Origin: Kosmotoga olearia TBF 19.5.1
GTDB taxonomy: Bacteria > Thermotogota > Thermotogae > Petrotogales > Kosmotogaceae
Assembly: GCF_000023325.1 (NCBI RefSeq)
Contig: NC_012785.1
Coordinates: forward strand, 1,860,001 to 1,924,000
Direction: 5' to 3'
Length of the DNA stretch: 64,000 bases
Shown here: positions 1 through 64,000 of the stretch, in pieces
How positions within the stretch are numbered: the first letter of the stretch is position 1
How the letters are laid out: each line of letters opens with the position of its first letter
Notes under the pieces: model-generated
Database searches by the model: none
Told to the model about the DNA's origin: nothing
Seen by the model: the letters and a program-made list of their open reading frames with translations, nothing else
Made by a program: the position numbers and the translations under genes

Positions 1-42
1 AGAGAAAGCCCACGTTATGCCGTGTGAGAACATAACGTGGGC
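1..42 (-). terminator. Probable intrinsic terminator after rplY
   Basis: A 12-bp perfect stem (positions 8-19 pair with 31-42, GCCCACGTTATG/CATAACGTGGGC) is followed on the minus strand by TTTCTCT. It lies 31 nt past the rplY stop and would end the valS-to-rplY transcript. The tail runs to the window edge, so its full T content cannot be judged. Confidence 0.6.
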
Positions 43-73
43 CAGGATTACCCAGTCCAATAAAGACCAGCAT

Positions 74-721
74 TTATTCCTCTTCTTCCTCTTTCTTTCC
101 CTTTTCAATGACTTCAGGTTCCGCTTCCTCTTCCTTCTCGGCAGCGGTTCCCTCTGCCAGCATAGAGCGTGGTACTTCGATAACAACGACAGGCTCTTCA
201 GGATCAGCGAGTACCTTCATACCCTCTGGGAGTGGAATGTCTTTGACCCTTAAAACGTCTCCAAGATCAAGGTGCTCTATATTAACCTCAAGAGCTTCTA
301 CTATAGTACTTGGGAGTGTTTCAACGGGCAAATGGGTGATTATGTGCTCAAGAATACCACCCTTTTCGACACCCTTTGCTTTACCGATGAAATGGATAGG
401 TATGTGGATTTCCATTTTGTGCCCTTTTGCGGGGATATAGAAATCCATGTGGATGATTGCATCGCTTACTCTGTCACGCTGCACAGCTTTCAGGAATCCG
501 TGGTATTCTTTTTTTTCACCGTTTTCCTCGATCTCGAAAACGATGGGGGTCGTTTCAACGATGTGGTTGATATGTCTCATAACCTCAACTTTGTCCACAG
601 AAATCGGGAAAGACTCTACATCAGGTCCGTAGACAACAGCAGGAATCTTACCGTTCTTCAAAAGGTCCTTTGCTTTGACAGAAGTATCACGCTTTTCTGC
701 AGGTAACCTTACTTCGTGCAT
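74..721 (-). CDS. rplY: 50S ribosomal protein L25 / general stress protein Ctc
   Basis: This 215-residue protein belongs to the long (CTC) form of bL25, which binds 5S rRNA in the large ribosomal subunit. The N-terminal 5S-binding domain covers about residues 1-95, with the family pattern GKIPAVVYG and the HMDFY strand. The C-terminal beta domain covers about 96-185, and a Glu/Lys-rich tail of about 30 residues follows. The ATG has a GGAGGG site about 6 nt upstream. It is the last gene of the valS-folC-ruvA-glmU-prs-rplY set, 13 nt after prs. The very acidic tail is a lineage-specific extension of unknown role. Confidence 0.93.
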   Translation of the reverse strand: MHEVRLPAEKRDTSVKAKDLLKNGKIPAVVYGPDVESFPISVDKVEVMRHINHIVETTPIVFEIEENGEKKEYHGFLKAVQRDRVSDAIIHMDFYIPAKGHKMEIHIPIHFIGKAKGVEKGGILEHIITHLPVETLPSTIVEALEVNIEHLDLGDVLRVKDIPLPEGMKVLADPEEPVVVIEVPRSMLAEGTAAEKEEEAEPEVIEKGKKEEEEE

Positions 722-734
722 CTGAATCCCTCCT

Positions 735-1685
735 CTATCTGAACAAAATACTTACTGAAAGATTCTTTCTTACTCTCATTAACGCTTCACCAAGCAAACC
801 AGCGATAGAAACCACTTCAAACTTTTCAGGGAGTTCGGGATGGTGAATGGTATCGCTTATAAAAACCTTTTCAATGGGTGAATCTGAGATTAACTGCTTT
901 GCTTTTCCTGATAAAACGGCGTGTGTAGCACACGCATAAACCTTGTTTGCGCCTTTATTTTTTATCATTTTCGCCGCTTCCACCAACGAGCGACCGGTGT
1001 CTATTATATCATCAAAGATTACAGCTGTCCTGTTTTCCACCTCACCAATTACGTGAACGATTTCTGCGATGTTGTCCTTTGGTCTTCTTTTGTCCAATAT
1101 TGCAAGAGGAACACCAAGCCTTTCAGCGAATTTGCTTGCGCGTTTTACTCCACCGATATCAGGAGAAACCACGACTAAGTTATTTTTGGAGATATCCGTT
1201 TTTTCTTCGAGGTGTCTTTTGAAGATCGGGAACCCCCATAGATTATCCACGGGAATGTCGAAAAAACCCTGTATTTGCTCGGCGTGCAGATCGATGGTCA
1301 TTATTCTTGAAGCCCCGGAAATGGTGAGAAGGTTTGCTACAAGCTTCGCTGTTATAGGATCCCGTCCCCTTGCTTTTCTATCCTGGCGCGCATAACCATA
1401 ATAAGGGATCACAGCTGTAATGCTTTTTGCGGAAGCCCTTCTCAACGCATCCATCATTACGAGGAGTTCCATCAGATTTTCGTTTACCGGAGGGCAGGTT
1501 GGCTGGATAATAAAAATGTCGTGACCTCTAACCGTTTCATCTACCCTTATGTTAATTTCCCCGTCAGCAAATCTCTCAACTTCACATTTTCCGAGGTCTA
1601 TTCCTATATATTTCGCAATTTTCTCCGCAAGCTGCCGGTTTGAGGAACCGGAAAAAACCTTCATTTCATTTGGCTGAAAAGGCAT
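735..1685 (-). CDS. prs: Ribose-phosphate pyrophosphokinase (PRPP synthase)
   Basis: This enzyme transfers pyrophosphate from ATP to ribose 5-phosphate, giving PRPP for purine, pyrimidine, His, Trp and NAD synthesis. The 316-residue length is normal for class I enzymes. Visible signatures are FADGEI near residue 40, the flexible-loop segment YARQDRKARGR near 99, the metal-binding DLHAEQIQGFF near 130, and the PRPP-binding loop VIFDDIIDTGRS near 219. Its start lies 2 nt after the glmU stop, so the two are probably translated together, which is a common bacterial gene order. Confidence 0.96.
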   Translation of the reverse strand: MPFQPNEMKVFSGSSNRQLAEKIAKYIGIDLGKCEVERFADGEINIRVDETVRGHDIFIIQPTCPPVNENLMELLVMMDALRRASAKSITAVIPYYGYARQDRKARGRDPITAKLVANLLTISGASRIMTIDLHAEQIQGFFDIPVDNLWGFPIFKRHLEEKTDISKNNLVVVSPDIGGVKRASKFAERLGVPLAILDKRRPKDNIAEIVHVIGEVENRTAVIFDDIIDTGRSLVEAAKMIKNKGANKVYACATHAVLSGKAKQLISDSPIEKVFISDTIHHPELPEKFEVVSIAGLLGEALMRVRKNLSVSILFR

Positions 1686-1687
1686 AA

Positions 1688-3028
1688 TTATTCCCCTTTC
1701 TCCTTGTTTTTATATCTACCTTCTTTGATTACCTGCCTTCCTCTTCCAAGGGCTAGAGAATATGGTGGAACATCATCGGTAATAACCGAACCAGCACCAA
1801 CAACTGAACCCTCGCCGATTTTTACCGGGGCGACAAGAGAACAGTTACTTCCTATGAAAGAGTTATTTTCAATGATGGTCTGATGTTTGCGAACACCATC
1901 ATAGTTGCAGGTTATCGTTCCAGCACCAATATTTACATCTTCTCCGATTGTAGCGTCTCCAAGATATGTGAGGTGCTGTGCTTTACTATTGCGACCTATG
2001 GTAGATTTCTTGACTTCAACAAAATTTCCTATCTTCGTGTTTTCCAGAAGCGTTGTTCCGGGTCTCAATCTTGAAAAAGGTCCTACCCGTGCTCCTGATT
2101 TTATGATAGCCTGTTCCACCTCAGACCTTATGATTGAGACGCTGTCATCGATGCTTGAATCGATGATCCTGGTCATTGGTCCAATGAGGCAATTATTACC
2201 TATTTTTGTTTTCCCGAGTATGAAGGTCATGGGTTCAATAACCGTATCCTGTCCAATCTCAACATCAGGTGAAATATATGTTGTGTCGGGATCCACAATT
2301 GTTATGCCGTTTAGCATCAACCTCTCATTTATCTTTTTTTGCGCTATCTTTTGGATCTCAGCGAGTTGTACCCGGTTGTTAACACCAAGGACCTCCGTTG
2401 GGTCTTCGATCACATGTGCCGTGGCTTTTTCAGCCAGGGCAACTGTATCAGTTAGATAGTATTCTTTTTGGTTGTTGTTATTGTTAATTTTCTTCAACGC
2501 GTCTTTTAAAAAGTCACTTTTGAAAACGTAAATACCGCTGTTTATTTCTTTGATTCTCTTTATTTCCTCAGAAGCGTCTTTTTCTTCTATGATTCTGAGC
2601 TTACCATTTTCCCTCACTATTCTTCCGTATCCTGTTGGGTCCTCTTGAAAGGTACTTGCGACGACAACGTCGTAATCTTTTTCGCGCCTTATTTTATATA
2701 GGTTTATGAGGGTTTCAGGGGATATTAACGGTGCGTCACCCGTGAGTACTATGACCTCATCATCCATGACAGCATCTTGGGCTACCATGACAGCGTGTCC
2801 GGTTCCAAGCTGTTTTACCTGTCTTACGGTCTTAACATCCTCAGGTAACAGTGCTTCGACGATCTCGGCTTTATATCCTGTAACTACTATAATGTTTTCT
2901 ATTCCTGCTTTTTTGACCGCTCTCAGAACCCAATTTATCATTGGTAAACCGAGAATGGAGTGTACCACCTTCGGGATTTCGGATTTCATCCTTTTTCCAA
3001 GTCCTGCCGCTAAAATAATTGCGGTCAT
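1688..3028 (-). CDS. glmU: Bifunctional GlmU: GlcNAc-1-P uridyltransferase / GlcN-1-P acetyltransferase
   Basis: GlmU acetylates glucosamine-1-phosphate and then makes UDP-GlcNAc, the precursor for peptidoglycan. The N-terminal nucleotidyltransferase domain (about residues 1-225) opens with [15 protein letters not shown] and carries GTGHAV and TGDAPL. The C-terminal left-handed beta-helix (about 250-446) has hexapeptide repeats such as IGNNCLIGP and [12 protein letters not shown], the usual acetyltransferase active-site strand. The 446-residue length is typical. The ATG follows a G-rich Shine-Dalgarno site. murA, the next user of UDP-GlcNAc, sits about 40 kb away in this window. Confidence 0.95.
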
Positions 3029-3086
3029 CTCACATCCCCCCTATTAACAGTATAATTCAAATGATAAATCAGCGGAAGCAGATGTT

Positions 3087-3692
3087 TTACCGGGTCTTAT
3101 TTAGTTTTCTCAGAGCTTTCCTTACCAATTCCTGGGTATTTTCTACCGTTTGCTCTTTCAGGACCTCGTTTACAGCCAATTTGGCGCTTGTCATATCGAA
3201 TCCCAGAGCGGTCAGCGCGCCGACCGCGTCTTCAGAAACGTCACTCAGTTCTTTCGGGAACTCTACCGCATAGTCTTTTACGAGATCGTAAAGTTCACTA
3301 ACCAGCCTTTCGGCGGTTTTTTTACCTAATCCTGGCAATCTGGAAAGCCCGGAAATGTCTTTTGACGCTATCATCTTCTGAAGCATTTCCGGAGAAGTTG
3401 CAGAGAGAATTTTCAAAGCCATTTTTGGGCCTATCTTATTCGCTTTTAACAGCATTAAAAAGACGTTATATTCCGCACGGTCTTTGAAGCCGTATATTTC
3501 AGGGGCCCTGTCGGCTGAGAAAGAAAGGTACGTCAAAAGATGAACCTTTGCCGACAGTGAAAGTTCCTTTATTGTATTGGTCGAACACAGAATGTTCAGA
3601 TAGAACTGTCCTGCCTTCAGTGTGACCTCGTTTCCGGATATCTCTGTTATTTCTCCTTCAACGCCTTTTATCAATATCTCCAACTCCCTCAA
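3087..3692 (-). CDS. ruvA: Holliday junction DNA helicase subunit RuvA
   Basis: RuvA binds four-way DNA junctions and loads the RuvB motor during recombinational repair. The OB-fold domain covers about residues 1-70, the helix-hairpin-helix domain follows (PGLGKKTAERLVSEL near 122), and the C-terminal UBA-like RuvB-binding domain covers about 155-201 (ALTALGFD). The frame opens with TTG at 3692 and overlaps the end of folC. A second TTG at 3674 would give MIKGVEGEI, which matches the usual RuvA N-terminus better, so the true protein may be six residues shorter. RuvB is not in the window. Confidence 0.92.
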   Translation of the reverse strand: MRELEILIKGVEGEITEISGNEVTLKAGQFYLNILCSTNTIKELSLSAKVHLLTYLSFSADRAPEIYGFKDRAEYNVFLMLLKANKIGPKMALKILSATSPEMLQKMIASKDISGLSRLPGLGKKTAERLVSELYDLVKDYAVEFPKELSDVSEDAVGALTALGFDMTSAKLAVNEVLKEQTVENTQELVRKALRKLNKTR

Positions 3693-4989
3693 CGATTAGA
3701 TTTCTAAGATAACTCACCAGATACAGAGAACCCGTGATGAGTAAAGTATTTTGTGTGCTGTTGAAAAATTTTTCAAAGGCTCTATCCGGTTCCGTTATAA
3801 ACTCAACATTACCGTGGTACACTTTCCATATTTCCCGCACCCGCTCGGGATTTATGCTTCTGTGACTCGGAACCTTTGTTACGACAACTTTCCCGGAGAT
3901 AGGTGCAAGAATTGAAATCACGCTTTCGTAGTCTTTGTCATCGAGACTTCCGAAAATTATATCGAGCTTTTGACCGGGGAAGTAAATCTCAAGACTGTTC
4001 CGTAGAGCATAAGCACCGTCGATATTATGAGCACCATCAAGGATTATTTTCCTGTTTTTATGGGTTAAAACCTCAAACCTTCCGGGCCAGCTTGTTTTTT
4101 TGAGGCTGTCTCGCAGTTTGGCATTATCGATCTTCTTTTTCAATCCATTAAAAGCGATCTCTAAGGTTTTCATAGCTACCGCCAGGTTTCTTGCCTGATG
4201 GGTACCGTTCAAAGAGAGGACCAGGTTGGGGTACGTTTCCTCTCCAGAATAATTGTACACGTTTTCATTGATTTTTAATTCCTTCGTCTCAACCTGAAAA
4301 TCTTTCCATAGAAAGTATGAAGGAGCGTTCTTTTCACCGGCTTTTTCTTCGATTGTATATCGAATGGAAGGACGTGTTACACCTGAAACAACCGGAACAC
4401 CTTCTTTGATGATCCCGGCTTTTTCAATAGCAATTTTTTCTTCGTTCTTCCCCAGTATGTTTTTGTGATCCAGAGAAACAGTTGTTATGACTGAAACAAG
4501 AGGTTTCTTAATGATATTGGTTGCATCGTATCTACCGCCTAAGCCAACTTCGATGACGGCAACATCCACCTTTTTCTTTCTGAAAAAGTGGAAGGCCATG
4601 GCGGTTACAACCTCAAAGAAACTCGGGGCATATTCTGGCCCTTTTTTATCCATCGTTTCAATTGCTGGCAGAATTTCTTTCAGGGTTTCACATACCTCTT
4701 CTTCTGTTATGTACCTGTTGTCTAATTGAATTCGCTCCCTGAAGGAAACGATATGCGGTGATATATTCATACCAACGTGTAATCCATGGGCTTCGAGAAC
4801 CCCTTTGAGTATCGTTGCTACACTTCCTTTCCCGTTTGTACCTGTTATGTGTATGGTAGGATAGCTTTCTTGAGGGTTCCCCAGGCGTTCCATCAATTCT
4901 TCAATACGAAAGAGACCGTACTTGATTTTTCCGTACGGTCTCGAAGAATAAAGGTACTCCAGAGCTTCTCTGTATTCCATAACAGTCAC
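3658..4989 (-). CDS. folC: Folylpolyglutamate synthase / dihydrofolate synthase
   Basis: This Mur-ligase-family enzyme adds glutamate to dihydropteroate or tetrahydrofolate using ATP. The P-loop THITGTNGKGS is near residue 47, the Mg-site segment VAVIEVGLGGRYDATN near 143, and LDGAHN near 320. The 443-residue length is normal. The first possible start is GTG overlapping the valS stop (GTGA); ATG at 4980 is an alternative three codons in. FolK, another folate gene, lies near 22 kb, so this strain seems to make folate de novo. Confidence 0.93.
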   Translation of the reverse strand: MTVMEYREALEYLYSSRPYGKIKYGLFRIEELMERLGNPQESYPTIHITGTNGKGSVATILKGVLEAHGLHVGMNISPHIVSFRERIQLDNRYITEEEVCETLKEILPAIETMDKKGPEYAPSFFEVVTAMAFHFFRKKKVDVAVIEVGLGGRYDATNIIKKPLVSVITTVSLDHKNILGKNEEKIAIEKAGIIKEGVPVVSGVTRPSIRYTIEEKAGEKNAPSYFLWKDFQVETKELKINENVYNYSGEETYPNLVLSLNGTHQARNLAVAMKTLEIAFNGLKKKIDNAKLRDSLKKTSWPGRFEVLTHKNRKIILDGAHNIDGAYALRNSLEIYFPGQKLDIIFGSLDDKDYESVISILAPISGKVVVTKVPSHRSINPERVREIWKVYHGNVEFITEPDRAFEKFFNSTQNTLLITGSLYLVSYLRNLIVEGVGDIDKRR

Positions 4990-7589
4990 TTCAAATCATC
5001 TATAATTTTTTTGAGCCTATCACAATTGCTTTTGGCAGCTTTCAGTTTTTCTTTTGTTTCCTCAACAACCTCTTCCGGAGCTCTTTCGACGAAATTCCTA
5101 TTTGCAAGTTTTTTCTCGAGCCTTTCCAATTCTTTCTCTTCTTTTGCCAATTTTGCTTCAAGCCTTTTCAATTCAGCTTCGAGGTCAATCTCAACAAGCT
5201 CCACATAGACGTGCAAATTATCATCGCTGTATGCAGTTGCGCTTCCAGCGACCTTTTCTGCTTTATGTTCCAATTCATGGGAATTTGATAGATTGGATAT
5301 GATGTTACAGGAACGTTTGGAAAGTTCCGTGCCTATGTAATAAATCTTTACCTTCGTGGACGGCGGGATATTCATTTCGGCTTTGACGTTTCTTATTCCT
5401 CTGACTATACTCATGATTCTTCCAAACTCTTCCTCGGCGGGGGAATTAATCAAAGAATCATCCACAGCCGGCCAGTCACTGATAATTATGGCTTCGCCGC
5501 CAACTGGAAGCTTCTGCCACAATTCTTCTGTGATAAAGGGCATGAATGGATGCAGGAGCCTCAGGGATTGATCCAAAACCTTTACAAGAACATTTTGTGC
5601 GACATGCTTTGTCATTCCGTTTTCACGGAGTCTCGGCTTGACAGTTTCGATGTACCAGTCGCAGAACTCATTCCAGAAGAAAGAGTATATAGCTTTAGCG
5701 GCTATGTTGAAATCGTAATTCTCCATTGCATCTGTGACCTGTTCAATGGTTCTTTGAAGCCTGGAGAGAATCCAGCGATCTTCGAGTTCAAGGGTTTCCT
5801 CTGTAAGTTCTATCGGTACGTAATTATCAAGGTTCATTATTGCGAATCTTGAGGCGTTCCAGATTTTATTGGCAAAGCGCTTATAAGTGTCAAAAAACCT
5901 TGGATCGAGTTTGATATCCCTTCCCTGGGCTGCTAACATGGACAAAGTGAATCTCATTGGATCCGCTCCATATTCCTCGATAACATCAAGTGGGTCTATA
6001 CCATTTCCAAGGGATTTTGACATTTTTCTACCGTGTTTGTCCCTGACTAGTTGATGTATGTAAACGTCGGAGAAAGGCTTTTCTCCGGTGAAGTGGTAGC
6101 CTGCCATTATCATTCTGGCTACCCAGAAGAATATGATATCAAACCCCGTGACGAGAACAGATGTTGGGTAAAAGGTTTTGAGATCTTCGGTTTCTCCCGG
6201 CCATCCGAGGGTCGTGAAGGGCCATAATTGCGAACTGAACCACGTGTCGAGAACGTCTTCATCCTGTCTTAAGGATTTTGAACCACATTTAGGACAGCTT
6301 GTCGGATCATCTTCTTCGACGATTATCTCGCCGCAATCATTACAGTACCAGACAGGTATCCTGTGTCCCCACCACAACTGCCTTGAAATACACCAATCTC
6401 TGATTTCGTTCATCCAGTTCAGGTAAACCTTCTTCCAGCGTTCTGGGAAGAAAACGACTTCGCCGTCTTCAACGGCTTTTTTTGCCCTTTCAGCGAGGGG
6501 ACCGATTTTGACGTACCACTGGTCAGACAGAGAAGGTTCAACAACTGTATGGCAGCGGTAACATTTGCCGACGGCATGAGTCATTGATTCGATCTTTTCA
6601 AGATACCCTTGTTCTTCAAGATCTTTTACGATAGCCTTCCTTGCTTCATATCTGTCCATTCCAGCATATTTTCCGCCATTTTCGTTTATCTTAGCGTCTT
6701 TATCAATTACCTCAACTATATCGAGTTTGTGTCTCAAACCTATTTGAAAATCGTTGGGGTCATGAGCGGGAGTAACCTTCAAACACCCGGTACCGAAAGA
6801 AGGATCCACATAATGATCGGCTATTACCGGTAATTCTCTTCCTACGAGAGGTAAAATCACGGTCTTCCCGACAAGGTCCTTATAGCGTTCATCTGAAGGA
6901 TGTACCGCAACGGCGGTATCTGCAAGCATCGTTTCAGGTCTTGTGGTTGCAATGATCACGTAACTTTCTTCGTCTTTCAGGGGATATCTGATGTAATAAA
7001 ATGCACCTTTCTCGTCTTCATGTTCCACTTCTTCATCCGAGAGGACTGTTTTGCAGCGTGGACACCAATTAACGATGTATTTTCCTCTGTAGATGAGCCC
7101 TTCTTTATAAAGGGTAACAAAGGCCTTACGAACAGCCTTACTCAAACCTTCGTCCAGGGTGAATCTCTCTCTTGACCAGTCGCACGATGCACCAATCGCC
7201 TTTATTTGAGTAACAATTCGTTTTCTGTACGTATTTACCCAGTCCCAGACTTCTTCGAGAAATTTCTCTCTTCCAAGTTCCTCTCTATTGATTCCTTTCG
7301 AAGCGAGGGAACGCTCAACAGCATTCTGTGTAGCTATTCCCGCATGGTCTTCACCCGGGACCCATAACGTATTAAAACCTCTCATCCTTTTATACCTGAT
7401 TAAAATATCTTGCAGGGTGAGATTAAGGGCATGACCCATGTGGATGCTACCAGTTATATTTGGTGGTGGAATAACGATTGTGAATGAGTCACCTTTTCCC
7501 TTTGGTTTGAAGTAACCTTTTTCCAGCCAGTAGTTATACCATTTTTTTTCAAGGTCAGAGGGGTTATATCGTGTGCCGAGTTTCTCCAT
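4986..7589 (-). CDS. valS: Valyl-tRNA synthetase
   Basis: ValS charges tRNA-Val and edits misactivated threonine. The class I signatures are GSIHMGHAL (HIGH-like, near residue 50) and GRKMSKSLGN (KMSKS loop, near 525). The CP1 editing insert includes TTRPETMLADTAVAVHP. Zinc-type cysteine pairs occur as CPRC and as CNDC/CPKC in the CP1 region. A coiled-coil arm occupies the last 65 residues or so. I chose the ATG at 7589, 867 residues, because AAGGAGG stands just ahead of it; the open frame runs nine codons further. It is the first gene of its operon and overlaps folC by 4 nt. Confidence 0.95.
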   Translation of the reverse strand: MEKLGTRYNPSDLEKKWYNYWLEKGYFKPKGKGDSFTIVIPPPNITGSIHMGHALNLTLQDILIRYKRMRGFNTLWVPGEDHAGIATQNAVERSLASKGINREELGREKFLEEVWDWVNTYRKRIVTQIKAIGASCDWSRERFTLDEGLSKAVRKAFVTLYKEGLIYRGKYIVNWCPRCKTVLSDEEVEHEDEKGAFYYIRYPLKDEESYVIIATTRPETMLADTAVAVHPSDERYKDLVGKTVILPLVGRELPVIADHYVDPSFGTGCLKVTPAHDPNDFQIGLRHKLDIVEVIDKDAKINENGGKYAGMDRYEARKAIVKDLEEQGYLEKIESMTHAVGKCYRCHTVVEPSLSDQWYVKIGPLAERAKKAVEDGEVVFFPERWKKVYLNWMNEIRDWCISRQLWWGHRIPVWYCNDCGEIIVEEDDPTSCPKCGSKSLRQDEDVLDTWFSSQLWPFTTLGWPGETEDLKTFYPTSVLVTGFDIIFFWVARMIMAGYHFTGEKPFSDVYIHQLVRDKHGRKMSKSLGNGIDPLDVIEEYGADPMRFTLSMLAAQGRDIKLDPRFFDTYKRFANKIWNASRFAIMNLDNYVPIELTEETLELEDRWILSRLQRTIEQVTDAMENYDFNIAAKAIYSFFWNEFCDWYIETVKPRLRENGMTKHVAQNVLVKVLDQSLRLLHPFMPFITEELWQKLPVGGEAIIISDWPAVDDSLINSPAEEEFGRIMSIVRGIRNVKAEMNIPPSTKVKIYYIGTELSKRSCNIISNLSNSHELEHKAEKVAGSATAYSDDNLHVYVELVEIDLEAELKRLEAKLAKEEKELERLEKKLANRNFVERAPEEVVEETKEKLKAAKSNCDRLKKIIDDLK

Positions 7590-7618
7590 TGTTTCCCTCC
7601 TTATGTGGTTTTGCAATG

Positions 7619-7627
7619 ATTATATCA
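7619..7627 (-). promoter_or_regulatory. Extended -10 promoter of valS
   Basis: The minus strand reads TGATATAAT: a perfect TATAAT at 7619-7624 with the TG of an extended -10 element one base upstream. No good -35 box is seen at 16-18 nt. Transcription would start about 20 nt ahead of the valS ATG at 7589. Confidence 0.6.
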
Positions 7628-7668
7628 TGTGAAAAAGCCTCATACTTGACTTAAAAATAAAACATTTC

Positions 7669-7704
7669 AAAAAAACAACGGTGCCGTCCAGGCACCGTTG
7701 TTTT
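7669..7704 (-). terminator. Intrinsic terminator of the DUF1385 gene
   Basis: The minus strand shows a 10-bp stem (CAACGGTGCC, 7691-7700 with 7676-7685) closing a short loop and followed by a run of Ts. It separates the DUF1385 gene from valS, which has its own promoter. Confidence 0.8.
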
Positions 7705-7716
7705 AATGGAAGAAAC

Positions 7717-8568
7717 TTAATCGTCTTTTAGAGATTCTTTCACAGCGGTTAGAGCTACTTCCAGTTGCTTGTCATCTGGCTCTTTTGTTGTTATTCTTTG
7801 GAATAACAAACCAGGAGCTGCAAGAATTTTACCAAAGGGGGTTTTGATTATTTTTGCTGTCAACCTTTGAAATTCATAGGTTAACGAAGCCACAATGGGA
7901 ATGAAAATAATCCTCGTTATAAATTTTCCGAGAAAATTCAACTCTACAAAAGCTCCAAGAATGGCGAACACAATGATGGCGAAAAAGAGTGTTAAAATCA
8001 GAAAACTCGTTCCACACCTTGGATGCAGCGTTGAATACTTGCGCGCGTTTTCGACGGTTAATTCCTCATTGTTTTCGTAGGTGTAAACCGCCTTATGTTC
8101 GGCACCATGATATTGAAAGACTCTCTGAACGTCTTTGAACAACGAAATAACCCAGACATAGGCGATGAAAAATGCTCCTCTTATGAGTCCCTCTACCAGG
8201 GCAAAAATTCCAGCGTTACTTTTGGGGACAAGCAGTTGAGCCAGCAACAAAGGCCCCAGTGCAAACATACCTATAGCCATGACAAAGGCTATGATGAATG
8301 TCACAACGAAATCCTTTTTAGTCAATTCACCTTCTCCACTTATCTCAGCGGATATTCCAAGAGCTTTGGTGCCTATGTACAGGGCTTCGTAAAGAACAAT
8401 TATTCCTCTGAGAAACCAGATAGAAAAGAGGGACCGGTTCTTAACGGCCCCCTCAATACTTTTTGTAACGATATTTCCATCAGGGTCACGAACAGACACA
8501 ACCGTTCTCTTACCTTTTATCATCACACCTTCAATAACGGCCTGTCCACCAACGTTAAGTTTTTTCAT
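7717..8568 (-). CDS. DUF1385 (YqhQ-type) membrane protein
   Basis: This 283-residue protein starts with the family signature MKKLNVGGQAVIEGVMIKG. It has about four hydrophobic segments (near residues 85-110, 120-145, 190-215 and 220-240) and the conserved YHGAEHK and HPRCGTSFL motifs between them. The family (COG3872) has been described only as predicted metal-dependent; the His/Cys/Glu pattern of EHK and HPRCG fits that, but the reaction is unknown. AAGGAGG precedes the ATG. It is a single-gene unit with its own promoter and terminator. Confidence 0.85.
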   Translation of the reverse strand: MKKLNVGGQAVIEGVMIKGKRTVVSVRDPDGNIVTKSIEGAVKNRSLFSIWFLRGIIVLYEALYIGTKALGISAEISGEGELTKKDFVVTFIIAFVMAIGMFALGPLLLAQLLVPKSNAGIFALVEGLIRGAFFIAYVWVISLFKDVQRVFQYHGAEHKAVYTYENNEELTVENARKYSTLHPRCGTSFLILTLFFAIIVFAILGAFVELNFLGKFITRIIFIPIVASLTYEFQRLTAKIIKTPFGKILAAPGLLFQRITTKEPDDKQLEVALTAVKESLKDD

Positions 8569-8585
8569 CTTTCCTCCTTGCTTTG

Positions 8586-8614
8586 TAAATAGCGAATCAT
8601 TCCTTATTCGACAA
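8586..8614 (-). promoter_or_regulatory. Promoter of the DUF1385 gene
   Basis: On the minus strand TTGTCG (8609-8614) and TATTTA (8586-8591) are separated by exactly 17 nt. The predicted transcript would begin about 10 nt before the ATG, just upstream of AAGGAGG, so the leader would be very short. Confidence 0.45.
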
Positions 8615-8629
8615 AAGATGTGTTTAGTT

Positions 8630-8797
8630 TTAACGGCCGTATAATCCTAAACCTTGTAAACACAACGCTCCGCAATTTCCACAACAACCCGGCGGCTTAT
8701 ATGCCGCTAATGATTTAGTCCAAACTACACACACCTTTTTCAATGAACGGAGCTTGTTTTTCCCTCTATGTATTCGGGAACAGTGGCTATCTTTCAT
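8630..8797 (-). CDS. Possible 55-residue Cys-rich small protein downstream of spoVS
   Basis: An open frame of 55 codons starts with ATG eight nucleotides after the spoVS stop and fills most of the gap to the DUF1385 promoter. The N-terminal part is basic; the C-terminal part reads AYKPPGCCGNCGALCLQG, with six cysteines in the whole frame. There is no clear ribosome binding site, so it would depend on coupling to spoVS or on internal TTG/GTG starts at 8743 or 8734. The stretch can also fold locally (GCGGC/GCCGC). I do not recognise the product; it may be untranslated trailer. Confidence 0.25.
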   Translation of the reverse strand: MKDSHCSRIHRGKNKLRSLKKVCVVWTKSLAAYKPPGCCGNCGALCLQGLGLYGR

Positions 8798-8805
8798 CAA
8801 TATTA

Positions 8806-9093
8806 TTATTCGCCTGTTTTTTCAGCCTCGTCTTTTTTTGCGACCACCCTCAAAGTAATTCCTGTTCTCATTTCGTCACCAATCTGGATTTCTACAAATC
8901 CAGGGATCATAAAGACTTCCGTACCCTTCTCACTTAGAAATCTGGAAGCGATTGCCACCGCTTTGACTGCCTGATTAACAGCACCTGCACCGATGGCCTG
9001 AAGTTCGACCTGATCGTCTTTCGAAAGAACACCAGCAATAGCACCAGCAACTTTGTTGGGATTTGATTTAGAACTGACTTTCAAAACCTCCAT
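8806..9093 (-). CDS. spoVS: SpoVS family protein (stage V sporulation protein S homolog)
   Basis: This 95-residue Alba-like protein reads MEVLKVSSKSNPNKVAGAIA at its start, the SpoVS signature, followed by the GAGAVNQAVKA segment. SpoVS is needed for spore coat and septation steps in Bacillus, but homologs are common in non-sporulating thermophiles, where a nucleic-acid-binding role is suspected. I place the start at the ATG preceded by AGGAGG with 8-nt spacing; an in-frame start seven codons upstream lacks such a site. The gene is preceded by a promoter and a structured leader of about 150 nt, which is unusual for so small a gene. Confidence 0.92.
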   Translation of the reverse strand: MEVLKVSSKSNPNKVAGAIAGVLSKDDQVELQAIGAGAVNQAVKAVAIASRFLSEKGTEVFMIPGFVEIQIGDEMRTGITLRVVAKKDEAEKTGE

Positions 9094-9121
9094 CCAGACT
9101 GCCTCCTTTTGCATGAAATCG

Positions 9122-9236
9122 GTGTAAATTACTTCTCATTGGAGTGAGAAGCTTTTAGGCTAAACGATCGAGAATCCCGATCTCAAATATGCTCAAACTC
9201 CCGTGCTTTACACGGTAAGCCTTTACGGATTTACAC
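9122..9236 (-). promoter_or_regulatory. Structured 5' leader of spoVS, riboswitch-like multi-helix element
   Basis: An 8-bp perfect helix (GTGTAAAT/ATTTACAC, 9122-9129 with 9229-9236) closes a region holding four smaller helices: 9132-9138 with 9145-9151 (7 bp), 9157-9161 with 9218-9222, 9166-9170 with 9178-9182, and 9201-9205 with 9211-9215. The closing helix begins just after the predicted transcription start and ends 28 nt before the ATG, just ahead of the AGGAGG site. I cannot match it to a named riboswitch class. Confidence 0.45.
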
Positions 9237-9250
9237 ACAACTCCTAAACC

Positions 9251-9279
9251 ATTTTATCACACAGCGAAACGTTTTTCAA
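9251..9279 (-). promoter_or_regulatory. Promoter of spoVS
   Basis: TTGAAA (9274-9279) and TAAAAT (9251-9256) on the minus strand are separated by exactly 17 nt. Transcription would begin near 9244, giving an untranslated leader of about 150 nt. Confidence 0.65.
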
Positions 9280-9329
9280 AACTATTAAGAACTGTTTTCA
9301 ACATCTTTTGTATGTTGCGATCTAACTCA

Positions 9330-10487
9330 TCATAGGTCCAGAATGGAGGACTTAACTTTGGCGATTACATCCAGTATTTCCTGTGGGCTTATCAGCTCAC
9401 CATTTACTTTGCTGAGCAATTCAATTTGCGTATTGGTTCTTCTGTTCACCCTTGACACTTCGTAGACTATTTGACCGAGATTCATCTCAGCGATTATAAC
9501 CGCACTGACTTTTTTTAGCAGCTGTCTTAACCTTGTTGTGGGGAACGGCCAGATTGTAATCGGTTTGAATAAACCGACGTTTATTTTATCTTCTCTGGCA
9601 ATCCGCACTGCTCTGATAGCACTTCTGGCTACGGAACCATAAGCAATAACGAGAATTTCTGCGTCATCAACCATATATTCGTCGTATTTTACGATTTCAT
9701 CAGCGTGCAACCTGATTTTGTGGTCAAGTCTGCGCAAAAGCCTGTCGGCATCAAGGGGGGCCCCCACAGGGAAACCGGATTCGTCGTGTACAAGCCCGGA
9801 TACATGGAACTTGGTTTTTCCCATTTCGACAAGTGGGGCAGTGAGCATTAAATCATCACCTTTGAAGGGATGGAAAAGTTCGTCATCTTCTATTTCTTTT
9901 TCGCTGACTCTCTTCAATGAGATAAGTTCGGAATCAGGTGGTAGATAGATACTTTCTCTCATATGACCGAGAATCTCGTCCATAAGGAAAATGACTGGAG
10001 TTCTGTATTTTTCTGCGTAGTTAAAAGCAGTAACTATGTATCTATAAACTTCTTCAACCGTTGACGGATACAAAGCGATTATCTGGTGATCCCCATGTGT
10101 TCCCCATCGAGCCTGCATGATATCTCCCTGAGCGGGTTTTGTTGGCATCCCTGTTGAAGGGCCACCGCGCTGAACATCCACTATGACCACAGGGGTTTCG
10201 GTCATAGAAGCGTATCCTATCACTTCCTGCATTAAGCTAAAGCCAGGCCCGCTTGTAGCTGTCATTGATTTTTGACCGGCCAGGGAAGCACCAACGATTG
10301 CCGCTGCGCTGGCTATTTCATCTTCCATTTGAATGAAGGTTCCACCAACCTTTGGGAGTTCCCTAGACATGGTTTCCGCTATTTCAGTTGCGGGTGTAAT
10401 GGGATAACCGGCAAAGAACCTACACCCAGCTTTTATAGCACCCAGTGCACAGGCTTCATCCCCCTGCAGGAGTACAAATTTACCCAT
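9330..10487 (-). CDS. korA: 2-oxoacid:ferredoxin oxidoreductase, alpha subunit (KorA-like)
   Basis: The 385-residue protein has the layout of 2-oxoacid:ferredoxin oxidoreductase alpha subunits. The pyrimidine-binding domain (about 1-240) shows GCRFFAGYPITPATEI and TATSGPGFSLMQE. The second domain (about 260-385) shows EILVIAYGSVARSA. Such enzymes oxidise 2-oxoacids with CoA to acyl-CoA and CO2, reducing ferredoxin. The TPP-binding beta subunit and the gamma subunit, normally adjacent, are absent: the next gene is spoVS behind its own promoter. The start overlaps the ferredoxin gene by 8 nt. Substrate (2-oxoglutarate or other) cannot be fixed from sequence. Confidence 0.85.
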   Translation of the reverse strand: MGKFVLLQGDEACALGAIKAGCRFFAGYPITPATEIAETMSRELPKVGGTFIQMEDEIASAAAIVGASLAGQKSMTATSGPGFSLMQEVIGYASMTETPVVIVDVQRGGPSTGMPTKPAQGDIMQARWGTHGDHQIIALYPSTVEEVYRYIVTAFNYAEKYRTPVIFLMDEILGHMRESIYLPPDSELISLKRVSEKEIEDDELFHPFKGDDLMLTAPLVEMGKTKFHVSGLVHDESGFPVGAPLDADRLLRRLDHKIRLHADEIVKYDEYMVDDAEILVIAYGSVARSAIRAVRIAREDKINVGLFKPITIWPFPTTRLRQLLKKVSAVIIAEMNLGQIVYEVSRVNRRTNTQIELLSKVNGELISPQEILDVIAKVKSSILDL

Positions 10488-10707
10488 TCTCTTTCACCGC
10501 CTCACGTTCGACAACGTTTATCGCGAAATCCGGACAGGCATTTTCACATATCAAGCAACCAATACAAGTGTCGGGATCGGGAACGAGTGGTTTTCCCAGT
10601 TCTCCACGAGTGATAGTTTTGGTTGGACATATCCAGTAACATATTCCACACATCTTACAATAGGAATGGTTGAAAATAATGTCATATTTCTTTTTCTCCG
10701 CCATCAA
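10480..10707 (-). CDS. korD: 2[4Fe-4S] ferredoxin-type delta subunit (KorD-like)
   Basis: A 75-residue protein with two classical [4Fe-4S] motifs, CKMCGICYWICP (near residue 17) and CIGCLICENACP (near 48). The size and position directly before korA fit the delta, or electron-transfer, subunit of a 2-oxoacid:ferredoxin oxidoreductase. The two genes overlap by 8 nt. The upstream OadB-like gene ends 12 nt before it, so the three are likely one transcript. Confidence 0.87.
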   Translation of the reverse strand: MMAEKKKYDIIFNHSYCKMCGICYWICPTKTITRGELGKPLVPDPDTCIGCLICENACPDFAINVVEREAVKENG

Positions 10708-10719
10708 GCGTACCCTCCA

Positions 10720-11850
10720 TTAGACACCAATTATGGATAGAAAAACACCTGCTGCTATTGCAGAACCTATTACTCCAGCTACATTCGGTCCCATAGCGTG
10801 CATTAAGATATAGTTAGTTGGATCGTCCTTTTGTGCCACACGCTGTGCAACCCTTGCTGAATCAGGAACGGCAGATACCCCGGCTGCACCTATCAACGGG
10901 TTGACTTTATGTTTACTGAAAAGATTCATCACCTTCGCGAATATAATACCAGAAGCAGTAGCGATGATAAAAGCCGCTGCTCCCAGCCCAACAATCTTTA
11001 AGCTGTTCAAAGACAAAAAAACTCTTCCTTCCGCGGTCGCGCCAACTGAGAGACATAAAAGTATTATAACGGTATATTCAATATACTTGGAAGCCGCTTC
11101 TACCAGCCATTTTGCCACCCCACATTCGCGCAGGAAATTTCCCAGCATCAACATGCCAATAAGAGGTAATGCCTTTGGAACGAGTAGCGCGATTATTATC
11201 GTGCTGGCAATTGGGAAGATCATTCGTTCGAGCTTTGAAACGTGTCTTAACTGCATACCCATCTTTATCTTTCTTTCTTTTTTGGTGGTAAGAAGTTTCA
11301 TTATCGGTGGTTGTATGACGGGGATAAGGGCGATGTAAGAGTATGCAGCGATGGCGATTATCGAAAGATAGGGAGAGTTGAATTGGGATGCAACGTAGAT
11401 CGATGTGGGACCATCAGCACCACCGATGATACCTATTGACGCGGCGTCAGCAAAAGAGAAACCCATCAATCTTGCAACTATGAAGGTCACAAAAATTCCC
11501 ACCTGGGCTGCTGCGCCGAGGAATATAGTCTTTGGATTGGCAAGCATAAAAGAAAAATCTGTGAGGGCACCGATGCCCAGAAAGATAAGAGGGGGATAGA
11601 ATCCTTTGAAGAGGCCCTGTTGAATGAACCACATGAGTCCCATTCCCGGATCGAAAAGACCGGTTACCTCGTTTGGGATGTTGGCCAGAATCATTCCGAA
11701 GGCAATGGGGATAAGAAGAAGAGGTTCGGCCTCTTTTGCAACGGCGATGTACAAAAGTGCGCCGGCGATTCCAAACATAACGAGGTTTTGCCACGAAATA
11801 TGTGCGAACCCCGTTGAGCTAACGAATTTAAGGATCGCTTCCAGCATCAT
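10720..11850 (-). CDS. oadB: OadB-like beta subunit of a sodium-pumping decarboxylase
   Basis: A polytopic membrane protein of about 376 residues with around ten hydrophobic segments. Family signatures are the GIIGGADGPTSIY loop near residue 145 and the GVSAVPDSARVAQ and HAMGPNVAGVIGSAI motifs near the end, which contain residues linked to Na+ transport in OadB/MmdB/GcdB. In complete complexes it couples biotin-dependent decarboxylation of oxaloacetate, methylmalonyl-CoA or glutaconyl-CoA to Na+ export. No alpha, gamma or biotin-carrier gene is in the window. I set the start at the ATG pair (11850/11847) behind GGAGG; further upstream lies the ppdK terminator. Confidence 0.86.
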   Translation of the reverse strand: MMLEAILKFVSSTGFAHISWQNLVMFGIAGALLYIAVAKEAEPLLLIPIAFGMILANIPNEVTGLFDPGMGLMWFIQQGLFKGFYPPLIFLGIGALTDFSFMLANPKTIFLGAAAQVGIFVTFIVARLMGFSFADAASIGIIGGADGPTSIYVASQFNSPYLSIIAIAAYSYIALIPVIQPPIMKLLTTKKERKIKMGMQLRHVSKLERMIFPIASTIIIALLVPKALPLIGMLMLGNFLRECGVAKWLVEAASKYIEYTVIILLCLSVGATAEGRVFLSLNSLKIVGLGAAAFIIATASGIIFAKVMNLFSKHKVNPLIGAAGVSAVPDSARVAQRVAQKDDPTNYILMHAMGPNVAGVIGSAIAAGVFLSIIGV

Positions 11851-11858
11851 CAACCCTC

Positions 11859-11896
11859 CAAAAAAATAAAGCCGCGACCCGCATTGGAGTCGCGGC
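11859..11896 (-). terminator. Terminator after ppdK, inside the oadB leader
   Basis: A perfect 8-bp stem (GCCGCGAC, 11871-11878 with 11889-11896) with a 10-nt loop is followed on the minus strand by TTTATTTTTTT. The oadB Shine-Dalgarno site follows the T run directly. No promoter is obvious between this hairpin and oadB, so oadB-korDA may depend on read-through from ppdK. Confidence 0.75.
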
Positions 11897-11907
11897 AATA
11901 GTGTTCA

Positions 11908-14556
11908 TTATTTACCATGCTTTATTGCTGCCTGAGCAGCGGCAAGTCTTGCAACGGGTACTCTGTAAGGAGAGCAGCTCACGTAGTCGAGACCGGTTAT
12001 ATGACAGAATTCAATTGAAGAGGGTTCGCCTCCGTGCTCGCCACAGATACCAACTTTCAGGTTTGGTCTTGTTGACCTGCCCTTTTCGGTACCCATCTTA
12101 ACGAGCTGGCCGACACCAGTTCTGTCGAGTTTCTGGAATGGATCAACCTCGAGAATGCCCTTTTCTATGTATTCTTTTACGAACTTTCCGTAGTCGTCAC
12201 GGCTGAATCCGAAGGTCATCTGTGTGAGGTCATTTGTTCCGAAACTGAAGAATTCAGCTTCGGTTGCTATTTCGTCTGCAGTGAGAGCAGCTCTTGGAAT
12301 TTCGATCATTGTTCCCACCTTGTACTGCAGATCCACACCAGCTTCTTCTATCATCTTATCGGCGGTTTCGGTAATTATCTTTTTGAGATACTTCAGTTCG
12401 TTAATGTGACCAACAAGAGGAATCATTATTTCAGGAATGACCGTTTTTCCTTCTTCTTTGAGCACCTGAATGGCTGCACCGATAATTGCTTTGGTCTGCA
12501 TGACAGCGATCTCTGGATATGTAATACTTAAACGGCAGCCTCTGTGTCCCATCATCGGGTTGAACTCGTGGAGTTCTTCAACAGTTGCCTTGAGCTCTTC
12601 GTAGGAGAGTCCCATTTCTTCCGCAAGGGCTTTGATGTCCTCGTCTTCCTTCGGTAGGAACTCGTGAAGAGGTGGGTCGAGAAGTCTGATTGTAACAGGA
12701 TAACCTTCCATTGCCTTGAATAGTCCAACAAAGTCTTCCTGCTGCATTGGGAGAAGTTTTTCAAGAGCTATTTCGCGCTGTTCCTTTGTCTTGGCTACAA
12801 TCATTTGTCTAACGACGGGGATTCTCTCTTCTTCGAAGAACATATGCTCTGTTCTACACAGACCGATACCTTCAGCGCCGAAGTTTCTGGCAACCGTCGC
12901 GTCTCTCGGGGTATCAGCGTTGGTCCTGACACCGAGTTTTCTGATCTCGTCGGCCCATTGCAATATCTTTGCGAGAGGTCCTTCAAGTCCCTGAGGTTTC
13001 ACGGTGGCAAGCTTGCCGTCGAATACCTCACCCGTCGTTCCGTCTATACTGAGCCAGGAGAACTCCTTAATCTCTTTGCCATCTATTCTTATAACGCCAG
13101 CCTTTTCGTCCACCTCGATAGCTTCACAGCCAACAATACAGGGTTTGCCCATACCTCTGGCAACAACAGCGGCGTGAGAGGTTTTACCGCCGGTGGATGT
13201 GAGGATACCTTCAGCTGCTGCCATTCCGGCTATATCTTCCGGAGACGTTTCGGGTCTGACAAGGATTACCTGTTTGTTTTCCTCTTTGACCATTCTTTCG
13301 GCTTCTGCAGGATCAAAGACAATGATTCCCGTTGCTGCTCCCGGAGAAGCGGCTATACCCTTAGCGAGAAGGGAAGCGTTTTTCTTGGTTTCGGGTTCAA
13401 AGTAGGGGTGCAGCAGGGTTTCGATGTGATCTGGGGAGACCCTCATAATGGCTTCTTCTTTGGTTATGAGCCCTTCTTCTGCCATATCGACAGCGATCCT
13501 CACAGCGGCGAATGGGGTTCTCTTTCCTGTTCTTGTCTGGAGGAGATAGAGTTTTCCACGTTCAATGGTAAATTCTATATCCTGCATATCCCTGTAGTGC
13601 TTTTCAAGTTTCTCGAATATATCGAGGAGCTGTTTATAAACGTCCGGCATCATTTCTTCGAGTTTTGTCAGAGGATATGGGGTTCTTATACCGGCAACAA
13701 CGTCTTCACCCTGGGCGTTTGGGAGATATTCTCCGTAGTACTTCTTTTCACCGGTGTTTGGATCTCTTGTAAAGGCAACGCCGGTACCACTGTCTTCGCC
13801 CATGTTACCGAAAACCATCGCAACAACGTTGACAGCCGTACCTAGGAGAGAACCTTCCTTTATGCCGTTAAGTTCTCTGTACTTAATGGCCCTTTCATTC
13901 ATCCAGCTTCCAAAGACGGCATCGATAGCCTTCCAGAGCTGATCCCATGGATCCTGCGGGAATTTGTGTCCTGCTTTCTTATAAACCTCTTTGTATCTTT
14001 CTACAACCTTTTTGAGGTCATCGGCATCAAGATCGGTATCCAGCTTGACACCTTTTTCGGTCTTGACTTTATTGAGTTCCTCTTCGAAGTACTCATGCTT
14101 GATGTTCAGAACAACATCGCCAAACATCTGCATAAACCTGCGGTAGGCATCGTAGCAGAATCTTGGATTATTTGTGGACTTTATCATACCTTCAACGGTT
14201 TCGTCGTTCAAGCCAAGGTTGAGGATTGTGTCCATCATACCAGGCATAGAAACTGCGGCACCAGATCTAACGGAAACAAGGAGAGGATTTTCAGGAGAAC
14301 CAAAGACCTTTCCAGTAGCTTCCTCGAGTTCTTTCATAGCTTTGAGTACCTGATCCTTTAGCTCTTCAGGATACGTTTTTCCATGGTCGTAGTAATATTT
14401 ACAGACTTCAGTGGAGATTGTAAAACCAGGTGGTACGGGAACTCCAAGGCGCACCATTTCAGCGAGGTTCGCGCCTTTACCACCGAGGAGCTGCTTCATA
14501 GAAGCGTCTCCCTCAGCCCTGCCTTTTCCGAAAAAGTATACGTACTTCTTAGACAC
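11908..14556 (-). CDS. ppdK: Pyruvate, phosphate dikinase
   Basis: PPDK interconverts pyruvate, ATP and Pi with PEP, AMP and PPi, and links glycolysis to gluconeogenesis. The N-terminal ATP-grasp domain carries [12 protein letters not shown] near residue 25. The swivelling phosphohistidine domain has [21 protein letters not shown] near 450, with the catalytic His in TSHAA. The C-terminal PEP/pyruvate barrel ends with [17 protein letters not shown] and [10 protein letters not shown]. The GTG at 14556 has AAGGAGG seven bases upstream and gives 882 residues, the usual length; an in-frame ATG nine codons earlier has no such site. Single gene with extended -10 promoter and terminator. Confidence 0.96.
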
Positions 14557-14594
14557 GGTTTTTCCTCCTTTCGATACGAACATATTCGTGTTGA

Positions 14595-14603
14595 ATTATA
14601 ACA
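14595..14603 (-). promoter_or_regulatory. Extended -10 promoter of ppdK
   Basis: The minus strand reads TGTTATAAT: TATAAT at 14595-14600 with a TG one base upstream. No convincing -35 element is present. The start would lie about 30 nt ahead of the GTG. Confidence 0.55.
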
Positions 14604-14771
14604 TGACAGGGCGCAATATGCTGTAACTCGAATTTGTACTAAAGACCCTCCAATTAAGTTTTACACTGATTTTCTAAGAAATTGTTTCTTGAATATTTCG
14701 CTTTTATACATTGAAAGATAGACGTTCAGGATAGCTGCGTATTAGCACGTGCCAAAGAGTTCTTTCGACCT

Positions 14772-14799
14772 TGAAAAAGCATATTTTACGCCTATAACG
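14772..14799 (+). promoter_or_regulatory. Promoter of the glutamine synthetase gene
   Basis: TTGAAA (14772-14777) and TATAAC (14794-14799) are separated by 16 nt. The leader to the chosen ATG is about 70 nt. The rest of the 321-nt gap between the divergent ppdK and glutamine synthetase genes shows nothing I can name. Confidence 0.55.
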
Positions 14800-14877
14800 C
14801 ATATTGGGTTTGAATAAAGGATGCAACAGGAATTAGAATTTTTGATGCAACCAATAAAACTTGACAGGAGGTACGGT

Positions 14878-16275
14878 ATGAAAGACTCGTTGAGGAAATA
14901 TGTTGGAAACATAGATTTTATTGATTTGAAAGTTATCGATATTATTGGAAGGGTGCGGCACGTAATTCTTCCCGGAGATCGGTTGACCGACGAGCTTTTT
15001 GAAGAAGGCGTTGGTTTTGATGCCTCCAACTTTGGTTATTCCTCTATAGAAAACAGCGATATGATAATGCTGCCGGATCCAGATACTGCCTTTGAAGATC
15101 CCTTCTTTGAGCGCAAAACCCTTTCTTTTTTCTGCGATGTTCTCAGAACAGAAGATCGCAAGCCCTTTGAACACTATCCCAGAAACGTTCTAAGAGCGAC
15201 GCTTGAGAAACTGAAATCCATTGGAGCTGCAGATGCGATGCTAGGCCCGGAACTGGAATTTCACATCTTTGAAGGAATGAGTTACAGAGTTTCGGAAAAT
15301 CAGGCTTATTTTAAGGTCGATGTTGCCGAAGGTTTCTGGAATAGCGGAGAGTTTTCAAATGCGAATGTTGTTGAGCGGAAGATGGGATATCATAGGTGCC
15401 CCCCTGCGGATGCCATGGCGAATTTCAGAAACGAAGCCGTTATGATTATGAATTCGATTGGAATTCCAGTTAAATACCATCATCATGAAGTGAGTTCTGC
15501 GCAACACGAAATAGAGTTTCGTTTTCAAAATGCCTTGAATAGTGCAGATTCAATAATCCTTGCCAGGTACATTCTTCAAAACCTGGCTTCCCGTTACAAC
15601 CTAAAGGTTACCTTTATGCCCAAACCGCTTTTCGAGGAAGCCGGAAACGGTATGCACATTCACCAGTACCTTGTAGATGGAACAGGTAAAAACCTGTTCG
15701 CCGGTGATATTTATTGTGGACTTGGGGAAATGGCTTTACAGTACACCTCGGGGATTCTGAAACATTCGTTGACTGGAGCGCTTCTGGCCTTTACCAACCC
15801 ATCGACTAACTCTTACAGAAGGCTCGTTCCAGGATTCGAAGCGCCTATATGTGCTGTTTTTGCTAAGGGGAACAGAAGCGCGGCTGTAAGAATTCCTGGT
15901 TACGTTAAAGATAAGCATAAAGCAAGGATAGAATTCAGGACGATAGACGCCAGCTGCAATCCATACTATGGAATAGCGGCCATGCTGCTTGCGGGTGTGG
16001 ACGGAGTCAAACAGAAACTCGACCATAAAGAGCTTGGATTTGGTCCCATCGAAACCAATATCTACAACATGAACGACGAATATAGAAATAAGATCCGCTT
16101 CTTTCCTTCAAGTTTAGAAGAATCATTAAGAGGTCTTAAGGAAGACAATGAGTTTTTGAAACCCGGTTTTCCGGATGAGCTTATCAGGCAATGGATTTTA
16201 GTGAAGGAAGAAGAAGCGAGATATGTCAACAGCGTGCCAAGTCCCGCGGAATACCAGCTTTATTTTGACCTTTGA
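14878..16275 (+). CDS. glnA: Glutamine synthetase, type I
   Basis: The enzyme makes glutamine from glutamate, ammonia and ATP and is the main route of ammonium assimilation. In this 465-residue protein, GPELEFHIF (metal-site Glu), NGMHIHQYL (glutamate/ATP loop), RLVPGFEAPI, and IEFRTIDASCNPYYGIAAMLLAG follow in family order. The sequence is rather divergent from enteric enzymes, and the tail region around NIYNMNDE lacks a clear adenylylation-site tyrosine context, so feedback control may differ. The ATG at 14878 is chosen for its AGGAGG site at 6 nt. A hairpin after the gene separates it from the convergent FKBP gene. Confidence 0.9.
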   Translation: MKDSLRKYVGNIDFIDLKVIDIIGRVRHVILPGDRLTDELFEEGVGFDASNFGYSSIENSDMIMLPDPDTAFEDPFFERKTLSFFCDVLRTEDRKPFEHYPRNVLRATLEKLKSIGAADAMLGPELEFHIFEGMSYRVSENQAYFKVDVAEGFWNSGEFSNANVVERKMGYHRCPPADAMANFRNEAVMIMNSIGIPVKYHHHEVSSAQHEIEFRFQNALNSADSIILARYILQNLASRYNLKVTFMPKPLFEEAGNGMHIHQYLVDGTGKNLFAGDIYCGLGEMALQYTSGILKHSLTGALLAFTNPSTNSYRRLVPGFEAPICAVFAKGNRSAAVRIPGYVKDKHKARIEFRTIDASCNPYYGIAAMLLAGVDGVKQKLDHKELGFGPIETNIYNMNDEYRNKIRFFPSSLEESLRGLKEDNEFLKPGFPDELIRQWILVKEEEARYVNSVPSPAEYQLYFDL

Positions 16276-16282
16276 CAAATAA

Positions 16283-16318
16283 CAAAGCTCTGCCGGGGGA
16301 TTCCCGGGCAGAGCTTTG
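16283..16318. terminator. Bidirectional hairpin between glnA and the FKBP gene
   Basis: CAAAGCTCTGCC and its complement form a 12-bp stem. The minus-strand side is followed by TTATTTG and the plus-strand side by CTGTTGTCGTT, so neither T run is perfect, but it lies between two convergent genes. Confidence 0.7.
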
Positions 16319-16333
16319 CTGTTGTCGTTCATT

Positions 16334-16762
16334 TCAAACGATCTCTATGAGGTTGATTTCAAATACGAGATCTTTTCCCGCTAGTGGGTGGTTCGCATCG
16401 AGCGTTACCGCTGTTTCGTTGATGTCGGTGATGGTTACTATGAAGGTTCTGCCATCCGGTTGTCTCAACTGAAGTTGTTGACCTAACTGTGGCTCCATAT
16501 CATCCGGAAAACGTGAACGTTCAACCGTCAAAACGAGTTCATCGTATCGAGGACCATAAGCTTTTTCCGGTGGAATTTTTACTGTCTTCGATTCCCCTGT
16601 ATTCATTCCTATGATCGCTTCTTCAAATCCGGGAATTACCTCTCCTTTACCGATGGTGAATTCTAACGGCTCTTTTCCAGTGGAGGAATCAAAGATCTCT
16701 CCGTCCTCGAATCTTCCGGTATAATGTACTTTTACGGTGTCGCCCTTTTTTGCTTCTGGCAT
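16334..16762 (-). CDS. slyD: FKBP-type peptidyl-prolyl isomerase, SlyD-like
   Basis: A 142-residue protein with an FKBP fold interrupted by an insert-in-flap (IF) chaperone domain, as in SlyD. The motifs are DTVKVHYTGRFEDGEIFDSS at the start, EVIPGFEEAIIGMNTGE near 40, and IPPEKAYGPR before the IF domain (about 70-125). The C-terminal strand is NHPLAGKDLVFEINLIEI. It lacks the His/Cys-rich metal-binding tail of E. coli SlyD. It should help folding of cytosolic proteins. It is transcribed alone from an extended -10 promoter. Confidence 0.93.
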   Translation of the reverse strand: MPEAKKGDTVKVHYTGRFEDGEIFDSSTGKEPLEFTIGKGEVIPGFEEAIIGMNTGESKTVKIPPEKAYGPRYDELVLTVERSRFPDDMEPQLGQQLQLRQPDGRTFIVTITDINETAVTLDANHPLAGKDLVFEINLIEIV

Positions 16763-16816
16763 AGTTTTCTCCTTTCGATATCACAATTTAATACCTGACC
16801 GCACAGGTACCTTTTC

Positions 16817-16825
16817 ATTATACCA
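16817..16825 (-). promoter_or_regulatory. Extended -10 promoter of the FKBP gene
   Basis: The minus strand reads TGGTATAAT, with TATAAT at 16817-16822 and no clear -35 box. Confidence 0.55.
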
Positions 16826-16890
16826 GCAAACTTCATAAAAGACGTAAAATTTCCAACATAAAAAATGGCGGATAAACCACCCTTTTTTAT

Positions 16891-17922
16891 TTAACGAACA
16901 ATCATCTTCGGCCCATCCTGTTTAAACTTTCCTCTAAATTGCTCTTCTTTAAGCATCAGGTGAGAATCGAGGTCATGGAATACGAAGGCTCCTGTTCCCA
17001 GCGCAAATTGAACGCTCTGATTTATTCCAACACTGGATTCACCCATACAACCTATCATCAACTGAATCTTCGCGGTATTCGCCATTTCCACGATGGCAAG
17101 GGCGTCGGAGATTCCTGACTTCATCAGCTTTATATTCACAAAATCAACGGCTTCTTCCCGTATGAGTCTCAAAACGTCGTATCTTGTTCTTGCGCTTTCG
17201 TCGGCCGCGACTGGGAAAGGTGAATTGAACCTGACCAATTTTAGCCCTTCTATACTTTCAGCCGGTACGGGTTGTTCGAATACGTCTATATCTATGCCTT
17301 TGGAATAGAGGGCCTTTGCAAACGCAATGGCTTCCTTGGGGGTATAACCCGTGTTCGCGTCTACAATGTATTTTGCTTCCTTTGTCACTTCAGCGATAGC
17401 TTCCAGCGTCTCAATATCCTTCTTCAGATTTTCCCCGACCTTTATCTTTATCACGCGGAATCCTGAATCGTATATTTCCTTCGCGTCTTTGACCATGTTT
17501 TCTATGGTATCGATGCTGACGGTTTTATCTGTTTCTATTTCGTCTTTTGCTCCGCCTAACAGTTGATGTACAGGCAACCCGCTTTCAACGCTAATGGCAT
17601 CCAGAGCAGCGAATTGCACAGCAGCTTTTAAACTGGAAGCGCAGCGCAAGCCATCCATGATGTCAAAGATGCGCTTGTAATTTCTTACATCCATTCCAAT
17701 AAGTTGTTCTTTAACAAAAGGCTCCAGAGACGGGAAGGTTTCAACTCGTTCTCCGTTCACCCTGTAAGATGGGGCAGCTTCTCCATAACCAACTAGACCA
17801 TTGTCAAGTACTATCTGCACTTCTACATTTGTGCTGCTGGTTGAGATGTTGTTGGCGATATGAAAGGGTTTTTCATAATCGTATTCCTTTACCAAAAACT
17901 TCACATCGACTATCTTTCCCAT
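16891..17922 (-). CDS. Dipeptide epimerase (L-Ala-D/L-Glu epimerase type), enolase superfamily
   Basis: This 343-residue muconate-lactonizing-subgroup enzyme shows the catalytic KIKVG pair near residue 160, metal ligands in IVDANTG (near 187), FEQPV (near 215) and ADES (near 240), and the second catalytic lysine in VNIKLMKSG (near 264). Enzymes of this type epimerise L-Ala-D-Glu from recycled murein peptides; a Thermotoga member has that activity. GGGGAGG precedes the ATG. The exact dipeptide preference cannot be read from the sequence. It lies 31 nt after a transglutaminase-fold gene, and a joint role in peptide recycling is possible but not shown. Confidence 0.88.
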   Translation of the reverse strand: MGKIVDVKFLVKEYDYEKPFHIANNISTSSTNVEVQIVLDNGLVGYGEAAPSYRVNGERVETFPSLEPFVKEQLIGMDVRNYKRIFDIMDGLRCASSLKAAVQFAALDAISVESGLPVHQLLGGAKDEIETDKTVSIDTIENMVKDAKEIYDSGFRVIKIKVGENLKKDIETLEAIAEVTKEAKYIVDANTGYTPKEAIAFAKALYSKGIDIDVFEQPVPAESIEGLKLVRFNSPFPVAADESARTRYDVLRLIREEAVDFVNIKLMKSGISDALAIVEMANTAKIQLMIGCMGESSVGINQSVQFALGTGAFVFHDLDSHLMLKEEQFRGKFKQDGPKMIVR

Positions 17923-17953
17923 ACTCTTTCCTCCCCGAGAAATATTTTGTTTT

Positions 17954-19306
17954 TCAAATCTCTTCGAAAGAAAGTACCTTCATTTCATAAGTGAAAGCAT
18001 CGTTGTAGATATTTTCAAGTTCTGTTTCCAGCTCTCCAACCTGATTGTCATAAGGATCTGAGCGCCAGAAATTCTTCGCAGGCTGAAAATCGGCCATAAA
18101 TTTTGAATTTGCAACCATTCTGAAAGCATCGAGGTTCCCGAAATAAAACTTTGAAATCTCTTCCGGTTTATCAGTTCTTATTCCACCGAAAGACAGGTCA
18201 GCGGGAAGCCATCCGTACGGTTCTACATAGAACATCGTCCAATCGTGCGGGGAGGCGAAAATAGGGTTGGCATACCACCCGGATTGCCATCTTGCAGGGA
18301 TTCCTGCTATCCTGCACATTGTTATAAAAAGTACGGCCTGAGCGCCACAATCACCTTTTAGATTGGTTGCCACGAACATGGGGATATTCTCGTAGAGAGC
18401 GTACGGATGCATGTATGAATAACGAACATTGTGCGTGATCCATTCATATATCTTTTTTGCCCTCAAATACGGATTCAATTCGTCCCCAACTATTTCTTCT
18501 GTAAGATTCTTCAGATAAGGGGTAAAAACAATGTGAGGTGGTTCTTCCAGAAGGTATTCAGAAAATTTTGGTACGAAGGACGTTTTTACTTTCTCCGGGT
18601 CTATAGAGTTGAATTGCTCTCTTATCACATACTCGAATCTCACTCGGAACTCAAGACCATCCCTGAGTTCATCTTCCATATAAATGGTACGGTGAGGAGC
18701 TTCGTTGGGTGCTATAAAATATTCACTGTGGCTTGTTTCAAGCAGCTTTGCTTCAATGACCTGAGCCTCAACTTTTGGGAAAGGCAACCAGCATCTAACT
18801 TTCTTCCCCCTTATCTTCTCCAGTTTTGGAGATACCTTTATTTCTGCCGTAACTCTGTATGTTTTCGGCTTATCTCCGGCTAACAGAGCTTCAATGCGCT
18901 TGTGTAGAATCTCACGTGCTTTTTTTAATTTTTCATTTTGTTTTACCCTGCTTTTGTATTCTTGCAAGGCGAAAACAAGGTTCTCGAAAAATCTCTCTTC
19001 GAATCTCTTTTCACCCTCAATGATGATGTAGTCCAGTATTCCCTTATCCATCAACATCATGTATTCTTCCTCGGAAAAATCCTTAATTGAGTCAAAAAGT
19101 TTTTTCTTAGCAGCTTCTTCGGTGAAGGGATAGTTTTTGATTACCCTGTCAATTCTTTCGAGTTCAAATTCAAGGCGTTTTCTGAGTAAAGATGGGAGTG
19201 ATGAAGAATCCAACCTTTCTGAAATCATGTTTTTTGCTTTCTTGAAGTTTCCCAATGTTTCTTCCCGTTTCAATTCTTCGAAGAGAGGAACGACAAGAAA
19301 ATTCAC
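17954..19306 (-). CDS. Transglutaminase-like cysteine protease-fold protein
   Basis: A 450-residue protein without signal peptide. The first 150 residues or so are charged and helical, probably coiled. A beta-rich middle follows, then a transglutaminase core with the Cys-His-Asp triad visible as LKGDCGAQA (near 330), HDWTMFYVEP (near 364) and LPADLSFGG (near 378). Such proteins often hydrolyse peptide or isopeptide bonds. The substrate is unknown; the downstream dipeptide epimerase would fit murein peptides, but that is inference. The GTG start has AGGAGGTGA directly upstream. Confidence 0.78.
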   Translation of the reverse strand: MNFLVVPLFEELKREETLGNFKKAKNMISERLDSSSLPSLLRKRLEFELERIDRVIKNYPFTEEAAKKKLFDSIKDFSEEEYMMLMDKGILDYIIIEGEKRFEERFFENLVFALQEYKSRVKQNEKLKKAREILHKRIEALLAGDKPKTYRVTAEIKVSPKLEKIRGKKVRCWLPFPKVEAQVIEAKLLETSHSEYFIAPNEAPHRTIYMEDELRDGLEFRVRFEYVIREQFNSIDPEKVKTSFVPKFSEYLLEEPPHIVFTPYLKNLTEEIVGDELNPYLRAKKIYEWITHNVRYSYMHPYALYENIPMFVATNLKGDCGAQAVLFITMCRIAGIPARWQSGWYANPIFASPHDWTMFYVEPYGWLPADLSFGGIRTDKPEEISKFYFGNLDAFRMVANSKFMADFQPAKNFWRSDPYDNQVGELETELENIYNDAFTYEMKVLSFEEI

Positions 19307-19410
19307 CGTATCACCTCCTGAGGCATGGTTCGGATACCTTACTATGTTACCACATACGTTATTGAAACCAAAAGCTTGTTGCAGATATTCAATCTGGAAG
19401 GCAAGGTATA

Positions 19411-19440
19411 AAAAAACAAAAGCGCCCTATTGGGCGCTTT
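19411..19440 (-). terminator. Terminator of the tRNA operon
   Basis: On the minus strand AAAGCGCCC/GGGCGCTTT forms a compact hairpin followed by TTTTGTTTTTTT, immediately after tRNA-Gly. Confidence 0.88.
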
Positions 19441-19515
19441 TGGAGCGGAAGACGGGATTCGAACCCGCGACCCCCTGCTTGGCAAGCAGGTGCTCTACCG
19501 CTGAGCTACTTCCGC
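19441..19515 (-). tRNA. tRNA-Gly (GCC)
   Basis: The minus strand has a 7-bp acceptor stem (GCGGAAG/CTTCCGC), a D arm with AGCTCAGCGGTAGAGC, the anticodon loop TTGCCAA (anticodon GCC), and a T arm with GGTTCGAATCC. CCA is encoded. It is the last of three tandem tRNAs. Confidence 0.97.
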
Positions 19516-19552
19516 TTGCATAGGTTACTCAGACAAGAGTGACGACTGACGT

Positions 19553-19641
19553 TGGTGCGAGAGGAGGGACTTGAACCCTCACGAGCTTCTACGCTCACTG
19601 GATTCTAAGTCCAGCGCGTCTGCCAGTTCCGCCACTCTCGC
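19553..19641 (-). tRNA. tRNA-Leu (UAG)
   Basis: The 89-nt minus-strand gene has the acceptor stem GCGAGAG/CTCTCGC, the anticodon loop CTTAGAA (anticodon TAG) and the long variable arm expected for leucine. CCA is encoded. Confidence 0.97.
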
Positions 19642-19717
19642 TGGTGACCCGCGTGGGATTCGAACCCACGACCCCCTGATTAAAAGTCAGGTGCTCTGCC
19701 TGCTGAGCTAGCGGGTC
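19642..19717 (-). tRNA. tRNA-Lys (UUU)
   Basis: The 76-nt minus-strand gene has the acceptor stem GACCCGC/GCGGGTC, the anticodon loop CTTTTAA (anticodon TTT) and an encoded CCA. It adjoins tRNA-Leu without a gap and is first in the operon. Confidence 0.97.
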
Positions 19718-19755
19718 TCCCACAGCCAAAGTCACCAGGCTGCACTGGCGAAAAC

Positions 19756-19784
19756 ATTATAGCATTCAGATTCCATATGTTCAA
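19756..19784 (-). promoter_or_regulatory. Promoter of the Lys-Leu-Gly tRNA operon
   Basis: TTGAAC (19779-19784) and a perfect TATAAT (19756-19761) on the minus strand stand 17 nt apart, about 40 nt before tRNA-Lys. This is the best -35/-10 pair in the window. Confidence 0.85.
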
Positions 19785-19807
19785 GGGGTGTAAATGATTA
19801 AAATAAT

Positions 19808-19834
19808 TTGAATCGCGTATTTTCGCTTTATAAC
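19808..19834 (+). promoter_or_regulatory. Possible promoter of the coaX operon
   Basis: TTGAAT (19808-19813) and TATAAC (19829-19834) face coaX with a short 15-nt spacer. The leader to the coaX ATG would be about 100 nt. Confidence 0.35.
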
Positions 19835-19939
19835 AGCGTTAGCGAGTATCATTTTCTGCAGGTGCTCAAAAATGGATTTTCCTGGAGGTGCGGTGGTAGT
19901 AAGGGCGCCGACGTGATAACATTGAACTGGAGGGATTTT

Positions 19940-20725
19940 ATGAAGCTAGTTGCTGATGTTGGAAACACGAATACGGTGTTTGGCATATGGAACAGAGGAA
20001 AAATACTGAAAAATTGGAGAATATCTACCGGCAGGCTGGAAACGGAAGATGAGATGTACGTTGTTTTGAAACAGCTTCTTGAAGCCGGGAATGTTGATTT
20101 GAAGAGCATCGAAGATATATGCGTTGCGTCTGTTGTTCCAAGACTCAACAGTATTTTTCACTACTTTGGCAGAAAATACCTGGAACTTGATCCGGTGCTC
20201 GTTACCGCGATAGATGGAATCGGTGTGAAATGGGATGTCGATTTCCCATCCGAAATAGGCGCGGATAGGGTGGCAAACGTTATAGGGGCCCACGAGTTTT
20301 ATGGTAAGGACGCCATAGTAATCGATACCGGAACAGCTATAACCGTAGATGTCCTGAAAGATGGCGCCTTCATAGGAGGAGCTATTTTACCCGGCCCTAT
20401 GATGGCCATGAGAGCTTTGTTTTCAAAGACAGCTAAATTACCTGAGGTTGATTTGTTTTATGTAGAAAACCATATAGGGAAAAATACAGAAGACAATATA
20501 AGAATCGGTGTGGTAAACGGCACGTATTACGCTTTGAAGGCTATAATCTCCAAAGTAAAGGAAGAACTTGGCGATAAAATTCCCGTGATCGCAACCGGAG
20601 GTAATTCGCCAATGTTCAATATCGGAAATGGTTTTTTTGACATACTTGATTCCGATCTAACGCTAAAGGGAATCGCAGTTTTTTGCGAACGGGTGAGAAA
20701 ACTTGAAAAAAATTCTGCTGGTTAA
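19940..20725 (+). CDS. coaX: Type III pantothenate kinase
   Basis: CoaX phosphorylates pantothenate, the first step of coenzyme A synthesis. The 261-residue ASKHA-fold protein begins MKLVADVGNTNTVFGIW, the phosphate-1 loop, followed by GADRVANVIGA near 109 and the DTGTAITVDV phosphate-2 segment near 128. VIATGGNS near the end is the adenosine-side motif. The ATG at 19940 has GGAGGG at 5 nt; an in-frame start 44 codons earlier would add an atypical N-terminus. It overlaps the next gene by 23 nt. Confidence 0.94.
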   Translation: MKLVADVGNTNTVFGIWNRGKILKNWRISTGRLETEDEMYVVLKQLLEAGNVDLKSIEDICVASVVPRLNSIFHYFGRKYLELDPVLVTAIDGIGVKWDVDFPSEIGADRVANVIGAHEFYGKDAIVIDTGTAITVDVLKDGAFIGGAILPGPMMAMRALFSKTAKLPEVDLFYVENHIGKNTEDNIRIGVVNGTYYALKAIISKVKEELGDKIPVIATGGNSPMFNIGNGFFDILDSDLTLKGIAVFCERVRKLEKNSAG

Positions 20726-22055
20726 CCCGTGGATAGAAGATGTTTCAGCTTATGATTACTGGCTAAAACCTGTGGGTTTACTTTATATCTCTTCTATGCT
20801 TAGATCTGCGGGGATAGAGCCTGTATTAATTGATTGTTTGTACAGACACGATCCGGATCTGGTGCGTTATTTAGGTGGAAAGATAAAGGATAGATATTAC
20901 GGTACTGGTAACTTTTATCATGAAGTCATACAACCGCCGGAGTCAATGAAAAATATTCCAAGGTTGTTCAAAAGATACGGGTTACCCGAAGATCTGTTTC
21001 GAAAGAAACTGAGAGAATTAAAAGATGTTGATGCTGTTTTTGTGACCTCGATGATGACCTACTGGCATTATGGTGTCAGCGATACTATACGGGTTATAAA
21101 AGAAGAGCTTCCAGAAATTCCGGTTGTACTTGGTGGGGTTTACGCTTCTATACTGCCAGAACATGCCAAAAACCATTCCGGTGCGGATTTTGTTTCCCCG
21201 GGTACAGGGATCGTCCCCGTGAAAAGAGCCCTGCATTTTATCGGAATCGATGTGGATCTTAACGATAATTGGTTAGACGATTTAAGCCCCGATTATTCTA
21301 ACTATCCAGAGTTAAACTACGTTGTTCTTATAACGAGTACAGGATGCCCTTTCAGGTGTAGTTACTGCACCAGCTGGAAATTATGGGAACGTTTTAATCA
21401 AAAATCACCCGAAAAAACCCTGGAAGAAATCGAGCATTTGAACGCGATGTACGGGCTTTCCGATGTGGTGTTCTTTGACGATGCGATCCTGATAGGGCAA
21501 AACTTCAAGACACTACTCAAGATGATAAAGGAACGCGGTTTTAACCTTAGATTTCACCTCCCAAACGGCATACACGCTCGACTCGTTGATGAAGAACTTG
21601 CGGTACTGATGAAGGAGACCAACTTCAAAACCATAAAACTCGGTTATGAAACCGCCAATGATGAGCTTCAGTTGAAAACCGGCGGAAAGGTAAGCAATGA
21701 AGAATTTATAAAAGCCGTCAATATACTGAAAGCTGCAGGGTTTACAGCAAAGGAACTCAGCGCATACATAATAGCGAATCTACCCGGTCAAACCTTTGAG
21801 GATGTGGAAAGAGCGATTAACCATTGCGAAGAACTCGGGGTTATTCCCAATATTAATGAATACACCCCTATTCCCGGTACTCCTGAATGGCGGGAACTGG
21901 TGGATTCAAGGAGACTGCCTGCTGAAATAGATCCATTGTTGCTTGATAATTCTTTGCTTCCCTACTGGTGGGAAGAGAGTTTGAGTATCGCACAACTCAA
22001 ACTGCTGAAAGAAAAAAGCTGGAGAGTAAAGGAGAGACTGTTAAGTCATGTCTGA
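20703..22055 (+). CDS. Radical SAM protein with N-terminal cobalamin-binding-like domain
   Basis: The 450-residue protein starts with MKKILLVNPWIED and has a Rossmann-like B12-binding-type domain (about 1-160) that lacks the DxHxxG cobalt-ligand motif. A radical SAM barrel with CPFRCSYC (near 216) follows. This is the B12-binding radical SAM group, which includes methylases, methylthiotransferases and uncharacterised enzymes. It starts with TTG behind GGGTGAG, overlapping coaX, and overlaps folK by 8 nt. Substrate unknown. Confidence 0.8.
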   Translation: MKKILLVNPWIEDVSAYDYWLKPVGLLYISSMLRSAGIEPVLIDCLYRHDPDLVRYLGGKIKDRYYGTGNFYHEVIQPPESMKNIPRLFKRYGLPEDLFRKKLRELKDVDAVFVTSMMTYWHYGVSDTIRVIKEELPEIPVVLGGVYASILPEHAKNHSGADFVSPGTGIVPVKRALHFIGIDVDLNDNWLDDLSPDYSNYPELNYVVLITSTGCPFRCSYCTSWKLWERFNQKSPEKTLEEIEHLNAMYGLSDVVFFDDAILIGQNFKTLLKMIKERGFNLRFHLPNGIHARLVDEELAVLMKETNFKTIKLGYETANDELQLKTGGKVSNEEFIKAVNILKAAGFTAKELSAYIIANLPGQTFEDVERAINHCEELGVIPNINEYTPIPGTPEWRELVDSRRLPAEIDPLLLDNSLLPYWWEESLSIAQLKLLKEKSWRVKERLLSHV

Positions 22056-22572
22056 TGTTTATCTTGCATTTGGTAGTAACATTGGAGATAGATTGAGTTA
22101 CATAGTGAAGAGTATCTGTTTATTGGCAGAGAGAGAAATTGAACTACTTTCCCTGTCGTCTATATATGAAACGGAGCCTTATGGTTATACTGAACAGGAG
22201 CCATTTTTGAACTGTGTTGGACTGTTTGATTTTTCCGGGACCCCGGAGGAGCTTTTGAAAAGGACTATGTCTGTCGAGAAACTGCTGGGAAGAAAGCGAG
22301 AAATGAGATGGGGACCGAGAACAATAGATATAGACATACTCCTTTTCGATAAAATAGTGTACGAAGACGAGAATTTAAAAATCCCCCACTACGATATGGA
22401 GAACCGTATTTTCGTCATCAAGCCATTGTTGGAGATTGATCCATATCTTACGAATCCTGAAACAGGGCAGCCTTATGCGGAACTCCTGGAGAAACTGGAA
22501 AAAACAGCGGATGCAAACAGAATCATGAGTGGGAATGACCTTTTCCACAAGGTAAAAGCCTTTTGCGGGTAG
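22048..22572 (+). CDS. folK: 6-hydroxymethyl-7,8-dihydropterin pyrophosphokinase
   Basis: HPPK moves pyrophosphate from ATP to 6-hydroxymethyl-dihydropterin in folate synthesis. The 174-residue protein has VYLAFGSNIGDR at the start, YETEPYGYTEQEPFLN in the pterin-binding region (near 40-56), and the signature RWGPRTIDIDILLF near 91, whose two Asp residues bind Mg. The frame overlaps the upstream radical SAM gene. It complements folC in the first operon of this window. Confidence 0.94.
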   Translation: MSDVYLAFGSNIGDRLSYIVKSICLLAEREIELLSLSSIYETEPYGYTEQEPFLNCVGLFDFSGTPEELLKRTMSVEKLLGRKREMRWGPRTIDIDILLFDKIVYEDENLKIPHYDMENRIFVIKPLLEIDPYLTNPETGQPYAELLEKLEKTADANRIMSGNDLFHKVKAFCG

Positions 22573-22606
22573 GTTGATCTGAGGATTCTCCATCGGAGGT
22601 GTTCTG

Positions 22607-23110
22607 ATGAAAATTCGCGATTTAAAAAAAATCTTGTTTCTTACGTTCCTGGTGGTTTTTGTGGGATCTTGTGGAGTTACCTTTCGAGAACTCACACCTT
22701 CGAATTATGTTGGTTTCTCTATGGAAGGCTACATGGAACTTACAACAGAGGTCGTTCTTGACGGAACCCTTGATGGTTTTTCTTTGACCGATTCTGTTTT
22801 TTTGCATAAGCGGCTTGCAAAAGGGACAAATGTTGTTGAGATATACGTCATACATTTTGAGAAAGTCTCTGATGCTACTAGCTTCTGGTATAGTTGGGGA
22901 AGAGAAAATTTCAGCACCTTAAGAACGGCGTTGAGTGCCATTCCCTTAGTCTATGGAGAGCTCAAAGGTGAGGTTTTTAACGAATATATTTACGCGTGGT
23001 TTAACGGCAAATGGGTCTATATATTCAGAGGTACCGAAAATTCAGTGAAAGAAACCGCCAGAAAGTTCAAATCCTTTATGAAGGAGTTGAAACGTTCAAT
23101 TGAATCATAA
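22607..23110 (+). CDS. Small lipoprotein of unknown function
   Basis: The 167-residue protein begins with a basic stretch, a hydrophobic run (about residues 9-20) and VGSC at about 19-22, a plausible lipobox, so it is probably a lipoprotein. The mature part contains aromatic residues and no motif I recognise. GGAGGT precedes the ATG. Its end overlaps the next radical SAM gene by 11 nt, so they are co-transcribed. No function can be assigned. Confidence 0.7.
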   Translation: MKIRDLKKILFLTFLVVFVGSCGVTFRELTPSNYVGFSMEGYMELTTEVVLDGTLDGFSLTDSVFLHKRLAKGTNVVEIYVIHFEKVSDATSFWYSWGRENFSTLRTALSAIPLVYGELKGEVFNEYIYAWFNGKWVYIFRGTENSVKETARKFKSFMKELKRSIES

Positions 23111-24017
23111 ACCTTACAGGCACCTGAAAGGTTATCTCATAGAACGTTATGGTGAAGTGGTTTATAGAATACCGATAGATGCCGGTTTTACCTGTCCCAA
23201 CAAAAACGGAACCAAGGGACGGGGCGGTTGTATTTATTGCGATCCAACCGGCAGCGGTTTCAGCGTTGACGGTCAGAAGAGTATAAGGGAGCAGATGTTA
23301 GAAAGAATAGAAAAGCTGCGTGCAAAAGGTATAAAAAAATACATGGCATATTTCCAGGCGAACTCCAACACCTACGCACCCGTCAAAAAATTGAAAGAAT
23401 TATACGATTCAGCCATCTCTGACGACATAGTAATCCTTGACGTATCGACACGTCCCGATCTCGCAAGCGAAGAGACTTTAGAATTACTTGAGAGCTATAA
23501 AGAAAAACTCGACGTTATAATAGAATTTGGTTTACAAACAGCGAATTTCTGGACTCTGAAAAAACTGAATCGTGGTCATACCCTCGCAGAATTTATAGAT
23601 GCCGTAATCAGAGCTAAAAAACATGGTCTTGAAGTGGTAGCCCATGTTATCGTAAACTTGCCATGGGATACCATGACAGACGTAATAGAAACCGCTAAGA
23701 TTCTGTCGGCGTTGAGCGTTGACGGAGTAAAGATACATTCTCTCTACGTGGTTGAAGGCACTGCACTCGGAAAAATGTACAAAAAAGGGCTCATTCAGAT
23801 ATGCGATTTACATGAATACATAGAAAGGGTTATCACCTTTTTGGAGTTTCTGGATCCGGAGATTGTGATTCACAGGCTTGTTGCGGATCCGCCAAAAGAA
23901 GGAACACTCTTTGCAAATTGGGGTCTTCCCAAGATAGAGATAATAAATAGAATCGAGAAGAAGATGAAAGAGGAAAACAGACTTCAGGGAGGAAGATTTA
24001 ACTACCTTAACAGATAA
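23100..24017 (+). CDS. Radical SAM protein, TIGR01212/YhcC family
   Basis: The 305-residue protein shows the family-specific spacing of cluster cysteines, CPNKNGTKGRGGCIYC (near residue 30), with YFQANSNTYAP and STRPD following. YhcC homologs are widespread but their reaction is not established. The TTG start lies inside the preceding lipoprotein gene. The RNase P RNA gene begins 21 nt after its stop. Confidence 0.88.
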   Translation: MNHKPYRHLKGYLIERYGEVVYRIPIDAGFTCPNKNGTKGRGGCIYCDPTGSGFSVDGQKSIREQMLERIEKLRAKGIKKYMAYFQANSNTYAPVKKLKELYDSAISDDIVILDVSTRPDLASEETLELLESYKEKLDVIIEFGLQTANFWTLKKLNRGHTLAEFIDAVIRAKKHGLEVVAHVIVNLPWDTMTDVIETAKILSALSVDGVKIHSLYVVEGTALGKMYKKGLIQICDLHEYIERVITFLEFLDPEIVIHRLVADPPKEGTLFANWGLPKIEIINRIEKKMKEENRLQGGRFNYLNR

Positions 24018-24021
24018 TGGT

Positions 24022-24027
24022 TATGAT
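24022..24027 (+). promoter_or_regulatory. -10 element of rnpB
   Basis: TATGAT lies 11 nt before the first base of the RNase P P1 helix. No convincing -35 is seen. Confidence 0.35.
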
Positions 24028-24038
24028 TAAAGTGTTGA

Positions 24039-24373
24039 CTGGAGAGTGAGGCGGGTGGTCGCGGCGTTAGCCGAGGAAAGTCCGGACTCCTTGGGCGAGG
24101 ATGCTGGGTAACACCCAGGGGGAGTGATCCCCGGTAAGGGCCATAGAGAAGAAGACCGCCGTTAAGGCAAGGGTGGAACGGTGGGGTAAGAGCCCACCAG
24201 GTCCGGGGTGACCCGGATGCTTGGCAACCCCCATCCGGAGCAAGTCCAAGCAGAGAGGGTTTGAGGTCGCCCACCGAATCCCTCTCGGGTAGGACGCTTG
24301 AGGGGTACGGTAACGTACCTCCCAGATAGATGACCACCTAAAACAGAATCCGGCTTACGGCCTCACTCTCCAG
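24039..24373 (+). ncRNA. rnpB: RNase P RNA, type A
   Basis: This is the catalytic RNA that removes 5' leaders from pre-tRNAs. The universally conserved blocks are present: GAGGAAAGTCCGGACTCC near 24074, CATAGAGAAGAAGACC near 24141, AAGGGTGGAACGGTGGGGTA near 24168, and ACAGAATCCGGCTTACGG near 24343. The ends pair over 13 bp (24039-24051 with 24361-24373) to form P1, followed by TTTTATTTT. It closely resembles the Thermotoga RNA as I remember it. Confidence 0.97.
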
Positions 24374-24465
24374 TTTTATTTTAGAAACAGCCGAGGTTGC
24401 TTCCTGAAATAAGCACTCACCTTTTGCGCTGAGTTCGACGATTGCAGAAGGAGGTAAATCCCGTA

Positions 24466-26127
24466 ATGCAGCATATACCTATGACACGGGAAGAAATGAA
24501 GGCACGAGGCTGGGATCAGCTCGATGTCATACTGATAACCGGTGATGCATATGTAGATCATCCTTCCTTTGGTGTAGCAATTATAGCAAGAGTACTTGAA
24601 GCTAAAGGGTTTAAAGCCGGAGTCATCTCACAACCCGATTGGAAAAACCCTGAAGAGATAACCAAATTAGGAAAACCGAAGCTTTTCTTTGGCATCACAG
24701 CAGGCAATGTGGATTCGCTGGTGGCGAATTACACAGCATCAAGAAAGAAGAGAAAAAGAGATGATTATACACCCGGTGGTTTCGGTGGTAAAAGGCCGGA
24801 CAGAGCCACAATCGTCTATTCCAACCTTGTCCGCAGCGTGTTCAAAGATGTTCCTATCATTCTTGGTGGAATAGAAGCGAGCTTGAGAAGGTTTGCCCAT
24901 TACGATTGGTGGTCTAATCGCGTTAGAAAGCCCGTGCTCGTCGATTCCAAAGCTGATCTAATCGCTTATGGAATGGCTGAAAAAAGCATAATAAAAATAG
25001 CTGAAAAACTCAGAGATACCGGAGAAATACCTAAAGATATTCCGGGAACCGTTTACTGGAGTTCAAAAAAACCAGAATCGGGAATCGAACTTCCTTCATA
25101 TGATGAGGTATCCTCTGATCGATACGCCTATCTTCAGGCCTTTAAGATCCTGTATCGCGAAACCGATCCTGTGAATGGAAGAGTGATATATCAAAGGCAG
25201 GATACCCGGTACGTTATCCAAAACCCTCCGGTACTTTCCACCACTGAAGAACTTGACTGGGTCTATTCGCTTCCATACACACGCAAGGTTCATCCCCACT
25301 GTCTCAAGAAAGGCCACGTGAAAGCGCTGGAAACCGTTAAGTTTTCAATCACCAGCCATCGAGGATGTTACGGAGAATGCAATTTCTGTGCCCTCACGCT
25401 GCACCAGGGCAAATACATCGTAAGCAGAAGCGAAAAATCGATAATCAAAGAGACCAGGCGGCTCACAAAAGACCCGGATTTCAAAGGAGTTATAACTGAT
25501 GTGGGTGGCCCAACCGCAAACATGTATGGTTATGACTGTGAAAAAAAGCATAAACATGGCGCGTGTAAAGACAAACGTTGCCTACTTCCTCATGTGTGTC
25601 CTGCATTGAAGGTTGACCATTCCCGGTACTTGAACCTACTCAGAAAACTCAGGAATCTGAAGGGTGTAAAACACGTGTTCGTGTCTTCTGGAATAAGATA
25701 CGACCTGATCCTTGCGGACAAAAAACACGGCAGAGAATTTTTGAGAGAATTGGTTCTGTATCACGTTTCTGGACAGCTGAAGATTGCTCCGGAACATATC
25801 TCCGCGAGGGTTCTCCGACTTATGGGAAAACCGGGAAAAGATGTTTTAGACCGCTTCATAAAAGAGTTTGAAAGAGTGAAGGGAAACAAGAAAATCTATC
25901 TAATCGGGTACTTCATCGCGGCGCACCCCGGTTCAACCGTTGAGGATATGAAAAAGCTAAAAAGGTACGCAATAAGGAAAATGGGATATAAACCTCAACA
26001 GGTTCAAATCTTCACGCCGACTCCTGCTACCCTATCCACAGCAATGTATTACACGGAACTCGACCCTGAAACCGGTGAAAACATATTCGTTGAAAAAACG
26101 AAAAAAGAAGGAAATTGCAGAAGATGA
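24466..26127 (+). CDS. YgiQ-family radical SAM protein
   Basis: YgiQ proteins are large radical SAM enzymes of unknown reaction. The 553-residue protein begins MQHIPMTREEMKARGWDQLD and contains LITGDAYVDHPSFG, LGGIEASLRR, and the cluster motif CYGECNFC near 305. A further cysteine-rich segment (CKDKRC...CPAL near 365-385) is also typical. The ATG at 24466 has AAGGAGG eleven bases upstream; the frame opens eight codons earlier with TTG inside that site. The last dozen codons run up to the edge of a repeat island, so the natural C-terminus may have been replaced. Confidence 0.9.
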   Translation: MQHIPMTREEMKARGWDQLDVILITGDAYVDHPSFGVAIIARVLEAKGFKAGVISQPDWKNPEEITKLGKPKLFFGITAGNVDSLVANYTASRKKRKRDDYTPGGFGGKRPDRATIVYSNLVRSVFKDVPIILGGIEASLRRFAHYDWWSNRVRKPVLVDSKADLIAYGMAEKSIIKIAEKLRDTGEIPKDIPGTVYWSSKKPESGIELPSYDEVSSDRYAYLQAFKILYRETDPVNGRVIYQRQDTRYVIQNPPVLSTTEELDWVYSLPYTRKVHPHCLKKGHVKALETVKFSITSHRGCYGECNFCALTLHQGKYIVSRSEKSIIKETRRLTKDPDFKGVITDVGGPTANMYGYDCEKKHKHGACKDKRCLLPHVCPALKVDHSRYLNLLRKLRNLKGVKHVFVSSGIRYDLILADKKHGREFLRELVLYHVSGQLKIAPEHISARVLRLMGKPGKDVLDRFIKEFERVKGNKKIYLIGYFIAAHPGSTVEDMKKLKRYAIRKMGYKPQQVQIFTPTPATLSTAMYYTELDPETGENIFVEKTKKEGNCRR

Positions 26128-26136
26128 TGGTAGTGG

Positions 26137-27475
26137 GAGTAAAAGATCGATAACCGAGAGTCGAGAACCGGTAGCCGCTGCGCGGCCCTCCGAATCCCTT
26201 CGGGATTGTTACGGTGTGCCCGGCATGACATACAACTATAGGGTGAAAGTCCCGAATGCGGGGAGCGGAATAAGCATTAGCTGAGGGCAAGGGTGTCACT
26301 GGTAACGGTGAATCTGAAGGAAGCCTAAGGCAAAATCCGGAACTGAACGAAAGTGAACCAGTGTTGGCCGGTAGAGTGGGTAACCTTGCCGAGAATGGGT
26401 AAGCCCGAGCTCCAACTCTACAGGTTTGGATGGCAGGATTCGGAAGAAAGCTGTATGTCTTACCCGGGGAAGTCCTCACTCGTCCCAAAATGGGTAAGCC
26501 GGAACAAGGGGAGACCCAAGGACTGGTGAAGCGGAGGAGGATGGCAGACGAACCCGTAGTAGTGTTGAACCTCTCTGAAAGGAGAAGGGACTATCGCCTT
26601 GAGCGATGGGGGTAACAGGAACCGAAAGGGCCTGTTACTTGCGAAGGGGGGAAGGATTGAGGAAATGGCACAAAGGGAAGCGAGTATAACAGGAGCTCGT
26701 AACGGAGGCTGAAATGCCGACGGTGGTCTGAAATGGCTGGGGCAGGCAAGTAATCCATTATAGGGTTGGGCATATTCCTCGAAAGGGGTAGAAAACCGAT
26801 GCCTGTGTGGAAGAAGAAACCGATTCTGTTATATGCGACTTATTCTGAAGGCCATGCGGAGGTAATATGATGGTACTTAACCACCGTCGGAGAATCCGAT
26901 ACTCAATCCATGAGCCGTGTACGTTGGCCCGTACGCACGGTTCTGTGAGAGGACGGGGGGATTCCCCCCTCCTACTCGATAACCACTGCGTGGTTGAAAA
27001 AAGCTGTCATTCTGGAAATGTTTAATCGCAGAATCTGCTGCACAGACTGTCATTTTGGAAATGTCTTATCCAGAATCTTGTTTTCTCTTAAGAACGTTAT
27101 CCTGAATCGAGTTCAGGATAACGGGTGGGGGTATTCAGAATGACGGGTGGGGGATTCATGATAACGGGTTAGGGTGTTTGGTGAATAATAAAGTAGGGGC
27201 ACAGCATGCTGTATAAAATCCGTGAGTCCGAGACCCGAGAATCCGAGAAATCAAGAACAGTAGATCCTGAATCGAGTTCAGGATGACATTCATACGGTCA
27301 ATTTGCCAGCTCTATCAACTGCGTAGCAGTTCGCAACAACCACGAAGTGGTTCGAGACAACTCCGCAGGAGTTCGTAACAACCGCTTGCGGTTCGTGTCG
27401 CTCCATCAACTGACAGCGTAGCAAGCCTCGGCTGCGTAGCAGCTACCGGATCTCGGATCTCGATTCTCGTGTTTA
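26137..27475. repeat. Repeat island A: mini-hairpin arrays, dispersed repeats and inverted termini
   Basis: The island between the YgiQ and OsmC genes has no protein gene. It begins with CCGAGAGTCGAGAACCGGTAGC-like sequence (26153-26174) and ends with an inverted copy (27443-27470). Hairpins of 13-15 nt occur at 26174-26186, 26193-26207 and, after the intron, 26981-26995. Inverse-orientation copies follow with a 21-nt period at 27317-27331, 27338-27352, 27359-27373 and 27380-27393. Between them lie two GTCATTCTGG-type repeats (27006, 27049) and two ATCCTGAA/TTCAGGAT palindromes (27099-27119, 27264-27284). Confidence 0.8.
26214..26980 (+). mobile_element. ORF-less group II intron
   Basis: The element starts GTGTGCCCGGCATG and includes AGGGTGAAAGTCCCGAA, both typical of bacterial group II introns. 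Domain V is 26912-26943 (GAGCC...GGTTC), with the AGC catalytic triad. Domain VI follows and ends CCTACTCGAT, with the branch-point A at 26974, seven bases from the 3' end. The flanking repeat gives the boundaries: removing 26214-26980 restores a GTTACG-AACCAC junction seen elsewhere in the arrays. CGTAAC at 26698-26703 is complementary to the last six exon bases, GTTACG, and is a candidate EBS1. No reverse transcriptase is encoded, so mobility would need a protein from elsewhere. Confidence 0.88.
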
Positions 27476-27485
27476 TCAAGAGCGC

Positions 27486-27929
27486 TTACCTGCTGGCTTC
27501 AACCGTAATATTCACCGGTGTTGGATTCTGGAGGTTGTCTGAGACGGGACAGCGTTGTTCGATGGTTTCAAGCCATTTCTTCAAAGTGTCTTCGTCTGCA
27601 TCTGTATCAACTTTCATGACAACATCGATCTTTTTGTAGCCGGCTCTTTCTTCGGTTGGTTTTCCCATGAATTTAGCTGGATCAAGAACTCCGGAAATTT
27701 CTATGGAAAGATTCCGGATTTCTATTCCCATTTCTTTTGCTACAAGATGTCCTACAACATTCAAACATCCGGCAAGAGCAGCAAGGACGTATTCAACGGG
27801 GTTAGCTCCCTGATCTGTCCCTCCGAGCTGAGGTGGTTCATCGACTATCATTGTGAAATTTCTTGCATTAACAGTTACTCGCGCGGGGTTATCCGACACT
27901 GCTGAAATCTTGAATTTCATATCAGGCAT
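27486..27929 (-). CDS. OsmC family peroxiredoxin-like protein
   Basis: OsmC/Ohr proteins reduce organic hydroperoxides with two cysteines. Here they are visible as LAGCLNVV (near residue 55) and QRCPVSDNL (near 129) in a 147-residue protein. TDQGANPVEYVLAALAGC is the family core. A Thermotoga structural-genomics protein belongs to the same group. GGAGGTG precedes the ATG. The gene ends against repeat island A, 10 nt from its border. Confidence 0.9.
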   Translation of the reverse strand: MPDMKFKISAVSDNPARVTVNARNFTMIVDEPPQLGGTDQGANPVEYVLAALAGCLNVVGHLVAKEMGIEIRNLSIEISGVLDPAKFMGKPTEERAGYKKIDVVMKVDTDADEDTLKKWLETIEQRCPVSDNLQNPTPVNITVEASR

Positions 27930-28072
27930 ATTAACACCTCCATGTTTGTGATTTGTTTCACTTAAATTTTAACAAAGACTAATTCCGATTATATTACTCG
28001 GAGTTTACATTCCCAATAAAAGAATCCTTTTTCTCGGTCAGGGCTTTTCAACGCATAACCAATTTAGGAAAA

Positions 28073-28885
28073 TTAATCCAGTAATTGGAGATCATCAGGT
28101 TCAAGGATAATGTCAGCGGCTTCGAGATTTTCTTTTAGATGTTGAATATTTGTGGAGCGGGGGATTGCAATGACGTTGTCTTTTGAAATTAGCCATGAAA
28201 GCATAATCTGGTAGATTGTAGCGTTATGTTTTTTAGCGATTTTTTTAAGCACTTTTTCTGTATGTTTTGAAAGGCTTCCTTTTTTAAGTGGTGTATATGC
28301 TGTAAGGGTAATACCGTTTTCCTGACAGAAGGGTAAAAGCTCGTTTTCTGGTTCTCGGTCTTCAAGGTTATAAAGAACCTGGTTACAGACAATCGGGACA
28401 GGAGAAATGAGCAGCGATTTCTTTAATAGTGCCACGTCAAAATTTGAAACTCCTATGTATCTTATATATCCGGCTTTTGACAGTTCTGCCATTGTGGTCA
28501 GGGTTTCTTTTAGGTCCATATCAGGAACTGGCCAGTGGATCAGATATAAATCGATGTAATCTGTCCCCAATCTTTTTAGAGATCCTTTAAGGGCTTTCGG
28601 AAGCTCTTCTTTTGAGAGGTGAGTTGGCCAGACTTTTGATGTTATGAAAAGTTTACTCCTGTCAAAGGTTTTTATTGCTTCTCCTATGAGTTCTTCGGTG
28701 TGCCCACCACCATAATACTCTGCCGTGTCGATGTGTGTATATCCCATCTCAATCGCAGCCTGAAGAATTTTAATGTTTTCTTTGTCCCGCGAATAATCTG
28801 GGGTTTCCCTGCCGCCTATTTCCCATGTTCCCAATCCTATAGCGGGAATCTCTTCACCCGTACTTCCCAATTGTTTGAAACCCAT
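28073..28885 (-). CDS. Aldo/keto reductase
   Basis: A (beta/alpha)8 NADPH-dependent oxidoreductase of about 270 residues. The catalytic tetrad is visible: Asp in HIDTAEYYGGG with its Tyr (near 50-56), Lys in FITSKVWP (near 79) and His in YLIHWPVPD (near 110). VSNF and the nucleotide-binding IPRSTN complete the family pattern. I chose the ATG at 28885, behind GGTGGT; a second ATG six codons upstream sits in the same RNA hairpin. Substrate unknown. Confidence 0.9.
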   Translation of the reverse strand: MGFKQLGSTGEEIPAIGLGTWEIGGRETPDYSRDKENIKILQAAIEMGYTHIDTAEYYGGGHTEELIGEAIKTFDRSKLFITSKVWPTHLSKEELPKALKGSLKRLGTDYIDLYLIHWPVPDMDLKETLTTMAELSKAGYIRYIGVSNFDVALLKKSLLISPVPIVCNQVLYNLEDREPENELLPFCQENGITLTAYTPLKKGSLSKHTEKVLKKIAKKHNATIYQIMLSWLISKDNVIAIPRSTNIQHLKENLEAADIILEPDDLQLLD

Positions 28886-28908
28886 GAAAGCACCACCTTT
28901 CATGGGTT
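28879..28908 (-). promoter_or_regulatory. Hairpin enclosing the aldo/keto reductase start site
   Basis: A perfect 12-bp stem (AACCCATGAAAG with CTTTCATGGGTT) and 6-nt loop GTGGTG. The GGTGGT ribosome-binding site lies at the loop and stem edge, and both candidate ATG codons are buried in the stem. Confidence 0.5.
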
Positions 28909-28941
28909 ATTTTATCAAATTGCCATTGCAGTAAAAACGCA

Positions 28942-28969
28942 TTAGACAACACTGTGGTTGTGATATGAT
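28942..28969 (+). promoter_or_regulatory. Possible promoter of the zinc-ribbon membrane protein gene
   Basis: TTAGAC (28942-28947) and TATGAT (28964-28969) are 16 nt apart. A 7-bp stem GGAACAT/ATGTTCC (28976-28982 with 29005-29011) would form at the very 5' end of the transcript. Confidence 0.4.
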
Positions 28970-29026
28970 AAGTGCGGAACATGATGCCAGGCGTAAAGCA
29001 GGATATGTTCCTGTGGGGGTGCTGTT

Positions 29027-29524
29027 ATGAGTAGCATTAGTTCACCGGACGACTTTCAGGTTGGAAAGATGATAAAGATAATTGTAAAGATAATTGGGGG
29101 AATCTTTACCCTGGTTGGGACTTTGATGCTTGTTATCGCTATGATGAGTTTTTTCGTTCCAACGATGTATTACGCTTTTCCAAATTTCTTTTTGTTGTTT
29201 TTTTCAGGCTTTATTCTTGTGAAAATCGGAAGAAGTATTTCCAGATTATTTCCTAAGAAGGAGGTACCCCAAGAAAAAAAGGAAAGTTCTGAGAAGGTTG
29301 AAAAAAAGCGTGATAGAGAGCGTTATGAACATCGCCGTTATACCGCGCTGAGGAAATATGTTCGATGCCACGAATGCGACGCTGAGAATCCACCGGATGC
29401 CTTCAGATGTGTCAAATGTGGGGCTTCTTTTGAGAATAAAAAGGTTTGCTCTTTGTGCTACAAATTGGTTGATAAAGACGTGCGATTTTGCAAAAACTGC
29501 GGTCATGATTTTAATCTTGATTAA
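29027..29524 (+). CDS. Membrane protein with C-terminal double zinc ribbon
   Basis: The 165-residue protein has two hydrophobic segments (about 18-42 and 48-66), a charged Lys/Glu linker (about 75-105), and two zinc-ribbon units: CHEC...CVKC (near 113-130) and CSLC...CKNC (near 140-160). Such tails usually mediate protein or nucleic-acid contacts on the cytosolic side. I do not recognise a specific family function. It starts behind GGGGGTG. It stands alone between the divergent aldo/keto reductase and the sugar cassette. Confidence 0.7.
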   Translation: MSSISSPDDFQVGKMIKIIVKIIGGIFTLVGTLMLVIAMMSFFVPTMYYAFPNFFLLFFSGFILVKIGRSISRLFPKKEVPQEKKESSEKVEKKRDRERYEHRRYTALRKYVRCHECDAENPPDAFRCVKCGASFENKKVCSLCYKLVDKDVRFCKNCGHDFNLD

Positions 29525-29681
29525 TCTTTAAAGATTGTTATTGAGAAACTTCGTTTTTTTCGTCTTTCTGGGAAAAGGCTGTAATAAATTTCTTCATTTG
29601 AAGAAAGATGTCCCCATGAAAAATACATGAATACATGATAGTTGGAGATGTTAAAATATAACCAGAAAAGGAGTGGAGATT

Positions 29682-31577
29682 TTGGAGAGGGAAAAAATCA
29701 GAAATTTCACAAGGTTTATCATTCTTACCGGCGTTGATTTTTTGCTTATCTACGCCTCTTATGCCCTTGGTATGTATTTTAGATACGGTTTGTTTTCTTT
29801 GAACGAACCTCATTTCTTTCAAAATGGTCTTTTTTTCAGCTTCTTTATCTTGCTCTCGATGATATTCAACGGTGTTTATTCCATCGCGTGGAGTTATTCC
29901 TCCTTTCGTGATTACTGGGTGATTCTACGGGGAGCTTTTATTGGTTATGCTGCGGGGTTTGCTTTTGGAAGATTAATGCTTCTTGCTGGCATGGATGTGT
30001 TCACCGTTCCTTTCACGGTAGCGACGATGACGTTTATTGGGGCAACTTTTTTGATAATCTGGTCCAGAATATTCTGGTTGACGTATCTGTTCCTGAAGAT
30101 AGAGCGTTCCGGGAAGTCTCTGGATAGAATTCTCATTGTGGGTGCCGGAGATGCTGGAACAACGCTGGTTGATGAAATAACACGGCATCCCGAATACGGG
30201 AGAGTCGTAGGATTTGTGGATGATTCACCGAGAAAGCAAAAGAAAAGAATACGTGGAATTCCTGTTCTTGGTACAACGGAAGAGATAATGCAAATAGTCG
30301 ATAAATACCAGATAAACAGGGTTATAATTGCTATTCCTTCGGCTACATCCGATCAAATGAGAAGGATAATGTACAGAATCGATAGGAATAAAGTTCGGGT
30401 TCAAACGCTTCCCGGGCTAACCGAGATCATAGATAGGAAAGCGCGATTGGGGTATCTCAGGGACATAAATATAGAGGATTTACTTGGACGTGAACCTGTT
30501 GAAATAGATAAGAAATCTTTGAGAGGCTATATAACCGGAAAACGTGTTCTTGTAACTGGTGCAGGGGGAAGTATAGGCAGCGAGCTTTGCCGCCAAATAG
30601 CGTATTTGGAACCGAAAGCTCTCATCATTCTCGGAAAAGGTGAAAACAGCATTCACAATATAGAGGAAGAATTAAAGGAAAAATATCCAGATCTAAAGGT
30701 TCATAGAGTAATAGGAGACGTTCAGGATAAAGACAGGATGGAATTTATAATAGCCACCTTTAAGCCCGAGATTATTTTTCATGCCGCTGCTCATAAACAT
30801 GTACCGATAATGGAGGAAAATCCGACAGAAGCCTTCAGGGTAAATACACTTGGAACTTATATCCTGGCATCCATAGCTGAAAAATATGGATGTGAAAGGT
30901 TCGTGATGATTTCCACCGATAAGGCTGTCAGGCCATCTTCAATAATGGGTGTTTCGAAAAGACTTGCCGAGCAGATTTTGAAGTCAATAGCGCGTTATTC
31001 GAAGATGCGCATCGGCATTGTACGATTTGGAAATGTCCTTGGAAGCAGGGGGAGCGTTGTTCCGAAGTTCAAAAAGCAAATAGAAAATGGTGGTCCTGTT
31101 ACGGTAACAGATCCAAGAATGACGCGATATTTCATGACCATCCCCGAAGCAGTCTCTCTCGTTATGCAGGCCGGGGCATACGCAAAAAACGGTGATGTCT
31201 TTGTCCTGGATATGGGAAAACCTGTGAAGATATCTGATTTAGCAAGAGATATGATAACCCTTGCTGGTTATGTTCCGGATCAGGAGATAAAAATAGAATA
31301 TATAGGTGCAAGACCGGGAGAGAAGCTTTTTGAGGAATTATCACTGGATTCTGAAAAATTTGATAAAACACCCCATCCAAAGATCTTCAGGCTCAAAGAT
31401 GACAGGGAATTCATGGAAGGAGAGGAATTGAAGGCTTTTATAGATAAAATGAGTATAACAATAAAAGAGCACGATATATCTGAAATCAACAAAATAATTC
31501 AGCAATATGTACCAGACGCGATAGCCAGGGTGAAAGTTGAAATACCGGAACTCGGTTTGAGAAAAGAGAAAAAGTAG
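29682..31577 (+). CDS. CapD/PglF-like nucleotide-sugar 4,6-dehydratase, membrane form
   Basis: A protein of about 630 residues with four N-terminal membrane segments (about 10-115), a first Rossmann domain (ILIVGAGDAGT near 150), and a C-terminal short-chain dehydrogenase domain with VTGAGGSIGSELCRQ near 290. The SMVSTDKAV-type segment appears as MISTDKAVRPSSIMGVSKR, with the Met-Lys replacement of Tyr-xxx-Lys typical of the FlaA1/PglF/WbpM group. It probably converts UDP-GlcNAc to a 4-keto-6-deoxy sugar. TTG at 29682 has AAGGAG at 8 nt; GTG three codons earlier is the alternative. It heads a three-gene surface-sugar cassette. Confidence 0.88.
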   Translation: MEREKIRNFTRFIILTGVDFLLIYASYALGMYFRYGLFSLNEPHFFQNGLFFSFFILLSMIFNGVYSIAWSYSSFRDYWVILRGAFIGYAAGFAFGRLMLLAGMDVFTVPFTVATMTFIGATFLIIWSRIFWLTYLFLKIERSGKSLDRILIVGAGDAGTTLVDEITRHPEYGRVVGFVDDSPRKQKKRIRGIPVLGTTEEIMQIVDKYQINRVIIAIPSATSDQMRRIMYRIDRNKVRVQTLPGLTEIIDRKARLGYLRDINIEDLLGREPVEIDKKSLRGYITGKRVLVTGAGGSIGSELCRQIAYLEPKALIILGKGENSIHNIEEELKEKYPDLKVHRVIGDVQDKDRMEFIIATFKPEIIFHAAAHKHVPIMEENPTEAFRVNTLGTYILASIAEKYGCERFVMISTDKAVRPSSIMGVSKRLAEQILKSIARYSKMRIGIVRFGNVLGSRGSVVPKFKKQIENGGPVTVTDPRMTRYFMTIPEAVSLVMQAGAYAKNGDVFVLDMGKPVKISDLARDMITLAGYVPDQEIKIEYIGARPGEKLFEELSLDSEKFDKTPHPKIFRLKDDREFMEGEELKAFIDKMSITIKEHDISEINKIIQQYVPDAIARVKVEIPELGLRKEKK

Positions 31578-31619
31578 TGAGTAGGTTCTGTAAAAAGTTT
31601 TTTGAAAGGAGCAGATTAT

Positions 31620-32783
31620 ATGTTTGTTCCCCTTGCCAGACCCGATATAACCCAGAAAGAAATTGATGCTGTAACAGAGGTAATGAAATCTGGGATTTTA
31701 TCAATAGGAAAAAAGGTAGTTGAGTTTGAAAAACTCGTCGCGAATTACAGCGAAAGGACCTATGGGATAGCTGTAAACAGCGGAACAAGTGCACTCCATC
31801 TAGCTTTGAAAGCTCTTGGTGTCAAACCTGGAGATTTCGTTATAACCAGTCCTTTCACTTTTATTTCGTCCGCAAATGTAGCGCTTTTTGAAGGAGCAAT
31901 CCCTGTTTTTGCCGATATCGACGAAAAAACTTTCAATGTAACGCCAAAAACCTTTAAAGAAGCCATTGAAAGGTACCACAGGAAGGGGTTCAAAACTTCC
32001 AAAGTCAAATACTCACCTTTCAAACCAAGGTTTTTCGTTGCTGTTGATATTTTTGGTCATCCTCTCGACTGGGATGGAATAAATGAGGTTGCTGCTAAAT
32101 GGGGTATACAGATAGTTGAGGATTCATGTGAAGCCCTTGGAAGTGAATACAAAGGGAAAAGGATAGGTAGCTTCGGGGCAGCCGGGACTTTTGCTTTCTA
32201 TCCCAACAAACAGATAACCACCGGTGAAGGCGGGATAGTTGTAACGGACGATCCCGAAATAGCAAAACTCGTGAAAAGCATGAGAAATCAGGGCAGGGGA
32301 GAGAACGAAAACTGGCTTGAACACGTTAGAATTGGTTATAATTACCGGCTTGACGAAGTTTCCGCTGCGATAGGTGTGGAGCAAATGAAGCGTATAGAGG
32401 AAATTCTGGAAAAAAGAGAATTGGTAGCAAAAAGGTACAATGAGCTACTGAAGAATGTTGACGGAATCGAAACTCCCTTTGTGGATAGTTACGTCAGCAG
32501 GAAGAGCTGGTTTGTTTACGTTGTTAAACTTGCTCCCGAAATCGATAGAAATAAGGTAAGGGAATACCTTCAGAAAAACGGCGTGCAATGTCGTGAATAT
32601 TTCAAGCCCGTACATTTGCAACCCTTCTATAGAGAGCAGTTTGGATATGAACCCGGTACCTTTGAAATTACTGAAAAAGTATCCAAAAGAACTCTTGCGA
32701 TTCCTTTTTTCAACGCTTTAACCCTTGAAGAACAAGAATACGTTGTCGAAACGCTAAAAAAAGCAATAGAATTTGCAGGGTGA
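31620..32783 (+). CDS. DegT/DnrJ/EryC1/StrS family sugar aminotransferase
   Basis: A PLP enzyme of about 387 residues that aminates keto sugars. It shows SGTSALHLAL (near 54), the PLP-phosphate segment EDSCEALGSEYKGK (near 168), and the Schiff-base lysine in FAFYPNKQITTGEGG (near 196). With the upstream dehydratase it would make a 4-amino-4,6-dideoxy sugar. The ATG at 31620 has AAGGAG at 8 nt; the frame opens six codons earlier at a TTG without one. Confidence 0.92.
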   Translation: MFVPLARPDITQKEIDAVTEVMKSGILSIGKKVVEFEKLVANYSERTYGIAVNSGTSALHLALKALGVKPGDFVITSPFTFISSANVALFEGAIPVFADIDEKTFNVTPKTFKEAIERYHRKGFKTSKVKYSPFKPRFFVAVDIFGHPLDWDGINEVAAKWGIQIVEDSCEALGSEYKGKRIGSFGAAGTFAFYPNKQITTGEGGIVVTDDPEIAKLVKSMRNQGRGENENWLEHVRIGYNYRLDEVSAAIGVEQMKRIEEILEKRELVAKRYNELLKNVDGIETPFVDSYVSRKSWFVYVVKLAPEIDRNKVREYLQKNGVQCREYFKPVHLQPFYREQFGYEPGTFEITEKVSKRTLAIPFFNALTLEEQEYVVETLKKAIEFAG

Positions 32784-33688
32784 AGGCCATGGAATTTTTA
32801 TTAGCTTGTTCACTGTCCATCTTCATGACTTTTGTCTTCAGGCATATTGGAATAAAATTTGGATTTTTAGATAAACCTGCCGGGAAACTCAAACCTCATG
32901 AAACAGCTATTCCCTATACCGGGGGTACAGCCATACTTTTGAGCCTTATCCCTTGGCTGATCCATGAACCGGGTTATATGGTTGTTGTTGTTTCACTCTG
33001 GGCGATAGGGTTTATAGATGATGTTAAAGGATTGAATCCGTCTTTAAGGTTAATGATTGAACTTTTAGCAGGTTTTTTATTTTCTCTCTATTATCTAAAC
33101 AACTCTTTTTTTGAATCTCTGTTTCTTGCTTTCCTGTTTGCGGCTGTGGTAAATGCCTTCAACATGATAGATGGGATGGATGGTGTTTGCAGCGGAGTGG
33201 TTGTTGTATCTGCGCTGGTTCTTGTTATAGTGTTTCAGTTACATCCACTTTTGCTTGCTTTTGCCGGGACTTTTTTTGGTTTTTTCGTCTGGAACTTTCC
33301 TCCAGCGAAGATATTCCTTGGTGATCAGGGTTCTTATATAGCCGGTGCGTTTATGGGAATGATGCTTTTAAACAGTTACGGTACTGAATCATTTATACCG
33401 GTTTTAGCGGTGGTATGGTTGCCGTTACTTGATCTATCAGCTGGTTTCTTACGGAGGATTATTGCCGGAAAGTCTCCCTTTGAAGGGGATAGGGATCATT
33501 TTTACGATAAGCTCTTCTCACTCACAAAAGAAAACAAAAAAGCCACCACAATACTTTCTATTATGATGGCTTTTTTGTGGTCGGTTTTGGGGCTTCTTCC
33601 CAACGCTATCATGAGTGTATCGCTTTTATGCTTGCTTTCAGTGGTTCTAGTGTTCAAGCTTAAACTCTTAAAACAGCAGTCTATTTGA
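32780..33688 (+). CDS. MraY/WecA-family polyprenyl-phosphate sugar-1-phosphate transferase
   Basis: An integral membrane protein of about 300 residues with about nine helices. Family motifs are FIDDVKGL (near 78), NAFNMIDGMDG (near 121), KIFLGDQGS (near 172) and the C-terminal GDRDHFYDKL loop (near 236). WecA/TagO-like enzymes load GlcNAc-1-P or a related sugar onto undecaprenyl phosphate to start glycan assembly. GTG overlaps the preceding stop; ATG at 32789 is the other candidate. No glycosyltransferase or flippase follows, so the cassette is incomplete here. It converges on corA with an 8-nt overlap. Confidence 0.88.
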   Translation: MKAMEFLLACSLSIFMTFVFRHIGIKFGFLDKPAGKLKPHETAIPYTGGTAILLSLIPWLIHEPGYMVVVVSLWAIGFIDDVKGLNPSLRLMIELLAGFLFSLYYLNNSFFESLFLAFLFAAVVNAFNMIDGMDGVCSGVVVVSALVLVIVFQLHPLLLAFAGTFFGFFVWNFPPAKIFLGDQGSYIAGAFMGMMLLNSYGTESFIPVLAVVWLPLLDLSAGFLRRIIAGKSPFEGDRDHFYDKLFSLTKENKKATTILSIMMAFLWSVLGLLPNAIMSVSLLCLLSVVLVFKLKLLKQQSI

Positions 33689-34613
33689 ACCACTTTATTT
33701 TAAAGAGCGTAAAGCCAAATATCACCGCGGCAACCGCGGAAATTCCCATTGTTATGGCGAAAGCATAATCGTTACCACTGAGCGGTAGTTTTATGTTCAT
33801 TCCCCACATGGATGCTGTGAGCATTGGTATCTGGAGGACCAGAGTGACTATGGTCAACACCTTCATTACAACATTCAGGTTATTCGATATGACTGAAGCG
33901 AAGGCATCCATCATTCCGCTGAGGATGTCGCTATAAATCTTCGCCATTTCTATGGCCTGACGGTTGTCTATGATTATGTCTTCAAAAAGGTCTTCATCAT
34001 CTTCGTAGAGTGTGAGAATACTCGCCATTTTGAGTTTTTCAAACATGAGCTCGTTGGAACGCAGTGAGGTTGTGAAATATACAAGGGACTTTTCGAGGTT
34101 CAACATAGCTACAAGTTCCTTATTTCTTGTAGAACGGTGAAGTTCTTTCTCGATGTCGTTAGATCTCTTTCTAATCTCTTTCAAATATCTGAGGTAGTAG
34201 ATAACAGCGACCTCAAATATTCTCAACAGGAATCTGTTCCGTTTTTTGGTAGAGAAATCCTTTATTTTGTTCTGGAAGAAATCTTTGAAAATCTCGTTGT
34301 CATTCAGACAAATAGTTACAAAAGCGGTAGGCGTGATGGCTACGCCGATCGGAAGTGTTTTGTATGGAACCTCTGGGTCTTTCTCATCGTAATAGGGAAC
34401 TTTTGCAATAACATATATTATATCTTCGTCCTGTTCGAATCTCGCTCTCTCTTCGGGGTCTAACGCGTCCCAAACAAAATCTTCGTCTATGCCGAATTTT
34501 GAGAGCACTTCGATGTCCGAAGAATCAGGTGAAACCACATAAACCCACGATTTTTCACGAAACTCGCTGAGTTCTTTCAATTCTCTTTTTTCGGTTATGA
34601 AATATCTAATCAT
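33681..34613 (-). CDS. corA: CorA-family magnesium/divalent cation transporter
   Basis: The 310-residue protein has the CorA plan: a cytosolic N-terminal alpha/beta domain, a long helix, and two C-terminal membrane helices (about 250-270 and 283-303). The GMN selectivity motif is at about 262 (SMWGMNIKLP). CorA forms pentameric channels that admit Mg2+ and close when internal Mg2+ is high. The ATG has AGGAG at 9 nt. A leader ORF and foldable RNA lie between its promoter and start, suggesting translational control. Confidence 0.93.
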   Translation of the reverse strand: MIRYFITEKRELKELSEFREKSWVYVVSPDSSDIEVLSKFGIDEDFVWDALDPEERARFEQDEDIIYVIAKVPYYDEKDPEVPYKTLPIGVAITPTAFVTICLNDNEIFKDFFQNKIKDFSTKKRNRFLLRIFEVAVIYYLRYLKEIRKRSNDIEKELHRSTRNKELVAMLNLEKSLVYFTTSLRSNELMFEKLKMASILTLYEDDEDLFEDIIIDNRQAIEMAKIYSDILSGMMDAFASVISNNLNVVMKVLTIVTLVLQIPMLTASMWGMNIKLPLSGNDYAFAITMGISAVAAVIFGFTLFKIKWFK

Positions 34614-34701
34614 AATTTTCCTCTCCTTTGCCTCGTTTTGTTAGGATTGTTGACTACGATGCGAGGCCTGAGGAGGGTGAGCTCTTGCCCTCACTTCCAG
34701 T
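34614..34701 (-). promoter_or_regulatory. Foldable RNA between the leader ORF and corA
   Basis: Three pairings compete. GTGAG/CTCAC and GAGGG/CCCTC (both just after the leader stop) exclude each other. GCCTCG/CGAGGC closes a loop just ahead of the corA ribosome-binding site. CCTCCT (34671-34676) can pair with the AGGAG of that site (34623-34627). Ribosome position on the leader ORF could decide which forms. Confidence 0.4.
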
Positions 34702-34740
34702 TCATGGCGGTAAATCACTCTCACTACTGTATAATTCCAT
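34702..34740 (-). CDS. Probable 12-residue leader peptide of corA
   Basis: A 13-codon frame encodes MELYSSESDLPP and starts with ATG behind AAAAGGAGGTGAAAAT, one of the strongest ribosome-binding sites in the window. It lies about 20 nt after the predicted transcription start and 88 nt before corA. The peptide is acidic and ends in two prolines before the stop. In enterobacteria, acidic/proline leader peptides such as MgtL regulate Mg2+ transporter expression by stalling or destabilising ribosomes at low Mg2+; the resemblance is in type, not in sequence. Confidence 0.55.
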   Translation of the reverse strand: MELYSSESDLPP

Positions 34741-34767
34741 ATTTTCACCTCCTTTTCTCTTCTCGAA

Positions 34768-34776
34768 ATTATACCA
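34768..34776 (-). promoter_or_regulatory. Extended -10 promoter of the corA transcript
   Basis: The minus strand reads TGGTATAAT, with TATAAT at 34768-34773, just past the stop of the upstream HAD gene. It places the start near 34761, so the leader ORF is inside the transcript. Confidence 0.6.
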
Positions 34777-34791
34777 TGAGTTTTCGAATTA

Positions 34792-35454
34792 TTAATCCTT
34801 AAGTAGGCTTCGTAACTCAAAAAGATTTGACAAACGGAGAGTTTCTGAATGCCTGTCGTGGGGTTCGGCCTTTCTGTCGATAAGGAACGCCTTAATACCA
34901 GCATTTAACGCGCCGACGATGTCAACTTCAGGATTATCTCCGACAAACACGACATCCGTTTTCTCCGATCTCATTTTCTTCAGCGCGAACTCAAAAATTT
35001 TTCTGGATGGTTTATATGCTTGCGCTGTTTCAGAAGTGATCAAAAAATGGTGTGGAATGGAATTTTTCTCAACGGCCTTGACGGCAAAGACATTGTCCGC
35101 GTTTGTCAGTATGCATATGGTGTAACTTTCAAATAACTCTTTGAGCACCTCAACGTCATGATATGCTTTGAACTGTCCAAAAGAAGTGAACATGAAATTC
35201 AGATAATATTGTACCTCGCGAGCAAGACGAAATCTCTTTTTTATTTTACTGAGTAACTGCTCATAGTAAGCTGTCTCCGGCTTGAACTCCTTCAGATGGT
35301 ATCCTGAGAAGAACTCGTGGTAGAACTTTTTAAAAGCATTTTCAATTTCAAGAACATCTAGAGAGGTTTCCTGAGCTATCGTTAATGAGATGGGGTAAAA
35401 GAGCCTTTCGCTGTCTATAAGTGTTCCAAAGAGGTCAAATATGATACCTTTCAT
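34792..35454 (-). CDS. HAD-superfamily hydrolase (haloacid dehalogenase-like)
   Basis: A 220-residue HAD protein with a helical cap (about 15-90). Motif I reads FDLFGTLID: the second Asp of the phosphatase DxD signature is Phe, as in haloacid-dehalogenase-type members. Motif II is LTNAD (near 117), motif III KPSRKIF (near 147), and motif IV VGDNPEVDIVGA (near 171). The absence of the second Asp makes a simple phosphatase role less sure. AGGTGAT precedes the ATG. The gene is divergent from the ATP-grasp gene. Confidence 0.85.
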   Translation of the reverse strand: MKGIIFDLFGTLIDSERLFYPISLTIAQETSLDVLEIENAFKKFYHEFFSGYHLKEFKPETAYYEQLLSKIKKRFRLAREVQYYLNFMFTSFGQFKAYHDVEVLKELFESYTICILTNADNVFAVKAVEKNSIPHHFLITSETAQAYKPSRKIFEFALKKMRSEKTDVVFVGDNPEVDIVGALNAGIKAFLIDRKAEPHDRHSETLRLSNLFELRSLLKD

Positions 35455-35623
35455 AAAATCACCTGCAGTCTTTTTTTTAAATCTGTTTGATGTGATATTA
35501 TTAGCTTAAAACGATGTGAATTTATAACAACAAGCACATTGCAATCGATTTTAACATTATAATCGTTGCGTAGTATGTCAGAATTTGTATAGAATGTTGC
35601 TTTAAGAAGGCGAGGTGATTTTT

Positions 35624-36844
35624 TTGGCAAGGGTTCTCGTTACCTGTGCACGAATGATGTATGCTTTGAATACGATCAGGTTGTTACACAAGGAAGGGCA
35701 TGAAGTGTACGCGGCTGATAGTGTTAAGAGCGCTGGTGGACTTTATTCCAGGTATGTGAAAAAGTCTTTTATCTATCCTTATGTAAGCAGGCAATCAGAA
35801 GAGTTCATCAATTTTATTTTGAAAATTGTAGAAGAACACAAGATAGACGTTTTATTACCAGGATTTGAAGACGCTTTTGTTATTTCCTACTATAAGGATC
35901 GGTTTGAGGGAAAGGTGAAATTGCTGGTAGCAGATTTTTCAAAAGTAGCGTTTCTTCATGACAAATACAGTGTTTCCAGACTTGCAGAAAAAATCGAAAT
36001 CCCTTCTCCTAAAACAGTGTTGTTTAGAGATTTTGAACCCACTGAATGGGATTTTCCTGTAATAATCAAACCAAGAAGAAATAGAGGTGCTCTCGGAATC
36101 AGATTTGTAAAGGATTTCAATGAACTCAAGAAGCTTTCAGGTAAATTAAACGCTTCAGAATATCTGGTTCAAGAACCTTTACCTCGTGTTCAGTACTGCA
36201 CAACGGGGATCGCTTACAACGGTAAGCTCATAGCCAATGTGATATACAAAAATATTAGGGAATACCCGGAGGCTGGGGGATTTGGTACTTATCGTATAAG
36301 TTATGACATACCAGAGATTACCGATTATGTTGAGAAAATAGTAGAGGAGATTGATTACACCGGTTTCATCTGTGCAGATTTTCTTTATGACGAAAAAAGA
36401 GACACCTACTTCATAACTGATGTGAATCCAAGAATGAGCCCGGGACTTTATGTAGGGTACGCCAGCGGTATAGACTTTCCGAAACTATATGTTGATCTTT
36501 TGATGGATCCTGACAGTGTGAAGCCTATTAAGGCGAAAACGGGCACAGGATCATATACGGGATACCTGGAGGTTGGATGGTTTTTTGCTGTGTTGTTCAA
36601 AGGAAAATTCAAAAAATTGAAAGGATTTTTTGGTAGCCGAAAGGGCATGATGGACGATGTGTGGGACTCTAAAGATCCGCTTCCGGCTTTCGTTATGTTC
36701 TTCTCCATGTTGAGCTCCGCTGTAATTGGGCCATTGTTTGGTGGGCAGGAAGAGTTTTACTACACGGGTTGTTTGTTCGAATCGGAGTATTTCCCTGAAA
36801 TGCAGGCTGTGGAAGAACTCCAGCGGAAATATGAAGCGGTGTAA
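35624..36844 (+). CDS. ATP-grasp enzyme of unknown specificity
   Basis: The protein of about 406 residues has a pre-ATP-grasp Rossmann domain (about 1-110, beginning ARVLVTCARMMYALN) and an ATP-grasp fold with FPVIIKPRRNRGALGIR (near 148), a P-loop-like lysine motif, and FITDVNPRMSPG (near 267), the Mg-binding Glu/Asn strand with Asp in place of Glu. The last 100 residues or so carry a FFAVLFKGKFKKLKG segment unlike carbamoyl-phosphate synthetases. It likely joins a carboxylate and an amine, but the substrates are unknown. The TTG at 35624 has GAGGTG upstream. It stands alone and ends at a terminator. Confidence 0.72.
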   Translation: MARVLVTCARMMYALNTIRLLHKEGHEVYAADSVKSAGGLYSRYVKKSFIYPYVSRQSEEFINFILKIVEEHKIDVLLPGFEDAFVISYYKDRFEGKVKLLVADFSKVAFLHDKYSVSRLAEKIEIPSPKTVLFRDFEPTEWDFPVIIKPRRNRGALGIRFVKDFNELKKLSGKLNASEYLVQEPLPRVQYCTTGIAYNGKLIANVIYKNIREYPEAGGFGTYRISYDIPEITDYVEKIVEEIDYTGFICADFLYDEKRDTYFITDVNPRMSPGLYVGYASGIDFPKLYVDLLMDPDSVKPIKAKTGTGSYTGYLEVGWFFAVLFKGKFKKLKGFFGSRKGMMDDVWDSKDPLPAFVMFFSMLSSAVIGPLFGGQEEFYYTGCLFESEYFPEMQAVEELQRKYEAV

Positions 36845-36890
36845 AAGCTCGAGAAAAAACAGGAATATTCTCTATTAAAATTGATCAAAG

Positions 36891-36921
36891 CACCGGGAAG
36901 ATAATATCTCCCGGTGTTTTT
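36891..36921 (+). terminator. Terminator of the ATP-grasp gene
   Basis: An 8-bp stem CACCGGGA/TCCCGGTG (36891-36898 with 36909-36916) is followed by TTTTTCATTT. Confidence 0.85.
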
Positions 36922-37052
36922 CATTTATCGCTAATAATTTTGATACAGTGTTACTGAGAGCGTTTATCTCATTCAGAGAATTGATTGAAAGTGTGTCAGT
37001 AAGGAGTAGTTCGTATGGGTTTAATGTTAATATTAAATCGGGAGGAGTGATA

Positions 37053-37775
37053 ATGCCCGAAAATTCCCGTATTTTATGGTTGCACAGGATGATCAGTGAA
37101 GGGAAGTATCCTTCGCTGAAGGATTTTGCAAATAGATTCGGAATTTCTATAAGGCAGGCTGAGCGTGAAGTACACTATTTGAGAAATGTTCTTGGAGCGC
37201 CTGTTGTTTACTCGCGGAAAGAAAAGGGATACAGGTATGTTGTTCCCTTTGAACTTCCCGTTTTATTTGCATCTTTAGAAAAGAAATCTTTCCGAGAAAT
37301 CGATAAATGTATCCTGTTAATAGAACAGGCGATAAACCAGAGAAAGATGTTGAAAGTAAGACTAAAAGATGGATCTCGCGAGCTATTTTGTGCGTATGCC
37401 TTCTATAAAAAGAAAGTTTTGGGAATATTCGAGTCTTCAGAGGACGCGGTTATTCTGAATCTTGGCGAGATAAAACAGCTCCAACTTATCGGAAAAAGTT
37501 TTGCTAAACCGTTGGTGTTAGATGTGAGGAATATTATTGAAAACAATTGTGTAAAATACGCAATTGTTAAACTCAACGAAGAACGGAATAAGGTCTTTTT
37601 TTATGACCTTCTTGAATTTGTGAAATGGGTGATAAATCAGAAAAACATAAAAATAGAAGGGCCTGGGAGTATTTTCAAAGAACTTGAAATGCTTCGTAAA
37701 AGGTTAAATAACCTCATGGAAGCAGGTGAAGAAAGTGGGAAATCTCCCACCGAAGAACAAACCAGAAGAGTTTAG
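37053..37775 (+). CDS. Probable HTH/WYL-like transcriptional regulator
   Basis: The 240-residue protein has an N-terminal helix-turn-helix (about 15-60: YPSLKDFANRFGISIRQAEREVHYLRN) of the DeoR/HTH_11 type, followed by a GYRYVVPFELP wing. The middle (about 85-170) resembles the layout of WYL regulators: KMLKVRLKDGSRELFCAYAFYKKKVLGIFESSEDAVILNLGEIKQLQLIGKSF. The C-terminus is helical. The ATG has GGGAGG at 6 nt; the frame is open 35 codons upstream without a better start. It overlaps the following membrane-protein gene by 50 nt. Confidence 0.65.
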   Translation: MPENSRILWLHRMISEGKYPSLKDFANRFGISIRQAEREVHYLRNVLGAPVVYSRKEKGYRYVVPFELPVLFASLEKKSFREIDKCILLIEQAINQRKMLKVRLKDGSRELFCAYAFYKKKVLGIFESSEDAVILNLGEIKQLQLIGKSFAKPLVLDVRNIIENNCVKYAIVKLNEERNKVFFYDLLEFVKWVINQKNIKIEGPGSIFKELEMLRKRLNNLMEAGEESGKSPTEEQTRRV

Positions 37776-38385
37776 GAAAGCGGTTAAGTGGTTTATTAAG
37801 AGTGGATACTCCTACGATGAAACCATGAATCTTATTAAAGTAGAGTTTGGAGAATCAGCCGTTAAAATTGCTAAGCAAGAGTGGGTAAGAATAAAAGGAA
37901 AAATACTGGAAAAAAGGTTAAGGGTAGTTGATAACAAGTCAGATTCTGGAGTTTCACCCACTTTTAGAGAGGTTGATAACAGTTCCGGAGTTAGAAATTT
38001 TTATCTCATTCTTGGTGTGATGGCGGTTTTAGCCGTGGTTTTCTTTATTGTTTTTATTTTGGGTGGAAAAGACACTGTTCTACCGTATAGGATATTGAAG
38101 ATTGCGGAAACATCTAAAGATCAGCCATATGACTTTTATATTATTGCTGTACTGAATGTTGAAAAAATTCCGATAGATGAACAGATTGTATCTACGCTGA
38201 AAGAGATTGTGAGTGAATATAGGAGAAAAAGAAAGGTTGGACGAATCGAACTACTCCTTCCAGGTATGAAAGAAGGTGAGGGGGCTTTTGCCGCTGCGAT
38301 ATTTTCAGGAAGAAATTTGAGGTACCATGTTATAAATCATTCTGTCATAGATCTATGGGAACAGGGTTTCTACAACAAAAAATGA
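37726..38385 (+). CDS. Membrane-anchored protein of unknown function
   Basis: The 219-residue protein has a cytosolic N-terminal helical part (about 1-90), one membrane helix (about 92-112) and an extracytoplasmic domain of about 105 residues with beta and alpha predictions (YDFYIIAVLNVEKIPIDEQ). The N-terminal IKSGYSYDETMNLIKVEFGES could be a small helical binding unit. The GTG at 37726 or 37735 starts it, inside the preceding regulator gene. The pairing suggests that the two act together. Family unknown to me. Confidence 0.65.
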   Translation: MKKVGNLPPKNKPEEFRKAVKWFIKSGYSYDETMNLIKVEFGESAVKIAKQEWVRIKGKILEKRLRVVDNKSDSGVSPTFREVDNSSGVRNFYLILGVMAVLAVVFFIVFILGGKDTVLPYRILKIAETSKDQPYDFYIIAVLNVEKIPIDEQIVSTLKEIVSEYRRKRKVGRIELLLPGMKEGEGAFAAAIFSGRNLRYHVINHSVIDLWEQGFYNKK

Positions 38386-38805
38386 TCACACTTCCAGAGC
38401 ACTTTTTTTCGCAAGTTTGTCTACATAGTCATTCCAATAATTCCCACTGTGGCTCTTAACTTTTTTCCAGTATATTTTTATACCGCTTTTTTTTACATAA
38501 TCAGCATAAAATCTTGTCAGAGGTTTCTTTGCTTTCCATTCGCCTGTAACCCATGCTTTTATTCCAATATAATCGTAATAGAGAGTTATGGAAGTAATTT
38601 TGTTTTCTTTACACCACTCGAGTGCTTTCATTACAGCCATAAGCTCTCCACCGACTTGTCTGGAGCTTATAAAGTCTTCTTCTTTGACGACTCCTTTTAT
38701 GGTTTTTTGAAGTTCCCCATCTTTCAGGATTACAGCTGCATAACTAACACAATCGTTGAAAAAACTTCCATCAACGTAAACTTCGTATGTTCCTTTATTT
38801 TTCAA
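38386..38805 (-). CDS. RNase H type 1 family protein
   Basis: The 139-residue protein has the RNase HI core: VDGSF with the first Asp, GGELMAVMKAL with the Glu, YYDYIGIKAW with the second Asp, and VKSHSGNYWNDYVDKLAKK with the His and last Asp. It is close to the YpdQ/Bacillus-type small RNases H and lacks an N-terminal hybrid-binding domain. It cuts RNA in RNA-DNA hybrids if the site is active. The TTG at 38805 is preceded by AAGGAG at 7 nt, so I prefer it to the open frame running 11 codons further. It follows the glycerate kinase gene by 23 nt. Confidence 0.85.
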   Translation of the reverse strand: MKNKGTYEVYVDGSFFNDCVSYAAVILKDGELQKTIKGVVKEEDFISSRQVGGELMAVMKALEWCKENKITSITLYYDYIGIKAWVTGEWKAKKPLTRFYADYVKKSGIKIYWKKVKSHSGNYWNDYVDKLAKKSALEV

Positions 38806-38828
38806 TTCTCTACTCCTTATATCTTGTA

Positions 38829-40076
38829 TTATTTGCAAAGAGCGATTATGAGGTCATTGACATTAGTACCTGTAGGGCCTGTTTTTATTAAGCTGCCAAC
38901 AGCATCGAGAGCGTGATAGGAGTCATTGTTGGCAAGAGCGCTTTCGATATTTATTCCTTTTTTCTTGAGTTTTTGGGCTGTATTTCCATCAGCGATCCCA
39001 CCAGCTGCATCCGTTGGTCCATCAGTCCCGTCAGTACCTACCGAGGCGATAACCACTTCTCTTAATCCCTCTATTTTTGTTGCTGCTGCCAGTGCTAACT
39101 CTTGGTTTCTTCCACCTTTTCCATTACCGCGGACGTGAACCACCGTTTCTCCACCGAAAATTAATGCACAGGGTTTCTTTAAGGGGCGACTGCTGGTAAC
39201 GACCTCGCGTATTATCGCCGCTATGAAGCTTCCGGCTTCCCGTGCTTCACAGTCAAGCGTTGTGGTGAAAATCATAGGTTCGTAACCGAGCATTTTTGCC
39301 CTTTCTGCAGCTACTTCACATACTCTGGATACGCTGCCTATTATCTCTGTTTCAACATTGTCAAGAGATTTCGGGGTTTCGTTTTTCAATACTTTGAGAA
39401 GTTCTGGACGTAGTTGAATACCGTACTTTTGAATGATTCTTATGGCATCTTCCCATGTGGTTGAATCAGGGTATGCCGGACCGGAAGCTATGCTATCCAA
39501 TCTATCACCTAAAACGTCTGAGAGAACCAGCGCCAAAACTTTTGCCGGCTTGCAAAGGAGGGCAAAGCGCCCCCCTTTAACCGCCGACAATCGTTTTCTT
39601 ATTGTATTTATTTCAACTATATCTGCACCTGATCTTAAAAGCTGGTTTGTTACGCCTGTCAGATCTTCAAGGGTTACACCTTCCTGAGGAACCTCAAATA
39701 ATGCGGAACCGCCTCCCGAAACAAGAAATAGGACGGTGTCTTCCGGAGAAAGATTTGAGACCATTTTGAGAGCTTCACTGCTGGCTTTTATAGTATTTTC
39801 ATCGGGGACAGGGTGCCCTGCTTCAAATATCTTCAAATCTCCGATTTTCCCCTGGCTGTGATGGTATTTTGTGATTACAACGCCAGATTTGATTTTATCG
39901 CCAACAATTTCATGAGCGGCTTTTGCCATCCGCCAGGCGGCTTTTCCAATTGCTACAAGAACTATTTTATCCGGGAGTTTTCTCTTTTTTATCGCTTCTT
40001 TTACCGCGTTGTCAGGAAGAACAGCCTTAATGGAATAATCAATGATATCTAAAGCGTCATTTCTGAGATCTGACAA
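38829..40076 (-). CDS. Glycerate 2-kinase (MOFRL family)
   Basis: This class II glycerate kinase phosphorylates D-glycerate, usually to 2-phosphoglycerate. The 415-residue protein shows [14 protein letters not shown] near 42, [10 protein letters not shown] near 118, and the C-terminal MOFRL domain with [19 protein letters not shown] near 307 and [13 protein letters not shown] near 344. Thermotoga has a structurally known homolog. The TTG at 40076 has GGAGG eight bases upstream; a TTG five codons earlier is inside that site. It follows a GntP-family permease by 15 nt, suggesting uptake and use of glycerate or a sugar acid. Confidence 0.93.
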
Positions 40077-40091
40077 GCTTTTCGCCTCCAA

Positions 40092-41435
40092 TTATAAAAC
40101 TCCAAGGCTTATTATCCATACCAGCACCGCAGCCGTCAACCCTTCAAGCAGGGTGCCCAGGGTTTGCAACCTATAACCAAGTTTAACATCCATACGTGAG
40201 AACTGGGTAACAACCCAGAAATAACTATCGTTAGCGTGTGAAACAACCATGGAACCAGCACCGATTGCTACAACGACAAGTGCTTTAGCTACCGTTGAGG
40301 TAAATCCAAGAGGTTCCATAAGTGGTGCCATCAGCGATGCCGTTGTGATGATAGAAACCGTAGAAGATCCCTGTGCCGTCTTGATACCGGCAGCGATTAT
40401 GAAAGGCAGCCATATGCCAAGATTGGCTCTTGCAAGGGTATCTCCTATGACTTTAGCTATTCCAGAATTTTGGAGAACTTTACCAAAGGCACCGCCCGCA
40501 GCAGTGATCATGATTATAATAGCGGCATTCACCAGAGCTTCTCCTACCCAACCGGATGTGGAAAGCATTTCTTTATCCAGTTTTTTTGGCAGGGTGAATG
40601 CAATGAGTATACCGATCATCAATGCGGTTACTGGATGTCCGATAAAGCCGATTAACTGCCTGAAGGCGCCATCGCCAAAAGGTCTTGTTGGAAAATCGGA
40701 AATGGATTTTAGTAGAATGAGAATTATGGGAACAACTATTGGAAGGAAAGCTTTAGAAGCGCTGGGTGCCTCTTTCATTTTTGCAGCTATATTTTCTTCT
40801 GTAAGCTCGGGTTCTGGATCGATCTTTATCCTTTTCCCTGCTCTCACGGCAAAAAGCCACCCTACTAGTAGTGCTGGAATTGATACTAAAAGTCCCCAGA
40901 GTATTACCACTCCTAAATCCGCTCCAAGTATTCCTGCTGCTGCTATCGGTCCAGGTGTTGGTGGAACCATCGTGTGAGTCGCGTAGAGACCTAGACTGAG
41001 CGCAATCGCACTGGCAGCAAGGGATATACCGGCTCGCTTTGTGAGTGCCTTATTCAGCGGACTGAGAATAACAAAGCCAGAGTCGCAGAAGACCGGTATA
41101 GAGACTATATAACCTATGATGCCCATAGCAAGCGGGACATTCTTTTTCCCGGTTACTTTCAGGACGCTTTCGGCCATTGTATAAGCACCGCCGGATTTTT
41201 CAAGAAAGGTTCCTATAATCGTTCCGGCGACGATGACAATTCCTATTGCTCCTACTGTGCCTCCGAATCCCCCGGTAATGGAAGAAATTATATCAGGTAG
41301 CTTCATTCCTGAAAGCAAACCGAATCCAAATGCAGCGAATAGCAGGGCCAGGAAAGGATGTAATTTCCATCTGACTGTCGAAATGATGATGAAGAATATG
41401 GAGAGGAACAACAAAATAACCAACCAAATTCCCAT
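40092..41435 (-). CDS. GntP-family gluconate/organic acid permease
   Basis: The 447-residue integral membrane protein has about 12 hydrophobic segments. Family signatures are GFGGTVGAIGIVIVAGTIIG (near 58), IPVFCDSGFVIL (near 112) and ATHTMVPPTPGPIAAA (near 150). GntP members import gluconate, glycerate or related acids with protons. The downstream glycerate kinase makes glycerate a good guess for the substrate. I chose the ATG at 41435 behind GGGGGTGAG; the open frame extends 70 codons upstream without signs of coding. Confidence 0.9.
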   Translation of the reverse strand: MGIWLVILLFLSIFFIIISTVRWKLHPFLALLFAAFGFGLLSGMKLPDIISSITGGFGGTVGAIGIVIVAGTIIGTFLEKSGGAYTMAESVLKVTGKKNVPLAMGIIGYIVSIPVFCDSGFVILSPLNKALTKRAGISLAASAIALSLGLYATHTMVPPTPGPIAAAGILGADLGVVILWGLLVSIPALLVGWLFAVRAGKRIKIDPEPELTEENIAAKMKEAPSASKAFLPIVVPIILILLKSISDFPTRPFGDGAFRQLIGFIGHPVTALMIGILIAFTLPKKLDKEMLSTSGWVGEALVNAAIIIMITAAGGAFGKVLQNSGIAKVIGDTLARANLGIWLPFIIAAGIKTAQGSSTVSIITTASLMAPLMEPLGFTSTVAKALVVVAIGAGSMVVSHANDSYFWVVTQFSRMDVKLGYRLQTLGTLLEGLTAAVLVWIISLGVL

Positions 41436-41586
41436 AATCTCACCCCCTGATATAGAATCACTCTCATATTCTAGAATAAAATAGTTAGAATTACTGACTA
41501 TTTTGAGGATGAGAAAACAAAAGCTATGAGTTAAAATCGTAAAAGAAAAGGAGCAATAGCCGGAAAATGAAAGGAGATGGGAAAAT

Positions 41587-42825
41587 ATGAAGGCTGAAAT
41601 CATCTCAGTAGGTACTGAGCTTTTACTTGGAGACATTCTTAACACAAATGCGCAATATCTTTCAAAAAAACTCGCAGAGCTGGGTATTTTCCTTTACAGG
41701 CAGACGGTAGTGGGCGACAATATGGATAGGATTCTTCAGGCTTTTGATGAAGCTTTTAAGCGCAGTGAGCTTGTAATAACAACAGGTGGGCTCGGACCTA
41801 CTCAAGATGATCTCACGAAAGAAGCTGCGGCTAAGTTTTTTTCAAAAAAACTTGTTTTGCATAAACCCACATTGCAGGCGATAAAGGATTATTTCAAAGG
41901 TAGAGAGGAATACTTAACAGAGGGAAATCTGAAACAGGCATATATTCCTGAAGGTGCTATCGTCCTCGATAATTTCTATGGTACCGCGCCTGGATGTATT
42001 ATCGAGGATTCCGGGAAAATACTAATCATTCTCCCGGGACCGCCTAAGGAAATGGAACCGATGTTTGAAACGGCTGTTATGCCATATCTTATGAAACTCC
42101 AGAATTGTGTGCTCTATTCTAAGGTCCTGCGAGTCTTTGGAATGGGTGAATGTCTTGTTGTTGAGAAGATCAAGGAGATAATTGAAAATCAGGACAACCC
42201 GACCATTGCTCCTTATGCTAAGGAAGGTGAGGTCCTTCTCAGAATAACAGCTCGAGCAGATAACAAAGAACTGGCTGAGGGAATGATAGCCCCTATTGAA
42301 AAGCAAATCCGGGAAAAACTTGGAGAATACATCTATGGTGTGGGTGAAGAAAGCCTGGAGGAGATTGTGGTAAATCTTTTAAGAAAAACAGGACTGACTA
42401 TCTCCACGGCTGAATCATGCACAGGTGGGCTTGTTGCATCGAAGATAGTCAATGTTGCGGGAGTATCAAAGGTTTTCATGGAGGGAATAATTGCATACAG
42501 CAATGAGGCTAAAGTCAAAAGACTTGGCGTGAAAAAAGAAACTCTATCTAAATTCGGGGCTGTCAGTGAAGAAACGGCTATTGAAATGGCTTCTGGTATT
42601 GCGAAGAGTGCCGGAACAGACATTGGGCTCTCAATTACTGGAATAGCAGGACCAACCGGTGGTACACCTGAAAAGCCTGTTGGCCTTGTTTATCTCGGTC
42701 TCTATGTAAACGGTAAAACAGCGGTTAAAAAACTTCAGCTGGGAGGAGACAGGAATAAAATAAGAAACCGTGCGGCGATGTTTGCGCTCGATTTTGTGAG
42801 AAGAGCGCTGTTGCCCTTAGTTTGA
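41587..42825 (+). CDS. cinA: CinA family protein (MoaB-like plus nicotinamide-nucleotide amidohydrolase domain)
   Basis: The 412-residue protein has an N-terminal MoaB/MogA-like COG1058 domain (about 1-170: IISVGTELLLGDI, TTGGLGPTQDD), which in CinA acts as ADP-ribose pyrophosphatase. A C-terminal CinA domain (about 255-412: STAESCTGGLVASKI, SITGIAGPTGG) removes amide from NMN in pyridine-nucleotide recycling. The full-length two-domain form is typical. AAAGGAGATG precedes the ATG. Confidence 0.94.
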   Translation: MKAEIISVGTELLLGDILNTNAQYLSKKLAELGIFLYRQTVVGDNMDRILQAFDEAFKRSELVITTGGLGPTQDDLTKEAAAKFFSKKLVLHKPTLQAIKDYFKGREEYLTEGNLKQAYIPEGAIVLDNFYGTAPGCIIEDSGKILIILPGPPKEMEPMFETAVMPYLMKLQNCVLYSKVLRVFGMGECLVVEKIKEIIENQDNPTIAPYAKEGEVLLRITARADNKELAEGMIAPIEKQIREKLGEYIYGVGEESLEEIVVNLLRKTGLTISTAESCTGGLVASKIVNVAGVSKVFMEGIIAYSNEAKVKRLGVKKETLSKFGAVSEETAIEMASGIAKSAGTDIGLSITGIAGPTGGTPEKPVGLVYLGLYVNGKTAVKKLQLGGDRNKIRNRAAMFALDFVRRALLPLV

Positions 42826-43087
42826 AAGCATCGTTGAAGATTTTCGATGGTAGACCGCATGCGTTGTTAATTGTTGTTTTACTTCCGATAAACGTTGTGA
42901 TTCTTAACAAAAATGTGGAGTTAACAATTCGGATTTAGAATGAAATAGAAAGTACGACCCCCCTATCCCCCTTAAGATAGACCCCCCACATTATCCGCCG
43001 GATCGTTGATCCGGTTTTTTTTTAAGGAATTTGCGGAAAAGTTATTTACTATAAAATCATGGTATAGGGCAGCTTTTCAGTTTTCCA
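42826..43087. other. Intergenic region between cinA and murA
   Basis: About 330 nt separate the two genes. It contains a pyrimidine-rich stretch with several CCCCC runs (about 42957-42989) and one terminator. I see no protein or RNA gene. Confidence 0.5.
42998..43023 (+). terminator. Terminator downstream of cinA
   Basis: A perfect 7-bp stem CCGGATC/GATCCGG with a 3-nt loop is followed by nine Ts. It lies 170 nt after the cinA stop. Confidence 0.85.
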
Positions 43088-43096
43088 TGTTAGAAT
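43088..43096 (+). promoter_or_regulatory. Extended -10 promoter of the murA-mrp operon
   Basis: TGTTAGAAT at 43088-43096 has the extended -10 layout, without a good -35. It lies about 60 nt before murA and after the terminator. Confidence 0.4.
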
Positions 43097-43156
43097 GATA
43101 TTGGATGGAATAGTGGCTTTAATCGTTCTTATCAGCTTTGAATGGAGGGAATTAAG

Positions 43157-44422
43157 TTGAGTGAAATTGTCGTAGAAGGTGGCAGGAAATTAATCGGCGA
43201 AGTACCAATCAGCGGCTCAAAAAATGCGGCACTTCCCATTCTGGCAGCTGCCGTTATGATAGATGAACCGGTTGTATTGGACAATGTACCGGAACTCAAA
43301 GATGTTTTCACAATGCTAACCATTCTCCAAAGAATCGGGAAGAAGGTGTCTTTCAGGGATAATAGGGTTGTTGTGGAACCGGGGAATGTTCTTATGGGAG
43401 ATGTCCCTTACGAATTGGTTAGGATGATGAGGGCTTCTTTCAACGTTCTTGGCCCGCTGACAATGGTATGTGGATGGGCGAAAGTTGGGAAGCCGGGTGG
43501 CTGCAATATAGGTCAAAGACCAGTGGACTTTCACATTGAAGGTTTGAAGGCTTTAGGATTTTTGATAAAAGAGGAACATGGTGATGTCATAGCGAAAAAA
43601 CCCTCGAGTTTTAAGGAAGAACTTTATTATAAACTGCCTTTTCCGAGTGTTGGTGCTACGGAACAGTTAATGACCGTAGCGGCACTCATGTCAGAAAGTA
43701 AGACGATAATAGAAAACGTCGCCAGAGAACCTGAAATACAGGACCTTCAGAATTTTCTCAACAAAGCAGGTGCGAAGATTAAAGGTGCAGGAACCGATAG
43801 AATAGAAATTGAGGGTGTGGAGAAACTTCATGGAATCGAGTATCACATTATACCCGACAGAATAGAAGCGGGAACTTATTTACTTGCAGGTGTTTCAACC
43901 AGAGGCAGAGTGAAAGTCTCAAATGTGATACCGGAACATCTCGAAGCCTTGCTGAAAGTGCTGGATGAGCTTGGAGTAAGTATAACTTGCGATAAAAATA
44001 GTATAGAGGTTTCTGTTTCTGGCGAGCTAAAGCCAATTCGTGTTTCCACGGCACCTTATCCTGGTTTTCCAACGGATTTGCAGCCAATGCTCACAGCTGT
44101 ACTCTGTACAGTTCCGGGAGAGTCGATAATCGAAGAGAAGGTTTTTGAAAACAGGTTTGGTTATGTAGATGAGATGAACAGAATGAGTGCAAATATAAAA
44201 GTCATGAACAGGGTCGCTCATATAGTAGGAGTAGAAAAACTGAGTGGAGCCCAGATATATGCACCCGATATAAGGGCGACTGCCGGCATGCTTATTGCAG
44301 CTCTTTCAGCAGAAGGTCAAACAGTGATAAAGAATGCAGCGCATATATTTAGAGGCTACGAAAAATTGAAAGAAAAATTTACCACGATAGGGGCACAGAT
44401 AGAGGTATATCCTGAGGAGTGA
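43157..44422 (+). CDS. murA: UDP-N-acetylglucosamine 1-carboxyvinyltransferase
   Basis: MurA transfers enolpyruvyl from PEP to UDP-GlcNAc, the first committed step of peptidoglycan synthesis. The 421-residue protein has the inside-out barrel pattern: SGSKNAALPILAAA near 15, the catalytic loop PGGCNIGQRPVDFH near 115 with the fosfomycin-sensitive Cys retained, and ATAGMLIAALSAEG near 380. The TTG at 43157 has GGAGGG seven bases upstream; a frame start five codons earlier overlaps that site. It heads a run of nine closely spaced genes ending with the Mrp antiporter. Confidence 0.94.
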   Translation: MSEIVVEGGRKLIGEVPISGSKNAALPILAAAVMIDEPVVLDNVPELKDVFTMLTILQRIGKKVSFRDNRVVVEPGNVLMGDVPYELVRMMRASFNVLGPLTMVCGWAKVGKPGGCNIGQRPVDFHIEGLKALGFLIKEEHGDVIAKKPSSFKEELYYKLPFPSVGATEQLMTVAALMSESKTIIENVAREPEIQDLQNFLNKAGAKIKGAGTDRIEIEGVEKLHGIEYHIIPDRIEAGTYLLAGVSTRGRVKVSNVIPEHLEALLKVLDELGVSITCDKNSIEVSVSGELKPIRVSTAPYPGFPTDLQPMLTAVLCTVPGESIIEEKVFENRFGYVDEMNRMSANIKVMNRVAHIVGVEKLSGAQIYAPDIRATAGMLIAALSAEGQTVIKNAAHIFRGYEKLKEKFTTIGAQIEVYPEE

Positions 44423-44431
44423 AGCGATTAG

Positions 44432-45382
44432 ATGAAGTACCCGGTGTATTTAGAAAAGGTTGAGAACGGATATCTTGATTCGCTCATAGAAACCGTTGAA
44501 AAAGAACTGGATGCCTGCACGCTCTGTCCGAAAAACTGTCGGGTTAATAGAAATGCTGAAGTTACAGGTTACTGTAAACAGCAAAAAAACCCGAGAGTTT
44601 CCAGTGTTGTGCTTCATTTTGGAGAGGAGCCACCGCTGGTAGGAGAAGGAGGAGCCGGAGCGGTATTTTTCAGCGGTTGTTCGTTGGGATGTGTCTATTG
44701 CCAGAATTTTGGATTCAGTCAAAACAACACTGGTAAGGATTTTACTTTTGAAGAACTTGGTGAGATGTTTTTAGAGATTCAAAAGGAAGGGGCGGAAACT
44801 CTTGATCTGGTTACTCCTACGCCAAATCTGCCTGGAATACTGAAAGCTTTAAAGTACGCCGTTGAAAAAGGGTTTAAGCTTCCGATTGTTTATAATACCA
44901 GTGGTTATGAGAAGGTTGAAACGCTCAGGTTACTTGAAGGAATAGTCGATATTTACTTGACGGATATACGTTATTGTGATGATGAGATAGGGAAAATTTA
45001 TTCAAGAGTTCCGGATTATTGGAGCGTCACTAAAAGGGCTGTTAAAGAAATGTTCAGACAGGTTGGGGCTTTCAAGGAAGTTGACGGAATGAAGCGCGGA
45101 GTCATTATCAGGCATCTTGTGTTGCCAAATGGGATAGCGGGTACAGGAGAAATGGCAGAATTTGTTGCTTTCGAACTTTCGCTTTCCGTTCCAATATCCC
45201 TTATGTCCCAATACAGACCGGTATATAAAGCAAAGGAGTATCCAGAGATATCCCGTAGGATAAGTGTTGAGGAATATGAAAATGCCCTGGATATTCTTGA
45301 AGCCTATGGATTAACTGGCTGGATGCAACATTTTGAGAGCAAGGAACCTTTTAGGGCTAAACCGTTGAGGAGGAGAATATGA
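44432..45382 (+). CDS. Radical SAM protein, PflA-like (COG1313)
   Basis: The 316-residue protein has an N-terminal Cys motif CTLCPKNCRVNR (near 29) and the radical SAM motif CSLGCVYC (near 82) after FSG. This layout is that of the COG1313 group of uncharacterised pyruvate-formate-lyase-activase-like proteins. VTPTPNLPGIL and SQYRPVYKA are further family blocks. GAGGAG lies ahead of the ATG. It overlaps mrpE by 4 nt, so it is translationally coupled to the antiporter genes although no functional link is known. Confidence 0.85.
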   Translation: MKYPVYLEKVENGYLDSLIETVEKELDACTLCPKNCRVNRNAEVTGYCKQQKNPRVSSVVLHFGEEPPLVGEGGAGAVFFSGCSLGCVYCQNFGFSQNNTGKDFTFEELGEMFLEIQKEGAETLDLVTPTPNLPGILKALKYAVEKGFKLPIVYNTSGYEKVETLRLLEGIVDIYLTDIRYCDDEIGKIYSRVPDYWSVTKRAVKEMFRQVGAFKEVDGMKRGVIIRHLVLPNGIAGTGEMAEFVAFELSLSVPISLMSQYRPVYKAKEYPEISRRISVEEYENALDILEAYGLTGWMQHFESKEPFRAKPLRRRI

Positions 45383-45735
45383 TTTTTTCCCTTTCCTTTT
45401 TGATCTGGATGATGCTAGAGCCTTCGCTTAGTTCAGACAATCTATTTTTTGCCCTTCTTTCCGCAAGCATTTCCTGGCTTGTTGGTCGAAAAGTCATCCC
45501 GAAGGGAAACGGTTTCAAGGTGCTAACAAAGTTGGTTTTCAAATATCCGGTGGCGGTTTTTCAGGCTTTCAGATTGCTTTTAACCCGACAGCTTTTTTCA
45601 ATTACAGAAACAGTCTCACCGGATAACAGGATAGATGAATTCGGAAAAATTGTCTCTATAACACTAACACCTGAAGAATTGGTTGTGCACAAAGACAGGA
45701 ACAAACTTATCATCCATGGGGTGAAAGAAAAATGA
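45379..45735 (+). CDS. mrpE: Mrp/Mnh-type antiporter subunit E
   Basis: The 118-residue protein has one or two N-terminal membrane helices and the MnhE-type soluble tail with VSITLTPEELVVHKDRNKLIIHGV, where the SITLTPGT region is the family signature. Mrp complexes exchange Na+ or other cations for protons; in archaeal Mbh the equivalent subunit is MbhA. It begins with ATGA overlapping the upstream radical SAM gene and ends overlapping mrpF by 4 nt. Confidence 0.85.
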   Translation: MIFSLSFLIWMMLEPSLSSDNLFFALLSASISWLVGRKVIPKGNGFKVLTKLVFKYPVAVFQAFRLLLTRQLFSITETVSPDNRIDEFGKIVSITLTPEELVVHKDRNKLIIHGVKEK

Positions 45736-45986
45736 TAACCTATACGGCGCTTGGCGTTACAGTTTTTTCTGTTTTGATCCTTTTCCTATATTCCAGAGAC
45801 AGAAATCCCTGGAAGCTTCTCGTTGCTTATTCGTCGATAACCGTGAAAGTACTTGTGCTGCTCCTTTTTTTGGGGCTTTTGTTTGAAATCAGATATCTGT
45901 CTGAGATAATCCTTATTTTTCTTTTCTTAAATGCTGGTGGAACGATAATAGCCGCGTACTTTTTGGGAGTGAGGAACAGCAAATGA
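45732..45986 (+). CDS. mrpF: Mrp-type antiporter subunit F
   Basis: The 84-residue protein has three hydrophobic segments (about 5-20, 30-52 and 57-78), as in MrpF/MbhB. The identity is supported mainly by size, topology and position between subunits E and G. Four-nucleotide overlaps on both sides indicate coupled translation. Confidence 0.75.
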   Translation: MITYTALGVTVFSVLILFLYSRDRNPWKLLVAYSSITVKVLVLLLFLGLLFEIRYLSEIILIFLFLNAGGTIIAAYFLGVRNSK

Positions 45987-46255
45987 GAATACTTGCATTT
46001 CTCTTTTTCTTCAGTGGATGTTTCCTTGTTTTAATTGGTACTTTAAGAGCCATATTTGCTCATGGCATAGTTCAGGCATTGCATTTTCTTGGGGCTTCTG
46101 ACACGGTTGGACTTAGCTTATTAGCTCTTTCGGCTTTCTTTTTCGGGCTTATATCATTTCTTGAAATGCTGGTGTTGATAGGAATACTTGTTGTTTCCGG
46201 TCCGGTAGTTTCTCATGTTATCAGCAGGGCTTTTTTAAGTTCCCGGAGGAGATAG
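45983..46255 (+). CDS. mrpG: Mrp-type antiporter subunit G
   Basis: The 90-residue protein has three membrane segments and the MrpG-type block GIVQALHFLGASDTVGLSLLALSAF (near 28-52), where the HFLG...D/T-G pattern is conserved in MnhG/MbhC. A basic tail (SSRRR) should face the cytosol. Confidence 0.8.
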   Translation: MRILAFLFFFSGCFLVLIGTLRAIFAHGIVQALHFLGASDTVGLSLLALSAFFFGLISFLEMLVLIGILVVSGPVVSHVISRAFLSSRRR

Positions 46256-46256
46256 A

Positions 46257-46952
46257 ATGCTCTTTGCCGTACTAATTTTCTCATCGCTTTACCTTCTGGC
46301 AGCGTTGGCTATTGTTGGCGCGAAAACAAACTTCAAAGCAGTTATATGGTACGGGATTCTCGGTTTCTTTTCTTCTGTGATGATGCTTTTACTCGGAGCT
46401 CCTGATGTTGCGTTAACCCAATTTACAGTCGGTGTTACTCTTGTTATCCTTGTTTATATCATGGCAATCCGAAAACAGCGAAGGGTCAGGGTGGGTTACA
46501 TTTCCACTCCGTACATGATCTACAAGCGTAATGAAGACCTCGACGGACTGGAATGGGAAATTATCTCCAGAATACAGGGGCTTGAAGGGTATCATATAGA
46601 ACCCTTTGAGTTTGAGAATGTTCAAAAGGCACTTGAAGCTCTAAAAGCGGGAACGGTTGATATAGTTTGTGGCGGTTTGACAGATGAAAGCGTGGAAGAT
46701 GCGTGGTTTTTTGTGAAAATTCCCTATCTTAAAACCATATTCTTCAAACTTGGAGATAAGGAGGTAGATTACCTTCACCTCAAATCTCTAAGAACTACTG
46801 AGGAGAAGGTTGAGGCTGTTCCTACACGAAAAACGCATTATGTCTTTCTGCTGGCTGAGACGGCTGAAGATTTGAAGAACTTTGTGATATCTGATCTGAA
46901 GGAGCTTGAAGCAACAGGGGAGCTCAAAAGGATAGTGGAGAGGTATCTATGA
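46257..46952 (+). CDS. MbhD/DUF4040-type antiporter subunit fused to a solute-binding-protein-like domain
   Basis: Residues 1-72 form three membrane helices with the motif GAPDVALTQFTVGVTL (about 47-62), the DUF4040 signature of MrpA C-termini and MbhD. From about 76 to 231 the sequence resembles amino-acid-type periplasmic binding proteins: RVRVGYISTPYMIYK, then ALEALKAGTVDIVCGGLT, then PYL, and a closing helix VISDLKELEATGELKRIVERY. The stretch that would form lobe II is only about 45 residues, so one lobe seems missing. The IRKQRR after helix 3 suggests a cytosolic location. Such a fusion is not standard in Mrp systems. Confidence 0.75.
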   Translation: MLFAVLIFSSLYLLAALAIVGAKTNFKAVIWYGILGFFSSVMMLLLGAPDVALTQFTVGVTLVILVYIMAIRKQRRVRVGYISTPYMIYKRNEDLDGLEWEIISRIQGLEGYHIEPFEFENVQKALEALKAGTVDIVCGGLTDESVEDAWFFVKIPYLKTIFFKLGDKEVDYLHLKSLRTTEEKVEAVPTRKTHYVFLLAETAEDLKNFVISDLKELEATGELKRIVERYL

Positions 46953-47644
46953 ATCTGAAAAAAATTGCTGCGGTCATTCTTGTGGTTTATATTTTTACTC
47001 TGTTTATTTTTCAGATTGATTTTTCAGCCACAAAGGCTGCTGAAGCGGTTGAAGGGAAAATAGAAACCCTCGTGGAGAAAGTAAGAATCCCAAATACGGT
47101 TACCTCTGTTTATCTTCAATCGAGGGTTTACGATACCCTTTTTGAAGTGCTTGTTTTTTCGGTTGCTGTTGTTGGTGTTACGAGTATGCTGAAATCTGAA
47201 CCCAAGAGCGAAATATCCGAACAAACGGTTTTTGGAACGGCCGAGGTATATAGCTCAGGTATTGTTGCCATTTCCATCACAGTCTTCCTTTATGTGGTTC
47301 TTAATGGGCATCTGTCGCCTGGAGGAGGTTTCGCAGGTGGAGTAATACTCGCCAGCAGCATAGTGCTTTATGGAGTTTCCTCGAACTTTATAAGGGCGTT
47401 ATCTCACTATGAGAATATGCGTGTGAAGATCATAGAAAACCTTGCGTTGATAATCACCCTTTCTATTATGACAATGTGCGTCACTTTCCCCGATTTTATC
47501 CTTGCTATAAATGAGAAACAGAGCTATGGTGGCATTCTCAGCGGAGGGGTAATTCCGCTGGTAAATCTTTTGGTTGGGATCAAAGTCTATGCGGGTTCCT
47601 GGAAAATGACGAGTGAATTTGTCGTGAGAAGGGGGACATTATGA
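46949..47644 (+). CDS. mrpB: MbhE/MrpB fused antiporter subunit
   Basis: The 231-residue protein combines an N-terminal part resembling MbhE or the MrpA tail (one helix, a soluble linker, then VYLQSRVYDTLFEVLVFSVAVVG near 55-78) with an MrpB domain marked by VVLNGHLSPGGGFAGGVI near 117. The latter motif is the most conserved in the family. Four-nucleotide overlaps join it to both neighbours. Confidence 0.85.
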   Translation: MNLKKIAAVILVVYIFTLFIFQIDFSATKAAEAVEGKIETLVEKVRIPNTVTSVYLQSRVYDTLFEVLVFSVAVVGVTSMLKSEPKSEISEQTVFGTAEVYSSGIVAISITVFLYVVLNGHLSPGGGFAGGVILASSIVLYGVSSNFIRALSHYENMRVKIIENLALIITLSIMTMCVTFPDFILAINEKQSYGGILSGGVIPLVNLLVGIKVYAGSWKMTSEFVVRRGTL

Positions 47645-48003
47645 TAAGTGAGGTAGCCATATACACCTCGTTGATCGGAGCCTTTCTGGGAACATTGGGC
47701 ATGCTTTTGACGCCCAATTTGATAAAAAAGATACTGGCTCTTGGTATCGTAGAAACCTCCGTCACGCTTTTCTATACAGCGATATCTTCGAAAAGCGGTA
47801 CCAGTGCGCCGATAATCCCCTATTTGCCTATCGAGAGGTTGCGGTATGCTGATCCTGTACCTCAGGCAGTGGTAATAACCAGCATAGTTATAGGTTTTAC
47901 AATTTTGAGTTTATTGCTCGTTTTCACCATAATGCTTCACAACAGGTATCATACCGTTGATGTAAATCTGATAGAAAAGATTCTCGAAGGAGAGGAGAAA
48001 TGA
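47641..48003 (+). CDS. mrpC: Mrp-type antiporter subunit C (NuoK-like)
   Basis: The 120-residue protein has three membrane helices with a central Glu in ILALGIVETSVTLF (near 38) and the DPVPQAVVITSIVIGF segment (near 71), the MrpC/NuoK hallmark, part of the proposed ion path. Overlaps of 4 nt flank it. Confidence 0.9.
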   Translation: MISEVAIYTSLIGAFLGTLGMLLTPNLIKKILALGIVETSVTLFYTAISSKSGTSAPIIPYLPIERLRYADPVPQAVVITSIVIGFTILSLLLVFTIMLHNRYHTVDVNLIEKILEGEEK

Positions 48004-49433
48004 TACTTTACATAAGCCTTATTCCGCTTTTTCTCGGTGGCCTATCGCTTATACTTAATCGTTATAGAAAAATAACCATAACCTTGACGTTCGTATCCTT
48101 GATATCTTCAGCATTAATACTGATCCTCAATATCGGTAACAGTTACGAGACAGTGATAGGAAATTGGGGAACGTTAGGTATATCCATAGGATACGATGAA
48201 ATAGCTTTGCCTTTCCTTCTTGCTGTAGTGGTAGTTCTTTTTGCTGTAACTTTGAATTCCCTTCACAAGGATTATGATGGAATTTTTTATGCTCTCATAA
48301 CCTTGCTTTTGGGCTCATTGAACGCGGTTTTTATAACGCGGGATCTTTTCAATGTATATGTTACCTTTGAACTTGCGTCGATAATAAGTTTCATATTGAT
48401 AGCTTATGGTAGGAAAGGAAAACAGATCTGGGCTTCGTTGAAATATATGTTAATATCAGCCCTTGGCTTTAATTTCTACCTCATCGGAATAGGGCTCGTT
48501 TACATGCGAAACGGGACCTTCTCTTTTTCCGCTATGGATAACATGGATAAACTACCCGCTATGCTTATATTTGTGGGCCTTTCCGTAAAATCGGGTTTGT
48601 TCTTGCTTTCAATGTGGCTTCCGGATGCGCATGCCAACGCCATAACTGAGATTTCTCCCATACTTTCCGGATTAATGGTCAAAATAGAGGATTACCTTGT
48701 AATACGTTTTCTCCAATACAGTTCCTTTGAATGGCTCAGGGGAGTTTACCTCATAGTGGGATCCGCCAGTGCCGTTGCTGGTGTGATCTTTGCGATGAAT
48801 GCCAGGAAGGCGAAGAATATTCTGGCTTACCATACATTTTCGCAGATCGGTTTCATAATTGCAGCGAGCAACATCGCCGCGGCATGGCATGCTTTCAGTC
48901 ACGCTGTTTTTAAGGGACTTCTTTTCATGACAGCAGGAAACATCTATGAGAGGCTTGGTACACAGAATATAAAAGAATGGAACGGGAAGGTACGCCTGAG
49001 GGAATATATCCCCCTTCTCGTGGGATCAGCGGCAATCGCTGGTGCACCCTTAACATCCGGTTTCGTCACCAAGAACGGCATAATGGATTCCATCGTGGGG
49101 CCGGCAAAATATCTCCTGGTGATAGCTTCTGTTGGAACGGTAATCAGCTTCGCTAAATTTGTCTTTATACGCACATCAAAAGAAAGAACTCAACTGCCAT
49201 GGAATGTTATGCTCGCTTATGCCATCATGATTTTCACGATATTTGCTCATGGGATAATAGAATTTGACTCACATTATGTTTTAGATGCCTTAGTGATGAT
49301 CGCAGCTGGAATTCCGTTGTATTTCATGGTAAGAAAATCCTTCAGACCTTTACCCAAAACCTTCGAAAGGCTTGACAATGCTTTACTGATTTATCTCATA
49401 TTCTTCGCGATAATGCTGACGTTTATTATTTGA
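48000..49433 (+). CDS. mrpD: Mrp-type antiporter subunit D (NuoL/M/N-like)
   Basis: The 477-residue protein has about 14 membrane helices of the proton-antiporter family, with FNVYVTFELASIISFILIAY (near 117), the SVKSGLFLLSMWLPDAHANA block (near 197), and the HTFSQIGFI lysine/histidine channel helix (near 277). It is the only large antiporter-type subunit of this cluster. The first half of a full-length MrpA is absent. It is the last gene before repeat island B. Confidence 0.93.
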   Translation: MILYISLIPLFLGGLSLILNRYRKITITLTFVSLISSALILILNIGNSYETVIGNWGTLGISIGYDEIALPFLLAVVVVLFAVTLNSLHKDYDGIFYALITLLLGSLNAVFITRDLFNVYVTFELASIISFILIAYGRKGKQIWASLKYMLISALGFNFYLIGIGLVYMRNGTFSFSAMDNMDKLPAMLIFVGLSVKSGLFLLSMWLPDAHANAITEISPILSGLMVKIEDYLVIRFLQYSSFEWLRGVYLIVGSASAVAGVIFAMNARKAKNILAYHTFSQIGFIIAASNIAAAWHAFSHAVFKGLLFMTAGNIYERLGTQNIKEWNGKVRLREYIPLLVGSAAIAGAPLTSGFVTKNGIMDSIVGPAKYLLVIASVGTVISFAKFVFIRTSKERTQLPWNVMLAYAIMIFTIFAHGIIEFDSHYVLDALVMIAAGIPLYFMVRKSFRPLPKTFERLDNALLIYLIFFAIMLTFII

Positions 49434-49439
49434 GAGGGT

Positions 49440-50020
49440 AAAATCCGAGAGTCGAGAAACCGAGAAGGCTGCTACGCAGCGCTCCGAATCCCTTCGGGAT
49501 TGCTACGACCGGCTGCGCCGGTGACACGAACTCCTGCGGAGTTGTTCCGAACCACTTCGTGGTTGAAAAGCAGGACGCTTGCAAAGGCTGTCAGCTGATG
49601 GAGCGACGCTTGCGAGGCTGAGGCTTGCGACGCTGTCATTCTTTAGAAGACAACGGATAACTGTCATTCTGGAAATGTTTAATCCAGATCTTAACCCCCA
49701 CTGTCATTCTGGAAATGTTTAATCCAGAATCTTCTCCGCTCACCGTCATTCTGGAAATGTTCTATCCAGAATCTTGTTTTCCCAAGTGCGAGATCCTGAA
49801 TCAAGTTCAGGATGACGGGTTAGGGGTGTTCAGGATGACGGGTTCTGTTTATAAAGGGCGAAGCCGGACACAGCGTCTGCAAGCACCTATTATTTCCCCA
49901 CTCCGAAGGAGTGCTCACCCCTGACGTAGTCAGGCTTACCCCCAGCGCAGCTGGGCTCACCCACGCGAAGCGTGCTCACCAGTCGCACAGCGGCCCTCTC
50001 GGATTCTCGGATCTCGATTC
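49440..50020. repeat. Repeat island B: two mini-hairpin arrays, dispersed repeats and inverted termini
   Basis: No gene is present. The left end (CCGAGAGTCGAGAAACCGAG) returns inverted at 50000-50018. Hairpins stand at 49468-49480, 49487-49501, 49508-49522, 49529-49543 and 49550-49564 with an exact 21-nt period and 6-nt linkers. A second array with CTCACC/CTTACC linkers is at 49899-49980. Between them are three GTCATTCTGG-type repeats (49663, 49703, 49745) and one ATCCTGAA/TTCAGGAT palindrome (49793-49813). Confidence 0.85.
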
Positions 50021-50872
50021 TTAATATCTTTCCTTCTCCCTCCATTCTGTAATAAGCGCGATTGCAGAGGGTCCAAGGTGTGTTACGACAACGGGCTCTG
50101 GTTCGGTTATGAAAATCTCGGCTCCTTTGAATCTTTCCGCTAATATTTCTTCCAAGTATTTTGCGTCATCTTCTCTATTTACATGTAGAATAGCGATTCG
50201 CTTGATTTCTTTTCCTGCCATAGGAGTGGTGGCTCTTTTAATCAATTCAGCAAGTAAGCGTTTGTTTCCACGGACGCTACCAACTGGAACGAGTTCCCCA
50301 TTTTCTACTGCAATGACCGGTTTTACGTTCAATATGTTTCCCATCAGAGTCTTTGCTTTTCCTATTCGGCCACCTTTGTACTGGTAATTTAGAGAACCCA
50401 CGGAGAGATACAATCTTATATTTTTATGGAATTCTTCGGCATACTTAACGAGCTCATCGAGACTTTTTCCCTGGTCTATCATTGACTTCAAATTCATTAC
50501 GAGGAAACCCAGCGCGTAATTTGTCAGTTTTGAATCGACGATGCGTATATTTATATCCAGCATAGAAGCCGCGATGGAAGCTGAATCAAAGGTTCCGCTG
50601 AGCTTTGCTGAAATCACAGGTACGATAAGCGCATCGTATTCCGTTGATAACTCTCTGAAAACCTCATAAAAATCTTGTGGACTGGGTTGAGAGGTCATTG
50701 GCAGAATTTTAGCATTTTCCAGTTCTTCGTAGTATGTTTTCTTATCGATCTCAGTTGCTTTGTAATATTCTCCCCCTTTTTGTATGTAAAGGGATACAAC
50801 TCTTACTTTGAGTTTTTTTAATATATCTTTTTCAAGCCCGCAAGTGCTATCAGTCACAATACCGATTTTCAT
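50021..50872 (-). CDS. DegV family fatty-acid-binding protein
   Basis: The 283-residue protein has the DegV opening MKIGIVTDSTCGLEKDILK, the SQPSPQDFYEVFREL segment (near 60), and LGPSAIALI near the end, next to the lipid site. DegV/FakB-like proteins bind a fatty acid, and in Firmicutes some present it to the FakA kinase. No fakA is in the window. GGAGGTGAT precedes the ATG. The gene ends directly against repeat island B. Confidence 0.9.
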   Translation of the reverse strand: MKIGIVTDSTCGLEKDILKKLKVRVVSLYIQKGGEYYKATEIDKKTYYEELENAKILPMTSQPSPQDFYEVFRELSTEYDALIVPVISAKLSGTFDSASIAASMLDINIRIVDSKLTNYALGFLVMNLKSMIDQGKSLDELVKYAEEFHKNIRLYLSVGSLNYQYKGGRIGKAKTLMGNILNVKPVIAVENGELVPVGSVRGNKRLLAELIKRATTPMAGKEIKRIAILHVNREDDAKYLEEILAERFKGAEIFITEPEPVVVTHLGPSAIALITEWREKERY

Positions 50873-51036
50873 TTTCTATCACCTCCACAAGGTATGTTGC
50901 AATGGGGTGCCAGAGGAATTTAGCACATAATCGTTCGATTTTCGTACGCCAATACAGTCAATGCTGTTCGGAAACTGTACATAACAGGAGAATGCTGTAT
51001 AATTTCAATGTATCAAATCCATAAGGAGGCGATTAG

Positions 51037-52017
51037 TTGCCAGTAAGAAAAATAACGATTCCTCACGATGTTGAGATTAGAGAGCTTTTTGGGGAGTACG
51101 ACAGAAAAGCCAAGTATCTTCAGGATAGGTTCAAGGTAAAGTTATCCATAATAGGTAATGAAGTTTGGATCAAAGGCGAGGATGCAGAAAACCTGGATAT
51201 GGTGGAAGAAATAGTAAATGAATTGATAGAAATGAACCGTGACGGTCATTTGATAGATTGGAGAGAGTTTGAGTACATGGTTGAGCAACATCAGATTCAC
51301 GGAAAAGGTTCATCAGAGTTTAAAGGATACTATCGTGAGGTTAAGAATTCCACGTTGGTGGCAAGTCGGGTAAAAGCAAAGACCGTTGGTCAAAAACATT
51401 ATCTTGATTCCATGAGAAAAAATGAAGTTGTTTTTGCCATAGGGCCCGCGGGAACAGGAAAAACTTATCTTGCTGTGGCGATGGCTGTTGATTTTTTGAG
51501 ATCGGGAAAGGTCCAGAGAATAATTTTGACCCGACCTGCGGTAGAGGCAGGGGAGAGGTTAGGGTTCCTGCCCGGAACGCTTATGGAAAAAGTGGATCCC
51601 TATCTCAGACCGCTCTACGATTCACTTATAGATATTTTACCCGTTGATAGGTTGAGCTATTACAAAGAGCAGGGAATTGTTGAAGTCGTGCCCCTCGCCT
51701 ACATGCGTGGTAGAACTTTGAACAATTCTTTCATAATACTTGATGAGGCTCAGAATACAACGTATCAGCAGATGAAAATGTTCTTAACCAGAATAGGGTT
51801 CAATTCAAGGGTGGTCGTTACCGGTGATATAACGCAGATAGACTTAGAAAGCAGTGGAGATTCAGGTCTTGTTATCATTCAAAAGATTTTGAAGGGAATT
51901 CAGAGTGTTGACTTCGTTTACCTTACGGAGCATGATGTTGTTAGAAATCCAATTGTGAAAGAGATCATAAGAGCTTACGATGTCTATGAAAGAGAGGCAA
52001 AGGAAAATGATCGCTGA
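51037..52017 (+). CDS. phoH: PhoH-like ATPase
   Basis: The 326-residue protein has an N-terminal KH-like part (about 1-100) and a PhoH P-loop domain with GPAGTGKTYLAVAMA (near 136), Walker B FIILDEAQNT (near 232), and TGDITQIDL (near 266). PhoH-like proteins are thought to act in RNA metabolism, and their usual neighbour is ybeY, as here. The start is TTG behind AAGGAGG. It overlaps the HD-domain gene by 38 nt. Confidence 0.92.
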   Translation: MPVRKITIPHDVEIRELFGEYDRKAKYLQDRFKVKLSIIGNEVWIKGEDAENLDMVEEIVNELIEMNRDGHLIDWREFEYMVEQHQIHGKGSSEFKGYYREVKNSTLVASRVKAKTVGQKHYLDSMRKNEVVFAIGPAGTGKTYLAVAMAVDFLRSGKVQRIILTRPAVEAGERLGFLPGTLMEKVDPYLRPLYDSLIDILPVDRLSYYKEQGIVEVVPLAYMRGRTLNNSFIILDEAQNTTYQQMKMFLTRIGFNSRVVVTGDITQIDLESSGDSGLVIIQKILKGIQSVDFVYLTEHDVVRNPIVKEIIRAYDVYEREAKENDR

Positions 52018-53425
52018 AAACTCCGTGGGTTTTTTACGTAGATTACGAAAAAGCCTTTCGCTGGATAGAGTAACGAATCTTCTGTTACTTCCGGTAATGA
52101 TCGCTTTGCTCAGCAGGGTTTCTTTTTTCTCTTTACCGGATAACAAATTTACTTTTTTCATTGGTGCCATCGTTTTCTGGTACATACTTGTCGAGGGGTC
52201 ATTTGAATCCAATCATTTTTTCAGACTTCATAGAAGTTATCGCTATACTGTTTTCATGATTGTGAGTATAGGTGTTTTCGTAAATTCCTTTATTTCAGTA
52301 GTCGTGCCCTCGGAATTCTCGCTGGTAATAACCCCTATCTTTCTTGGGACGGCCACCGTTACGATTTTAGTTGGCTATGAGGTGGGAATTGCGACGGGTT
52401 TGTTTATGGCTTACCTTTCTGCTTTTTCTATTGGAACCATTGAGAGTTTCGTAATCTTTTCCACGATTGCTCTCATCAGCACATTGACGACCAGAAATAT
52501 ACTGAGAAGGATAAATATTGCCCGGGCTGGATTCGAAACTGGTATTATCTTCGCTTTGATCCTCTTTGCACGTTCGTTTTTTGAGGTCAAATTGAGTTTG
52601 CTGCAGCTCGTGATCTCTTTCTTCAACCCTGTTTTTTCAGCAATAATAGTAATCGGGATACTACCGTATATAGAATACGCAAGCAGAATATACTCGAATA
52701 TAGGTCTTCTGGAGCTGGGGAATCTATCCCACCCCCTTTTGAAGAGCCTGTCTTTAAGCGCGCCGGGAACGTATCAACACAGCGTTTCAATCGCGAACCT
52801 CGCTGAAATCGCGGCAGAAGAGATAGGTGCGAATCCTATACTTGCAAGGGTTGCGGCGTACTTTCACGATATAGGGAAATCTAAAAGACCTCAATATTTC
52901 ACCGAAAACCAGCGTGGATTGAATCCCCATGAAAGCCTTAGCCCTTCTATGTCAAACCTTGTAATTAACGAGCATGTAAAATTAGGCGTCGAATTGGCGA
53001 AAAAGTACAGGCTTCCAATACTAGTCGAAGATGTCATTAGGGAACATCACGGTACGCGGATTAAGAAATATTTCTATCACAAGGCGAAAACCTCTGGTGA
53101 GGATAATCCCGATTCCTTTAGATATCCTGGTCCCAAACCGAGGTTCAAAGAGTCGGGAATAATAATGCTTGCAGACTCTGTGGAAGCCGCTTTTAAGAGT
53201 TTGAAAGATCCGACGCCCGGAAAGATTCAGGAACTGGTAGAAGAGGTTGTTAACGGGATATACAATGAACGACAGCTCGACAAGAGCGGTTTGAATCTCG
53301 AAGATCTTGAAAAGATCATAGAAGCTTTTACTCGAGTCCTCATAAGTATGAGTCAGGCAAGGATAGAATATCCAAAAGAGAAGGTTGAAAAGGTGGTAAG
53401 AATCAATGAAAATAATCATAAATAA
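51980..53425 (+). CDS. 7TM-HD membrane protein (PgpH/YqfF-like phosphodiesterase)
   Basis: The 481-residue protein has about six to seven hydrophobic segments (about 30-235) and a cytosolic HD domain (about 250-470) with GTYQHSVSIANLAEIAA, YFHDIGKSKRPQYF and EHHGTR, the metal-binding HD signature. Homologs hydrolyse cyclic di-AMP. The long extracytoplasmic N-terminal domain of Bacillus PgpH is missing, so this is a short form. The ATG at 51980 lies inside phoH; ATG at 52007, behind AAAGG, is an alternative. Confidence 0.87.
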   Translation: MSMKERQRKMIAENSVGFLRRLRKSLSLDRVTNLLLLPVMIALLSRVSFFSLPDNKFTFFIGAIVFWYILVEGSFESNHFFRLHRSYRYTVFMIVSIGVFVNSFISVVVPSEFSLVITPIFLGTATVTILVGYEVGIATGLFMAYLSAFSIGTIESFVIFSTIALISTLTTRNILRRINIARAGFETGIIFALILFARSFFEVKLSLLQLVISFFNPVFSAIIVIGILPYIEYASRIYSNIGLLELGNLSHPLLKSLSLSAPGTYQHSVSIANLAEIAAEEIGANPILARVAAYFHDIGKSKRPQYFTENQRGLNPHESLSPSMSNLVINEHVKLGVELAKKYRLPILVEDVIREHHGTRIKKYFYHKAKTSGEDNPDSFRYPGPKPRFKESGIIMLADSVEAAFKSLKDPTPGKIQELVEEVVNGIYNERQLDKSGLNLEDLEKIIEAFTRVLISMSQARIEYPKEKVEKVVRINENNHK

Positions 53426-53843
53426 TGCTACAAGCAAGGAAGTTGATACAGACAGATTAAAAGAATTGATCGTGAAAATATTGGAAAGTGAATTGGACGA
53501 ATTACCAGATTCAACTTTGAATGTATTGCTCACAACTGATGAAGAGATGACTTATTACAACGAAACTTACAGGCATAAAAAGGGTCCAACGGATGTTCTT
53601 TCCTTCGAATACGGACTGGATGATCCAGAAGCGGTAGGAGATATAGTGATTTCTCTGGAAACGATAGAGAAGCAGGCAAAAGAGTTCGGGAACACCTTTC
53701 AGGAAGAGCTTTCACTTATGCTTATACACGGGGTTTTGCATATACTTGGTTACGATCATGAAGGAGATGAAGAAGAGGCAAAAATAATGTTTGAAAAACA
53801 GGAAGACTACTTCAATAAATACGGTAAGAACATCTCTATATAA
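53406..53843 (+). CDS. ybeY: Endoribonuclease YbeY
   Basis: YbeY takes part in 16S rRNA 3'-end maturation and ribosome quality control. The 145-residue protein has the zinc motif HGVLHILGYDHEGDEE near 110, with three metal-binding His, and THRHKKGPTDVLSFEY-type sequence near 55. The phoH-HD-ybeY order is widely conserved. AAGGTGG lies ahead of the ATG. Confidence 0.95.
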   Translation: MKIIINNATSKEVDTDRLKELIVKILESELDELPDSTLNVLLTTDEEMTYYNETYRHKKGPTDVLSFEYGLDDPEAVGDIVISLETIEKQAKEFGNTFQEELSLMLIHGVLHILGYDHEGDEEEAKIMFEKQEDYFNKYGKNISI

Positions 53844-53874
53844 AACAGCTAAGTAGTTCGAAGGAGGGATAATC

Positions 53875-55116
53875 TTGTCAGTAGTACGTCCATTTAGAGC
53901 AGTAAGACCAAAAGCCGAGCTCGTTGAAAAAGTGAACTGTCCTCCCTACGACGTGGTTAGTTATGAAGAGGCAAAGGAATATGGAAAGACTCCGGAAAGT
54001 TTCATGCACATCATCCGTGCGGAGATCGATCTTCCAGAGGGAACACCTCATTACGGAAAACCTGTTTATGAAAAAGCGCGTGATAACCTGAGAGAATTCA
54101 TTGAAAAAGGAATTCTCGTTCAAGATGACGAACCGCGGTACTACATTTATTGGCAAAAGATGGGAGACCACGTTCAGATAGGTGTTGTTGGATGTGCATC
54201 GGTTGACGAATACCAGAAAGGTCTCATCAAAAAGCATGAACTCACAAGACAGGACAAGGAAGATGATAGAGCCAACCATGTTTATACGGTTGGAGCGAAT
54301 ACCGGTCCTGTGTTCTTAACTTTCCGCTCTACCGGGAAATTTGACAACCTTCTTAAAGAGCTCGTCGAAAAGCTAACCCCAATTTATGACTTTACTGATG
54401 AAAATGGTGTAATTCACAGAGTGTATCCTGTAAAAGAAAAAGAAGACATAGAAAAAGTAGAGAAAGCTTTTGAAGAGATTCCCGCTCTCTATATAGCTGA
54501 TGGTCATCACAGAGCGGCATCTGCTTCCCGCGTCAGGGAAATGATGAAATCAGAAAACCCAGCTCATACGGGTACGGAAGAATACAATTTCTTCCTTTCC
54601 GTTATATTTCCTCACAGTCACCTTCAAGTTCTTGATTACAACAGAGTTGTTAAAGATCTGAATGGGCTCAGCAAAGAGGAATTCCTTGAAAAGATTGGTG
54701 AAAAGTTCGAGGTTTCAGAGGCACCTGAGGCTCCGTACAAGCCCAAGAAAAAACATGAATTTGGAATGTACCTTGACGGCAAATGGTACGTTTTGCGAGC
54801 TAAGCCCGGTAGCTTCGATGAAAATGATCCTGTGAAAAGTCTGGATGCTTCCATACTTCAGGAAAATCTGTTGCACCCGATACTCGGCATTGAGAATCCC
54901 AGAAAAGATCCCAGAATTGATTTTATAGGTGGAATTAGAGGACTTGGCGCACTTGAAAAGAGGGTTAATGAAGGTTGGGCAGTAGCTTTTTCAATGTTCC
55001 CAACATCGATTGATGAGCTCATGACGGTGGCGGATAAGGGCATGATAATGCCACCAAAATCCACATGGTTTGAACCAAAACTCAGAAGTGGACTCTTCGT
55101 GCATTTGTTGAAATGA
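53875..55116 (+). CDS. DUF1015 family protein
   Basis: The 413-residue protein begins SVVRPFRAVRPKAELVEKVNCPPYDVVS, the DUF1015 signature, and contains YIADGHHRAASASRVRE near 208, the most conserved block. The family is widespread in anaerobes but lacks an assigned reaction; the DGHHR loop suggests a nucleotide or phosphate site. The start is TTG behind GGAGGGAT. It overlaps ispD by 4 nt. Confidence 0.9.
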   Translation: MSVVRPFRAVRPKAELVEKVNCPPYDVVSYEEAKEYGKTPESFMHIIRAEIDLPEGTPHYGKPVYEKARDNLREFIEKGILVQDDEPRYYIYWQKMGDHVQIGVVGCASVDEYQKGLIKKHELTRQDKEDDRANHVYTVGANTGPVFLTFRSTGKFDNLLKELVEKLTPIYDFTDENGVIHRVYPVKEKEDIEKVEKAFEEIPALYIADGHHRAASASRVREMMKSENPAHTGTEEYNFFLSVIFPHSHLQVLDYNRVVKDLNGLSKEEFLEKIGEKFEVSEAPEAPYKPKKKHEFGMYLDGKWYVLRAKPGSFDENDPVKSLDASILQENLLHPILGIENPRKDPRIDFIGGIRGLGALEKRVNEGWAVAFSMFPTSIDELMTVADKGMIMPPKSTWFEPKLRSGLFVHLLK

Positions 55117-55820
55117 GAATAAAGGTAGCGGCCGTCATAGTTGCTGGTGGTAAGGGAACACGCTTTGGCGCGAATGTTCCTAAACAATTTATCAAGCTTG
55201 AAGGAAAGGAAATATTTGTGAGATCCGTGGAAATCTTCCACGGGTCTCCTTTTATTTCACATACAGTTCTTGTGATGAATCCAGACTGGATTGACAAAGC
55301 AAAAGAGATTCTTTCTTGTTATGAATTGGATGATGTCGTAGTAGTTTCTGGTGGTGAAACACGTCAGCTGTCAGTATTGAATGGTCTTAAAGCTCTTGAG
55401 CCTGTCAAACCTGACATTGTGATGATTCATGATGCGGCACGCCCGCTTTTCGAGAAAAATTGCATTCCTAAAATTATTGCTTCAGTTGAACCCGAAATTG
55501 GTGTTGTTGTAACTGAACCCGCAAAAGAAACTCTATATATCGTAAAAGATGGTTTTGTGGAGAAAGTTCCGGACAGATCTTTTTACTGGCACGCTAAAAC
55601 CCCTCAGAGTTTCTTCTTCGCAGAAATTCTTGAAGCTCATCTTCACGCACTGGAACAGGGAATAACCAACGCTACCGATGACTCTCAGCTTTTCCTCAGA
55701 GTTGGCAAAAAAGTAAAAATTCTTGAATGTGGCGGGAAAAACCCTAAAATAACTACTGCTCAAGATTTGGCAGAAGCTTCGTGTGTATTAAAATTAAATA
55801 AACCGAGATCCGAGAATTGA
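55113..55820 (+). CDS. ispD: 2-C-methyl-D-erythritol 4-phosphate cytidylyltransferase
   Basis: IspD joins MEP with CTP in the non-mevalonate isoprenoid pathway. The 235-residue protein has VIVAGGKGTRFGANVPKQF near 7, GGETRQLSVLNGL near 80, HDAARPL near 108, and TDDSQL-like ATDDSQLFLR near 189. The family normally ends soon after the ITTAQDL motif; here the last residues (NKPRSEN) are read from the border of the adjacent repeat, which supplies the stop. Confidence 0.93.
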   Translation: MRIKVAAVIVAGGKGTRFGANVPKQFIKLEGKEIFVRSVEIFHGSPFISHTVLVMNPDWIDKAKEILSCYELDDVVVVSGGETRQLSVLNGLKALEPVKPDIVMIHDAARPLFEKNCIPKIIASVEPEIGVVVTEPAKETLYIVKDGFVEKVPDRSFYWHAKTPQSFFFAEILEAHLHALEQGITNATDDSQLFLRVGKKVKILECGGKNPKITTAQDLAEASCVLKLNKPRSEN

Positions 55821-55976
55821 GAAACCGAGAACCGGTAGCTGCTGCGCAGCGACAAGAATCCCTTCGGGATTGACACGACCAGCTACGCCGGTGTTACGAA
55901 CTCCTTTGGAGTTGTTCCGAACCACTACGTGGTTGATAAAAAAACGTTGTGGGTTGTGCGTTGTAGGTTGTACGTG
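55799..55976 (+). repeat. Repeat island C: mini-hairpin array and 39-nt inverted-repeat copy
   Basis: After the CCGAGA-type border, hairpins lie at 55838-55850, 55857-55871, 55878-55892, 55899-55913 and 55920-55934, with the same 21-nt period, order and linkers (GACACG, GTTACG, GTTCCG) as island B. Positions 55938-55976 are one copy of a 39-nt GTTGT-rich repeat whose inverted partner is at 58664-58702. Confidence 0.85.
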
Positions 55977-56062
55977 ACAATCGACATATTTACCCCCTAA
56001 AAGGATTGGACAAAAGAAGCCCAACAGCATAGAATAAAGGAAAGAAAAAGGGGGTAAAAGGA

Positions 56063-56464
56063 ATGAAAGGAAAAACACCGCGAAGATACAGTTCAGAATT
56101 CAAAATCAAGTTGGTTAAGGAGTATTTAGGAACAAACAAGAGTTACACAGAATTGGGAGTCGAATATGATGTGGATGCTTCACTTATCATGAGTTGGGTA
56201 AAGCGCTACGAAAGATACAAAGAAAATGCATTCCAGCCTCCGAAAAGGAAGCCTTCATTCATAGCAGATGAAAGCAAGATACCCGCTTTTCTTAAAGAAG
56301 AGCTCGGCCTGGATAAGATAAAGGAACACAGTGATGATCCTGAAGAAATAAACGCCGAATTGGAAAGATTGAAATTGGAACTTGCTGAGAGAGACCTGAG
56401 AATAAGAATACTCAAGGAAAAATTAAAAAAAACGAACATGGAAGAGAACCAGGGAAAAAAGTAA
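56063..56464 (+). CDS. IS3-family transposase OrfA
   Basis: The 133-residue protein has an N-terminal helix-turn-helix of the HTH_Tnp_1 type (about 8-50: YSSEFKIKLVKEYL ... SLIMSWVKRYE) that binds the inverted repeats, and a C-terminal leucine-zipper-like helix (about 95-125). It ends right after the slippery sequence at 56455-56461. Confidence 0.9.
   Translation: MKGKTPRRYSSEFKIKLVKEYLGTNKSYTELGVEYDVDASLIMSWVKRYERYKENAFQPPKRKPSFIADESKIPAFLKEELGLDKIKEHSDDPEEINAELERLKLELAERDLRIRILKEKLKKTNMEENQGKK
56455..56461 (+). promoter_or_regulatory. Programmed -1 frameshift site of the IS3 element
   Basis: The heptamer A AAA AAG lies in the OrfA frame directly before its TAA stop. A -1 slip leads into the OrfB frame, which stays open to 57399. 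A second A-run at 56425-56431 could also slip. Confidence 0.7.
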
Positions 56465-57399
56465 CAGATATTACGATCCTCTGTATTGCTAATAAGTACA
56501 TAAATTGGGGGTTTCGTGTAAGCTTCGTTCTTGAAGTTTTAGAGATACCAAGGAGTAGCTATTACAGGAGCAAGAATCCGGGCTTTTTCCTGAAAGGCAG
56601 GAGAGGAAGAAAGGAAAGAGGTTATGCCTTTAATGTTTTTGGAGGTATCACAAAAGACGAAGAGATAGAAAAACTGCTGCTGTGGTTTAATGCGATCGAA
56701 TCTCCTTTACAAGAGGAATATTATTTGAAGTACATGGGTTCAAAAAAGATAGCCAGATATATCCGGAACGTATACGGAATCATAGTAAATCACAAGAAAT
56801 TGCACCGACTCAGGAAAAAGCTCGGACTTGTTGGGAAGTACAAAAGGCGTGAAAGGCATCCATACACTCGAAGCCGTTCAATAACAGTGACAAAAGCGAA
56901 CCAATTGTGGGAAGCGGATATAACATTCGTAAAAACACGTGAAGATGGGAATGCAGCGATACTGAACATAATAGACGTGTATGACAGAAGCATAGTGGGA
57001 ACATATGTAGGTAAAAGCTGCAAAAAGGAACATTTCATTCAATTAATGAAAATAGCGATCACAAAAAGAGCAAAACCACAAATAATAAGAACGGATAACG
57101 GAAGCCAATTTAAAGCATTAGATACGGGAATATACATGAATGAAGAAAATATAATCCATGAATTTGGAATAGTAAGGAATCCGGATTCGCAAGCATTTAT
57201 TGAATCGTCATTCTCTTCTTTGAAAAGGGAATTCGTAAGAAACAACGAATTCAAGAATCTTGAAGACTTGTGTGAAAAACTAAAGGTATATCTGTCTTTT
57301 TACAACAACCTGAGACCTCATGGGTCATTGAAATACCAAACACCAAGATACTATACTGAATTCTCCAGCCAAAACGAGCCTGTGTACGTAAATCCTTGA
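56458..57399 (+). CDS. IS3-family transposase OrfB (DDE integrase core)
   Basis: The frame is open from the frameshift site to 57399, about 313 codons, and lacks a convincing start of its own, so it is probably made as an OrfAB fusion. The N-terminal HTH_21 part holds SSYYRSKNP. The rve core has the DDE triad: WEADITFVKT, IRTDNGSQF and ESSFSSLKREF, followed by FYNNLRPHGSLKYQTP. All three catalytic residues are intact, so the element may still be active if its ends are functional. Confidence 0.88.
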   Translation, partial: KVTDITILCIANKYINWGFRVSFVLEVLEIPRSSYYRSKNPGFFLKGRRGRKERGYAFNVFGGITKDEEIEKLLLWFNAIESPLQEEYYLKYMGSKKIARYIRNVYGIIVNHKKLHRLRKKLGLVGKYKRRERHPYTRSRSITVTKANQLWEADITFVKTREDGNAAILNIIDVYDRSIVGTYVGKSCKKEHFIQLMKIAITKRAKPQIIRTDNGSQFKALDTGIYMNEENIIHEFGIVRNPDSQAFIESSFSSLKREFVRNNEFKNLEDLCEKLKVYLSFYNNLRPHGSLKYQTPRYYTEFSSQNEPVYVNP

Positions 57400-57433
57400 T
57401 GTTGGTCTGTTTTTGTCCAATATTTGGGGGTCA

Positions 57434-57600
57434 AGCCGTCGAGAACCATTAATGTAGGGGTACAGCATGCTGTGCCCTTTAGTCAGCGGTGTAGCCACTC
57501 CAGGCATCAATCAGCGAAGCTGATTCCCAGCATCAATCGCTAAAAGCGATTCCAAGCGTCATTGCCAAGGGCAATCCCAGCATCTTCCTTTTGAATTTGA
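57434..57600. repeat. Repeat island E: hairpins with CCCAGCATC-type linkers
   Basis: An imperfect palindrome around ACAGCATGCTGT (57463-57474) is followed by three hairpins, AATCAGC/GCTGATT, AATCGCT/AGCGATT and ATTGCC/GGCAAT, each followed by a nine-base linker CCCAGCATC or CCAAGCGTC. The palindrome has a relative at 27196-27213 in island A. Confidence 0.7.
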
Positions 57601-57663
57601 CTTCTGAATGATAGAATAGCACCAGAAGGTTATAAAGCGTGAATTTCGCACAAGGTGATAAAA

Positions 57664-57990
57664 ATGGAGAAATTTTATAAAAAATTTGGTTTAAGTGGGG
57701 AACTAATTTGCCAGATCATTCGGCTAGTTGTGGATTTTTGCGACCCGGAAAAAATTTACCTTTTTGGATCCAGGGCCAGGGAGGATTTTAAGCGTGCGTC
57801 TGATATTGATATCGCTGTTGAAGGAGCCAAAAGGGAGATTGTAGGTCTAAAAGAATTGCTGGAAGAAGAAGTTAGGACGTTGCTTAAATTCGATGTTGTT
57901 GATCTTTCAAAAGTAAATGCGTATCTGAAGGAAGAAATCTACAGAGAAGGGATAGTTATATATGAAAAGATTCAAGCAAATAGCCAGTGA
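57664..57990 (+). CDS. mntA: MntA-like minimal nucleotidyltransferase (antitoxin)
   Basis: The 108-residue protein carries the exact GSx10DxD signature of MNT antitoxins: GSRAREDFKRASDID near residue 37. In characterised MntA/HepT pairs the nucleotidyltransferase adds AMP units to a tyrosine of the HEPN toxin and neutralises it. The ATG at 57664 follows AAGGTG. It overlaps the HEPN gene by 29 nt, the usual two-gene order. Confidence 0.87.
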   Translation: MEKFYKKFGLSGELICQIIRLVVDFCDPEKIYLFGSRAREDFKRASDIDIAVEGAKREIVGLKELLEEEVRTLLKFDVVDLSKVNAYLKEEIYREGIVIYEKIQANSQ

Positions 57991-58336
57991 TTACAAAAGA
58001 GCATATGAAAGGCTGAAAGAAGCGGCTGATACTGCAAAAACCACTCTGGAAATCGATGGGACTATTCAAAGGTTTGAGTTCACCTTTGAGCTTTCATGGA
58101 AACTTATCAAAGCATATTTGGAAAAGGAAGGTATTATATGCAATAGCCCACGAAAATGTTTCAAAGAAGCATACAAGTTAGGAATTATTGAAAACGAGGA
58201 TACATGGCTTGAAATGATTGACGATAGAAATCTAACAGTTCATACATATGATGACAAAACTTCTCGAGCGATTTTTGATCGAATCAAAGACCATTATGTG
58301 ATAGAACTGAAAAAACTTCTTGAGTTGGATGGATAG
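57962..58336 (+). CDS. hepT: HepT-like HEPN toxin (HI0074/nucleotidyltransferase-substrate-binding family)
   Basis: The 124-residue helical protein has FEFTFELSWKLIKAYLEKEG near 38, SPRKCFKEAYKLGII near 60 and, near 88, RNLTVHTY, a perfect Rx4HxY motif that combines the HEPN RNase residues with the tyrosine AMPylated in HepT. It is an intact, complete toxin by motif. The pair sits within a repeat-rich accessory stretch, in keeping with horizontal transfer. Confidence 0.85.
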   Translation: MKRFKQIASDYKRAYERLKEAADTAKTTLEIDGTIQRFEFTFELSWKLIKAYLEKEGIICNSPRKCFKEAYKLGIIENEDTWLEMIDDRNLTVHTYDDKTSRAIFDRIKDHYVIELKKLLELDG

Positions 58337-58365
58337 TTATGGTGAGACAGCTGAAGTGTTGAGCT

Positions 58366-58745
58366 GTGCGCTGCTTTGCAGCGGAAACGAATCCCTCCGG
58401 GATTGCTACGAACTCATGCGGAGTTGACTCGAACCACTACGTGGTTGTTCCGAACCGCTTCGCGGTTGGGAAAAGCAGTCATTCTGGAGATGTCCTATCC
58501 AGAATCTGGGTTTCTTAAGTGCGAGATCCTGAATCAAGTTTAGGATGACAGGTGGGGGTATTTAGAATGACGAGTTCTGTTTATAAAGAGCGAAGCCAAC
58601 ACAGCGTCTGCAAGCCTCGGTTGTGCGGCGGTTACCGGATCTCGGATTTCCTTTCTTGGTTTTCACGTACAACCCACAACGTACAACCTACAACGTTTTT
58701 TTGGTTCTCGACTCTCGGATTCTTGAAATCTCGGATCTTATACAG
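58366..58745. repeat. Repeat island D: mini-hairpin array, dispersed repeats and inverted termini
   Basis: Starting near 58366, hairpins GCTGC/GCAGC, AATCCC/GGGATT, AACTCA/GGAGTT, AACCAC/GTGGTT and AACCGC/GCGGTT follow with linkers GCTACG, GACTCG and GTTCCG. One GTCATTCTGG-type repeat (58478) and one ATCCTGAA palindrome (58526-58546) come next. Positions 58664-58702 hold the inverted partner of the 39-nt repeat at 55938. CCGGATCTCGGAT-type border sequence occurs near 58635 and again around 58705-58738. Confidence 0.8.
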
Positions 58746-58827
58746 CTCTACTAATTTTCTTAATAATAAAGACATGTTTAGAGGATAGAATTAAATTGTG
58801 AAAAAAATCACATGGAGGGTGCGTATT

Positions 58828-59079
58828 ATGGAAATCAAAGTTTGTATGGGTAGCGCCTGTCATATAAAAGGTTCTCCAAACATCGCAAAGAAGCTTCAAG
58901 TCTTACTCAAAGAAAAAGGACTTGATGGAAAAGTCAGCCTTAAGGGATCCTTTTGTATGGGACCTTGCAATAAAGGGGTTGTAGTGTCCGTGGATGGTAA
59001 GGTTTTCTACCACATATCCGAGGACAATGTGGAAGAATTTTTCTTCAAAGAAATTTTGAAAAGAGGTGAAGAGGTTTGA
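58828..59079 (+). CDS. Thioredoxin-like [2Fe-2S] ferredoxin
   Basis: The 83-residue protein begins MEIKVCMGSACHIKGS and later has GSFCMGPCNKGVVV, giving the CxxxxC...CxxxC pattern of thioredoxin-like [2Fe-2S] proteins (NuoE/HydC type C-terminal fold). It is the first gene of an operon with PAS, SpoIIE-type phosphatase and hydrogenase-like genes and is likely an electron carrier for them. The ATG has GGAGGG at 8 nt. A start ten codons upstream is possible but has no such site. Confidence 0.85.
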   Translation: MEIKVCMGSACHIKGSPNIAKKLQVLLKEKGLDGKVSLKGSFCMGPCNKGVVVSVDGKVFYHISEDNVEEFFFKEILKRGEEV

Positions 59080-59576
59080 CCTCAATGAGAACGATCTGGG
59101 AGATTCTCTGGGATTACGATCCCAATGCTCTTGTGGTTGTAGATGAAAAGTTCAAGATTCGGATAGTAAATCCAGCCTTCAGAAAACTTTTCAAGTTTCA
59201 TGAAGATGAGCAGATTGTGGGAAAGCATCTGAGCGAGATTTTCGAGGATGTCAAGGTTTTTGAAAAGGTTAGAGATGAAAATACTGTCATTAAGAATCAA
59301 AGGATGTACTTTCCCAAATATGACTTGAATGTGAACGTTGTGATATTCCCTATTCCTGAAGCCAAAATGATTGCAGCTATACTCATTGATATGACCTCAG
59401 AGATAGAACGGGAGAAAAAATCTCTGGAATTGAAAATGAAAGCCGCGGAACAGGTGCAGGCTGTTGTTGATAAACAGATGCAGATTGCTCAGGAAATAGC
59501 TTCCATACTTGGTGAAACGGTTGCAGAGACTAAGGCTCAGCTTATTAAGCTCAGGGACCTGATTACCCGGGAGTGA
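59076..59576 (+). CDS. PAS-domain signalling protein
   Basis: The 166-residue protein has one PAS domain (about 8-112: YDPNALVVVDEKFKIRIVNPAFRKLF ... ILIDMTSEIE) followed by a coiled coil (about 112-150). There is no output domain, so it probably signals through partners such as the next protein. It starts with TTG overlapping the previous stop (ATG at 59085 is an alternative) and overlaps the phosphatase gene. Confidence 0.85.
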   Translation: MTSMRTIWEILWDYDPNALVVVDEKFKIRIVNPAFRKLFKFHEDEQIVGKHLSEIFEDVKVFEKVRDENTVIKNQRMYFPKYDLNVNVVIFPIPEAKMIAAILIDMTSEIEREKKSLELKMKAAEQVQAVVDKQMQIAQEIASILGETVAETKAQLIKLRDLITRE

Positions 59577-59581
59577 TTGCG

Positions 59582-60745
59582 TTGCCGATTAGGGCAGGGG
59601 TGACAGTTAAACAACTGAATAAATATGGAGAAGAACTTTGTGGTGATACGGTAAAGATTAAGAAGATTTCTGGTGCGACTATCGTAGTCCTTTCAGATGG
59701 TTTGGGAAGCGGAGTTAAAGCGAGGATACTTTCTTCCCTGACATGTGAGATAATCGTCACGCTTTTCGAACAGGGAATAGATTTAAAAGAAACGGTACAT
59801 ACTCTTGCTAAAACGCTTCCTGTGTGTAAAGTACGAGGAATAGCCTATTCAACCTTTACGATATGTATTGTTAATGAAGATGGCGAGGTTCGTATAATAA
59901 ATTACGATGGCCCACCGCCTGTGATTATAAAGCGTGGTCAATTGATAGATCCGCGAACTTTAGGAGCCTATAAAAACATTGAAGGCAGGAAGATTCTTGA
60001 TGTTCGTTTTAAAGGAGACCCCGGAGACGCGATTTTCATGATGTCTGACGGTGTTTTACATGCAGGCCTTGGAAACCTTATGAACTTTGGGTGGGGTTGG
60101 GAAAACGTCGCAGAATACCTGCGAAAAGCCTTTGTCAAATATGATTCCTCCAGGAAAGCTGTGGAAAATGTGATGGAACTTACCAACAATTACTACGGCG
60201 GACAGCCTGGAGATGACTCAACACTTGTTGGAATAAGAATAAAGGAAAAGAAGAATTTGGTGATATTTACCGGTCCGCCCCTTGATCCAGCGATGGATAG
60301 CTACGTTGTCAACCGCTTCCTTTCCCATAAAGACGCAACAAAGGTTGTGTGTGGCGGAACAACAGGAAATATTGTTGCCAGAGAGTTAGGACAGGAAATA
60401 GAGGTTGACCTTTCGACAATGCTTGATGACGTTCCTCCAGTGGGAAAGTTGGAAGGAGTTGATCTTGTCGCTGAAGGTGTTCTCACATTGAAAAAAGTGA
60501 TAGCCATTCTTAAGAAATATGGTGTGGATGCTGAGAGCATCCCTCATGGCAAGGATGGAGCCACCCTGATGGCGAGGATGCTAGCAGAAAGTGAAGAAAT
60601 AACTCTAATGGTTGGCCAAAGAATAAATCCATTTTATCAGAATCCTTCTCTTCCCTTTGACATGTCAGTAAGGCATAATCTTATTACTGAGCTCGTTTCA
60701 ATTCTAGAAAAAGCCGGGAAGAAAGTTACGGTCGAATATTTTTAG
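59582..60745 (+). CDS. SpoIIE/PP2C-type serine phosphatase
   Basis: A protein of about 387 residues with a PP2C-like SpoIIE domain (about 1-215): GEELCGDTV, VVLSDGLGSGVKAR with a metal Asp, IFMMSDGVLHAG and GQPGDDSTLVGI with the other acidic ligands. The remaining 170 residues or so (GPPLDPAMDSYVV ... GKLEGVDLVAEGVLT) form a second domain that I cannot name. SpoIIE-type enzymes usually dephosphorylate anti-anti-sigma factors. TTG at 59582 has GGGAG at 8 nt; GTG at 59573 overlaps the PAS stop. Confidence 0.85.
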   Translation: MPIRAGVTVKQLNKYGEELCGDTVKIKKISGATIVVLSDGLGSGVKARILSSLTCEIIVTLFEQGIDLKETVHTLAKTLPVCKVRGIAYSTFTICIVNEDGEVRIINYDGPPPVIIKRGQLIDPRTLGAYKNIEGRKILDVRFKGDPGDAIFMMSDGVLHAGLGNLMNFGWGWENVAEYLRKAFVKYDSSRKAVENVMELTNNYYGGQPGDDSTLVGIRIKEKKNLVIFTGPPLDPAMDSYVVNRFLSHKDATKVVCGGTTGNIVARELGQEIEVDLSTMLDDVPPVGKLEGVDLVAEGVLTLKKVIAILKKYGVDAESIPHGKDGATLMARMLAESEEITLMVGQRINPFYQNPSLPFDMSVRHNLITELVSILEKAGKKVTVEYF

Positions 60746-60756
60746 GGGGTGCCATA

Positions 60757-60990
60757 ATGAAAGTCAAAGTATGTGTCGGAACGATGTGTCATTTGATGGG
60801 AGCCAGTGAAATATTGACTGTGATACAGGAAATCGCCGATAATGATCCCAACATAGAATTAGTTGCTGTAACGTGCCCAGGATACTGCCATGTCGGGAAA
60901 AAGCCTCCAATAATAGAAATAAATGGTCAGGTATATGAGAATGTCACTGTTGAGAGCGTCTACCATATATTGAAAGAGGTGGACAAATGA
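60757..60990 (+). CDS. Second thioredoxin-like [2Fe-2S] ferredoxin
   Basis: The 77-residue protein has CVGTMCHLMGAS near 6 and TCPGYCHVGKKPP near 40, the same four-Cys pattern as the first gene of the operon. The two are clearly related but diverged. GGGGGTG precedes the ATG. It overlaps the hydrogenase-like gene by 4 nt and probably passes electrons to or from it. Confidence 0.84.
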   Translation: MKVKVCVGTMCHLMGASEILTVIQEIADNDPNIELVAVTCPGYCHVGKKPPIIEINGQVYENVTVESVYHILKEVDK

Positions 60991-62423
60991 GAAACGTAAT
61001 AACAACAGAACTTACAAAACTTAGAAGGCAAATTTATATCAAACTGCTTCAGAAAATAATTTCGGGTAAGTACAACGAGATTCCCAAGATATCGAAAGAA
61101 ATAATCAAAGAGGGAAGCATCCCGCAAGGTCAAGATGTTTACAAAACAAAGATAACGATTGATGAAACAATCAAGATTATTCTCGGGACGGATTATTCTA
61201 AAACCAAAGATCTGGAGCTATATGAGCTAATACCGGAAATGGAAGCGATACTCAAAGGTGAAAGTCCCTTAATGAACAAAAGCGGGAAAGTTATAAATAT
61301 AATCAGGGAAATATGTGATGGATGTCCACTACCGAGTTATCATATCACAGACATGTGCCGTAATTGTTCGGCGAAATACTGTATAAATAGCTGTCCGAGA
61401 AATGCCATTCCAATTGTTGACGGAAAACCAAAAATAGATTCGGAAAAATGTGTCGGTTGTGGACTCTGTGCGAAGAACTGTCCTTATGGTGCCATAATAA
61501 AAATTCAACGCCCGTGTGTTTCAGCATGTGCCGTTGGCGCTACATACTCAGATGAAAATGGCTTTGTTTTAATTGACGATGAAAAATGCGTTCAGTGTGG
61601 AGAATGTGCGGTAGCATGTCCCTTCGGGGCAATAGTTGAAAGCTCTTCGATCGGTCAGGTCGCTGTCAGGCTTGGAAAAGAACCGATGGTGGCCATATTT
61701 GCCCCGGCTTCAGTGGCACAGTTTGGACCAAGGGTCTCGCTTGGTCAATTCAAAAAAGCCCTCAAAGAAGTGGGCTTCGTTGATGCTTTTGAGGTTGCCA
61801 TTGGAGCGGATATGGTAGCCAAAGAAGAAGCGGAATATGTGGAAGAGAATCTTGAAAGGCTTGGGTTCATAACCACTTCCTGTTGTCCGGCTTTCAAAAG
61901 AATGATAGAAACGAGATTTCCAGAACTTGTCGAACATATTTCGCCTTCCCTTTCTCCAATGCACATGCTTGCTAAAAAGATTAAGGAAGACTATCCAAAC
62001 GCCAAGGTTGTTTTTATAGGACCATGTATAGCAAAGAAATATGAAGTTACCCTTCAACCATATACCGATTATGCACTGACATATGAAGAAATTGCCTCCA
62101 TATTTGCGGTTAAAGGGATAGAACCAGCAAATGTAGAAGAGGAAGAACTCAATAACGCAACTCCTTATGGAAGACTGTTTGCTACCTCTGGCGGAGTGGC
62201 TGAAGCAGTTAAAAGCTTCGCAAACAAAGAGTTCGAAACAGTTGTCTGTTCAGGGTTAAAAGAGTGCATACAAACATTAGAAAAAGCAAAAAAGGGCGAA
62301 GTAAAAGGATTAATTGAAGGAATGAGCTGTGAAGGTGGCTGTATTTCTGGAACAAGAGTGATGGTAAATCCTCGAATCGCAATGTCAAACCTGAAAAGGC
62401 TCTTCAAAGTTGAGGAAACTTGA
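60987..62423 (+). CDS. [FeFe]-hydrogenase-like protein, probable sensory type
   Basis: The 478-residue protein has [4Fe-4S] motifs in the middle (CRNCSAKYCINSCP near 124, CVGCGLCAKNCP near 155, CVQCGECAVACP near 201) and an H-cluster domain with TSCCP (297-301), GPCIAKKYE (345-353) and MSCEGGC (446-452). All four Cys ligands of the H-cluster are kept. The L2 and L3 motifs deviate from catalytic enzymes (GPC for MPC, SCEGG for ACPGG) and the small-subunit tail is absent. The operon partners, PAS and SpoIIE-type phosphatase, match the arrangement reported for putative sensory hydrogenases. Confidence 0.88.
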   Translation: MRNVITTELTKLRRQIYIKLLQKIISGKYNEIPKISKEIIKEGSIPQGQDVYKTKITIDETIKIILGTDYSKTKDLELYELIPEMEAILKGESPLMNKSGKVINIIREICDGCPLPSYHITDMCRNCSAKYCINSCPRNAIPIVDGKPKIDSEKCVGCGLCAKNCPYGAIIKIQRPCVSACAVGATYSDENGFVLIDDEKCVQCGECAVACPFGAIVESSSIGQVAVRLGKEPMVAIFAPASVAQFGPRVSLGQFKKALKEVGFVDAFEVAIGADMVAKEEAEYVEENLERLGFITTSCCPAFKRMIETRFPELVEHISPSLSPMHMLAKKIKEDYPNAKVVFIGPCIAKKYEVTLQPYTDYALTYEEIASIFAVKGIEPANVEEEELNNATPYGRLFATSGGVAEAVKSFANKEFETVVCSGLKECIQTLEKAKKGEVKGLIEGMSCEGGCISGTRVMVNPRIAMSNLKRLFKVEET

Positions 62424-62450
62424 TTATTTTACTTTCAGGATAATTTACAA

Positions 62451-62491
62451 AAAGGCTGGCATACTTGGCGGATGTCAGCCTTTCTATTTTT
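62451..62491 (+). terminator. Terminator of the hydrogenase-sensor operon
   Basis: AAAGGCTGGCAT and ATGTCAGCCTTT form a 12-position stem with one G-T pair, followed by CTATTTTT. Confidence 0.85.
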
Positions 62492-62537
62492 AAGACGAAG
62501 GGTCATTTTAAAGAAATTAACGATATTATTTATGCCC

Positions 62538-63122
62538 CTAGTTTAGAAGTTTATATTTGTTGGAAAGAATTCTTCTCAAGGATTGTGCGTCGGAGAAGAC
62601 AATCCCGTTTATACCAATAGAATTTGCAGCTTCAACGTTTTTAGGTGAATCATCGATTAAAATACATTCGGAAGGCTCAATTTTTTCTGAATCGAGAATA
62701 TACTTGTAGAAGTTTATATCTGGTTTTGCGTAACCAATGACGTTAGAAGCATAAACTTTCTGAAAAATGGAATAATCGCCTCTATTAATATGCACTTTAT
62801 AATGAGAATCAATAGTATTCGTCCCGAGCACCACACGGATTTTCTGTTTAAGTTCGTGAATAATATCCACAGTTTCCGGGTTTATGTTGGGTTTGAAAAA
62901 GGTTACCTATAAATCTTCTTTGATTTCTTTGCCATAGTTTTTTGAGAAGCTTTTCCAAAAGTCTTCCGTGGAGAGTTTGCCTTTTTGGAGAAGCGCAAAA
63001 TTTTCTTGACCGGCAAACTTAGTGAATTCTTTTTCTTTAATACGAAGATATTTGGAGATAAAAGGAACTACGGCTGTATTGTATGCTACAACTCCACCCA
63101 TGTCAAAAATGCAAAGCTTCAT
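62538..63122 (-). pseudogene. HAD-superfamily hydrolase interrupted by an in-frame amber codon
   Basis: The gene begins MKLCIFDMGGVVAYN behind AAGGAGG and continues with LGTN (motif II), GYAKPDINFYKYIL (motif III) and CILIDDSPKNVEAANSIG (motif IV), a complete HAD-IA layout of about 194 codons. A TAG at 62907-62909 stops translation after codon 71. The frame continues without shift on both sides (KEIKEDL-stop-VTFFKPNINPE), so one base change, for instance TGG to TAG, would explain it. Motif I has Gly in place of the second Asp, as in the FDxGGV subgroup. Confidence 0.82.
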
Positions 63123-63321
63123 AAAATTCCTCCTTAAAAAAATACGATCAAAAACTACCTTTGGTTATATAAAAATGTATAGGCAAGAAAACTCAAATAT
63201 ATAGCTGAAGACAGCAATATTTAACCAATAAAAATGCCTATTTGTAATGTCAAGAATGTTTTTGGCAATATAAAAATCCAGCGTTTGGAAAAATAAAAAA
63301 CCAGCACCCGGGGTAAAAAAA
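63123..63321. other. AT-rich gap between the HAD pseudogene and istB
   Basis: About 200 nt with no gene. The minus strand holds a perfect TTGACA (near 63250) with only a weak TATTGG at 17 nt. The sequence near 63305-63320 could be the end of the IS21-type element, but I cannot define its inverted repeat without the other end. Confidence 0.4.
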
Positions 63322-63990
63322 TTAAGTCTTAATACTCGAATGTTCCAATCGGTAACTCTTGCCTGCAAATACGAATAAATGGCAATGGTGAATCAATCTG
63401 TCTATTATGGCACTGGTGAGTTTCTCATCGTAGAATATCCCATTCCATTTGCTGAACTCAAGGTTCGTTGTGATTATTACGCTGTTCCTCTCATATCTTT
63501 CCGCAATCACTTGAAACAAGAGTTGCGCTCCTTCCCGGTCTAAAGGTATGTAACCCCATTCGTCGCATATGAGCAAATCTGTCTTTCTGAGTGTCTTCAA
63601 GAACCTCTTCAATGTTCCGTTGCTTTTTGCTTCCACAAGTTCATTTACCAGTGTGGCCGTTCTGTAAAATCTGACTTTCTTTTCCCGGTTACAAGCTGCG
63701 ATACCTATGGCTGTTGCCATGTGTGTTTTTCCTGTTCCTACAGGGCCATACAGTATTAGGTTCTCTTTCTTTCCCAGAAACCTCCCTTCTTGTAATTCTT
63801 CCAATGTTATACTCTTGGGTATCTGTACGTTTTCAAAACTGTAGTCTTCGAAGGTTTTCATTACCTCGAAATTCGCCTGTTTTAGATAACGATTTTTACG
63901 TGATACCCGTCTGTTTTCAATCTCCAGCTTCAGTAGTTTCACCAGGAATTCCTCGTTGGTTTCTGCCTGTATCTTTTGGTAGTTTTCCAC
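63322..63990 (-). CDS. istB: IS21-family IstB-like ATPase, possibly 5'-truncated by the window
   Basis: The 222-residue sequence is an AAA+ transposition helper: Walker A LYGPVGTGKTHMA near 80, Walker B LLICDEWGYIPLD near 138, and ITTNLEFSKWN near 175. IstB loads the IstA transposase at the target. The GTG at 63990 has no good ribosome-binding site, the frame stays open to the window edge, and family members are about 250 residues, so the real start and istA probably lie beyond 64000. Confidence 0.88.
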   Translation of the reverse strand: MENYQKIQAETNEEFLVKLLKLEIENRRVSRKNRYLKQANFEVMKTFEDYSFENVQIPKSITLEELQEGRFLGKKENLILYGPVGTGKTHMATAIGIAACNREKKVRFYRTATLVNELVEAKSNGTLKRFLKTLRKTDLLICDEWGYIPLDREGAQLLFQVIAERYERNSVIITTNLEFSKWNGIFYDEKLTSAIIDRLIHHCHLFVFAGKSYRLEHSSIKT

Positions 63991-64000
63991 TATACTTTTT

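Follow-up and report, generated by a model that had tools for sequence, protein, structure and literature searches.

A conserved short ORF precedes corA in Kosmotoga olearia and other Thermotogota and may gate corA translation in response to Mg2+

Introduction

Can a bacterium outside the gamma-proteobacteria use the translation of a short leader to set the level of a Mg2+ transporter? The question is raised by a locus of Kosmotoga olearia TBF 19.5.1 in which a 12-codon ORF lies upstream of corA. In Salmonella and Escherichia coli, ribosomes that drop off the mgtL leader at its EPDP codons in low Mg2+ switch mgtA on (PMC11282234, PMC6460261), and translation of corL is inversely related to corA expression (PMC11552253). 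For a third leader, mgtQ, PMC8092293 reports that the acidic codons matter and the Pro codon does not. RNA elements are also in play, with the M-box (ykoK) riboswitch regulating Mg2+ transporter genes, corA included (PMC4072509), and an enteric corA RNA motif described in gamma-proteobacteria only (PMC6429828). A search of open PubMed Central papers found no account of such leaders in Thermotogota or Bacillota, or elsewhere outside the gamma-proteobacteria.

A preliminary description of the K. olearia locus, made from its sequence, had proposed that ribosome behavior on the leader reports Mg2+ and opens or closes the corA start through alternative pairings of the intervening RNA. We have examined this proposal in the window, that is, the whole 64,000-nucleotide stretch of DNA analyzed here, and in related genomes.

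Results

A Short ORF with Its Own Shine-Dalgarno Sequence Lies Upstream of corA

Every element named in the preliminary description is present where it had been placed, on the minus strand (Table 1). The downstream gene encodes a protein whose GMN motif corresponds to residues 271-273, and the solved structures among relatives of this protein are CorA channels. The extended -10 element is the sole promoter consensus match within 34560-34900, and its position predicts a transcription start a short distance before the leader ORF. A short ORF that has a strong Shine-Dalgarno (SD) sequence of its own and is carried on a Mg2+ transporter mRNA is one feature expected of an MgtL-type leader, and it is found here.

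Table 1. Features of the leader region and corA in the window
Feature	Position	Strand	Details
Extended -10 promoter element, TGGTATAAT	34776-34768	-	TTAATA-16-TATAAT, 10/12, preceded by TG
Leader SD, AGGAGG	34753-34748	-	7-nt spacer to ATG at 34740
Leader ORF, ATGGAATTATACAGTAGTGAGAGTGATTTACCGCCATGA	34740-34702	-	12 codons; peptide MELYSSESDLPP, then stop
Small hairpin, GTGAG...CTCAC	34694-34690/34681-34677	-	K. olearia only
GAGGG/CCCTC pairing	34692-34688/34677-34673	-	Overlaps GTGAG/CTCAC
Anti-SD, CCTCCT	34676-34671	-	Predicted pairing with corA SD
Spacer, leader stop to corA ATG		-	88 nt
corA SD, AGGAG	34627-34623	-	Predicted sequestered
corA	34613-33681	-	ATG 34613; CorA-family Mg2+ channel, 310 aa; PF01544, E 4.4e-54

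The Leader Peptide Is Conserved in Thermotogota and Nearly Always Precedes corA

CorA homologues were gathered from relatives and from 103 Thermotogota genomes. Among Thermotogota genomes, 41 encode this CorA subfamily, and 32 of these have an SD-led short ORF upstream of corA, which bears out the expectation that such an ORF would be kept in related corA leaders. The conserved leaders are acidic and Ser-rich, and end at or beside Pro-Pro-stop (e.g., MDYFSCSEDPLSRPP and MSSESYTSSYSDEPLPRPP, each followed directly by the stop). Family and genus labels (Kosmotogaceae, Mesotoga, Thermosipho) are our reading of the sequences. The leader is present in 14 of 15 Kosmotogaceae-like genomes (family f1; MELYSSEGDLPP, MEIYSSEGNLPP, MELYSSESEPPL, MELYSSESEPPP, and MDIYSSESAMPN), in all eight genomes of f2 (MDYFSCSEDPLSRPP and MDSSSSSKDVVSLPP), in all nine of f9 (MSSESYTSSYSDEPLPRPP and MSSDSFSRYSDEPLSRPP), and in one of three in f4 (MESASNTEIPLRPP). 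It was found in none of the six f10 genomes with this corA, and is also missing in g5 and g20 despite the presence of the gene; the leader is therefore not essential. One genome counted as leaderless, L024, is ambiguous, with MPTRPP-stop in a frame that lacks a good start. No such leader was found before a distant paralogous CorA type of the same phylum.

The signals around the ORF are conserved as well. The leader SD reads GGAGGTG among relatives, and 28-29 of the 32 genomes have a TGnTATAAT-type element before the leader, which argues against a transcription start downstream of position 34702. SD-led ORFs of 8-25 aa that end in Pro-Pro-stop and contain at least two acidic residues precede corA in 23 of 40 Thermotogota cases, whereas dinucleotide shuffles yield 0.03 on average, the genomes being related and not independent. 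Changes at codon positions 1/2/3 number 5/5/32 in f2 and 12/12/48 in f9, and their concentration at third positions argues that the leader peptide is under selection. The peptide-start motif of Kosmotogaceae-like leaders, ATGGANNTNTAYAGYAGYGARRG, has 14 matches in the 103 Thermotogota genomes, every one of them just upstream of corA. The pattern [DE]PLxRPP-stop has 19, of which 16 are at corA and the other three, all in one genome, look like chance. When both patterns are combined, 30 of 33 matches across the phylum precede corA. As the preliminary description had claimed, a translated regulatory leader ORF appears to be tied to this gene, a link supported by the conserved short ORF and its near-exclusive association with corA.

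Conservation of the peptide would also be expected if it acted in trans, for example by binding CorA. This is most improbable for a hydrophilic peptide of 12-19 residues that is found in cis to corA, the more so as leaders in Bacillales (see below) retain the N-terminal part alone and differ in length.

Pro-Pro-Stop Lies Close to the corA Shine-Dalgarno Sequence in Many Genomes

Two adjacent prolines occur within the last three residues of 31 of the 32 leaders, K. olearia included, as is characteristic of Pro-stop arrest peptides of the TnaC kind. In the Mesotoga-like form, PPL, the last residue is Leu, and the L005 leader ends in PN before the stop. Across leaders, conservation of Pro-Pro near the stop exceeds that of the acidic residues (MDSSSSSKDVVSLPP and MEIYSSEGNLPP are only weakly acidic), a pattern that would also fit a termination-stall sensor.

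The leaders come in two geometries, a short spacer between stop and corA in f2, f4, and f9, as opposed to a 71- to 90-nt spacer containing an anti-SD in f1. In the former, the leader stop and the corA start are 20-30 nt apart, and the corA SD begins 7-15 nt past the leader stop in the 18 genomes concerned. Given the general size of a ribosome footprint, 7-15 nt is within or at the edge of the reach of a ribosome on Pro-Pro-stop. A ribosome stalled at termination could thus block the corA SD, or alter the hairpin where there is one, and the rbfL leader of Staphylococcus aureus, which overlaps the ribosome-binding site of its gene, is a precedent (PMC13009471). Despite the near-universal Pro-Pro and the short distance, we regard such a stall as a rather unlikely basis for control, because the L005 leader departs from the rule, Pro-Pro-stop is not present in the Bacillota leaders described below, and what the phyla have in common is early acidic and proline residues together with a Mg2+ gene.

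The same spacing, seen in most Thermotogota leaders outside the Kosmotogaceae-like group, makes reinitiation plausible, and the leader might merely feed terminating ribosomes to corA, or keep its mRNA open, constitutively and without sensing. However, it is a peptide sequence that is conserved and not a mere ORF, and Kosmotogaceae-like leaders are 71-90 nt away from corA, behind a sequestering hairpin, which makes constitutive coupling improbable as the whole explanation.

The corA Shine-Dalgarno Sequence Is Predicted to Be Sequestered in Kosmotogaceae-Like Leaders

In the predicted minimum free energy structure of the K. olearia leader, the CCTCCT motif pairs with the corA SD, as had been proposed, and the predicted probability that this SD is unpaired is 0.21 at 37 °C and 0.34 at 65 °C. 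Of the Kosmotogaceae-like leaders, 12 were checked for the motif CC[TC]CC, and all have it 19 or 25 nt past the leader stop. Folding of 13 such leaders predicts a paired corA SD in every one (unpaired probability 0-0.30), and it was still mostly paired in the eight of these refolded at 65 °C. In Mesotoga-like genomes, the predicted hairpin extends over the corA start codon too, and that of L008 is far stronger than shuffles (z -4.6). The 97-nt spacer RNA of K. olearia folds slightly better than shuffles (z -1.23), with 20 of 200 at least as good. In a consensus fold, the Pro-Pro codons with which the leader ends pair in addition with the leader SD. The corA SD is predicted, then, to be either sequestered or abutted by the leader stop, depending on the geometry.

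Whether this RNA works as a switch is a different matter. The GTGAG/CTCAC and GAGGG/CCCTC pairings, which the preliminary description had taken to exclude each other, do overlap and are mutually exclusive, but as a switch they were seen in K. olearia alone and not in related genera. When a ribosome was masked at the leader start, at codon 6, or at the stop, the predicted accessibility of the corA SD changed very little. The effect is so small that folding gives no direction of control in f1, and a simple equilibrium switch in Kosmotogaceae-like leaders finds no support, the corA SD staying paired in nearly every ribosome-position state. The original interpretation therefore survives in part: the leader ORF tied to corA stands, while the specific local RNA switch lacks support.

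The stable SD-sequestering hairpin of Mesotoga-like genomes, exemplified by L008, might itself be a direct metal-sensing riboswitch, in which case the ORF would be incidental. This has very little to recommend it, since Rfam, which may lack a model of the enteric corA motif, gave no match to the leader in the window or in 17 loci, and since spacer sequence and structure vary by genus and are missing in the short-spacer families, the peptide alone being common to all.

Mesotoga-like leaders (e.g., L006 and L014) end in CTT TGA, which is a prfB-like +1 frameshift context, and their +1 frame reads DLSRPL[KR]PPS through the anti-SD. In the 12 f1 leaders examined for it, CCTCC lies at a distance of 1 mod 3 from the stop. 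Coding in the +1 frame past the leader stop was considered and rejected; the frame is open through the anti-SD in 12 f1 leaders, with PLxPP in several, but its codon-position statistics are weak (3/2/5 in g4 and 2/3/4 in g3).

Bacillota Also Have corA Leaders of This Design

A comparison set of 80 CorA relatives, of which nearly all come from other phyla, revealed that a restriction to Thermotogota would be too narrow. Among these 80, 26 loci labeled as Bacillales-type by reading the sequences have EPEP/DPDP-like leaders (beginning, for example, LSYSVDPDPSRRGEVN or MSTRKCSEPEPEPRANKEEV), and 11 further loci, ten from Bacillota and one from a Spirochaete, have MDxDP-like leader starts. A strict automatic count yielded 13 EPEP/DPDP-like and seven MDxDP-like leaders, against none in shuffles. 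Bacillales leaders keep the N-terminal part alone, and their length varies. On the CorA tree, EPEP leaders correspond to a single clade; PP leaders require several changes. Homology between Thermotogota and Bacillales leaders was considered and not adopted; the design is the same, but the leaders are too short to prove it.

An alignment of 21 Bacillales leaders shows two masking helices, one over the leader SD and one over the corA SD, whose pairing and covariation scores are not reached by any of 500 shuffles. The anti-SD can instead pair with the codons directly following DPDP; this competing helix is 96% paired, and its covariation score is equaled or exceeded in 12 of 500 shuffles. Judged by eye, the helix masking the leader SD seems to have been rebuilt with other sequence in L041 and L047 (Anoxybacillus and Geobacillus; CGTTTTCGTAT / ATACGAAAACG in Geobacillus). 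A Bacillus-like corA with a leader also occurs in L097, a record titled Pseudomonas sp. ISL-84 that is probably mislabeled.

An M-box, a leader, and corA follow one another in this order in L039 (Bacillales) and L088 (Ruminiclostridium), the M-box and the leader sharing one 5' region of corA. The corA genes of L050 and L078 have an M-box upstream too.

Gene Content and Peptide Composition Point to Mg2+ as a Plausible Signal

As for the M-box in Thermotogota, its covariance model (RF00380) matched none of the 103 genomes, while two control genomes gave matches. In the K. olearia genome, CorA is encoded once and MgtE not at all. A set of 41 relatives that includes K. olearia has full-length MgtE in two of the 24 genomes with this CorA versus 15 of the 17 without it, so that MgtE and this CorA subfamily are nearly mutually exclusive among Thermotogota relatives. 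From this distribution, CorA may be the main Mg2+ importer where it occurs. The leader peptides (SESDLPP in the window, SDEPLPRPP in relatives) are acidic and proline-rich, yet not EPDP, and the lack in K. olearia of the alternating EPDP of MgtL counts against a Mg2+-sensing reading. Ribosomal protein bL31, which according to PMC8092293 counters acidic/proline-type ribosome destabilization in enterics, is present in K. olearia. Because the gene encodes CorA, the peptides are acidic and proline-rich, relatives have the order M-box, leader, and corA, and K. olearia has one CorA and no MgtE, Mg2+ is a plausible signal for the leader.

Discussion

We favor, with a probability of roughly 0.58, a translated leader that acts in cis: its acidic and proline codons would make the progress of ribosomes depend on Mg2+ and gate translation of corA, as MgtL, MgtQ, and CorL do for their genes in enterics. 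Ribosomes would load at the strong leader SD at the 5' end of the corA mRNA and then meet an early acidic, serine, and proline stretch that ends in Pro-Pro beside the stop. With ample Mg2+, they would complete the leader; in low Mg2+, the weak ribosome-nascent chain complex would pause or, as we infer, drop off rather than stall, as for MgtL. Complete and failed translation of the leader would leave the ribosome-binding site of corA accessible to different degrees. That site would be held, in Kosmotogaceae-like genomes, in the hairpin with a CCTCC anti-SD ~20 nt past the leader stop, and in other Thermotogota a ribosome on Pro-Pro-stop would sit against the corA SD, because no more than 20-30 nt separate the stop from the start of corA. 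If the leader behaves like MgtL and CorL, its efficient translation would lower corA expression and failed translation would raise it.

The leader likely works like those of enteric Mg2+ transporters, each of which it resembles in part. As in mgtL, a short ORF with acidic and proline codons is found close to the 5' end of the mRNA for a Mg2+ transporter, but the K. olearia peptide lacks EPDP and ends in Pro-Pro-stop; the likeness seen is one of design. Moreover, mgtL acts on transcription termination, whereas the K. olearia leader would act at the corA SD by hairpin or abutment. Like corL, it is a uORF upstream of corA; however, corL sits in a gamma-proteobacterial three-way-junction RNA, the corA motif (PMC6429828), and works through Rho, and no Rfam model matches the K. 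olearia leader. PMC8092293 describes mgtQ as a very short acidic ORF followed by an anti-RBS hairpin over the RBS of a Mg2+ transporter, with control at the level of translation, which is similar, although mgtQ has eight codons, is gamma-proteobacterial, and is internal to an operon. The M-box shares with the leader a place upstream of corA, both being found before the corA genes of L039 and L088, but its RNA binds Mg2+ directly and it is absent from all Thermotogota genomes searched.

If the favored reading is right, Thermotogota, which lack the M-box, use the Mg2+ dependence of the ribosome to set the level of what is possibly their principal Mg2+ importer, by a logic found again in Bacillota. 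Within the literature searched, translated Mg2+-sensing leaders were previously known from gamma-proteobacteria only. The short, defined peptides and the tractable hosts among Bacillales would lend themselves to testing acidic/proline ribosome destabilization as a general intracellular Mg2+ sensor, and the leaders also bear on how such sensing works in thermophiles. A broader proposal, which we put forward tentatively and with the odds somewhat against it, is that the corA leaders of Thermotogota and Bacillota represent an old cross-phylum class of Mg2+-sensing nascent peptides, with the ribosome as the sensor, that replaces or supplements the M-box and is no enteric specialty. As part of the same proposal, a +1 shift at CTT-TGA in Mesotoga-like leaders might lengthen the peptide (DLSRPL[KR]PPS), carrying translation across the anti-SD and freeing the corA start.

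Elsewhere in the window, two group II intron matches (RF02001 and RF00029) were found on the plus strand at 26296-26458 and 26910-26980, with the RNase P RNA upstream of them at 24043-24373.

Follow-up and report, generated by a model that had tools for sequence, protein, structure and literature searches.

Mrp complexes of group 3 (e.g. the mrpEFGBB'CD cluster of P. furiosus) lack MrpA, and the drive or control of those that stand alone has been stated to be unknown (PMC8415708). In Mrp complexes an Asp of MrpF (D35 in A. flavithermus) is called invariably conserved by Steiner and Sazanov, and its replacement in the D35L mutant inactivates the complex (PMC7419157). The same residue (D38) lies on the proposed sodium path of the B. 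pseudofirmus Mrp, and a cytosolic tunnel starts from Glu687 in TMH19 of MrpA (PMC9568556). The third transmembrane helix (TM3) of MbhD has its counterparts in MrpA TMH19 and ND6 TMH3, for which a rotation has been proposed in complex I and a possible role as a gate discussed for Mrp (PMC9568556).

In the present work, we have analyzed a stretch of 64,000 nucleotides from Kosmotoga olearia TBF 19.5.1 (contig NC_012785.1, positions 1,860,001 to 1,924,000; hereafter the window), which contains an mrp cluster at 45379-49433 with the gene order E-F-G-[MbhD+SBP]-[MbhE+F]-C-D, where SBP stands for a solute-binding-protein domain. MrpD is present and MrpA is absent from this cluster, so that it belongs to Mrp group 3, and no redox or hydrogenase module is found in the operon, so that it stands alone; judged by gene content, it encodes an Mrp cation/proton antiporter of the stand-alone group 3 type. 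The neighbors of the cluster that were tested encode an EPSP-synthase-family (MurA-like) protein, a radical SAM protein, DegV and PhoH, and there is no ABC transporter gene within the cluster. The features of the cluster and of its fusion protein are summarized in Table 1.

Table 1. The mrp cluster of the window and the parts of its MbhD-SBP fusion protein (positions in the window)
Feature	Position	Strand	Evidence
MrpE	45379..45735	+	PF01899 MNHE, E 6.8e-4, 19.9 bits, under the 27-bit cut-off; cluster position
MrpF, altered type (W27, S34 at the place of the canonical Asp, K39; codons 45810-45848)	45732..45986	+	PF04066, E 0.0063, below cut-off; NCBIfam PRK08381, E 7.3e-5; alignment
MrpG	45983..46255	+	PF03334, E 3.9e-9
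Fusion: MbhD/DUF4040 membrane part, TM1-TM3 (residues 1-73; TM3 = 51-73)	46257..46475	+	PF13244, AlphaFold helices, phmmer
Fusion: basic junction Q74-R75-R76	46476..46484	+	SBP strand 1 begins inside; K+R enriched here in 48 relatives
Fusion: N-terminal part of SBP_bac_3 lobe I (residues 77-165), up to and including the first hinge strand	46485..46751	+	PF00497, AlphaFold, Foldseek
Fusion: short cap replacing lobe II (residues 166-184; D171, 85% conserved)	46752..46808	+	Profile alignments, conservation, model
Fusion: return of the chain into SBP_bac_3 lobe I (residues 185-231; second hinge strand, two helices at the C-terminus)	46809..46949	+	Model; phmmer/hmmsearch to GshT 4eq9, GlnPQ 6h30
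MbhE+MbhF (MrpB-type) fused subunit	46949..47644	+	PF04039 MnhB, E 8e-19; NCBIfam PRK12567
MrpC	47641..48003	+	PF00420, E 8.7e-17
MrpD, sole antiporter-like subunit of the cluster	48000..49433	+	PF00361, E 8e-43; residues by alignment

The fusion is encoded by a single open reading frame at 46257-46952 on the plus strand, which starts with ATG and specifies 231 amino acids (aa). Residues 11-76 match PF13244 (MbhD) with E 6.3e-19 (68 bits against a Pfam cut-off of 27), and residues 78-231 match PF00497 (SBP_bac_3) with E 3.2e-10 (40 bits, the cut-off being 26, precisely 26.4); the isolated tail gives E 9.9e-11, and the scores against PF00497 are 40-42 bits. The MbhD part has three transmembrane helices and the APD-V/L motif and was matched by phmmer to 6u8y_D (a DUF4040 protein), to MrpA (7qru/6z16) and to MBH (6cfw). 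The AlphaFold model, built from an alignment of 13 natural sequences (pLDDT 85, pTM 0.68), places these helices at residues 2-21, 25-45 and 51-73 and opens the SBP domain with a strand (75-82) that begins two residues past the end of TM3. Only 1-3 residues join the two parts, and, as this strand starts within the basic junction, there is no flexible linker between them. In the model, the alpha/beta fold of lobe I is complete and includes two long hinge strands (153-165 and 185-199); the place of lobe II between them is taken by a strand (168-171) and a helix (172-177), both short. A Foldseek search with this model yielded 341 PDB matches at E<=0.001, and the best 50 of the 341 are all SBPs or SBP-like domains. 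Hence, it is almost certain that the protein consists of an MbhD-type subunit of a group 3 Mrp with an SBP_bac_3-derived tail. The first-pass annotation had proposed such a fusion to a single-lobed binding-protein domain from the sequence alone; both Pfam cut-offs are passed, the structure prediction returns the SBP-type lobe I rather than an unrelated fold, and the further claim that a binding-protein fold on this subunit is foreign to known Mrp and Mbh complexes was borne out for the solved Mrp and MBH structures.

When a profile made from the tails of 22 relatives is aligned with two-lobed binding proteins of the PDB (best match GlnPQ 6h30, E 6.6e-20), the alignments leave out about 60 lobe II residues between the hinge strands. 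By these profile alignments and the model, the fusion lacks the arrangement of two lobes on either side of a ligand cleft; lobe II is missing or has about 19 residues in its place. Counted from the residue after TM3, the tails measure 139-162 aa in most Thermotogota and 166-187 aa in others, and those of Bipolaricaulota measure 186-199 aa. Positions 2-198 of a Bipolaricaulota profile align with residues 4-221 of GlnBP, nearly its whole length, so that these tails probably keep most of lobe II. Five Bipolaricaulota loci (L078, L085, L094, L101 and L102) have tails of 196-199 aa that align with nearly all of GlnBP and probably come near the almost two-lobed ancestor from which the one-lobed form arose. 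The simplest history would thus be that a whole binding-protein domain was fused to MbhD and that lobe II was lost afterwards. The description of the domain as a single lobe holds for the protein of the window, although the one-lobed form is probably derived. Residues conserved in the tails include G97, E99, D135, G139, T160, D171 and Y195; at the position after the AG-T motif where amino-acid SBPs have the Arg that binds the ligand alpha-carboxylate, the tail alignments contain no conserved Arg.

Our searches have identified this fusion well beyond the genome of K. olearia. In Thermotogota, 53 of the 61 genomes were matched by a whole-protein search, the close relatives having full-length open fusions, and all 22 diverse Thermotogota tails examined match PF00497; the occurrence of the same fusion in other mrp operons of this phylum, which the first-pass annotation had left to a search, is thereby established. 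In the Thermotogota operons with the fusion the gene order is either conserved or permuted to C-D-E-F-G-[fusion]-B. A scan of a collection of species genomes found the fusion also in Bipolaricaulota and in one record labelled Caldisericota. Of 60 Bipolaricaulota genomes sampled, about half give a match that spans essentially the whole model, and many have a second match without a tail. The presence of the same open frame in many genomes rules out an assembly artefact or frameshift as the source of the fusion, and the occurrences in Thermotogota and Bipolaricaulota rule out its restriction to K. olearia. The record labelled Caldisericota is a metagenome-assembled contig (L101, JAADIW010000130.1) whose protein is close to that of a Bipolaricaulota metagenome-assembled genome (L094, JAGGWU010000057.1), and it is possibly mislabelled or mis-binned.

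Many cyanobacteria and one Desulfoferrobacter genome were found in the same scan to carry a tail that is related to this one but shorter. The cyanobacterial protein, whose profile was matched in 28 of 79 sampled cyanobacterial genomes, corresponds to the NCBIfam family PRK07377, annotated as "hypothetical protein", and has a tail of about 90-150 aa. Residues 5-164 of the window fusion match model PRK07377.1-4 with E 4.5e-16 (59.3 bits, below the curated cut-off of 151), and a profile comparison of the cyanobacterial and Thermotogota tails gives 84% (E 7.5e-6). PF00497 was not matched by the cyanobacterial tails in the members tested, the AlphaFold model of such a tail is of moderate confidence (pLDDT 69), and its Foldseek matches are weak (best E 0.02), the list consisting mostly of PBP-II folds (e.g. 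LysR effector domains and MetQ). With model and fold matches of this quality, the case for homology of the cyanobacterial tail to the Thermotogota SBP tail draws mainly on the PRK07377 match and the profile comparison; such homology is probable, though less firmly so than that within Thermotogota. On plasmid pMB01 of Acaryochloris (L075, 903-8187), the gene for a sodium-dependent bicarbonate permease is followed downstream by a group 3 Mrp cluster, and this neighbor suggests a link of the cluster to carbon uptake; the MrpF of the cluster is annotated only as hypothetical. The Desulfoferrobacter locus (L077) comprises two adjacent Mrp-type gene sets, one with a canonical MrpF (DRVVALD), the MrpF nearest to the tailed MbhD being of the W..K type. 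A further group of MbhD proteins, from Spirochaetes and Firmicutes (L107, L109, L110, L111, L114, L122, L123, L126 and L136), carries a soluble tail of about 110 aa together with the same MrpF signature. A relation of these tails to the SBP tail is not established (profile comparison 15% probability, E 0.0017), and in a 119-genome sample of the phylum the starting genome alone gave a full-length match to the protein with the tail of about 110 aa.

The MrpF of the window has Ser34 at the place of the canonical Asp (D35/D38) and matches the canonical MrpF models weakly; its position in the cluster also supports its identity. The altered MrpF is a common property of the clusters with a soluble MbhD tail, as called by length and hydrophobicity (84 clusters, comprising the window and the tailed loci among L035-L111, L114, L122, L123, L126 and L136): the MrpF Asp is found in 0/84, a Lys or Arg five residues later in 83/84 and a Trp in the preceding loop motif in 78/84, counts which were made after the pattern had been noticed in the same loci and which are not independent events, since the MrpD tree shows mostly one ancient subtype. 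Redox genes, sought within the fetched flanks (about 6 kb for most loci), are absent near all 84 of these clusters. All 42 redox-linked clusters, on the other hand, have a tail-less MbhD and the MrpF Asp, and none of the 42 has the Lys/Arg. After removal of MrpF sequences more than 80% identical, the comparison of tailed with redox-linked clusters stands at 59/60 vs 0/25 for Lys/Arg and at 0/60 vs 25/25 for Asp. Both kinds of cluster, one of each, occur together in 12 genomes, among them that of the window, and the pattern applies in all 12. The second Mrp-type module of the window's own genome (L156, G000:C1:2181000-2199000) is Mbx-like and has a tail-less MbhD of 80 aa in an operon with NuoL-, NuoH-, NuoB-, NuoC- and NuoD-like genes (names assigned from translations); a Nuo-like block of this type recurs in three other genomes, and other Thermotogota likewise have a tail-less MbhD with redox genes. 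Clusters with neither a tail nor redox genes in the fetched flank retain the Asp in 8 of 17 cases and have the Lys/Arg in one of 17. One tailed locus (L112) does not have the MrpF Lys. In another locus (L051, 5986-6957), MbhD is fused directly to MbhE+F (323 aa) with no soluble domain and the MrpF is still of the W..K type; this may be either a natural tail-less member or a case of tail loss.

In the MrpD tree, all 47 non-redundant tailed clusters and 3 others lie on one side of a split with a support of 0.83. The association of tail and MrpF, coming largely from one ancient subtype, is thus no proof of a functional link between them. On the sequences compared, tail, absence of redox genes and changed MrpF together mark mostly one ancient subtype, and the tail-bearing Mrp exchangers look like a distinct, unstudied one. 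Improved salt tolerance has been reported as an effect of cyanobacterial Mrp clusters (PMC7264159), and the Mrp cluster of Aphanothece acts, according to work cited in PMC5703873, as a Na+/H+ antiporter; every cyanobacterial MrpF from the loci that were fetched belongs to the altered type. As cyanobacterial Mrp is reported to be active, an altered MrpF need not mean that sodium exchange is lost, the MrpF of the strains named in those reports lying outside the fetched loci.

Other residues of the ion path are also changed in the window. By alignment, the position of the cation-loading Glu in TMH19 of MrpA (E706/E687) is occupied by Gly59 in the fusion, which thus does not have the canonical Glu, and position 55 is Gln (Q55) vs Glu in most MbhD relatives. 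Since Q55 replaces the TM3 Glu, the acidic residue of MbhD and that of MrpF are both missing from the window cluster. The same Gln for the TM3 Glu is shared by the relatives L070-L074, L063, L066 and L067. In MrpD, the proton-path residues E124, K197, K228 and K305 are intact by alignment.

The tail is probably cytosolic, as the first-pass annotation had predicted from the basic residues after the third helix. Over 48 relatives, the mean number of Lys and Arg is 1.9 in loop 1-2 and 3.1 after TM3 vs 0.06 in loop 2-3 and 0.02 at the N-terminus, positive-inside counts that are consistent with a cytosolic C-terminus. The known topology of NuoJ, the homologous subunit in complex I, likewise puts the end equivalent to that of MbhD TM3 in the cytosol, and it is from these two lines that a cytosolic position of the SBP tail is predicted.

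The reading that we favor, to which we give somewhat less than or at most an even chance, is that the SBP tail is a cytosolic cap or allosteric lever on the gating helix which acts mainly via protein contacts. A family-3 SBP domain would have been fused to the TM3 end of MbhD and would have lost most of lobe II since; the tail would dock where MbhD meets MrpF on the cytosolic side and hold or move TM3, the helix that carries or neighbors the Mrp cation-loading Glu, and the docked tail may bias the open or closed state of the cation path. A folded tail could hold or move TM3 in this manner because it is joined to it almost without a linker, and gating by the tail is plausible from the helix on which it sits. 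Structurally, the tail would then do the job that MrpA or the redox arm does in other complexes. This cap or lever is preferred to a domain that merely stabilizes the complex, or blocks association with a redox arm or MrpA, and has no role in the transport cycle. Such a passive part is unlikely: the tail and its fold are retained across phyla and the joint to TM3 is rigid, even though the strict anti-correlation of the tail with redox modules and the loss of lobe II would fit it, as would the variable tail length (139-199 aa in Thermotogota and Bipolaricaulota, about 90-150 aa in the cyanobacterial loci), which also fits weak constraint.

The cap or lever is likewise preferred to a ligand-sensing gate, in which binding of a metabolite from the cytosol (e.g. 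an amino acid or a nucleotide) to the single lobe would open or close the antiporter. A gate of this kind, possibly sensing amino acids or nucleotides, was the proposal of the first-pass annotation, and the present results do not support its sensing part. The fold of the tail is that of a ligand-binding protein, D171, E99 and Y195 are conserved in it, and an engineered isolated lobe of ArgBP from T. maritima has an affinity of about 3 uM for arginine (PMC7589609), by analogy with which ligand binding by one lobe may be possible in principle. However, the alpha-carboxylate Arg of amino-acid SBPs is unconserved, lobe II is eroded and the cyanobacterial tails are shorter still; a small-molecule ligand is possible but not indicated, and we regard sensing as rather unlikely, if somewhat less so than the passive role. 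The solved SBP relatives of the tail profile are secreted, periplasmic or extracytoplasmic proteins, which might point to a lobe outside the cell that captures solute and feeds it to the complex, as in GlnPQ. This is very improbable, as there is no export signal ahead of the domain except TM3 itself, and the positive-inside counts, the NuoJ topology and the tunnel from Glu687 of MrpA TMH19 all point to a cytosolic end of TM3. Taken further, the cap or lever could mean that tailed group 3 Mrp are a separate kind of antiporter, in which the SBP tail is an input or gating module, the MrpF Asp site is rewired with Lys/Arg and cation uptake is controlled from a cytosolic domain; we put forward this wider proposal as a speculation that is unlikely to hold in full.

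The components of the fusion and the Mrp group to which it belongs are already known, and databases show the tail as separate Pfam matches or as "hypothetical protein"; no description of a fusion of a DUF4040, PRK07377 or Mrp subunit with an SBP domain, or of the linked MrpF change, was found in the open-access literature. These results provide a candidate control module and a testable subtype for the MrpA-less Mrp, a conserved tail of binding-protein origin that is linked with the loss of an "invariant" Asp whose replacement inactivates the A. flavithermus complex, and a likely identity for the tail of the cyanobacterial family PRK07377. In its gene set, E-F-G-(MbhD)-(MbhE/F)-C-D with no MrpA and no redox module, the window cluster resembles mrpEFGBB'CD of P. 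furiosus; however, the published description of the latter makes its MrpB a fusion of MbhD and MbhE, mentions no soluble domain and reports the ion-path residues as conserved (PMC8415708), whereas those of MrpF and MbhD are changed in the window. With the MbhD of MBH, MBS and Mbx (6cfw, 6u8y), the membrane part shares the three-helix DUF4040 fold and the APDVA motif, but those proteins have no C-terminal domain and reside in redox-driven complexes. The tail resembles the type II periplasmic binding proteins of the SBP_bac_3 family (viz. the GlnPQ SBDs, GlnBP and TmArgBP) in lobe I fold and sequence signatures, and differs from them in being one-lobed, without the ligand Arg, behind a transmembrane helix, probably cytosolic and with no ABC transporter gene in its cluster. 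PRK07377, the cyanobacterial group 3 DUF4040 protein, has like the window protein an MbhD with a tail at the same junction; the window tail matches PF00497, unlike the shorter cyanobacterial tails in the members tested.
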